A stretch of 32,110 nucleotides of DNA from Fuerstiella sp. (GTDB lineage Bacteria; Planctomycetota; Planctomycetia; Planctomycetales; Planctomycetaceae), in the NCBI GenBank assembly GCA_029941865.1, contig JAPYTO010000054.1:1-32110 (forward strand), in the 5' to 3' direction. The position numbers were made by a program, and so were the translations under genes. Of the stretch, positions 1-32,110 are shown one piece after another. The notes beneath the pieces are model-generated. The model did not search any database. It worked only from the letters and a program-made list of their open reading frames with translations, and was not told the DNA's origin. The first letter of the stretch is position 1, and each line of letters opens with the position of its first letter.

Positions 1-307
1 CTCACGTGCACGGCTCGCCCAAGGCGAGCGGGGGACGTCAGTCCCCTGATTCCCAGGCAGATTTCCACGCGGCAGTTGCCAGGACGCCGTCCGCAAAAAC
101 ATCCCCTTCACGACGCATGAGATCCAAACGTGGGCGGAAAAAAATCCGGGCACTCACGTGCACGGCTCGCCCAAGGCGAGCGGGGGACGTCAGTCCCCTG
201 ATTCCCACGCAGGTTCGACGCAGCAGTTGCCAGGAATCCACTCACGACAAAGACATTCCATACGAGAAACCATCCAGGTATCCGGGCACTCACGTACCCG
301 GCTCCCC
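1..307. repeat. Twin-hairpin repeat array, two full units and one broken unit
   Basis: Two units start at 1 and 153 and a third, truncated one at about 281. Each full unit begins with CTCACGTGCACG, followed by a first hairpin (GCTCGCC, loop CAA, GGCGAGC; 13-29 in unit 1) and directly by a second (GGGGAC, loop GTCA, GTCCCC; 31-46). A less structured tail of about 100 bases follows. The tail of unit 2 is diverged, and the third unit is lost in the first hairpin near 305. The same repeat flanks the RAYT transposase at 22.1-22.7 kb, so this is probably a REP/BIME-like element of that enzyme. No gene is credible here. Confidence 0.85.
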
Positions 308-371
308 GGACTGCTGTCACCGTTCCACGGTTTTATTTCTCATGTGGATCTTCTCTCCGCAACCAACATGG

Positions 372-3300
372 TTACTCGTTGCGCAACACCTTCACCGCGT
401 TCAATAGCGGCGTTCCCTGCTTTGACACCAACGCGATGGTGAGGTCGTCGGTGACCTTTACATCCTTGACTTCATGGATGACCGCCGTGGCTGCGTTGCC
501 GTCAACTCCTGCGAGAGTGACGTCCGTCAGAACTGTCTTTCCATTCAGCTGAACGTCAAACGTCGCTCCCTGATCAGCCGCTCGAACATCGGCAAAGTGA
601 AGTTGAACAGAAAATGTCGCGGGTGCATCGTCTTTGCCCAGCAGCGGCAGAGTTAATTCCTTCAGCCCGTTGGCCCATGACGTGTACAGCCACGGGGCCT
701 GGGCATCACCAAGCTCGGTCGCGTTTTCGTTAACGCTTTGATATCCGCCCTTGCTGGCGAACTGCGGCTTCAAATCCAGTTTGACGTCCAGAGACGTTTC
801 CTGATACGCCTTGTACCGAGGATATGACAACCACACCGTACCATGAGCATCCTTGCGATCGCCAGGCGCTCCCAGATTCAGGGCCAGATGCCGGACGGGA
901 GTCTTTGTACCGACCGAACTGTAAATTGCCCACGGCCGTCGGGCTTCACGCGGTTCCAGTACAATGGTGGAGGCGATGGAAAACAGGCACACGCAGCCAG
1001 CGCTGGCTTCGGGAATCATCACCAGCCCGTTGGCCGGCACGGCGTTGATCCAGCAGCCCAGACGATGACCGGCAAAATGACGCACGCCGGCATCCTGTTC
1101 CAGATCCATAAAGCCGGTGAAGCCGGAACGGAACATGATCATACCGGAATCCGCACCTGTCAGCATGCCGCAATGGTGACCGGTCCGCATCATCGACCAT
1201 GGGACGTCCTCACCGGTGATGGGATGTTTTCGAGTCTGTTGCTCGCCGGTCTGCAGATCATAAATCCAGGGTTCGGCCAGGACTTTTTCGCCCACAATGA
1301 TCGGACGGTGACGGTAATTGGCGTCTTTAGCCCACAGCTTGTAGCCGTCGTCGGCGGACAGAGCGACCAGACGCCTGCGCGAAAACTCACCGGCGACGAA
1401 CTGCCTCCAGTAGTGGCCGTTGGCGTTGGCACCACCCAGGATCAACGTGTTGTTCTGATACATCAGCGTCAGCATTCCACCGCCGATGCCGATCTCGCTG
1501 CAGTCAGTAACATCGACAGGATGCGACCAGAGTTGCTTGCCGGTTCGTGAATCGATCCCCACAGCGCGACGCAGGTCAGCTGTCTTCAGGCGGTCTTCTG
1601 CGATCTCACGTTCTTTGCCCTCCAGCCCCTCCAGCGCCGTTTTGTCCTGTCGCAGGATCTCTGCGCGTTGTTCGCTGGTGATTGTGCTGTCAACGAAGAA
1701 CACACGTTTCGGGCCAATCGCGATTGTGCGATGCGAAATGCTGTCACCCTGATAATCCCACAGATGTTTTCCGGTCTTCAGGTCGATGGCGAAGATAGCA
1801 TCTGTGGCATCCTTCGTTCTGCGACCGCGGCGACGATTGCGGGCGTCGATATCTTCCATGACCGTGGCCGTGCCGAACAGCAGGCCGTCCTGAACGGCAA
1901 CATACGCCCACTGGTGCTTGCCGTCGTCACGAGATGCCGGCAGGCGATGGACTCGCAGGGCTTTGCCGGTGGCGGCATCCACTTCAAAACACTCGTCGCC
2001 GACAAAGTGGTACAACCGATCTTCCGTCGCCGCGAGATTGCCGGGGCTGACGTTCATAAAGACGCCGGTTCGAATCGCGTTGAGATTATCGTAATTCCAC
2101 AGGAACAATCCGTTGTAAGCATCATAGGCGCGGATGTTTGTTTCGCCCTGCACGAACAACCGACCACCGATCGCCAGTGGACCAACGGCACCATCGTGTC
2201 GATTGACCATGTCTCCGATGCCCGGATCACCATACCACAACACGCCCAGACCGCCTTTGACTCGCAGGTCGTCACTGACAGCCGTGTTCGCGGGGTTGCC
2301 ATACTGATGCGACCAGCCGCCGGCTCCCGGCAACATGCCGCGAGACAGTGTGGCCCATCCGTCCGCAGTTTTCTGAGTGACCTCAGGTGCCGTCAGAGTC
2401 TTCGACTGGCCTGCCTTTTCAACAGCCGCTGTCGCTGTGGCAGCGTTGCTTTGTCCCGGTTGCCCGAAGCACATGACACCGCCGGCCGGTTTCAGGTGGC
2501 GGACGACCAGTGCGGGATCCGATGGCGATTCGCCTGTCTTCACAAATCGGTCGCTGACGATCAGATTCGCAAAGTAGTTTGAATAGGGAATGTCGGCCAC
2601 GTCAAACTGATGGACGGTGACTCGACTGCCATAGACGCCCGCAGCGACCAGATTCGCTCGCGCCTTTGCGACTTTCTGTGCGTCTGATTCGACGACATAA
2701 ACTTCCAACTCACTCTGCCGCGCAATTTCGTACGCCAGCTGGCCTTCTTCACCATCGATCACCAGGCAGAATCCGCGCTGCACACCTGTCTGAGCGAGAA
2801 TTTCCTTCGCGGCCTGCTGGTAGGCTTCCGAAGTTGAAAACTTCGACGCGACGTGCGGCGTGGCTGCGGTGGTCCCGCCGCTGCCGAACGTGTGAATGCT
2901 GCCTTTGTCGGTTGACACGATCAGGTGACCATCGGCGACCGCCAGTCCACGCGCCCGACCATCAACTTTGGCCTGCCAGACAACGTCGCCTGTCTCGGCC
3001 GAGTACGCTGTGACCTTGTCATCACCTCCCAGGAATACAACATTCGGTGTAGCCAACAGCGCCGCATCGTCCAGCGTGTCTTTTTGCCAGGCGACGCCGA
3101 CGTCCGCGATCTTACGAATTCCATCGTTTGCGTCGGCAATCTGTTTTCGAATTCCTTCTGCTTTGACCTTGTCCTTTTCTGATCGCAACTTGCGAGACAA
3201 CGAGTAGATGTCCATTTCAAGTTTGTGTCGGGTGCGGCTGTTGACGGCATAATCCACTCGGTCAAGACGGGCCACAACAGTGCCGGTGGCCACGTACGCA

Positions 3301-4286
3301 GCGTCGTCAATGACCGACATTTGTCGACCGGCGAACCACCCGAAACCAACGTCGCCTTTTTCCTGAGTCATCGCCAGCAGGTGATGCGGGCCTCCGGAAT
3401 AAAGCTGACCATCGGCCAGTATCGCCTTCGTTCCTCCAATGACGCCACCTGCCGTTGAACGCCAACTGTGTGTTCGTTTGTGAACCAGCTTGCCGGTCTT
3501 GCGATCGAAAGCCGCGGGAAGTGTACGGCCTGACGGCACGAACAGTAGATCATCGCTGGCCAGTAAATATCCCTGAGGAGAAATGTCATTCCGCCCCGCG
3601 TCGCCAGCACTCAGGTTGTCCTGTTTCCAGATCACCGAACCGTCGTCTGCGTTCACCGCATACAGATAGACGTCTTCATGGGGAAATATTCCGGCGCCAA
3701 AAAATGCGACGCCATCGTCAACAAGCACGCCGGTTCGCACAGGCCACCGGGAAATTAATTCACCGCGAGCCAGCAGCCAGTCCTCCTCCGGACCTGCTCG
3801 GAATTGCCAGTGCAGTTTACCGCTGGCGGCATCAACGCAATAAACATGACCGTCGTCGGATCCAAAGTAGACGCGGCCATTCGTCACGGACGGTGCCAGC
3901 CGAATCGGAGCTCCGGTAAAGAACGTCCATTCCGTTGCGCCGGTCGCAACATCGACGCAATGCAGCTGGTCATCCGTCGCACCAAAGAACAGTTTTCCGC
4001 CCACGACCACAGGATGAAAGACATCGTCGAACTTGACACGGTGTCCCAGTATCTTGCCTTCCATTTCACGGCCTTCGCCGCTGGACCACGCCATTTCCGG
4101 CGGTGCGGGAGATTCGTATTTCCATGCCGCCTGCAGTGGAACCGCGATCTCATCACCGCTGGCGGCCGTTCGACCGTTGTTGCCTCGATAAGTGGGCCAG
4201 TCCGCTGCGTGGGAAAATTCATGCCCAACGGCAGACAATGCAATGAATACGATGGTCACAAGGCGACGCGACGGGAACGAAAGCAT
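372..4286 (-). CDS. Exported propeller / methyltransferase-like / propeller / malectin-like protein
   Basis: The chosen ATG at 4286 has an AAAGGAAACGAG ribosome site and gives 1304 aa; an upstream TTG at 4301 is less likely. A signal peptide (about 1-27, ending SHA-AD) points to export. Residues about 30-475 form a PQQ-type WD-like beta-propeller with repeated blades such as VYCVDAASGKLHWQF, interrupted by a charged helical insert at about 350-390. Residues about 490-620 resemble a class I SAM methyltransferase, but the glycine-rich motif I reads VIDGEEGQLAYE, so SAM binding is doubtful. A second propeller spans about 655-1100, with another helical insert near 865-905. The last 130 residues look malectin-like (VQLHFADV, FDVQLNG), which suggests carbohydrate binding. 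The gene at 27182-30226 is a shorter paralogue without this C-terminal domain. The biological role is unknown. Confidence 0.9.
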   Translation of the reverse strand: MLSFPSRRLVTIVFIALSAVGHEFSHAADWPTYRGNNGRTAASGDEIAVPLQAAWKYESPAPPEMAWSSGEGREMEGKILGHRVKFDDVFHPVVVGGKLFFGATDDQLHCVDVATGATEWTFFTGAPIRLAPSVTNGRVYFGSDDGHVYCVDAASGKLHWQFRAGPEEDWLLARGELISRWPVRTGVLVDDGVAFFGAGIFPHEDVYLYAVNADDGSVIWKQDNLSAGDAGRNDISPQGYLLASDDLLFVPSGRTLPAAFDRKTGKLVHKRTHSWRSTAGGVIGGTKAILADGQLYSGGPHHLLAMTQEKGDVGFGWFAGRQMSVIDDAAYVATGTVVARLDRVDYAVNSRTRHKLEMDIYSLSRKLRSEKDKVKAEGIRKQIADANDGIRKIADVGVAWQKDTLDDAALLATPNVVFLGGDDKVTAYSAETGDVVWQAKVDGRARGLAVADGHLIVSTDKGSIHTFGSGGTTAATPHVASKFSTSEAYQQAAKEILAQTGVQRGFCLVIDGEEGQLAYEIARQSELEVYVVESDAQKVAKARANLVAAGVYGSRVTVHQFDVADIPYSNYFANLIVSDRFVKTGESPSDPALVVRHLKPAGGVMCFGQPGQSNAATATAAVEKAGQSKTLTAPEVTQKTADGWATLSRGMLPGAGGWSHQYGNPANTAVSDDLRVKGGLGVLWYGDPGIGDMVNRHDGAVGPLAIGGRLFVQGETNIRAYDAYNGLFLWNYDNLNAIRTGVFMNVSPGNLAATEDRLYHFVGDECFEVDAATGKALRVHRLPASRDDGKHQWAYVAVQDGLLFGTATVMEDIDARNRRRGRRTKDATDAIFAIDLKTGKHLWDYQGDSISHRTIAIGPKRVFFVDSTITSEQRAEILRQDKTALEGLEGKEREIAEDRLKTADLRRAVGIDSRTGKQLWSHPVDVTDCSEIGIGGGMLTLMYQNNTLILGGANANGHYWRQFVAGEFSRRRLVALSADDGYKLWAKDANYRHRPIIVGEKVLAEPWIYDLQTGEQQTRKHPITGEDVPWSMMRTGHHCGMLTGADSGMIMFRSGFTGFMDLEQDAGVRHFAGHRLGCWINAVPANGLVMIPEASAGCVCLFSIASTIVLEPREARRPWAIYSSVGTKTPVRHLALNLGAPGDRKDAHGTVWLSYPRYKAYQETSLDVKLDLKPQFASKGGYQSVNENATELGDAQAPWLYTSWANGLKELTLPLLGKDDAPATFSVQLHFADVRAADQGATFDVQLNGKTVLTDVTLAGVDGNAATAVIHEVKDVKVTDDLTIALVSKQGTPLLNAVKVLRNE

Positions 4287-4656
4287 CTCGTTTCCTTTCA
4301 AGGGAGGCGGGCAGGGCGGGGCGACAGAACTAAAAAAGGCGAGTGGGTAGCCTGCCGAAGGTGTCTCGCCAGAACAACCGGATAGCCGTTATCTGACTTT
4401 CAATGACCATAACACGAGACGTTCGATGAAGACACCGTGACGCCGTTTTTCCACGGCGTCACCGCACGTTTTTCCCGAACTGGCAGCCACCGCAAGTGAC
4501 TCGCGAATTCGGGCCAGTCGTAAAAACCATCGGCGCAAGGCGGTTGAACGTCCCCACGTATGGTCGTACACTGTAACGGTCATCTCTCCATCTGTCCTAC
4601 CAATTGCGAAATGTTCGGCATTGCCGGCCACCATTCGCAGCACTGCGAGACTCGCC
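4287..4656. other. Divergent intergenic region
   Basis: This 370-base stretch separates the divergent genes starting at 4286 and 4657 and must carry both promoters. No convincing -35/-10 pair was identified. A perfect 10-bp palindrome lies at 4437-4462, and a weaker GGCGAG/CTCGCC pair lies near 4338-4371. No credible ORF was found. Confidence 0.5.
4437..4462. repeat. Perfect 10-bp inverted repeat between divergent genes
   Basis: GTGACGCCGT and ACGGCGTCAC are separated by the six bases TTTTCC. No T-tract follows on the plus strand, so it is not a classical terminator in that direction. It could be an operator for the divergent genes or a REP-type element. Confidence 0.6.
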
Positions 4657-6009
4657 ATGCCGCGTCATTCAGCCAGTTCGCGACTTGCTGCTTTCAGTCG
4701 TACATTTCTCTGCTTGATCGGTAGCGGTGGGCGCGCCTCGAAGGGACGTCGCACAGCCACTGCGGTGGCGCTGATGGTAATGGCCACCGCTTCACTGGCG
4801 TTGGCCTGTTCCGTGCCGGTCTTTCGCTACGCTCTGGAACACTGGCGGCCGGACTCGTACATCGCCTTCGTCTTTCACAGCGGCGACCTGACAACAGAAC
4901 AGCAGGCCGCAGTCGATTCGATGCAGCCGCTGGGCGCAGACGGAGGGCCGTTGACCAATGTCGCGGTCACTGTAATCGACGTGGCCGCGGACACAGATCC
5001 GGTCACGCAGAAACTGTGGCAGGATCATCAATCAGAGCAGTTGCCACGAATGGTTGTTCAGTCTCCGCCAAAGTGGGGACCACCTCAGACAATCTGGCAA
5101 GGTGAATTCAACGCAAAGAACGCCGCAATGGTGATGGATTCCCCGGCACGCGCCCAGATTGGCAAAAAGCTGGTCGAAGGAGAATCGGTCGTCTGGATCT
5201 TCCTTGAGTGTGGTAATCAAGACCAGGATGACAAAGCATTCGACCTGCTGACGTCAGAACTGAAGCGGTTGCAGTCCGAACTGAAGCTGCCGGAAATTGA
5301 AGAAGAGGATCTTGGCGATCTGTCGGTCAATCCGGACGCCCTGAAGATAGCGTTTTCTGCCGTTCGCATTTCGCGGGCGGATGCTGCAGAACGCGCGTTG
5401 GTCGAGATGCTGCTGCGAGTCGAACCGGATTTGATGGACGCCGAACTCAGTGGCCAGCCAATGGCATTTCCGGTGTTTGGACGTGGCCGGGCTTTGTACG
5501 CACTGGTCGGTAAAGGCATCGCACCGGATGTCATTGAGGACGCTTCGCAGTTTCTGACCGGTGCCTGTCAGTGTACCGTGAAAGCTCAGAACCCCGGCGT
5601 TGACCTGATCATGAACATCGACTGGGACGGGATGGTCATTCCGACCGAACCGTTGGACGAAGACCTGCCACCACTGGCGGGATTCTCCGGATTCGGACTG
5701 CCGGACGACGCCGCTGACAGCAATAGTGTCGACACCGCGTCGGCTGAAGAACCTGATGTGCTGCTGGCCCAGGCCAACGACGTGACAGATGCGGCACATG
5801 ATGACAGTTCAGGATCACAAGACGTGGTCGCGGCCAAAGAACCCGCTGAAGCAGGTGACGCTTCACAGCCGGTCGCATCGCCCGTGGCCGCCAGCGACGC
5901 CGTTGCGGCCCCGTCGGCCGGCATGGGACAGAATGTCATGTTCGTATTGATGTTTCTTGTTATCGGCGTTGTCGTCGCCTCGCTGTTTTTCATGCCCCGA
6001 ACGCGCTGA
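4657..6009 (+). CDS. Membrane-attached protein with CSVPVFRYALE motif, ABC-transporter partner
   Basis: This protein (450 aa) was not assigned to a characterised family. The N-terminal hydrophobic segment (about 32-50) ends at Cys51 in CSVPVFRYALEHW, a motif I recognise as recurrent in Planctomycete proteins. The Cys could be a lipidation site, although the preceding ALA is not an ideal lipobox. The middle has a PVFGRGRALYAL segment and a CQCTVKAQNPGVDL segment with a CxC pair. A disordered Asp/Glu/Ala/Ser-rich linker (about 345-420) leads to a C-terminal membrane helix (VMFVLMFLVIGVVVASLFFM). The gene lies 99 bases upstream of the FtsX-like permease on the same strand, so it probably works with that transporter. 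The start is uncertain: TTG at 4621 and ATG at 4774 are alternatives, and none has a strong ribosome site. Confidence 0.8.
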   Translation: MPRHSASSRLAAFSRTFLCLIGSGGRASKGRRTATAVALMVMATASLALACSVPVFRYALEHWRPDSYIAFVFHSGDLTTEQQAAVDSMQPLGADGGPLTNVAVTVIDVAADTDPVTQKLWQDHQSEQLPRMVVQSPPKWGPPQTIWQGEFNAKNAAMVMDSPARAQIGKKLVEGESVVWIFLECGNQDQDDKAFDLLTSELKRLQSELKLPEIEEEDLGDLSVNPDALKIAFSAVRISRADAAERALVEMLLRVEPDLMDAELSGQPMAFPVFGRGRALYALVGKGIAPDVIEDASQFLTGACQCTVKAQNPGVDLIMNIDWDGMVIPTEPLDEDLPPLAGFSGFGLPDDAADSNSVDTASAEEPDVLLAQANDVTDAAHDDSSGSQDVVAAKEPAEAGDASQPVASPVAASDAVAAPSAGMGQNVMFVLMFLVIGVVVASLFFMPRTR

Positions 6010-6068
6010 ACCGTTTAACCGACGTCTCTTTGCCCCAGAGAAACCGGGCCAACACCTTCCGGGCGTCA

Positions 6069-6088
6069 GCCCGCATCGGCATGCGGGC
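6069..6088 (+). promoter_or_regulatory. Hairpin in the leader of the ABC permease gene
   Basis: GCCCGCAT and ATGCGGGC pair perfectly around a CGGC loop, 20 bases before the ATG at 6109 and just before its AAAGGAA ribosome site. It could influence translation or mRNA stability of the permease relative to the upstream gene. No ligand-binding class is recognised, and it may be only a dispersed palindrome. Confidence 0.45.
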
Positions 6089-6108
6089 CGTCCCGCAAAG
6101 GAAATCTC

Positions 6109-7461
6109 ATGACTGTCTGGCGACTTGCCATCCGTGAAATCCGGCATCGAAAACTCAGTTTTGTGATGGGCGTCATTTCCGTCACCACCGCTGTGGCCTG
6201 CCTTGTTGGAGCCCAAACGCTGCTGCGGGCCGACCGCGTCATCACCGAACACCTGCTGCAGGCGAAGCAGTCCGAAGTCACCGAAGCGATTGCCGCCAAA
6301 GAGGAGTCGGTCAAACAGGCTGGCGTTGAACTTGAGGACGCCATGCGGAAACACATGAAGGGGCTCGGCTTCAACATCCTGATCATTCCTCAGGAACAGT
6401 CCCGGTCGGAAATGCTGCTGGACGGAATGACGGCCACAATGCCGGAAATCTATGTCGAAAAGCTGGGACAGTCCAAAATCGTCACCATCAACCATCTGTT
6501 GCCCAGCGTGACTCGGCGAGTTTCCTGGCCGGAACATGATCGGGACGTCATTCTGATCGGAACTCGAGGCGAAGTCCCCATTACGCACCGGGGCCTGAAG
6601 AAACCAATTCTGGATGAAGTCGCTGAAGGGAAAATGGTTGTCGGACATGAGATCCAAAAAGAACTGGGACTGAAAGTTGGCGACACCGTGACGTTTCAGA
6701 AAACGGAGTTTACGATCTCTGCCGTACATCCCGAACGTGGTTCGACCGATGACGTCACGATCTGGATTAATCTCAGGCAGGCTCAGGAACTGCTCGGCAT
6801 GCAGAATCTGATCAACGCGATTCTGGCCCTCGAATGTGATTGTGCGGGCGACCGCATCTCAGCGATTCGTGCAGAAATCGAAGCGATCCTGCCGGGCACA
6901 CAAGTCGTTGAAAAATATTCGCAGGCCCTGGCCCGCGCGGAGGCCCGCGCGAAAGCCAAGGAAACGGCGGAATCAGCATTGGCACAGGAAAAGGAATCCA
7001 GCCAGGCGATGTTGCTGCGTGAAGAACAAACGCGAAATCAACTGGAACAACAGCACGCCGGATTCGCCGCTGTTCTGGTTCCGCTGGTTCTTTTGGGATC
7101 AGCCGTGACAATCTTTCTGCTGACGCTGGCGAATGCTCGTCAGCGGACAGAAGAAATCGGAATTCTGCGAGCGGTCGGACTGAAAGCTCGACAGATCATC
7201 CAGGTCTTTCTTTCGAAGGCAGCGGCCATTGGTCTGGCTGGAGGCCTGCTGGGCATCGGCCTGGGCTTCTGGATCGGCTGGGCACTGGGTGGCCTGTCGA
7301 CAATCGGTCTGCCATGGCAGCAGTTGTTTGCCGAAGGCGACCTGCTGATAACAATCGTCGCGTCCCCGGTGCTGGCGCTCATTCTGACCGGAATCGCCAG
7401 CTGGGTGCCGGCGTTGCTGGCTGCTCAACAGGACCCTGCCGTCGTACTGCAGGGAGGATAA
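6109..7461 (+). CDS. ABC transporter permease, FtsX/MacB family
   Basis: The 450-aa protein has an N-terminal membrane helix (about residues 15-38), a long extracytoplasmic portion of the MacB-periplasmic-core type, and a C-terminal FtsX domain with three helices (about 323-350, 365-398 and 412-440). The FtsX domain contains the typical RTEEIGILRAVGLKARQI loop. Two charged helical stretches, about 45-85 and 265-320 (rich in Ala, Glu, Lys and Gln), look like coiled coils flanking the periplasmic core. Members of this family couple ATP hydrolysis in the cytoplasm to mechanical work outside the membrane, for example lipoprotein release or efflux. An AAAGGAA ribosome site supports the start. Its ATPase partner follows after 9 bases. 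The substrate cannot be read from the sequence. Confidence 0.93.
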   Translation: MTVWRLAIREIRHRKLSFVMGVISVTTAVACLVGAQTLLRADRVITEHLLQAKQSEVTEAIAAKEESVKQAGVELEDAMRKHMKGLGFNILIIPQEQSRSEMLLDGMTATMPEIYVEKLGQSKIVTINHLLPSVTRRVSWPEHDRDVILIGTRGEVPITHRGLKKPILDEVAEGKMVVGHEIQKELGLKVGDTVTFQKTEFTISAVHPERGSTDDVTIWINLRQAQELLGMQNLINAILALECDCAGDRISAIRAEIEAILPGTQVVEKYSQALARAEARAKAKETAESALAQEKESSQAMLLREEQTRNQLEQQHAGFAAVLVPLVLLGSAVTIFLLTLANARQRTEEIGILRAVGLKARQIIQVFLSKAAAIGLAGGLLGIGLGFWIGWALGGLSTIGLPWQQLFAEGDLLITIVASPVLALILTGIASWVPALLAAQQDPAVVLQGG

Positions 7462-7470
7462 AGAATCAAT

Positions 7471-8154
7471 ATGCTGCTTTCGCTTGATAGTGTTTCCAAA
7501 ACATACACAGACGCTCTTTCAACCGTCCATGCGGTTAACGACGTTTCGCTGCAGATCACTGAAGGCGAATTCGTTGCCGTTCAGGGAGCAAGCGGGTGCG
7601 GCAAGTCGACGTTGCTTCTGACCGCGGGCGGCCTGCTGAGGCCTGATTCAGGTCAGGTACAGGTAGACGGACAGGATCCCTACGCGTTGACCAACGATGC
7701 GCGAGCAGAATTCCGAGCGAGGACGATTGGCTTTGTCTTTCAGCAGTTTCACCTGGTGCCGTACCTCAATGTTCTGGAAAACGTTCTGGCACCCGCGATA
7801 GCAGTAGCGGGATCCGAAACGGAAACACGGGACCGTGCGCTGCAGTTGATCGAACGCTTTGGCCTGTCAGACCGTCAGCAGCATGTACCAGCCAAGTTAA
7901 GCAGTGGAGAACGGCAGCGAACCGCCATGGCCCGTGCTTTGCTGAATAAACCAAAACTGATTCTGGCCGACGAACCGACTGGGAACCTGGACCACCAGAA
8001 TGCAGACACCGTGCTCGGATATCTGGCCGACTTTGCGGCCGATGGAGGAGCCGTCCTGCTGGTGACTCACGACGACCGAGCCGTGGCCTGTGCAAAGAGT
8101 GTCATCCATCTGCAGAATGGCAGGATTGCCGAGCCGGTGGCAAATGCAGTGTGA
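7471..8154 (+). CDS. ABC transporter ATP-binding protein, LolD/MacB type
   Basis: This 227-aa nucleotide-binding subunit has every expected motif: Walker A GASGCGKST (39-47), Q-loop FQQFHLVPY around Gln91, signature LSSGERQR (143-150), Walker B LILADEPTGNLD with Glu168, and a switch His in LLVTHDD. The length and the FQQFHLVP and LADEPTGNLD patterns match the LolD/FtsE/MacB group, which pairs with FtsX-type permeases. The start lies 9 bases after the permease stop, with GGAGG overlapping the end of the permease gene, so the two are almost certainly cotranscribed. The LolD name is not assigned because a LolC/E role is not shown. Confidence 0.95.
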   Translation: MLLSLDSVSKTYTDALSTVHAVNDVSLQITEGEFVAVQGASGCGKSTLLLTAGGLLRPDSGQVQVDGQDPYALTNDARAEFRARTIGFVFQQFHLVPYLNVLENVLAPAIAVAGSETETRDRALQLIERFGLSDRQQHVPAKLSSGERQRTAMARALLNKPKLILADEPTGNLDHQNADTVLGYLADFAADGGAVLLVTHDDRAVACAKSVIHLQNGRIAEPVANAV

Positions 8155-8347
8155 TCGGTAAAGTTAACGGGCGTGGCGAGAATCCTGATCCGTCAGAGGA
8201 GGAGTCACGCCGAATGGTATTCCGCCGAAAACGACTTCCAACACTCTTCCTGCCCGCAACATTCATGACCACCCACAATCCGATATGAACATGGCAATTC
8301 AACAACCACCTCTATTAGAGTATCAACTCGTCTTGCGGAGACTTCGA

Positions 8348-9646
8348 ATGCGATTTGTTGTCCTTGCCGTTCTGTTATTCCCGTTTGGACAGGTCGCTGC
8401 GGTTGCGGAGAAACCGACCACAGCCGAAGCGATCAGCTATGGCGTTGACGACTGGCCGTGGTGGCGTGGACCTCAGCGAAACGGAATCGCCAGCGCCAAA
8501 CAGTCTCCTCCACTGACATGGAGCGAAACGGAAAACGTGCTGTGGAAGGTCGCCGTGCCCGGCCGGGGACACGGCTCCGCGACAGTGATCGGTGACCAGG
8601 TCTTCCTTGCGGTGGCAGATCCGGAACGTGAGGTGCAGTCGGTGCTGTGCTTCGACCGCCAGACCGGTGAACGCGTCTGGGAAGCGCTGGCTCACGAGGG
8701 CCACCTGGAAACCGGAGGAAACAAAAAGGCGTCACAGGCCTCATCAACCGTCGCGTACGACGGTCAGCGGCTGTTTATCAATTTCCTGAACAACGGAGCG
8801 ATCTTCACGACAGCGTTCGACATGTCCGGAGACCGGCTTTGGCAGACAAAGATCAGTGACTACGTCGTGCATCAGGGGTACGGCTCGTCACCGGCTCCCT
8901 ACAAGCACCTGGTCATTGTTGGGGCCGACAATAAGGGCGGTGGTGCCGTGGCAGCGCTGGACCGGGCGTCAGGCGACATCGTCTGGAAACAGTCGCGACC
9001 GGCGAAACCCAATTATTCCTCGCCCATCATTCTGAACGTTGCCGGAAAAGACCAGCTGTTCCTCACGGGGTGTGACAAAGTCACCAGTCTCGATCCCCTC
9101 ACAGGTACAACCAACTGGGAGATCGAAGGTGCGACAACGGAATGTGTGACATCGACGGTGACGGACGGAGTGCATATCTACACCAGCGGCGGATACCCAA
9201 AGAACCACATGGCCGCCGTTGTCGCCGACGGATCAGGAACCGTCACCTGGGAAAACACGGTGCGAGCCTACGTGCCGTCGATGCTGTGCAGTGACGGCTA
9301 TCTGTATGCAGCACTGGACGGAGGCTTCGCGACCTGCCGGGAAAGTGACACGGGAAAAGAGGTCTGGAAAAGTCGTCTCGGCGGCACCTTCAGCAGTTCC
9401 CCGGTTCTGGTGGGCGACCGCATCTACGCAACCAACGAAGAAGGCACAACCTTTGTCTTTAAAGCCTCGCCAGTCGCTTTCAAAGAACTGGCCCAAAACA
9501 AGCTTGGCGAAAGTGTGTTTGCCACACCGACAATCTGCGGCAGCCGCATCTACACTCGCGTGACGCATCAGGTCGACGGACGTCGACAGGAATACCTGTA
9601 CTGCCTGGGTTCACGCGGGCCGGTGCGGGCTGACGCCCGGGAATGA
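8348..9646 (+). CDS. Secreted PQQ-type beta-propeller protein
   Basis: The 432-aa product starts with a signal peptide (MRFVVLAVLLFPFGQVAAVA) and continues as one PQQ-like propeller with blade motifs such as WPWWRGPQRNGI, VLCFDRQTGERVWE, VAALDRASGDIVWKQ, VTSLDPLTGTTNWE and CRESDTGKEVWK. The WPWWRGPxRNG opening is typical of many Planctomycete propeller proteins, whose functions are mostly unknown. The ATG at 8348 is preferred over 8285 because CGGAG lies 8 bases upstream and the signal peptide then begins at residue 1. No PQQ-dehydrogenase catalytic motifs were recognised, so a scaffold or binding role is more likely than an oxidoreductase. It lies 193 bases after the ABC ATPase and may be a separate unit. 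Confidence 0.9.
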   Translation: MRFVVLAVLLFPFGQVAAVAEKPTTAEAISYGVDDWPWWRGPQRNGIASAKQSPPLTWSETENVLWKVAVPGRGHGSATVIGDQVFLAVADPEREVQSVLCFDRQTGERVWEALAHEGHLETGGNKKASQASSTVAYDGQRLFINFLNNGAIFTTAFDMSGDRLWQTKISDYVVHQGYGSSPAPYKHLVIVGADNKGGGAVAALDRASGDIVWKQSRPAKPNYSSPIILNVAGKDQLFLTGCDKVTSLDPLTGTTNWEIEGATTECVTSTVTDGVHIYTSGGYPKNHMAAVVADGSGTVTWENTVRAYVPSMLCSDGYLYAALDGGFATCRESDTGKEVWKSRLGGTFSSSPVLVGDRIYATNEEGTTFVFKASPVAFKELAQNKLGESVFATPTICGSRIYTRVTHQVDGRRQEYLYCLGSRGPVRADARE

Positions 9647-9757
9647 GATGGGCCGCTCCCGCTGGTCGCTCGAGAAACGTCAGCACGACGTACGGATCCA
9701 GGGGAACAATGCTCAGGTCAACGCGACCTGGCCGGCTGTCCGGATACGTCTGTTCTT

Positions 9758-9827
9758 GTGAGCGGCACGGCGCTAGCCGCCGGTTATTGGCAGTGTTTTT
9801 ACCCGCGGCTAGCGCCTTGCGGCTCAC
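9758..9827. repeat. 23-bp imperfect inverted repeat between convergent genes
   Basis: The arms 9758-9780 and 9805-9827 match over 23 positions with two mismatches around a 24-base centre. The core GCGCTAGCCGC is mirrored by GCGGCTAGCGC. It lies between the convergent genes ending at 9646 and 9852, so it could terminate transcription from both sides. Its GC-rich twofold form also fits a dispersed REP-like element. Confidence 0.8.
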
Positions 9828-9851
9828 TGTTTCTGGTATCCGGACAACCTG

Positions 9852-10232
9852 CTAATCCAGCCCCAGCGCGTCGCGGACACGTTGCACGGTTTCCGGCGAT
9901 GACAATTCTGCTTTTCCGAAACCGTACGTCGCTCCGGCGGCGACAGCCTGTTCCTGTGATTCGGGGAAGTTGGATATCAGCATAACGGGAATCTGTTCGG
10001 TCTGGGGATTGCTTCTAATCTGCTTCATGATCTCCATTCCGTCGCTGTAATCCGTGTCCAGCTTGCGATTGATCAGAATCAGATCCACCGAGTTTTTCTG
10101 TAGAGCCGTCAGCGAATCGTCGACCAGGTCCGTCGCGAGCACCTCCACGTCAAAATTTGATGTCAGGAAATGTGTGATCGCTGCATTGTCAGGGCGACAC
10201 TGACCAACGCTGAGAACGATTTTTGAAGGCAT
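9852..10232 (-). CDS. Receiver-domain protein lacking the phosphoacceptor Asp
   Basis: This stand-alone 126-aa protein has the CheY-like receiver layout: a beta-1 strand (IVLSVG), beta-3 strand VDLILINRKL, a Ser after beta-4 (VMLISNFPES) and a Lys after beta-5 (YGFGKAEL). The Asp that normally accepts phosphate at the end of beta-3 is replaced by Asn55, and the acidic pair after beta-1 is also absent (GQCRPD). It is therefore probably a pseudo-receiver that signals by binding or is not regulated by phosphorylation, unless Asp59 or Asp61 substitutes. No output domain and no adjacent kinase are visible. A GGAAAG site lies upstream of the ATG. Confidence 0.85.
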   Translation of the reverse strand: MPSKIVLSVGQCRPDNAAITHFLTSNFDVEVLATDLVDDSLTALQKNSVDLILINRKLDTDYSDGMEIMKQIRSNPQTEQIPVMLISNFPESQEQAVAAGATYGFGKAELSSPETVQRVRDALGLD

Positions 10233-10516
10233 TTGGTATTCTTTCCGGGATTCACCGATTGTCGAAACGTCAACTCGCCCGGCATGGGTAAGACCGCAGC
10301 GACCGGACGCTCAGAAAGTGGAAATCCTTGCGACAAATCCAAACAAATCAAGACAAGGGCGCCCATTGCCGCTACAAATTCAACCAGATTCCGGAACTGG
10401 CAGACGCATCGGCAGTCGTTCCCGGCCCGTCACTATTTTCCTGAGATCCACTTCCGGCCAAAAACACTCGCCCCTGGGGCGATTTTCTATGAATCCCCCG
10501 TTGTAGAAGCCCCTTT

Positions 10517-11707
10517 ATGTCGCAATTTGATGTCGCAGTAATCGGGGGTGGAATCATCGGCCTTGCCACCGCATGGCAGATTTCAGAACGTGATCCAAAC
10601 CGGAAGATCGTGTTGCTGGAAAAAGAATCGTCGCTGGCAGCGCATCAGACGGGGCGCAATTCCGGCGTCATTCACTCGGGCATTTACTACAAGCCGGGCT
10701 CTCTGCGCGCGAAGAATTGCCGTGAAGGCAAGGTGGCGCTGGAAGCCTTCTGCACAGAACACGACGTCGCCTGGCAACAAACGGGAAAAGTCATTGTCGC
10801 GACCAGTGACAGTCAGTTTTCGGCACTGGACAACATTCTCGATCGCGGTCAGCAGAACGGCGTGAACTGTGCAATCATCGACCAGGACCGACTGCGAGAA
10901 CTGGAACCTCATACAGCAGGTATCAAAGCGATTCACGTCCCGGAAGCGGGCATCGTGGACTACCCGGGAGTGTGTACGAAGCTGGGCAAAATACTGGAAA
11001 GTCGGGGCGCTGTGATACGCCTCGGTTCCCGAGTTGTCGAAATCCGTCAGGCCACCGACGCCGTGACTCTTGTCACGCCGGACGGTGCTGTGGAAGCGGC
11101 CCAGGTGGTCAATTGCACAGGACTGCACAGCGATCGCATGGCGAAACTGTCGGGCCAGAAGATGAAGGAAAAGATTGTCCCATTTCGCGGTGAGTATTAT
11201 ACCCTGGTGCCGGAAGCCGCACATCTCTGCCAGTCCCTGATTTATCCGGTGCCGGATCCGGAGTTTCCGTTTCTAGGCGTGCACTTTACGCGAATGATCG
11301 AAGGTGGTGTGGAATGCGGCCCCAATGCCGTCCTGGCCCTCGCGCGAGAAGGCTATTCGTGGGGCCAGATCAATCCGCGAGATTTGTTTGAATCGCTCAC
11401 CTATCCAGGTTTTCTTCGGCTGGCACTACGGTACTGGAAGACCGGTGCCGGCGAGATCTGGCGTTCGCTGTCAAAGGCCGCATTTGTGCGAGCGTTGCAG
11501 AAGCTTGTGCCGGAGATCAAGTGCGAGCATCTTGTGCCGGCTCCGGCTGGTGTACGTGCTCAGGCATTGGCGCCTGAAGGAAAATTAGTGGACGATTTTC
11601 TGATTCTTCGGCAGAATCGAGTGCTGAACGTCTGCAATGCTCCGTCCCCCGCTGCCACAGCATCGCTTAACATTGGTAAACATATTGCGGTGGAACTGGG
11701 AATCTGA
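10517..11707 (+). CDS. lhgO: L-2-hydroxyglutarate oxidase (LhgO family)
   Basis: The 396-aa protein is an FAD-dependent oxidoreductase of the DAO fold. It has a dinucleotide-binding motif VIGGGIIGLATAW (8-20) and Glu35 at the end of beta-2. The HQTGRNSGVIHSGIYYKPG block (43-61) and the C-terminal PAGVRAQAL and CNAPSPAATASL motifs are typical of L-2-hydroxyglutarate oxidases. The known reaction oxidises L-2-hydroxyglutarate to 2-oxoglutarate, removing a by-product of malate dehydrogenase and lysine or glutarate catabolism and passing electrons to the membrane quinone pool. Length is normal and no residue seems missing. It stands alone, 284 bases from the divergent receiver gene. No neighbouring lysine or glutarate genes support a specific pathway. 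Confidence 0.92.
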   Translation: MSQFDVAVIGGGIIGLATAWQISERDPNRKIVLLEKESSLAAHQTGRNSGVIHSGIYYKPGSLRAKNCREGKVALEAFCTEHDVAWQQTGKVIVATSDSQFSALDNILDRGQQNGVNCAIIDQDRLRELEPHTAGIKAIHVPEAGIVDYPGVCTKLGKILESRGAVIRLGSRVVEIRQATDAVTLVTPDGAVEAAQVVNCTGLHSDRMAKLSGQKMKEKIVPFRGEYYTLVPEAAHLCQSLIYPVPDPEFPFLGVHFTRMIEGGVECGPNAVLALAREGYSWGQINPRDLFESLTYPGFLRLALRYWKTGAGEIWRSLSKAAFVRALQKLVPEIKCEHLVPAPAGVRAQALAPEGKLVDDFLILRQNRVLNVCNAPSPAATASLNIGKHIAVELGI

Positions 11708-11881
11708 ACGTGTGACGCCACCAACAATTTTCAGAATAGTGGCCAGGAACCTGCGGCGCAATGCGAACGAGTGCATGGTCAACCCTGAATTCGGGCGTTG
11801 ACTGTTTTTCGCGGGATTGGCGTTGGTCATTTACTCTCCGACGAGCATACGTACTGTACACGAGGGGCGACGAAAGATTTC

Positions 11882-12010
11882 ACCCTCCTTCCAGGAGGGT
11901 CGAGCCTAAGCGAGGGGAGCTTTTTTCGGGCGTTTCCTCACTTGTTGTCGCAAAACTGCACCAACCGCCCTCCGCTCGTTCCTTGCGCCCCTCCCACGTG
12001 GAGGGTGAAA
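11882..12010. repeat. Compound palindromic intergenic repeat
   Basis: This part of the 536-base gap between 11707 and 12244 starts with a hairpin (ACCCTCC, GGAGGGT at 11882-11900) and ends with another (CCCTCC, GGAGGG near 11993-12009). The outer CACCCTCC and GGAGGGTG arms are also complementary over the whole block. GAGGGGAGCTTTTTT near 11914 could act as a terminator after lhgO. The rest of the gap shows no credible gene; a promoter for 12244 probably lies in 12130-12235. Confidence 0.65.
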
Positions 12011-12243
12011 TTGATTGTGGAGATGCCAGTGCCCAGAGAGAGTGTGAAGTCAGAATCGAATGCTCTCCCAGCCTGCCCCCACTCAGCGGACACACCGCGA
12101 CGTTTCAATTGCCTAAAGGTTAGCTGTTCGTTCGAATGGCGATTAACTACACTCTTCAGACGTTGAGCGCTCGACCGAGTTCGGTGAGTCAGGGCTGCTC
12201 TGCACAATCCATCACACGTTCCGTTTAGACTGAGGTTAGTTCG

Positions 12244-13995
12244 ATGTATCGAGCTTTATTGACAGGTGTCCTGACCGTTTCCACAACTCTGGCAGCCGCA
12301 TTGCCGGCACATGGTCAGACGGGATCTACAGGCAGGGTGCTCAGTGACCAGATCCTTCCGCAGGACACCTACCTATACGTTTCTTTTCCGAACATCACAG
12401 CCCTGAAGAGCCATTTCACTCAGGCGTCCGTCGGCCAACTGTGGAACGATCCCGCTCTGGACGATTTCAAGGCCGAGGTCACAAATGCATTCAGCAATGA
12501 GCTGGACGAAGGATTAGTTCAGGTTCAGGAGGCACTGGGACTTACGCTGCTGGAATTTCTTCAAATCCCCAGCGGCGAAATCTCAATGGCTGTGTCCAAA
12601 GTTTCGGGCAACAAGATGGGCCTGGTAATTTTTATGGACTTTGGCGACAAAGAACAACAGGTTCAGGACCTGCTGGCCAAGGCAGTTGAAGTGTTGTCGC
12701 AGATTCCCAAACTGAGCCACGAAGACGAAGTCTTCGACGGGACGGCACTGACGATGTTTCAGATTCAATATCCGGGAAAGCCACCAACGCCACTTGCCAA
12801 AGAATTTGGCTGGTTTGTGAAGGACGGCCGCCTGGTCATTTCCAACCGAGGCGAACTGCTGGAATCCGCACTGACGAACTGGGGCGGTGAAGCTAACGAC
12901 GCTTTCACCAGTAACGAAGCCTATTCCTACATTATGTCACGCTGCCAGTCAGGCGATCGAACGTCTTTAAGCACGTTCTTTTTAGACCCCATTGGTCTGG
13001 TTAAAGATCTTATCACCACTGGGTCGCTGGGCCAGCAGGCAACGATGGGGGGAGGCATGTTGTTGTCCATCCTGCCAATGACGGGCCTGAATCAGTTGAA
13101 GGCCATGGGAACTATCGCTGAAGCGGGCAGCGGTGAGTTTGAAAGCGTGCAGCGATCGGTGTTCTACTCGGAACAACCACCGATAGCCCTGATGCAGGTG
13201 TTCCAACTCGACGAAGGCGATCAGGCACCGCCGGCGTGGGTCAAGGAAGACGCAACCACTTACATTGCCCTGAAGTGGAAGATTGATGACGCATTTAACG
13301 CCATCGAATCACTGGTCGATTCGTTTCAAGGATCCGGAGCAGTAGCGGAGCGCTTGAATCAGTTGGCCAAAAGTGGTCCGGGACTTCACGTAAAAAAAGA
13401 CATCATTGATCAGCTGACGGGGCAGATCCGACTGGTCGGCGCTCCTGGTGGACGGGCCGGCTATGGTGGCGATCAGATGCTGCTGGCACTTGGTGTTCGC
13501 AACGACGAATCGGCTGCAGCCGTTCTGTCAAAGATCGCAGACTTGTTGGGCATGCAGTCCCGAGAGTTTCAGGGCGCAACGCTTTACGAAATCGAGGGTC
13601 CGGAAGCAGGGCAGTCCGTGGGAGTCGTGGTTTCCGGCGGTCAAATAATGATCGGTCTGGGAGAATCTCTGATGAATCAGACTCTTCGAAATGACGATGA
13701 CATTCGTCCTCTGTCCGAGTCCGCCGACTATCGTCGCGTTGCTCAGCATTTTCCAGCCAACGCTCTTTCCATCCAGTTCAGTCGACCAGCGGAACAGTAT
13801 CGCTCACTCTACGAAATGCTGCAAAGCGGTGAGGCAGCAGATCAATTTCCGGGTATGGATGAATTGTTCGACAAGGTCGATTTCACGACGCTGCCACCGT
13901 TTGAAGCGATCGCAAAGTACATTCATCCTGCCGGCAGCTACGCAAAGAAGGACGAAAACGGAATGTTCGTGGAAGCATTTCAGTTAAGCGAATAG
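12244..13995 (+). CDS. Exported protein of unknown function, possibly DUF3352-like
   Basis: The 583-aa protein has a signal peptide (about 1-24, ending PAHG-Q) and no other membrane segment. The mature part opens with LPQDTYLYVSFPNI. It alternates beta strands and helices in what looks like two related halves, with phrases such as WFVKDGRLVISN and VVVSGGQIMIGLG in comparable places. This layout resembles the DUF3352-type secreted proteins common in Planctomycetes and cyanobacteria, but the match is by pattern only. No catalytic motif was recognised. GAGG about 9 bases before the ATG supports the start. It is a single-gene unit, followed by hairpins at 14018-14100. Confidence 0.85.
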   Translation: MYRALLTGVLTVSTTLAAALPAHGQTGSTGRVLSDQILPQDTYLYVSFPNITALKSHFTQASVGQLWNDPALDDFKAEVTNAFSNELDEGLVQVQEALGLTLLEFLQIPSGEISMAVSKVSGNKMGLVIFMDFGDKEQQVQDLLAKAVEVLSQIPKLSHEDEVFDGTALTMFQIQYPGKPPTPLAKEFGWFVKDGRLVISNRGELLESALTNWGGEANDAFTSNEAYSYIMSRCQSGDRTSLSTFFLDPIGLVKDLITTGSLGQQATMGGGMLLSILPMTGLNQLKAMGTIAEAGSGEFESVQRSVFYSEQPPIALMQVFQLDEGDQAPPAWVKEDATTYIALKWKIDDAFNAIESLVDSFQGSGAVAERLNQLAKSGPGLHVKKDIIDQLTGQIRLVGAPGGRAGYGGDQMLLALGVRNDESAAAVLSKIADLLGMQSREFQGATLYEIEGPEAGQSVGVVVSGGQIMIGLGESLMNQTLRNDDDIRPLSESADYRRVAQHFPANALSIQFSRPAEQYRSLYEMLQSGEAADQFPGMDELFDKVDFTTLPPFEAIAKYIHPAGSYAKKDENGMFVEAFQLSE

Positions 13996-14017
13996 TTGAC
14001 CGCCGGCTCTGTCGGCC

Positions 14018-14065
14018 AGAAAGACCAAACCTGACTTCGTCGCCGTGGCGTAGTCAGGTCTTTCT
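14018..14065 (+). terminator. Hairpin after gene 12244-13995
   Basis: AGAAAGACC (14018-14026) pairs perfectly with GGTCTTTCT (14057-14065), and inner CTGAC/GTCAG bases extend the stem. It lies 22 bases after the stop codon, with T-rich sequence in the right arm. A second hairpin (CACGGCT/AGCCGTG, 14079-14100) follows. Factor-independent termination is plausible but lacks a clean T-run. Confidence 0.55.
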
Positions 14066-14169
14066 TTGCGCTTCAAGACACGGCTCGATGAAAAGCCGTG
14101 CCCGGCGATTGTCATTTGCAGCCGAGGCGGAGATGCTGTTGGAACTTTGGCAGCAAATGAATGAGGGGT

Positions 14170-14234
14170 TGTGTGCCACTGGCGTGGCCAGTGTTTTGGG
14201 TGCATTGCGGCACTGGCAGAGCCAGTGGCACACA
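14170..14234. repeat. 14-bp perfect inverted repeat with inner palindrome
   Basis: TGTGTGCCACTGGC (14170-14183) is exactly complementary to GCCAGTGGCACACA (14221-14234). Inner GGCCAGTG and CACTGGC segments pair too. It sits upstream of the moxR-like start in a 393-base gap that otherwise shows no gene. The sequence resembles a palindrome family I recall as common between Planctomycete genes. Confidence 0.8.
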
Positions 14235-14388
14235 TCAAGACAGAACTGAATGTGTCAGGGCATCAGCTGACGGAGTGCGAGGCACGGTCCGCCATCTGGT
14301 GACTCTCTCTGACAATGCAGATAACGATTCAACATGGACAGTTTCTGCTCATCGCAGACGAAAAGAAAAAGCACTTCAGAAGGTAGTC

Positions 14389-15378
14389 ATGCAGGCGGAT
14401 ATACAACACATCAAAGAAAAAGTGGTCGAGAAGGCCGATCTGATTCGTCGCCTGAACGGAGAGCTGGGCAAAGTCGTTGTCGGGCAGGAAGCGATGGTAT
14501 CGCGACTGATGGTCGGGCTGCTGACCGACGGACACGTGCTGCTGGAAGGCGTACCCGGCCTGGCCAAGACAACAGTCATCACCGCGCTGGCTCAGGCGCT
14601 GGCTGTCGATTTCAGCCGCATTCAGTTCACTCCGGACCTGTTACCGGCGGATTTGATCGGCACGATGATTTACGTGCCCGGCGACGGATCGTTCACGACT
14701 CGTAAAGGGCCAATTTTCAGCAATCTCGTTCTGGCGGATGAAATCAACCGAGCCCCCTCGAAAGTGCAGTCAGCTCTGCTGGAAGCCATGCAGGAACGGC
14801 AGGTCACCATCGGCACCGAAACCTATTCGCTGGATCGACCGTTTCTTGTACTGGCGACTCAGAACCCCATCGAACAGGAGGGTACGTATCCGCTACCGGA
14901 AGCGCAGGTTGACCGATTCATGCTGAAGGTAACGATCACATATCCTGAGCCGGACGAGGAGCGGAAGGTCCTGGATATGGCTCTGGACGAGACCGCTCGC
15001 CCGGTGCAGTCCGTGCTTAGTCCGCAGGACATCTTCGATATGCAGGATGTGGTCCGGATGATCTACATCGACGATCAGATCAAGGATTACATCGTGTCCA
15101 TTGTGCGGGCCACGCGCGACCCAAAGTCGTTTCAGCTTGACCATATTTCTCAATTGGTCGACTTCGGTGCGTCACCACGAGCCAGTATTTTTCTGGGTAA
15201 GGGCGCTCGAGCGATCGCGTTCCTGAACGGTCGCGGCTACGTGACTCCACAGGATGTCAAGGACATCGCCTACGACGTTCTGCGACACCGGGTCATTCTG
15301 ACGTACGAGGCGGAGGCTGAAGAGATGACGTCAGATGACGTGATCCGTCAGATTCTCAGCGCGGTGCCGGTGCCATGA
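14389..15378 (+). CDS. MoxR family AAA+ ATPase
   Basis: The 329-aa protein carries Walker A GVPGLAKT (54-61), Walker B LVLADEIN (113-120), sensor ATQNP (146-150) and the family block EGTYPLPEAQVDRF. MoxR ATPases act as chaperones that load metals or cofactors into, or remodel, partner proteins, usually with DUF58/VWA proteins encoded next door. The ATG at 14389 has a GAAGG site 6 bases upstream and gives the usual length; an extension to 14161 would translate an intergenic palindrome. Its stop codon overlaps the start of the DUF58 gene by four bases, showing translational coupling. The client protein is not evident. Confidence 0.95.
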   Translation: MQADIQHIKEKVVEKADLIRRLNGELGKVVVGQEAMVSRLMVGLLTDGHVLLEGVPGLAKTTVITALAQALAVDFSRIQFTPDLLPADLIGTMIYVPGDGSFTTRKGPIFSNLVLADEINRAPSKVQSALLEAMQERQVTIGTETYSLDRPFLVLATQNPIEQEGTYPLPEAQVDRFMLKVTITYPEPDEERKVLDMALDETARPVQSVLSPQDIFDMQDVVRMIYIDDQIKDYIVSIVRATRDPKSFQLDHISQLVDFGASPRASIFLGKGARAIAFLNGRGYVTPQDVKDIAYDVLRHRVILTYEAEAEEMTSDDVIRQILSAVPVP

Positions 15379-16262
15379 GTGTTCAATCGGTCGCAGAAAT
15401 TCTCCGGAAGGTCCAGCGCATTCAGATTGTGGCGAACCGTTCTGTCAACGACCTGCTGGCGGGGCAGTATCGGAGTGTCTTTCGCGGTCGCGGCATGGAA
15501 TTTGACGAAGTTCGCGAGTATCAGCCGGGCGATGAAATTCGCACGATCGACTGGAATGTCACGGCTCGCGCGGGAACACCGTTTATTAAGCGATTCAGTG
15601 AAGAACGCGAGCTGACCGTGTTATTCATGCTGGACATTTCCGCGTCAGGATGTTTCGGATCCGGTCAGCAGTCCAAGCTGGACGTCATGATTGAGATGGC
15701 GGCCCTGCTGATGTTTTCGGCATTGAAGAACAACGACAAAGTCGGCGTGCAATTGTTCGCCAACGACGTAGAGAGCTATTTTCCGCCGCGGAAGGGCAAG
15801 AGCAACGTGCTGCGGCTCATTCGGGAAATGCTTGCCGTCGAGCCGGTTCAGAAAGCCACAAGTCTGGACACGGCGCTGCGGTATCTGAATCGCGTACAGA
15901 AGCGACGCGCCGTGGTCTTCCTCATCAGCGATTTTCAGACCGAGGCCTCACGCCGGGCACTGGCAATTTCTAATGGGCGGCATGACCTTGTGGCGATCAC
16001 AGTCGTCGACCCACGCGAGCAGACGCTGCCGAATGTTGGATTTATCACGCTTCGCGATGCAGAATCAGGCGAGTTGGTCGAGGTCGACACACGGCACCCG
16101 GAGGTGCGCCGTCTGTTTTCCGAAAAAGCGGCAGACACTCAGCAGCAACTGTCTTCGGGACTGCGACGTGCCGGTGTTGACCAACTGTCGATCAACACGG
16201 GGGAATCCTACGCCACAAGCCTTCGTCGCTTTTTTGAGTCACGAGAAAGACGGCTGCGGTAA
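15375..16262 (+). CDS. DUF58 / VWA-like protein, MoxR partner
   Basis: The 295-aa protein has the DUF58 signature FRGRGMEFDEVREYQPGDE (37-55) followed by IDWNVTAR, then a von Willebrand A-like domain with the metal-site motif DISAS (Asp87, Ser89, Ser91) and a later ISDFQTE. It has no obvious membrane helix, so it is probably cytoplasmic. Members of this family are encoded with MoxR ATPases and probably deliver or recognise their substrate. The ATG overlaps the moxR stop in ATGA. Larger Planctomycete clusters of this kind continue with BatA-like membrane VWA genes; here the cluster stops after two genes. Confidence 0.93.
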   Translation: MSVQSVAEILRKVQRIQIVANRSVNDLLAGQYRSVFRGRGMEFDEVREYQPGDEIRTIDWNVTARAGTPFIKRFSEERELTVLFMLDISASGCFGSGQQSKLDVMIEMAALLMFSALKNNDKVGVQLFANDVESYFPPRKGKSNVLRLIREMLAVEPVQKATSLDTALRYLNRVQKRRAVVFLISDFQTEASRRALAISNGRHDLVAITVVDPREQTLPNVGFITLRDAESGELVEVDTRHPEVRRLFSEKAADTQQQLSSGLRRAGVDQLSINTGESYATSLRRFFESRERRLR

Positions 16263-16448
16263 CGTTCTGAGTCAACTGAGTTTTGCCGCATTTCACCGGG
16301 CGTGGGAACATTCGGTAACAGATGCAACTGATCCTCAGAAAACGGGTGAATTTCCCGTCATCGCACTTACACCATTCGTAGCGTGCCGCCATATTCCGCG
16401 GTCACCGCCGGATACCGCAGGCAAACTCAATGCCCCCCACCCTTTCTT

Positions 16449-18026
16449 ATGACGCTCGAGACTTCGCAATACACCGACATCCGACTCGCTCCCCCATTTG
16501 AAGAATGGGCGGAGCTACTGGCAATCGACTCGCTCGACAATTCACGACTGGACGCCCTGCGAACGGCGGCGAAACAGCGACTCGTCTCCGCGGCGGAGTC
16601 CTATATTCTGCGACTGAACACCCTGGCCGACGATGCCGACCTGCCGTCCAGCAGTACACCTGTATTGACTGGTCAAACGGCCGAGCAACCGATCGTGCTG
16701 ACGGGACACCAACCGGTGGTCTTTCATTCCGGTCTCACGTTCAAGTACAACACAACCGAACAGCTGGCCACTGATGCCGGTGCCATTGCCGTTGCCGTAA
16801 TGATCGATACCGATTCGGGCGACGCAGGCCAGTTCAGCTATCCGCAGGCCGACGCCCCTGGAACGGACGACGCAGGCGAATCCGGGTCCGTTGCATCAGC
16901 GACTCTTCAAATTGAATCGCTCGCCAGATCGAACAGTCTGTTTGCTCACGGACGATTAAAGTCAGCAGCGGAGTTGCAGGAAGTCGGCGAACTGGTTGCG
17001 CGTCAATTGAACAACCTGTCGCTGTCCAGCTCGGCGTCGAATGTGGCCCGGACGTTTCGGGAATTTGCTCAACTCTCAGCCGCGAAGGCGTCGGCCGCAG
17101 AAGCAAATACGATCATGCGACGGCAGCGTGGTATTGGCGGCGGAATGCTGGAACTGCCTTTGTCCGCAATCAGTGCATTCCCCGAGATGCTGGCTTTCAC
17201 GGCAGATATTCTGAAACAGGCACGGCGCTTCGCAGCCGCCTACAATGCGTCGCTGGAAGTGTTTCGCGATGAGAACGGCATCCGTAATGCGGCGAACCCT
17301 TTTCCCAATCTGAAAATCACAGACGACAGTTGCGAACTTCCCTTTTGGGCAATCAGTCACGACCAAAAAAACCGGCATGTTCTGGAGGTTCAGTTCGAAG
17401 GCAACGTCACCCGGCTGACGGCGAATAAACAGATGCTTGACTCGTTTACCGGCAGCATCACAGCGGAATCACTGGAACCGATGTTGCTGCAGAACATTCA
17501 GATCGTGCCACGTGGGGCGCTGATCACCGCATCGCTGCGGCTGCTGTTCAGCGATCTGTTTGTACACGGCACGGGCGGTGGCCGGTACGATCGCTTTACT
17601 GACGAGTTTATTCGGACATGGTGGAATGTTGAACCGCCGCCCTATACGGTCGCCAGCGCATCGCGCTATCTGTTTGTCGCGGACAAACACGAACTGCAAC
17701 GTCTGGATGCCATTCGGAAACAGTTGCGAGATCTGCAGTACAACCCACAACGACATTTTGATTCCAGCGTGTTCAGCGAAGACCTGAAATCCCGGCTGCT
17801 TCGGTTATGTGACGCCAAGGCAGCGGCGGTGAAAAACATGAAACTGGCTCATGCCAGTGGGCAATCCGCCAAAGAGATCGGCACGACTATCCAGGCGCTC
17901 ACGAATCAGGTTCGTGACGAGGTCTCCGCAGAGTTCGAGCCACAACTGCGACGGCTGACGACACTATCCGCTGAACACCGCGACGCCACCAACTGTCGCA
18001 CCTATCCCTGGTTCATGTTCAGTTGA
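16449..18026 (+). CDS. Protein with BshC-like N-terminal motif, function unknown
   Basis: The 525-aa protein is probably cytoplasmic, with no signal peptide. Residues about 75-120 read IVLTGHQPVVFHSGLTFKYN, then an acidic VMIDTDSGD. This resembles the TGQQ...G...K core and following acidic strand of BshC, the putative cysteine ligase of bacillithiol synthesis. A later block (LFSDLFVHGTGGGRYDRFTD) is something I associate with a Planctomycete group of unknown function. The C-terminal 130 residues are helical and charged, as in BshC. The assignment is a distant-similarity inference. No bshA or bshB-like gene is nearby. The ATG at 16449 lacks a ribosome site; GTG at 16383 is possible. Confidence 0.8.
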   Translation: MTLETSQYTDIRLAPPFEEWAELLAIDSLDNSRLDALRTAAKQRLVSAAESYILRLNTLADDADLPSSSTPVLTGQTAEQPIVLTGHQPVVFHSGLTFKYNTTEQLATDAGAIAVAVMIDTDSGDAGQFSYPQADAPGTDDAGESGSVASATLQIESLARSNSLFAHGRLKSAAELQEVGELVARQLNNLSLSSSASNVARTFREFAQLSAAKASAAEANTIMRRQRGIGGGMLELPLSAISAFPEMLAFTADILKQARRFAAAYNASLEVFRDENGIRNAANPFPNLKITDDSCELPFWAISHDQKNRHVLEVQFEGNVTRLTANKQMLDSFTGSITAESLEPMLLQNIQIVPRGALITASLRLLFSDLFVHGTGGGRYDRFTDEFIRTWWNVEPPPYTVASASRYLFVADKHELQRLDAIRKQLRDLQYNPQRHFDSSVFSEDLKSRLLRLCDAKAAAVKNMKLAHASGQSAKEIGTTIQALTNQVRDEVSAEFEPQLRRLTTLSAEHRDATNCRTYPWFMFS

Positions 18027-18463
18027 CGCCGAAAACTTTGGCACTCCTGGAAAGAATTCTCTGAGAGGGCCAAGAGCACTGTCAACGCAACGCGTAGCGA
18101 ACCCTGGCAGCGGGCGCAAAGTATGCGGCGGCGTGTAGAGGCCGCAAAGTTGACGTGGACTACCCCGTTTAGCGGGTGGCCGCCGGGTGGAATGGCTCAG
18201 ACGGCTTCGTCAGCCATGCCCTCGTTGACAGCATTTCAAGGCAGAGGTAGATTTCTGCAGGACATCTGCAAAACGTCCCTTAACAAGCCCTTATCTGAAC
18301 AGCACCAATCGGGCCGCCATCCAGACCCGAAGCATGAACGTGGATCTGAGTTACAACCAGTTCCGTGCTCTTGCGTCGGGACCGGGAATACGGTGGTAGA
18401 AACTCAAAAGCGGCGTGTCGAATCAGGCCACTGCAAAAACATGGACCTACTGTTGTGAGCATT
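18027..18463. other. Intergenic region, no gene seen
   Basis: This 437-base gap has only short palindromes, such as CCCG-TTTAG-CGGG near 18165-18177 and a GCGGC/GCCGC pair near 18127-18148. The reading frames across it lack ribosome sites and protein-like composition. The promoter of the amidase gene should lie in its right half. Confidence 0.5.
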
Positions 18464-19135
18464 ATGTCGGTAATACTGACAACATCTTCTGTACTACTTT
18501 TATTGAACATCACGTTTGCGGCGGACGCTGCGCCCCCATCACCCACGATCTGCTGCGAAACGATGTTTCGTCAACGAGTTGCAGTGGCTTCTGATCCTTC
18601 TGCGGATACGCTTTTTGCCAGACAAAATGCACAGAATACCGGTGGATTTGCGTGGCATCCGTTGGAAACCGAACACTCATGGCTTTACCTGGTCATTCAT
18701 CATTCGGCCACGAACACAGGTAGTGTGGGCTCCATTCATAACGAACATCGGCAGCGTAAGGATCGTGCCGGAAATAACTGGTTGGGAATTGGTTACCATT
18801 TTGTGATCGGTAACGGCAACGGAATGGAAGACGGAAAAATCGAGTCGACCTTCCGCTGGAAACAGCAGATTCACGGCGCTCACTCTGGTAGTACTGCACA
18901 CAACGCAAACGGTATTGGCATTTGTCTGATCGGTAACTTTCAGAATAATGCTCCCACTGACAATCAACTGAAAGCTGTCCGCACCCTGATTGGGCAGCTT
19001 TCGAATCAATATCACATACCGGCTCGCCTGGTGATTGGGCACAATGCTGTCAAATCAACAGACTGTCCGGGAAAGTATTTTCGACTGCAGGAAGTAGTTC
19101 GGGACTCGTTCTCCAGAGATCGAGTCAGCAGCTGA
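18464..19135 (+). CDS. Secreted N-acetylmuramoyl-L-alanine amidase (amidase_2/PGRP fold)
   Basis: The 223-aa protein starts with a signal peptide (about 1-20, ending TFAA-DA). The amidase_2 domain covers about 70-205. VIHHSAT provides His79, GHNAVKSTDCPG provides His183 and Cys191, and these match the zinc ligands of T7 lysozyme-type amidases. GYHFVIGNGNG and NGIGICLIGNF are the expected structural motifs. Such enzymes cut the bond between muramic acid and L-alanine in peptidoglycan. In a Planctomycete it could serve in turnover of a thin wall or in attack on other bacteria. A second start at 18365 would add a region without signal-peptide character. The ribosome site is weak. Confidence 0.9.
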   Translation: MSVILTTSSVLLLLNITFAADAAPPSPTICCETMFRQRVAVASDPSADTLFARQNAQNTGGFAWHPLETEHSWLYLVIHHSATNTGSVGSIHNEHRQRKDRAGNNWLGIGYHFVIGNGNGMEDGKIESTFRWKQQIHGAHSGSTAHNANGIGICLIGNFQNNAPTDNQLKAVRTLIGQLSNQYHIPARLVIGHNAVKSTDCPGKYFRLQEVVRDSFSRDRVSS

Positions 19136-19230
19136 CCCCAGCCGGCTGTCAACAACATCGGTAAACACGCTTCGCAAGGTTGGCGAAGTCTTATCTTCTT
19201 CTCCCCTCACCGTAGTCACGGAAGTGTTCT

Positions 19231-20034
19231 ATGTTTAATCGAGTCCAGACGAAATCGTATCTCCACGACGATCTCTCATTTCTCGTCCCCACCAATGAGA
19301 TTGACCAGATGCCCCTCGAGCTGAAGGAGTTGTGCGAACAGTACAACTCTGAATGTCGAGAAAACGTCGACGAGAGGGACGCAGTGGCAACATCTGACTG
19401 GCCGGTGTCGTTGTTCGTGCCAAACCAGTACGAACAGAATTACGCCTATCCGCTGCTGATCTGGTTTCACGATGAACACAGCAGTGAGAATGAACTCGAC
19501 CTGGTCATGAACGCCATCGGCGATCAGAATTACTGCGGTCTCGCCCTGCGTGGCAATCAACAGCTCACCGGTCACGACAGCTTTGGCTGGGACAACAGTG
19601 CGTTGGAATTCAGCCACGTACCACTGAAGCGGCTGGTCAACATAACCGCTCGTCGCCTGCGTCGCGCTTTTCATATCCACAGCGAACGCATTTTTGTGGC
19701 GGGCTCGGGCACCGGTGGCGACACTGCTCTGCGACTCTTTGGCGAGTCTCCTGAATGGTTCGCCGGAGCGATCGTGATCGATCCGACGTGTCGCGAACAT
19801 GTGACGCTCGGAAATCAATCCGATCTGCGAGGCAAGAACGTCCTGCACACGGTTTCCCGAACGGCGTCAAACGAAACGCTGGCATGTAATCTGGATACCG
19901 TGAGACTGCTTCGAGCCGCAGGCGTTGAAGTCGACGTGCGGGTCACTGAGGAACCTCTCGACCCCTGCTGCAACGATGCTCGCTTTATTGACAACTGGCT
20001 GTTGTCGCGGCTGAACTGCGAAGCCTACGTTTAA
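19231..20034 (+). CDS. Alpha/beta-hydrolase-fold protein, apparently without catalytic Ser
   Basis: The 267-aa protein has no signal peptide. Residues about 57-80 (VSLFVPNQY...YPLLIWFHDEH) look like the first strands of an esterase D/poly-esterase-like fold. The elbow region is IFVAGSGTGGDTALRLF, about 154-170. Aligned by the flanking residues to the usual G-x-S-x-G, the Ser slot holds Gly160, and no clear catalytic His follows near the C-terminus. It may be a binding or regulatory pseudo-hydrolase, unless Ser159 or Thr161 acts. GGAAG lies 8 bases before the ATG. The gene is followed by a very strong terminator. Confidence 0.85.
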   Translation: MFNRVQTKSYLHDDLSFLVPTNEIDQMPLELKELCEQYNSECRENVDERDAVATSDWPVSLFVPNQYEQNYAYPLLIWFHDEHSSENELDLVMNAIGDQNYCGLALRGNQQLTGHDSFGWDNSALEFSHVPLKRLVNITARRLRRAFHIHSERIFVAGSGTGGDTALRLFGESPEWFAGAIVIDPTCREHVTLGNQSDLRGKNVLHTVSRTASNETLACNLDTVRLLRAAGVEVDVRVTEEPLDPCCNDARFIDNWLLSRLNCEAYV

Positions 20035-20041
20035 ATACAAT

Positions 20042-20069
20042 AACGGAAACGAGAAACACCGTTTCCGTT
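20042..20069 (+). repeat. 10-bp hairpin directly after stop codon
   Basis: AACGGAAACG and CGTTTCCGTT pair perfectly around an eight-base loop, seven bases after the stop of the hydrolase-fold gene and just before the terminator at 20089. It could protect the 3' end of the mRNA. Confidence 0.7.
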
Positions 20070-20088
20070 CATGTTGGCCATGAATCAG

Positions 20089-20123
20089 GAGTCCCGGTCT
20101 CTTTAAGAGACCGGGACTCTTTT
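20089..20123 (+). terminator. Rho-independent terminator
   Basis: GAGTCCCGGTCTC and GAGACCGGGACTC form a perfect 13-bp GC-rich stem with a TTTAA loop, followed by a TTTT tract. It ends transcription from the gene at 19231-20034 and isolates the ceramidase-like gene downstream. Confidence 0.9.
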
Positions 20124-20238
20124 CGTTTGCCAGCCGTTCACTTCACAGTCGGGGACTTCAGAGTCACACTATGACTCATACGGTTCGCGTTGTGTGCGCG
20201 GACACTCACGGCCAATTCTGCGCAGGACCCACGACGCG

Positions 20239-21753
20239 ATGGTAAACAACATGAAGACCGTCTTATCACGAACTCTCGCAATCGCACTGTGCGCGTGTCT
20301 CACAGATGCAGCACACGCTGGCCAGCTGCGAGCTGGTGTGGCGAAAGTTGACATCACCCGGGTTGATGCCGGTCCCGTTCACGGACGTCTGCACGCCAGG
20401 GCGCTGGTGGTAACTGATGACATCACAACGACGGTCATCGTCTCAGTCGATGCCGTGGCCATTGGCGAGATCGGTCCCATCGGAAACGATTATCTCGGCA
20501 ACGTACGATCGCAACTGAAGAAAGACCTCAACATCGAGCCCACGAACGTGATGATCAATGCCAGTCATTGTCACGGAATCGTGTGCCAGGATGTGGACGC
20601 AAGAACTGTGCAGGCGGTGAAAGAAGCCGCTGCCAGTCTGGTCCCCGTGCATGTCGGGGTCGGCAGCGGGCACGAAGACAGAATCATGGAAAACCGGCGG
20701 CTGAAGTTGCAGAGTGGTCGCGAAGCCGATGTTCGACATGCCTATTCACTGCCGGCTGACGAGGAGGTCGCCGAAGTCGGTCCAGTCGATCCCGAAATCG
20801 GAATTCTGCGTCTCGACCGACTGGACGGACGAACACTGGCCGTGCTCTACAACTTTGCCTGCCACCCGATCCAGGGCGTGCCTGGCGGACTCAACACGTC
20901 CGACATCACCGGCTTTGCGTCTCAGGTGATCGAAGACAATCTCAGTGACGACACGGTCGCCCTGTTTGTTCAGGGATGCGGTGGTGACATCAACCCCGTC
21001 TTTTACAAAGACGTTGATCATCCGCGGAATGCCGAACCGCTGGGCAACATGCTCGGGCTAAGCACGTTGAAAGCTCTCAGAAAGATCGAAAGCCGGGAAG
21101 ACAATCGACTGACGGTTTTGAATCAGGTGATTGAACTTCCGCGAGCCGATCTGGCGGAACGCATCAGCCTGATGGAAACGGAACGCGAACGACTGCTTCG
21201 TTCGTTAAGAGGAACAAGCCTGAGCCTGAAGACGTTTCTTCCACTGGTGGTCAAATACAACCTGTCGGAAGAGTTTCCTTCGTATTATTCGCATCGCTAT
21301 CTGCACGACGACCAGTTGGGGCGGCAGGACCTGCGGCATCTTGACGCAGAAAACCGGCGACACATCGCCAGCTACATTCGGAACATTTACACCATGGAGC
21401 AGTTGACCCGTCTGCAGACGAATCTCAGGTTGCTGGTGAAGCACCAGGCCCATTACGTCGCTGGCGGAAAACGCACCGTCGATGCCGAACTGGTCGGACT
21501 GCGAATCGGAAGTTTCTCGCTGTTAACATTTCCTGGAGAACTGACCGTTCGCATCGGCCTGGGCCTCAAGGCCAGGTCCGCTCAGAAACCAACATTCATC
21601 GCCGGTTATACCAATGGCTACCTGTACTATGCGCCGACAGCAGAGCAACTGCGCAACGTCGGAGGTGCCCAGGAAGACAGCGATTGCCTGTTGGCCCCCG
21701 AATGGCAGGCCATCTTCGAAGCCAAGGCACTGCAGATGCTAAGCAAGTTGTAA
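20239..21753 (+). CDS. Exported neutral/alkaline ceramidase-like protein
   Basis: The 504-aa product has a signal peptide (KTVLSRTLAIALCACLTDAAHA) and a mature start LRAGVAKVDITR, typical of the neutral/alkaline non-lysosomal ceramidase N-terminal domain. The likely zinc ligands lie in NASHCHG and NFACHPI, and the conserved QGCGGDINP follows. The C-terminal part has LLTFPGELTVRIGL and GYTNGYLYYAP, also family motifs. True ceramidases are longer and cleave the amide bond of ceramide. The shorter Planctomycete members have unproven substrates, so an amidase or hydrolase of a surface lipid or sugar conjugate is as likely. ATG at 20239 has AGGA upstream at a wide spacing; ATG at 20251 is nearly equal. 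Confidence 0.88.
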   Translation: MVNNMKTVLSRTLAIALCACLTDAAHAGQLRAGVAKVDITRVDAGPVHGRLHARALVVTDDITTTVIVSVDAVAIGEIGPIGNDYLGNVRSQLKKDLNIEPTNVMINASHCHGIVCQDVDARTVQAVKEAAASLVPVHVGVGSGHEDRIMENRRLKLQSGREADVRHAYSLPADEEVAEVGPVDPEIGILRLDRLDGRTLAVLYNFACHPIQGVPGGLNTSDITGFASQVIEDNLSDDTVALFVQGCGGDINPVFYKDVDHPRNAEPLGNMLGLSTLKALRKIESREDNRLTVLNQVIELPRADLAERISLMETERERLLRSLRGTSLSLKTFLPLVVKYNLSEEFPSYYSHRYLHDDQLGRQDLRHLDAENRRHIASYIRNIYTMEQLTRLQTNLRLLVKHQAHYVAGGKRTVDAELVGLRIGSFSLLTFPGELTVRIGLGLKARSAQKPTFIAGYTNGYLYYAPTAEQLRNVGGAQEDSDCLLAPEWQAIFEAKALQMLSKL

Positions 21754-21765
21754 TCAATGCGGCGA

Positions 21766-22092
21766 CTCACGTATCCGGCTCGCCCAAGGCGAGCGGGGGA
21801 CGTCAATCCCCTGATTCCTGCGCACATTCCGCACGGCAGTTGCCAGGACGCCGACCGCAGAAACATCCCCTTCACAACGCATGAGATCCAAACGTGGGCA
21901 GAAGAACAAAATCCGGGCACTCACGTGTTCGGCTCGTCCAAGGCGAGCGGGGGACGTCTGTCCCCTGATTCCTGCGCACATTCCGCACGGCAGTTGCCAG
22001 GACGCCGTCCGTAGAAACATCCCCTTCACGACGCATGAGATCCAAACGTGAGCGGAAAAACGTAATCCGGGCACTCACGTGCACGGCTCGCC
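21766..22092. repeat. 154-bp tandem twin-hairpin repeats, third unit cut by RAYT
   Basis: Units begin at 21766 and 21920, and a partial one at 22074, exactly 154 bases apart. They share the two adjacent hairpins of the array at 1-307 (GCTCGCC/GGCGAGC and GGGGAC/GTCCCC) and a conserved tail including GCACGGCAGTTGCCAGGAC and CGCATGAGATCCAAACGTG. Unit 1 has GTCAATCCCC and unit 2 GCTCGTCC as small hairpin variants. The third unit ends inside hairpin 1 at 22092, where the RAYT stop codon begins. Confidence 0.9.
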
Positions 22093-22686
22093 TTATTTGA
22101 TTCGTCCACCTTCCAGATCCAGTTCTGGAACTTCCGTTGTCCAGATCAATAACGGATATTCCTGATCCAAAACGTATCGAATGGCGGCAAGGACGGCCGC
22201 ATCGTTGGGTAGTTTCCGTTTCGATCCCGACGCCGTCCACCACGTACCACTCACTGGGCGGCCGAAAATTCCGTTCAGTCTTCGGCTTCCGTAACTCTTA
22301 AAGCTCTGTAACAGAGTCGCCGGTTCCGGATCTCCGGGGACGCCCGTTACGATGTGACAGTGATTCGCCATGATGGCCACGGCGAATAACCTCCAACCAC
22401 GAAATCGCCCCGTTTGCTGAAACTGAACAAACAACGCCTCGGCCTGCGGCACATCAATTCGCACTGGGTCTGCTTTCATCCGACTTCGCGTGTGTGCTTC
22501 CAAGGCAGACATGTCCGAATCGTATTCCGTGCCGGGAATGTTGTGACGTACCTCCGGCCCATCCCCATCCCGAACATTGCTTACAAATCCGCGTTTGTCG
22601 CCTGGTAACCAGCTGCCATACATCGTCCACGTCAAAAGCCAGTAGCGGTCACAGACGATCGGGATTTCCTGCTGGCTCGGATTCAT
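22093..22686 (-). CDS. REP-associated tyrosine transposase (RAYT, Y1 HUH family)
   Basis: The 197-aa protein contains the HUH metal-binding motif ANHCHIV (His109 and His111) and a candidate catalytic Tyr171 in AIRYVLDQEYP, the arrangement of IS200/IS605-type Y1 enzymes. The N-terminal TWTMYGSWLPGDKRGFV motif is typical of the RAYT branch rather than of true IS200 TnpA. RAYTs cut and join single-stranded REP hairpins and are thought to spread or maintain REP elements. ATG at 22686 is preferred because the protein core begins just after it; an earlier ATG at 22761 gives 222 aa. The gene appears intact and is bordered on both sides by twin-hairpin repeat units, which are its likely substrate. 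Confidence 0.92.
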   Translation of the reverse strand: MNPSQQEIPIVCDRYWLLTWTMYGSWLPGDKRGFVSNVRDGDGPEVRHNIPGTEYDSDMSALEAHTRSRMKADPVRIDVPQAEALFVQFQQTGRFRGWRLFAVAIMANHCHIVTGVPGDPEPATLLQSFKSYGSRRLNGIFGRPVSGTWWTASGSKRKLPNDAAVLAAIRYVLDQEYPLLIWTTEVPELDLEGGRIK

Positions 22687-22790
22687 GATGCAGTATCCGT
22701 CGGGATGATTCTTCTTCCGATCCGATTCTTGAAAGAATCGAAGGAAGATGCCAGTCGTCATTCACGACATAACACCCGGGAAAAACGAAA

Positions 22791-22858
22791 TCCGGGCACT
22801 CACGTGCACGGCTCGCCCAAGGCGAGCGGGGGACGTCAGTCCCCTGATTCCTGCGCAG
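22791..22858. repeat. Twin-hairpin repeat unit upstream of RAYT
   Basis: The head of the repeat is complete here: TCCGGGCACTCACGTGCACG, hairpin 1 (22811-22827) and hairpin 2 (22829-22844). The long tail is missing after CTGCGCA. Together with the array at 21766-22092 it brackets the transposase gene. Confidence 0.9.
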
Positions 22859-22900
22859 GTTCATTCGTGATGCGAATCAAAGACCTCACCGCCGAAGACT

Positions 22901-24085
22901 TCAGGCGACCTGTCTCGCGTGTCCGACGCCCGTTGATTCGTCGTTCAACGCCGACAACAGTAATTCGGCCGTTCGTTCGGTGGCACCGGTCACAGCTGCC
23001 TGATCAGCCAGCTCAGACATTTCGTCCCTGCGGCAAGCGAGTGAATTCGGATCCAGACACCATCGTGTCAGCTGGTCAGAAATCGCGGCCGCGTCTGACG
23101 CCGGGTTGCCACAGGACACAAACTCCGGCATCAGTTCTTTGTCGGCAATCAGGTTTGTGAGTGTGATGAATCGGCAGGTCATCAGCACTCGAGCCGCCAT
23201 TCGCCCTAACCGGCCGACTCTGTACAGCACCACTCCCGGAGTCCTGCGAGCAAGGAGCTCCAGACTGATCGAACCACTCACCATGAAACAACAATCCGCC
23301 GCTTCAATCACTTCCGACGTCCTGTCCACGTAGTAGGTCATATCCGCAGCCACGCCGGTGTCCGACTGCATGCGCTGGCATTCGCTGCTGTGGTCCGGGC
23401 TATAGTTTCCGATAACCCACCGAACATTCGGCACACGTTTATGCACGCGGTGAATCACATCCAGCATCACCGGAAAGTTGCGGTCGACTTCGTGATTTCG
23501 GGATCCCGGCAGAACGGCAATAACCGGTCGCCTGGATTCAGAAGCTCCCAATTTCGCCACCAGGTCCATGTCCAGTTTTCGAGACGCGACTTCATCAAAG
23601 AAAGGGTGTCCGACCCACGTCGCGTTCACGTCGCGGCTTTTGTACCACTCGAATTCAAAAGGCAGAGCACAGATGACATGGTCGACCCATTTGCGAACAC
23701 GACGAATGCGCCACGGAGCCCATGCCCACAGTTGCGGCGGCATGTAGTAGAACACGGGAATGCCGCGTCGCTTTGCGGCCTTTGCAATCCACCAGTTGAA
23801 GCCTGGGAAATCCACCAACACTACGGCATCCGGTGGAGTTTCATCGAAGAACGTTTCAGCCTGAATGACCAGCCTGCGGAACTTTGCCAGCATGGGAATC
23901 ACACGAAGGAACCCCATCACCGCCAATTGGGTCAGCTCAAACTGCAGACTGCAACCCTGTTTCCGCATCTCCGGACCACCAAAACCCTCCGTCTGAATCT
24001 TCGGGTTGCGAGTCTTGAGCTCCTGAATCAGATGTGCCGCATGTTGGTCGCCACTGGGCTCACCGACGGAAAAGAAAATGCGCAT
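22901..24085 (-). CDS. lpxB: Lipid-A-disaccharide synthase
   Basis: The 394-aa protein matches LpxB in length and motifs: RIFFSVGEPSGDQHAA at the N-terminus, VVLVDFPGFNWW, YYMPPQLWAWAPWR, LPGSRNHEVDRNFPVML and SGSISLELL. LpxB is a GT-B glycosyltransferase that joins UDP-2,3-diacylglucosamine and lipid X into the lipid A disaccharide at the inner membrane face. Its presence implies a lipid A-containing outer membrane. The ATG at 24085 places the typical MRIFFSVGE at the start; GTG at 24100 is an alternative. No other lpx genes are in the window. The gene ends 42 bases from the twin-hairpin repeat. Confidence 0.95.
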   Translation of the reverse strand: MRIFFSVGEPSGDQHAAHLIQELKTRNPKIQTEGFGGPEMRKQGCSLQFELTQLAVMGFLRVIPMLAKFRRLVIQAETFFDETPPDAVVLVDFPGFNWWIAKAAKRRGIPVFYYMPPQLWAWAPWRIRRVRKWVDHVICALPFEFEWYKSRDVNATWVGHPFFDEVASRKLDMDLVAKLGASESRRPVIAVLPGSRNHEVDRNFPVMLDVIHRVHKRVPNVRWVIGNYSPDHSSECQRMQSDTGVAADMTYYVDRTSEVIEAADCCFMVSGSISLELLARRTPGVVLYRVGRLGRMAARVLMTCRFITLTNLIADKELMPEFVSCGNPASDAAAISDQLTRWCLDPNSLACRRDEMSELADQAAVTGATERTAELLLSALNDESTGVGHARQVA

Positions 24086-24268
24086 TTTGGATCCATCCAC
24101 CTGTGTTCCGATACTGCCACCGGATTGTCAACACGTTTTGTCGTTTCTTAAGGGGGCAACAGTGCCTCGCCGCCGCACGTTGCGATTGTCTCACGACATC
24201 AGAATTCCGTCAACACAGACCCCGTAACTGGTCACCGACACCGGCTCCTGGAAGACAGGACACGCGCA

Positions 24269-24565
24269 ATGGACTACGTTTTCGCCTTTAACGCATTCGA
24301 AACGCTGTTGTGGACGTGCATCGCAGTCGTTCTGTTCGTGACCGCAGCACGTGACCAAAAGATCCGAAGACGGTCAACCCTGGCCGCGTTGACGTTTCTG
24401 ATCTTCGCAGGCTCAGAGATCATGGAGATGCAGACCGGGGCATGGTGGCGACCGTGGTGGCTGCTGGTCTGGAAAGCGGCTTGCGTCGTAACGCTGATTG
24501 CCGTGGCAGTACACCACTGCCGCTGTGAGCATGCGTCGCGCGACGTTCATAACTCAGAAGAATAA
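24269..24565 (+). CDS. Small membrane protein, unknown function
   Basis: This 98-aa protein has three hydrophobic segments (about 9-28, 37-50 and 64-82) and a charged loop DQKIRRRS. AGGA lies 8 bases before the ATG, and composition is protein-like, so it is likely real. It is divergent from lpxB and convergent with the thermonuclease gene, 31 bases away. No family was recognised. Confidence 0.75.
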   Translation: MDYVFAFNAFETLLWTCIAVVLFVTAARDQKIRRRSTLAALTFLIFAGSEIMEMQTGAWWRPWWLLVWKAACVVTLIAVAVHHCRCEHASRDVHNSEE

Positions 24566-24596
24566 ACAACAACGTCAGGCACCACCGCCGGTTCTG

Positions 24597-25118
24597 TCAG
24601 TGTCTCTGGTCGGCTGCCCAGAGTCCAATGTTTTGAATACGCGCTTGGGCCGCTGCCTTTCGCAGACCGGGCTCAAGGTCCAACGGCAACCCGAAGCGGT
24701 CCAATAACTTTGCCTGCCCGGTCGACAGTGCCAACTGATTGATCAATGTGCCGTCAGCCGTGTAGACCCAGGCCAGAGTTCGTCCGTAGCGATCCGTTTC
24801 CTCAGCCCCCATGCGCAGAGTGACGACACCGCCGCTGATCTGCTGCCGCAACCACGCTGTCGATTCATCGCCAAATGGCTCCTCTTCCTGGTCATGATGT
24901 GCCACCTCCGGAGCGTCAATTCCCAACAACCTTACTCTCTCTCCGCTGTCGGTTTCGAATGTGTCACCGTCCAGCACCCAGGCAACCGTGACGTCCTTTT
25001 CGCGACGCTGCTTCCCGTACGGTTCGCCCGAGATAGAAACGGCGTAGCGATACACCAGCAAGGCGGCGATCACCGCGAAGGCGACATGTCCTGGTGTTGG
25101 TTGACGAATCCGGCGCAT
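24597..25118 (-). CDS. Membrane-anchored thermonuclease (SNase family)
   Basis: The 173-aa protein has an N-terminal membrane anchor or uncleaved signal (about 10-28) and a staphylococcal-nuclease domain. The catalytic residues are present: Asp50 and Asp52 in DGDTF for calcium, Arg63 and Glu71 in RVRLLGIDAPE, and Arg113 in TDRYGR. The enzyme would cut single-stranded and double-stranded nucleic acid, probably outside the cytoplasm. The ATG at 25118 follows GGAAGC closely. The longer frame to 25190 lacks a ribosome site and would place residues before the anchor. It is divergent from the CE15-like gene, 117 bases away. Confidence 0.92.
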   Translation of the reverse strand: MRRIRQPTPGHVAFAVIAALLVYRYAVSISGEPYGKQRREKDVTVAWVLDGDTFETDSGERVRLLGIDAPEVAHHDQEEEPFGDESTAWLRQQISGGVVTLRMGAEETDRYGRTLAWVYTADGTLINQLALSTGQAKLLDRFGLPLDLEPGLRKAAAQARIQNIGLWAADQRH

Positions 25119-25235
25119 TTGCTTCCGTCTTCGGGCAGAGCAGACTACTATCAGTCCACGGGACGTGGTTACACAGGAAGCTGTAACCACGTTAATTCTG
25201 ACACAGATGTATGTTCAACCAAAGGCACAGCCGCC

Positions 25236-26540
25236 GTGAATCGCCCTCACCTTCGATCATTTTCTTCAATAGCCATCACGTCACTTGCAATTGCGGCTCT
25301 GTTGCCGTCATCCGAAGTCGCGGCCCAGCCGGCCGGCTTCAACTATGACGAATCCAGCGTGCCTGACTTTGCCCTGCCGGAATTGCTGAAGGCGCAGGAC
25401 GGTTCTGCCGTGACATCGGCACAGCAGTGGCACAGCAAACGTCGTCCGGAGGTTCTGGCACTGTTCCAGGATCACGTGTTCGGTCACCAGCCGGATGTCG
25501 TGCCACAGCTACGAATCCGCGAACGTTCCTGCAAACAGGATGCCCTGGGGGGCAAGGCTGTCCGCCGGGAAATCACGGTTTTCTTTTCCGATGATGACAA
25601 TGGCCCATCGATGGACATTTTGGTCTACACGCCCGCCGCCGCTGAAACTCCAGTGCCGTGTTTCATGGGCTTCAACTTCCACGGAAATCATTCCGTGGAC
25701 CCGGATCAGGCCATTCATATCACGACATCATGGGTTCGCAACGATTCGAAAAGAGGCAATACCGACCATCGGGCCACGGAAAAGTCGCGAGGAAAAAGCA
25801 GCAGTCGCTGGCCGGTCGAAATGATCGTCTCACGAGGTTACGGAGTTGCCACCATCTATTACGGCGATGTGGATCCGGACTTTGATGACGGATTCAAAAA
25901 CGGAATCCATTCCATTCTTGAGTCCGACACAACAGAACGCGCAGGGGACGCCGGTGGTTCCATCAGCGCATGGTCGTGGGCATTAAGCCGAGCTCTCGAC
26001 GTACTGGAAATGGATCCGCTTGTCGACGGAACGCGTGTTTCCACGTTCGGTCATTCACGTCTCGGCAAGACGTCGCTGTGGGCCGGTGCGAGCGACGCAC
26101 GTTTTGCGATGGTGATTTCGAATGATTCCGGCTGTGGTGGCGCGGCTCTGTCACGGCGGCGGTTCGGTGAAACGGTCAAACGCATCAACACTTCGTTTCC
26201 GCATTGGTTCTGCATCAACCATCGCCAGTACAACGACAACGAAAATGCCTCACCTGTCGACCATCACATGCTGATGGCCCTGATCGCTCCACGACCCGTC
26301 TACGTCGCCAGCGCCGAGAGGGATGTATGGGCCGATCCCCGTGGTGAGATGCTGTCATTGTTTCACGCCGGTCCCGTGTTTGAGTTACTGGGGCGCCAAG
26401 GCCTGCCAAACGATGATGTGGCCACGGTCAACCAGCCCATTCAGACAGATGTCGGATATCACATTCGCACAGGCAAACACGACGTGACCGACTTTGACTG
26501 GACGCAATATATGAACTTTGCGGACCGCCATCTGAAGTAG
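25236..26540 (+). CDS. Secreted glucuronoyl-esterase-like (CE15) protein
   Basis: The 434-aa product begins at a GTG with AAAGG about 11 bases upstream and carries a signal peptide ending VAAQ. It is an alpha/beta hydrolase with the nucleophile motif GHSRLGKTSLW (Ser274), which matches the G-x-S-R-x-G-K motif of CE15 glucuronoyl esterases. SNDSGCGG follows, then VDHHMLMALIAPRPV, and a probable catalytic His415 in RTGKHDVTDFDW. Members split ester bonds between lignin and glucuronoxylan or de-esterify other plant or algal polysaccharides. The acidic residue after the nucleophile is Asp297 rather than the usual Glu. The longer frame to 24894 overlaps the divergent nuclease gene and is unlikely. 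Confidence 0.87.
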   Translation: MNRPHLRSFSSIAITSLAIAALLPSSEVAAQPAGFNYDESSVPDFALPELLKAQDGSAVTSAQQWHSKRRPEVLALFQDHVFGHQPDVVPQLRIRERSCKQDALGGKAVRREITVFFSDDDNGPSMDILVYTPAAAETPVPCFMGFNFHGNHSVDPDQAIHITTSWVRNDSKRGNTDHRATEKSRGKSSSRWPVEMIVSRGYGVATIYYGDVDPDFDDGFKNGIHSILESDTTERAGDAGGSISAWSWALSRALDVLEMDPLVDGTRVSTFGHSRLGKTSLWAGASDARFAMVISNDSGCGGAALSRRRFGETVKRINTSFPHWFCINHRQYNDNENASPVDHHMLMALIAPRPVYVASAERDVWADPRGEMLSLFHAGPVFELLGRQGLPNDDVATVNQPIQTDVGYHIRTGKHDVTDFDWTQYMNFADRHLK

Positions 26541-26592
26541 ACAGCAGCATTCTCAACCACCTGGAACAGTTTGAAGCATTTTACTTTTTGTC

Positions 26593-26654
26593 GTAGCGGA
26601 AGCCGCCAAGGATTTCGGCCTGTCACCGCCGAAATTCCGGGCGAATTCCGCTAC
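26593..26654. repeat. Long interrupted palindrome (GTAGCGGAA family)
   Basis: Outer arms GTAGCGGAA (26593-26601) and TTCCGCTAC (26646-26654) pair perfectly. Inner arms ATTTCGGC (26612-26619) and GCCGAAAT (26628-26635) close an 8-base loop. It lies between the convergent ends at 26540 and 26677 and may terminate both genes. Confidence 0.8.
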
Positions 26655-26676
26655 AGAACGACCGCGTGAAACGCTG

Positions 26677-27045
26677 TTACGCGTCCTGTGGAATATTGTC
26701 GGGATCGAACCAACGAATGGGAATACCGCGGTCCCGGGCATGTTTCACTTCAGCGCGTGTGCTCGATCCAACGTGCCCACCGGTATTGATGACCAATACC
26801 TCGTGGGACATGTCGATCTTATCGATATGCAGACCGTCCAATGCCTCCTTATGCGCATCGACGTCGATCGATCTGCCATGAGCGTCCTCGGCTCGGTGGC
26901 CGAACACTCCGACCGACAGCACGATGTGTCCCTTCAACGTTTCCTGCAGGTTCGCCTCGACAAAGTCTTCGTGAAACCTGGTGGAGCCGCACAGACACAC
27001 GATCTTACGCTCACTCATTGCCACAACGCCATTTTGATTTTCCAT
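26677..27045 (-). CDS. Nucleoside 2-deoxyribosyltransferase-like protein
   Basis: This 122-aa protein has a Rossmann-like start KIVCLCGSTRFHEDF (14-28), a middle LHIDKIDMSHEVLVIN and a final GGHVGSSTRAEVKHARDRG with Glu99 in the place of the family's catalytic Glu. This pattern is shared with small nucleoside 2-deoxyribosyltransferase-like proteins of phages and bacteria. Classical members transfer deoxyribose between bases, but the substrate of this short branch is unknown. ATG at 27045 has GGCGGA upstream; an internal ATG at 27018 is possible. It is a lone gene on the minus strand between two palindromic repeats. Confidence 0.85.
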   Translation of the reverse strand: MENQNGVVAMSERKIVCLCGSTRFHEDFVEANLQETLKGHIVLSVGVFGHRAEDAHGRSIDVDAHKEALDGLHIDKIDMSHEVLVINTGGHVGSSTRAEVKHARDRGIPIRWFDPDNIPQDA

Positions 27046-27096
27046 GTTGAATCCGCCAGGTCATGGCCGTGTCGTGAATAGACTTTCCATTGTGGT

Positions 27097-27113
27097 GCAG
27101 GCGTCCCGCCTGC
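27097..27113. repeat. Short 7-bp palindrome (GCAGGCG/CGCCTGC)
   Basis: GCAGGCG and CGCCTGC flank a TCC loop, preceded by TTGTGGT. The motif resembles a short REP-like repeat often seen between Planctomycete genes. It lies upstream of the gene at 26677-27045 and downstream of 27182-30226. Confidence 0.55.
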
Positions 27114-27181
27114 GAAGGGCAGCCGCGACGCAACCGGAAAGCAACCGAGACGGCCACACCACAAATAGGGCCGCAAACGCC

Positions 27182-30100
27182 TCAATCGCTTCCCTCCAGT
27201 GCCATCCATGACCGGTTCTGATAGCTACAAGTGCACCCGGACGAAGCGTCCGGCAACAGGACCAGTCCGCCGACGGGCAGAGCGTTGATCCAGCAGCCCG
27301 GACGAATACCACCATAGTTTTCCGTTCCTGCATCGCGAGTAAAGTCGAAGTACCCAAGCGTACCGGAACGAAACATTAACAGGTTGCGTGAACCCGACAG
27401 CTGCCCGCAACCGTACGACTTCGGCACAGCCATGGGTTTCGCTTCGCCGGAAACCAGATCCAGAGCAGAGGGATGAGCAATGATTGTGTCCTCATTGATG
27501 AGCGGGCGAGTCGTATAGCTGACCTTCTTCTCCCACAGACGGTATCCGTCGGTAGCATGGTACGCCGCGATCCGACCACCGACCTCGGACGGAAGTTTGA
27601 ATCTTGTAGGCTGGTAGAACATCAGCACGATGTCGTGACGTGCACTGAACGCCAGAGTCGTTCCGAAAACCTCCTCGTCAGTTTTCCACTTTCGTGCACC
27701 GGTCTTCGCGTCGAGCGTAATGAGTTGCCCGCTCTCATGGCCGACTGGTGGTGTTTTCGGTTTCTGCCCGCGTCGCGCGGGTGCATTCGACAGCAGGTCA
27801 TCCAGGGCCAGAGCACGATCTATCAGATGAACGTGTCCGGCACCAATGGCGATGGCGTTGTGGCGAATGGACTCCTGAGCGTCGTAGCGCCACAGCAGCT
27901 TTTCTGTGGCGACATCAAAAGCGAACAGCGAAGTGGATTCCGAAAACTGTCGCTGCATATGGTCGTCTGCACGGATGTAGGCATGGCGAACGATGTGTGC
28001 TTCATTGGACGTCGACCCAAACAGCACTCCGTCTTCACAGGCAATATATCCCCACGTGGATGGTTTGCCGTCGGGGTGCGGCGGTGCCGTGAACGTCGCC
28101 CTGACCTTGCCGGTCGCCACGTCGATACGCAGGCACGTCGGACCGTTTCGCAGAAAAATGCTGTCTCCCGCGATGCAGATATTGCTGCCCGTCACCGCTG
28201 TACCCGCCAGATGGTCCGCGTTGTAGGCATCCAGAATTCCCTTCTGCTGAGATCGCCACAGCGGATGACCGTTGTACGCATCGACCGCGAGGAGTTCGTC
28301 AAGGCCTTCGGCAAACAAACGGCCTTCGTGAAACAGAGGCGACGGACCACGTCCGTGACGTTGCGGCAGATCCAGGTCAATGTCGCGAAACCAAACGGCG
28401 GTTAACGGCCCCTTGATGGTATCCGTGGAACACAGCGTGTTTGCCGGATTCGAATACAGGTGAGTCCACTCTCCAGCGCCCTCCAAAGGTCCACGAGTGT
28501 TGACGGACATGGAACCGATCGGCCCAAGGCAGGCTACTCCACCGTACGGTCGTTGCAGCCGTAATGCTTCCGCCGAATCCTCGGCCACTGCGCCAGCAAC
28601 CAGCAAACGCTGCGACACGACCAGATTCGCGAAATACTTTGGAAAGTGAGTGTCTGACGGACTGCCCACATGCACGGTCACACGCGTTCCGTACAGCCCC
28701 GCGGCGTGCAGCTTCCGCCGCGCCGTCGCAACTCGATCGGGATCCGCATCAACAGCGACCACAAACAGGTCGGACTGCCTGATCAGTTCGTAAGCCAGCT
28801 GACCATCGCCGCAGCCCAGATCCACGCAATAGCCTTCCGTCACTCCCGATTGTTCGATGATCTCAGCGGCCGCTCGTGCAATCTCAGGATTGTCTGGATA
28901 CGGCGCGGCATCTGTCTTCGACCGATGTGCAACCGGCGCCGTTAAGACATCCGATACGGCCCCGTAGCAAAGAATCGCCCCGCTGGCCGTGCTGACAAAC
29001 AGCTGCCCGTCTGACACCGCCAGCCCGTGCGCCACGTCATCGACCTCGGCGGACCACAGCAGTTTCCCGTCCTGAGCACTCACCGTCGCAATTCGTTTTC
29101 CACCACTCGTCACAATCGTTTCGGCGGCCACGATCAGCGATGTCCCCGCGGGCACTTTTTTGACCTGCCATTGAGATTCGTGTGCCGGCACGGTGATCGG
29201 CTGACCTTTACGATCGTTGGTCTGCTTCATGACGACGCTCAGCAGACGCAGCTGATCTCCGCTGCCATGCACGATGCCTGCCGGTGACGCCGCCACAGCT
29301 CCGGCAACGCGGTCCTTCAGCAATGATCCATCGTCCATGCGATAGGCGTACCCGCCGTTGTAAATCAGGTCGCCTGCCAGCACGGCCGTCGTGCCGCCGC
29401 GTTTCGTGTTCTCCTGCAGACGATAGTATTCAAATTTTCCGTTACCGCGACGAAACACAGCCGGCACGGCTCGCCCGGTCGGCACGAACAGTCGATCGTC
29501 GTTGGCCAACAGATATCCCTGTGCCGTCACTCCGCTTTTCGCATTGGCTCCACCGTGTGGCTGTGGCATCTCGATGCCGCCGGAACTATCGTTAATCCAG
29601 ACGATGTCTCCGGTATCCGGATTCATCGCACGAATAAAGACGCCTTCCGACTGCCAGATACCCGCCGCCCAGTACAGCAGTCCGTCCTGAATGACAGGGC
29701 CACCACGAGCAGGCCACTTGGAGATCATCTGCGTGTTACCGAGCACCCGGTCATCCTGCGGCCCGCCTCGCCAACGCTTAATCAGTTTGCCGTCCGATAT
29801 CTGCAGGGCATATAGATAACCATCATCGCTGACAACGTATAGCCGCTCGTTCCAGACGGTTGGAGCAAACCGTACCGGCCCCTCTGTGAAGAAGGTCCAC
29901 TTCAACGCTCCTGTCGTTGCATCCACAGCCGTCACTGTTCCGTTCACAGAACTCGCAAAACAGACCAGTCCGTGCGACACCACGACGTGATTCGTCCGAT
30001 CAAAACTCATCCGGTCATCACGCGGCCACGCGGGCGCCGGCGGATGCTGAGGATGCCACGACCATTGCAGCGCCAACTCTGCCGGCAGAGCATCCGTCGT

Positions 30101-30226
30101 ATAACCACTCCGCGCCGAATCCGCCCGCCAGGTCGTCCAATCGGAAGCATTCGCGGGGGGAACGCTGGCCAGAGCAACGGCACAAACCGAAACGATCAGT
30201 TTCATCGTGGAATCTCGTACGAACAT
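27182..30226 (-). CDS. Exported propeller / methyltransferase / propeller protein
   Basis: The 1014-aa protein has a signal peptide (KLIVSVCAVALASVPPANA-S). One PQQ-type propeller covers about 29-425, a class I methyltransferase-like domain about 440-570, and a second propeller about 585-1005. The methyltransferase part keeps a full SAM motif I, VDLGCGDGQLAYEL (Asp469 to Gly475), and the acidic end of strand 2 (VVAVDADP, Asp493). It then diverges after YFANLVVS. The 372-4286 protein has the same order and near-identical junctions, so the two are paralogues. SAM is not known in the periplasm, so either the domain binds something else or the protein is not exported. The ATG at 30226 has AAGG upstream; ATG at 30205 is an alternative. 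Confidence 0.9.
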   Translation of the reverse strand: MFVRDSTMKLIVSVCAVALASVPPANASDWTTWRADSARSGYTTDALPAELALQWSWHPQHPPAPAWPRDDRMSFDRTNHVVVSHGLVCFASSVNGTVTAVDATTGALKWTFFTEGPVRFAPTVWNERLYVVSDDGYLYALQISDGKLIKRWRGGPQDDRVLGNTQMISKWPARGGPVIQDGLLYWAAGIWQSEGVFIRAMNPDTGDIVWINDSSGGIEMPQPHGGANAKSGVTAQGYLLANDDRLFVPTGRAVPAVFRRGNGKFEYYRLQENTKRGGTTAVLAGDLIYNGGYAYRMDDGSLLKDRVAGAVAASPAGIVHGSGDQLRLLSVVMKQTNDRKGQPITVPAHESQWQVKKVPAGTSLIVAAETIVTSGGKRIATVSAQDGKLLWSAEVDDVAHGLAVSDGQLFVSTASGAILCYGAVSDVLTAPVAHRSKTDAAPYPDNPEIARAAAEIIEQSGVTEGYCVDLGCGDGQLAYELIRQSDLFVVAVDADPDRVATARRKLHAAGLYGTRVTVHVGSPSDTHFPKYFANLVVSQRLLVAGAVAEDSAEALRLQRPYGGVACLGPIGSMSVNTRGPLEGAGEWTHLYSNPANTLCSTDTIKGPLTAVWFRDIDLDLPQRHGRGPSPLFHEGRLFAEGLDELLAVDAYNGHPLWRSQQKGILDAYNADHLAGTAVTGSNICIAGDSIFLRNGPTCLRIDVATGKVRATFTAPPHPDGKPSTWGYIACEDGVLFGSTSNEAHIVRHAYIRADDHMQRQFSESTSLFAFDVATEKLLWRYDAQESIRHNAIAIGAGHVHLIDRALALDDLLSNAPARRGQKPKTPPVGHESGQLITLDAKTGARKWKTDEEVFGTTLAFSARHDIVLMFYQPTRFKLPSEVGGRIAAYHATDGYRLWEKKVSYTTRPLINEDTIIAHPSALDLVSGEAKPMAVPKSYGCGQLSGSRNLLMFRSGTLGYFDFTRDAGTENYGGIRPGCWINALPVGGLVLLPDASSGCTCSYQNRSWMALEGSD

Positions 30227-30589
30227 CAGTGTGGACCTTACTGAGGAAGGAAACGCAGACCGCAGAAGCAGTGAACGTCACAGGCAGAAAGCAGCAGCGG
30301 AGTTGTGTGGGTAGGCGACGGCTCGCGTCAGGGGCCGTGTCTGTGAATCATGACACGTTTGCCGGGCCGTGTAAATTCGGTGCGTTCACAGGACTCTGAA
30401 TTTGCCGCCCCATCTCATGCCTGCGCCTCGAAACCGTACCAGTCGTGTAGGCCGTGACCGAGCGAAGCGCTGTTCCGGCACCCTTCGTCTCATCTGGTTT
30501 GTAACGTGTTACGTCTATCGCAATGCCGGGGCTGCGTCGCCGCCCACGCCTCCGGAGACACGTTAGGTAGCGCGGGCTGCCAGCCTACA
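30227..30589. other. Intergenic region with palindromic fragments
   Basis: This 363-base gap separates two minus-strand genes and shows no credible ORF. Its left part should contain the promoter of the propeller-methyltransferase gene. Near 30566-30594 lies GGTAGCGCGGGCTGCCAGCC, with a small GGCT/AGCC hairpin, and near 30458-30480 an AGCGAAGCGCT palindrome. Both look like remnants of dispersed repeats behind the helicase gene. Confidence 0.5.
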
Positions 30590-32110
30590 CTACGCAGATG
30601 GTTTTGCTGAAATGCGTCCGTCATCCTGCAACAGCCCGTCCAGCGTCTGCAGAACGTCGTCTTTGTTGTGGTACCAGTCGCGGGCCAGAATCACGCAGAT
30701 GTTCCAGCCAAAGGCTTTCAGCAGTTGAGGCTTCATCAACTCGCGTTCCAGCAGATCGGCCTGCCGATACCATTGCTGATTGTCAACCAGGATTCCGAGA
30801 CGGTACTCCTGGTCACCATCGCGGCGAATGGCCAGATCGCAGCGGAAGTGCGATTGGCCAACATTCAGATCGACTTCGAAGCCACGTTCATTCAGCTCGT
30901 CGGCAATCTGCTGAACCAGAACCTCCATCTCATCCGTCGGCAACAATGTCGAGTCATCGCGACCACTCAGACTTCGCAACACGGTCGCCACGGTTTCGGA
31001 TCGTCCGGCAGAGCAGGCCTCGGCATAGCGCAGGTAATTCTTCAGACAGCCGGCTCCGTCGTTGTAGTCGTTGGTAATCGCCGACGACCGCATCGACGTC
31101 ACCAGCGCCATGAAGTGTTTTGCTCGTGAGAAGGCAACGTTCAGTCGTTTCTCACCCCCGGACATGTTGATGGGCCCGAAGTTCATGCGCGTCTTACCCT
31201 GGGGATCCGGTCCGTAACAGACGCTCATGATGATGATGTCGCGTTCGTCGCCCTGAATGTTCTCCAGGTTCTTCACAATCAGCCCGTTGAAGTGTCCGTC
31301 TTCTTCGCGCTCAAACTCGGCCTCCAGCAAGTCTGCAAATTCCGCATCGTCTTCAGCCAGGGCCCGCACGGCCCGCTCAATCTCTTCCTGCTGCGCCTCC
31401 GAAAACGCCACAATTCCGATGCTGTGGTCCTCTTCACCAATCAGCAACTGACGCACAAGCTGAGCGATGTATTCGGCTTCCGGTGTGTTACGTCGCTTAC
31501 TGTAGACGCCGTTTTCAAGAAAGTGAAAACTGACGGGCCGGGTCAGCAGGTCGGCAGCGGTAGCCGAGCCGTCTTCCGCCGACGCAATCAGGATTTCCTG
31601 TCGACGTTCGGTGGACAGATGTTCCTCGGGCACCGTCAATAGTCGCCCGCTGTAGAAAGCGTGGTTTGAAAAGCTGATCAGCGATTCTGATCGACTGCGA
31701 TAATGCCAGCCCAGCATTCGCGACGGAAGGTTGCGCGCCGCGTGATTCAGAAAACTATTGCTGTTCAGATCGTACTGAACGACCTCGCCCTCTTCTTCGA
31801 TCGCCAGTTCGTCGTCTTCATCATCACGTTTCGATGCAAAGAAACTTGTCGGTGGCAGTTGCATTTCGTCACCGACAACAATGGTTTGTTCGGCACGAAA
31901 CAATGAAGGAATGGCCTCTTCCAGCGTAATCTGGCTGGCTTCGTCAAAGATCACCACATCAAAGTGGTGGGACGTCAGAGGCAGCGTGTCAGAAACGCTC
32001 AACGGACTCATCAACCACACCGGCTTCAGATCACGAATGACCAACCCCGAATCATCGGCGGCCAGGTCACGGATCGACTTGTATCGCATCGACTTGCCGA
32101 ACTCATGTTC
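30590..32110 (-). CDS. SF1 helicase with C-terminal nuclease-like domain, C-terminal part
   Basis: The frame is open to the right edge, so only the last 506 residues are visible and the start is outside. Upf1/AAA_11-AAA_12-type SF1 motifs appear in order: VVIFDEASQI (motif II), VVGDEMQLPPTSFF (III), WHYRSRSESLISF (IV), IQGDERDIIIMSVCYGP (V) and KRLNVAFSRAKHFMALV (VI). The last 110 residues (HFRCDLAI, YRLGILVDN, ELMKPQLLKAFGWNICVIL) resemble the REase_MTES_1575 nuclease-like domain that ends many DUF4011-type helicases. Walker A lies beyond the window. Related proteins often sit in genome-defence or repair settings, but no partner gene is visible here. Confidence 0.93.
   Translation of the reverse strand, partial: EHEFGKSMRYKSIRDLAADDSGLVIRDLKPVWLMSPLSVSDTLPLTSHHFDVVIFDEASQITLEEAIPSLFRAEQTIVVGDEMQLPPTSFFASKRDDEDDELAIEEEGEVVQYDLNSNSFLNHAARNLPSRMLGWHYRSRSESLISFSNHAFYSGRLLTVPEEHLSTERRQEILIASAEDGSATAADLLTRPVSFHFLENGVYSKRRNTPEAEYIAQLVRQLLIGEEDHSIGIVAFSEAQQEEIERAVRALAEDDAEFADLLEAEFEREEDGHFNGLIVKNLENIQGDERDIIIMSVCYGPDPQGKTRMNFGPINMSGGEKRLNVAFSRAKHFMALVTSMRSSAITNDYNDGAGCLKNYLRYAEACSAGRSETVATVLRSLSGRDDSTLLPTDEMEVLVQQIADELNERGFEVDLNVGQSHFRCDLAIRRDGDQEYRLGILVDNQQWYRQADLLERELMKPQLLKAFGWNICVILARDWYHNKDDVLQTLDGLLQDDGRISAKPSA

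Follow-up and report, generated by a model that had tools for sequence, protein, structure and literature searches.

The window, that is, the whole stretch of DNA analyzed here, corresponds to the entire contig C54 (32,110 bp) of the 8.04-Mb genome G000. It carries a RAYT gene and an array of palindromic repeats, placed between two convergent genes, P0002 (lpxB-like by eye) and P0003 (20194–21753); to judge by eye, neither of the genes next to the RAYT is tnpB-like (Table 1). In agreement with a preliminary description of this DNA, the RAYT ORF is intact, contains both the HUH and the Tyr motifs, and is bounded by repeats of one family, namely, a tandem repeat with a period of 154 bp at 21765–22092 (2.1 copies, 90% matches) and, on the other side of the gene, a repeat that is 94% identical over 22789–22857.

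Table 1. Coordinates of the RAYT gene and of the associated repeats in the window.
Feature	Position	Strand	Details
Second array at contig edge	23–307	+	z 23–50, y 144–171 (window subfamily); z 175–202, decayed y 280–307
Decayed inverted REP y	21760–21784	-	Array left edge, shortly after the stop of the 20194–21753 gene
REPIN 1	21788–21938	+	z 21788–21815, 95-nt spacer, inverted y 21911–21938; layout common to dispersed copies
REPIN 2	21942–22092	+	z 21942–21969, 95-nt spacer, inverted y 22065–22092; abuts RAYT stop codon
RAYT (TnpA_REP-like, Y1 HUH) gene	22093–22761	-	222-codon ORF
39-nt direct repeat of 22054–22092	22779–22817	-	38/39 identical
Tag-to-tag REP pair upstream of RAYT	22790–22848		y 22790–22817 (-), CAA, z 22821–22848 (+)

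Anatomy of the REPs and REPINs

The elementary repeat is a REP of ~28 nt, consisting of a GGCGAGC tag, a seven-pair stem, a GTCA-type loop, and a GAT end, and occurs in two variants, z (GGCGAGCGGGGGACGTCAGTCCCCTGAT) and y (about GGCGAGCCGGGCACGTCAGTGCCCGGAT). Two inverted REPs with their GGCGAGC tags pointing outward and a 95-nt spacer between them form a REPIN of 151 nt in total, and the 154-bp period is the sum of z, the spacer, the inverted y, and a CAA linker. The preliminary description had instead recognized a unit with two adjacent hairpins, of which two full copies and a partial one would lie 3′ of the RAYT. Its “hairpin 1” (GGCTCGCC-CAA-GGCGAGC) is where two outward-facing tags meet, and the two hairpins belong to neighboring REPs of two adjoining units, so that a single long twin-hairpin element was rejected. 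With the period read in this way, the two complete units stand, whereas the “partial unit” proves to be a full inverted REP y (22065–22092); the identity indeed ends at 22092, immediately before the stop codon that starts at 22093. Similarly, the repeat reported on the 5′ side of the gene is related to the others but is a tag-to-tag REP pair with short spacer remnants rather than a full unit. The RAYT is bracketed by direct copies of REP y and its tail, which constitute the 39-nt repeats.

REPIN 2 is 91% identical to REPIN 1. A further unit of the same subfamily, overlooked in the preliminary description, is located at 23–171, 21.6 kb from the RAYT array, and the 3 full window units are mutually 88% to 91% identical. 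The conserved tail of about 100 bases noted earlier is the spacer, and its conservation holds among these 3 units but not beyond them: the 4 window units share a mean identity of 57%, and 65% at most, with 16 dispersed units (units L131 and L126_125, the latter with a run of N, were omitted from this comparison). On these identities, the window array forms a separate subfamily. The contig break of the assembly falls within the second array, where C54 starts, and contig C384 ends in a REP. The possibility that the RAYT array is an assembly artifact was rejected, as C54 is collinear with the congener G001 to its left and right.

Comparison with Rfam at gathering scores yielded no match within the window. 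Elsewhere in the contig, at 11877–12011, two arms, ATTTCACCCTCC.../...GGAGGGTGAAAT, separated by 83 nt form an inverted repeat that is possibly another miniature element; sequence of similar appearance adjoins REPs at loci L030 and L033.

Dispersal of REPs across the genome

Searching with the REP pattern, allowing up to 3 mismatches, we obtained 96 matches in G000 (49 forward and 47 reverse) and 6, 1, 1, 0, 0, 0, and 0 matches in 7 congeners, whereas the reversed pattern, used as a control, matched none of the 8 genomes. The congener with 6 matches, G005, has 4 of them on the contig carrying its own RAYT fragment. The repeats thus recur throughout the genome, well beyond chance expectation, and are far from equally represented in genomes lacking this RAYT branch, both of which were at stake in the preliminary description. 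Of the searches that affect the counts, one scored 40 of its 77 candidates and another, made with the repeat unit, 40 of its 64.

A looser local scan of the 56 G000 regions retrieved around matches outside C54, plus the 2 window arrays, revealed 103 REPs, 25 of them single, including one on C384 that probably continues into the window array; the separate looser pattern applied to the relatives (see below) has further G000 matches on C60 and C164, beyond these regions. Among REP neighbors less than 200 nt apart, counted in G000 with the rows of G003 and G005 excluded, 43 of 44 are inverted (23 tag-out and 20 tag-in) and 1 is direct, and the spacer measures 67 to 98 nt in 19 of the 23 tag-out pairs. 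The REPs of G000 are, in other words, inverted and dispersed as pairs, in the manner of REPINs or BIMEs. Their spacers can be aligned genome-wide, though they are divergent. The units L077, L116, and L117 (contigs C6 and C215) are 88% to 95% identical over the full unit, spacer included, and L094 and L118 (C47 and C242) are 90% identical over the full unit. Given such identities between REPINs of ~150 nt on different contigs, whole long units appear to spread, and the spreading entity would seem to be the whole REPIN.

This bears on the earlier suggestion that the RAYT mobilizes or amplifies the 154-bp unit. Whole REPINs do seem to spread and other REPIN subfamilies are dispersed, but, with 40 of 64 candidates scored, the exact 154-bp subfamily was found at only 2 sites, both on C54, and probably also where C384 ends; elsewhere, the longest matches to the 154-nt unit span about 100 nt.

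The hairpin itself appears to be maintained by compensating changes. Across 64 distinct REPs, which were first found by a pattern naming most of the stem bases, pairing over 5 stem pairs reached 0.881, compared to a maximum of 0.753 in 2000 shuffles that ignore relatedness, and the pair 12–21 exchanges G-C, C-G, and T-G. The classical GTAG or GTGG foot is replaced by the GGCGAGC tag. A second dispersed family, composed of GGCAGCCTGCACTACG-type inverted repeats, adjoins single REPs of G000 and was seen at L082, L091, L097, L099, L100, L112, and L115.

The RAYT protein

The window protein falls below the cutoffs of the curated families, with 29.4 bits against NCBIfam REP_Tyr_transpos (NF047646; cutoff 80) and 20.6 bits against Pfam Y1_Tnp (PF01797; cutoff 23), and these models may not cover the RAYT branch found in the window. 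Residues H134, H136, Y196, and Q200 are invariant in an alignment of 11 sequences; in a larger alignment of 36 sequences, H134 and H136 remain invariant and Y196 and Q200 are conserved at ≥90%. A structural model built with the 36 sequences (4 of 39 loci were omitted due to internal stops) has a mean pLDDT of 84.8, whereas a model computed without an alignment (pLDDT 30) was discarded. The top fold match in the PDB is 4er8, a complex of a RAYT with a REP hairpin (E 2.5e-5, probability 1.00, TM 0.41 and 0.53 by query and target, respectively), followed by the ISDra2 and IS608 transposase structures, which places the catalytic HUH and Y1 residues on a predicted REP-transposase fold. The best rows of a PDB sequence search were designed repeat proteins, judged to be chance matches, and IS200 2f4f was reached at E 0.4 only. 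Because the first 30 residues have low pLDDT (block means 40–51), the more likely start of the RAYT is M26 (22093–22686). The tyrosine motif of the window protein is YVLDQ (Y---Q), with P three residues later.

G000 contains one copy of this RAYT, and the next protein match is 28% identical. None of the 5 other Y1 matches of the genome is on a contig with a listed REP match, and these genes were rejected as drivers of the REPs on this ground. The RAYT is a domesticated transposase gene and probably spreads copies of the paired palindromic repeats through the genome.

A mainly planctomycete branch near class 3

In a tree of 54 rows, 35 rows, including the window protein, form a mainly planctomycete branch that splits from 19 class-3-like rows, among them Acidobacteria, with an SH-aLRT support of 99. 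Class 3 TnpA_Y1 proteins are RAYT-like and found mainly in Planctomycetes and Acidobacteria; they have atypical, sometimes numerous, flanking hairpins, a W[TA] motif, a tyrosine motif related to that of class 1 but of the form Y----Q, and a CnGA foot, and atypical REPs devoid of GT[AG]G are ascribed to classes 2.6 and 3 (all from the parts of PMC6006769 consulted). The window system resembles class 3 in its planctomycete host, atypical hairpins, W[TA] motif, and class 1-related tyrosine motif (PMC6006769), and the Solibacter locus L192, which is class-3-like, also has GGCGAGC-tagged hairpins. By contrast, the window protein has Y---Q rather than Y----Q, its REPs have GGCGAGC rather than CnGA, and it falls in a separate clade, setting it apart from class 3 as defined in PMC6006769. 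The tyrosine motif alone cannot separate the two, because at least 7 of the 35 rows of the window branch have the Y----Q spacing of class 3. Judging from the tree and motifs, the RAYT appears to belong to a planctomycete branch near class 3 of PMC6006769.

The closest relative of the RAYT is L143 (74% identical), and a sequence identical to REP z lies downstream of the L143 RAYT. The MAG containing L143 is labeled Candidatus Kuenenia, which may reflect either mislabeling or transfer. At L047 and L150, which are one locus, the RAYT frame has no stop codon of its own, reads through the adjoining REPIN, and continues into a gene that is lysyl-tRNA-synthetase-like by eye.

Association of the RAYT branch with REPs in relatives

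We applied a looser REP pattern, written after the REPs beside several of these RAYTs were known, to 58 relatives, including G000. At least 10 REP matches were found in 6 of the 11 branch-positive genomes (G000 included) versus 1 of the 47 others (Fisher 7e-5), where branch-positive denotes a RAYT match at E ≤ 1e-30, a threshold chosen after the table was seen. The other 5 branch-positive genomes have just 1 to 5 matches, compared to 0 to 3 for the reversed control; G028 (10 matches) and G004 (8) match the pattern and have only weak RAYT matches; and the threshold places G031 (no REP match) and G039 (2) among the negatives.

Flanks were tested at 32 of 67 named loci, with distant, fragment, and some contig-edge loci excluded. 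A tagged hairpin lies within 300 nt of the RAYT at 25 of the 32 loci, and on both sides at 16, and the density of tagged hairpins is 3.86 per kb near the RAYT versus 0.32 per kb far from it. A common repeat is shared by the near flanks at 28 of 29 testable loci, by the far flanks at 1 of 26 (both sets being those of the 32 loci that are long enough), and in 24 of 87 cases when flanks are exchanged from one locus to another. At L148, tandem REPINs are present on both sides of the RAYT, in a layout like that of the window. The configuration of the window, a single RAYT flanked by REPs that recur in the genome, is that of a REPtron.

The relatives also weaken two further suggestions of the preliminary description. 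Tag-out pairs beside their RAYTs measure 62 to 185 nt (13 pairs) and, according to the part of PMC3733652 consulted, REP dimers have their tags outside or inside, spacers of 20 to 100 bp in most cases, and a tendency to form clusters, so that the window unit can hardly be called unusually long. Likewise, insertion of the gene precisely at a hairpin is poorly reconciled with the varying distance that separates the matched end of the gene and the next REP in relatives, namely, 12, 14, 17, 21, and 49 nt.

Sites without the RAYT and origin of the locus

A comparison of sites with and without the RAYT revealed that, in G001 and G007, the homologues of P0002 and P0003 are adjacent, with neither RAYT nor REPs between them; P0003 is 91% to 92% identical in the 2 genomes, which are also devoid of matches to the RAYT and to the REP pattern genome-wide. 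The aligned blocks are separated by 27 nt in G001 versus 1139 nt in G000 at the RAYT site. At the second array, C384 and C54 are neighbors in G001, with 78 nt between the blocks. The flanks of L077 align to G001 on both sides (382 nt versus 40 nt between them), which fits a third empty site, although not with base precision, and those of L116 align on one side only.

We consider it highly probable (about 0.9) that the locus is an ordinary REPtron, in which one RAYT resides in a small tandem cluster of cognate REPINs, the RAYT likely spreading the REPINs and the array likely arising by local duplication. The hairpin, the pair layout, the genome-wide spread, the link to the RAYT, and the empty sites emerge directly from the sequence comparisons. 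In the proposed mechanism, a single-stranded REP would fold so that the GGCGAGC tag lies at the foot of its hairpin; the RAYT would bind the tag and the hairpin, and Y196, assisted by H134, H136, and Q200 around a metal, would cut and rejoin DNA next to the REP; tag-out REP pairs, that is, whole REPINs of ~150 nt with their spacer, would thereby spread genome-wide. We infer binding, cleavage, present activity, and mobility, as well as the reading of the GGCGAGC tag and hairpin and the spreading of REPINs, by analogy with systems such as the E. coli TnpA_REP, which requires GTAG and cuts single-stranded REP at CT but leaves the inverted strand uncut (PMC8266576, in part). Finally, the tandem array would arise by local duplication of one REPIN with its linker, through replication or recombination between near-identical units. 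Local duplication is the simplest account of the tandem growth, as the array units are most closely related to one another and to the unit located 21.6 kb from them.

Alternatively, and close to the reading of the preliminary description, the RAYT itself might have grown the array by copying the REPIN and linker beside itself. The mutual identity of the 3 full units at 2 sites 21.6 kb apart, the other REPINs that seem to have spread whole across contigs, and the tandem REPINs at RAYTs of relatives such as L148 are compatible with this, although we rate it as rather improbable; against it, the longest matches beyond C54 and C384 cover ~100 of 154 nt (40 of 64 candidates scored), and recombination or slippage gives tandem duplication without a RAYT.

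A less probable reading holds that the RAYT and one flanking REP move as an IS200/IS605-like unit, in which a segment of 725 bp (22093–22817), lying between two identical junctions just before GGCGAGC, would be excised or inserted as a single-stranded circle. The 39-nt direct repeats that bracket the RAYT, the empty sites in G001 and G007, and the repeat shared by near flanks in almost all testable relatives would fit such a unit, as would the Y---Q motif, which is that of IS200 transposases (PMC6006769, in part). However, IS200/IS605 elements would be expected as several near-identical whole copies with fixed ends, and G000 has one copy; the spacing between gene and REP is inconstant among relatives; of the 31 loci with a flank repeat, 10 have the best one in inverted orientation; and acquisition or loss by recombination also accounts for the empty sites. 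Equally improbable, in our estimate, is that a Y---Q RAYT recognizing GGCGAGC hairpins instead of GTAG still moves itself with a flanking REP and is thus semi-autonomous; if true, such a self-moving RAYT would be a living link that connects IS200 elements with domesticated REPtrons as an intermediate.

That the repeats are selected transcription terminators or mRNA 3′-end stabilizers, with the RAYT as a bystander, is very improbable, since the position between convergent genes, common for REPs (PMC3733652, in part), is outweighed by the lack of REPs at the same gene pair in G001 and G007 and by REP numbers that track RAYT presence.

Relationship to known REPtrons

The REPtron reading gains context from the published systems, compared here through excerpts of the cited papers. 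Pseudomonas fluorescens SBW25 likewise has inverted REP pairs, tandem clusters of near-identical REPINs including flanking sequence next to each RAYT, one cluster per RAYT, and many single and paired copies elsewhere (PMC3116915). It differs in that next-neighbor distances peak at 71, 110, and 184 bp, whereas the full unit of G000 is 151 nt, and in that 1,422 repeats were tallied there, as opposed to about 100 REPs, with a GGCGAGC tag, in G000 (PMC3116915). The E. coli REPtron also combines one RAYT with two REP variants (Y and Z2) arranged as inverted pairs and in tandem BIMEs, but its REPs have a GTAG foot and a bulged stem in place of the GGCGAGC tag (PMC6006769 and PMC8266576), and its class 2 protein has Y---NP, unlike YVLDQ with P three residues later (PMC6006769). 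With the IS200/IS605 elements of class 1, the window system shares the HUH/Y1 fold, Y---Q, and hairpins on both sides, whereas it has a single-copy RAYT, dispersed miniature repeats, and neighbors that do not look tnpB-like. REP ends often supply stop codons, according to the part of PMC3733652 consulted.

In excerpts of PMC3733652 and PMC6006769, the only papers retrieved for planctomycete REPs, we found no description of the window RAYT branch or its REP; a wider literature search retrieved no further paper naming planctomycetes, and 10 of the 65 papers matched by a text search for the GGCGAGC palindrome were all unrelated. The REPtron type is already known, and the window case is a representative of it from a little-studied planctomycete branch. 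It presents the full REPIN-RAYT anatomy, comprising the RAYT, its cognate REPs, REPINs, and empty sites in congeners, next to the barely described class 3, and its GGCGAGC tag makes it useful for testing how hairpins are selected by RAYTs where the foot is not GTAG.
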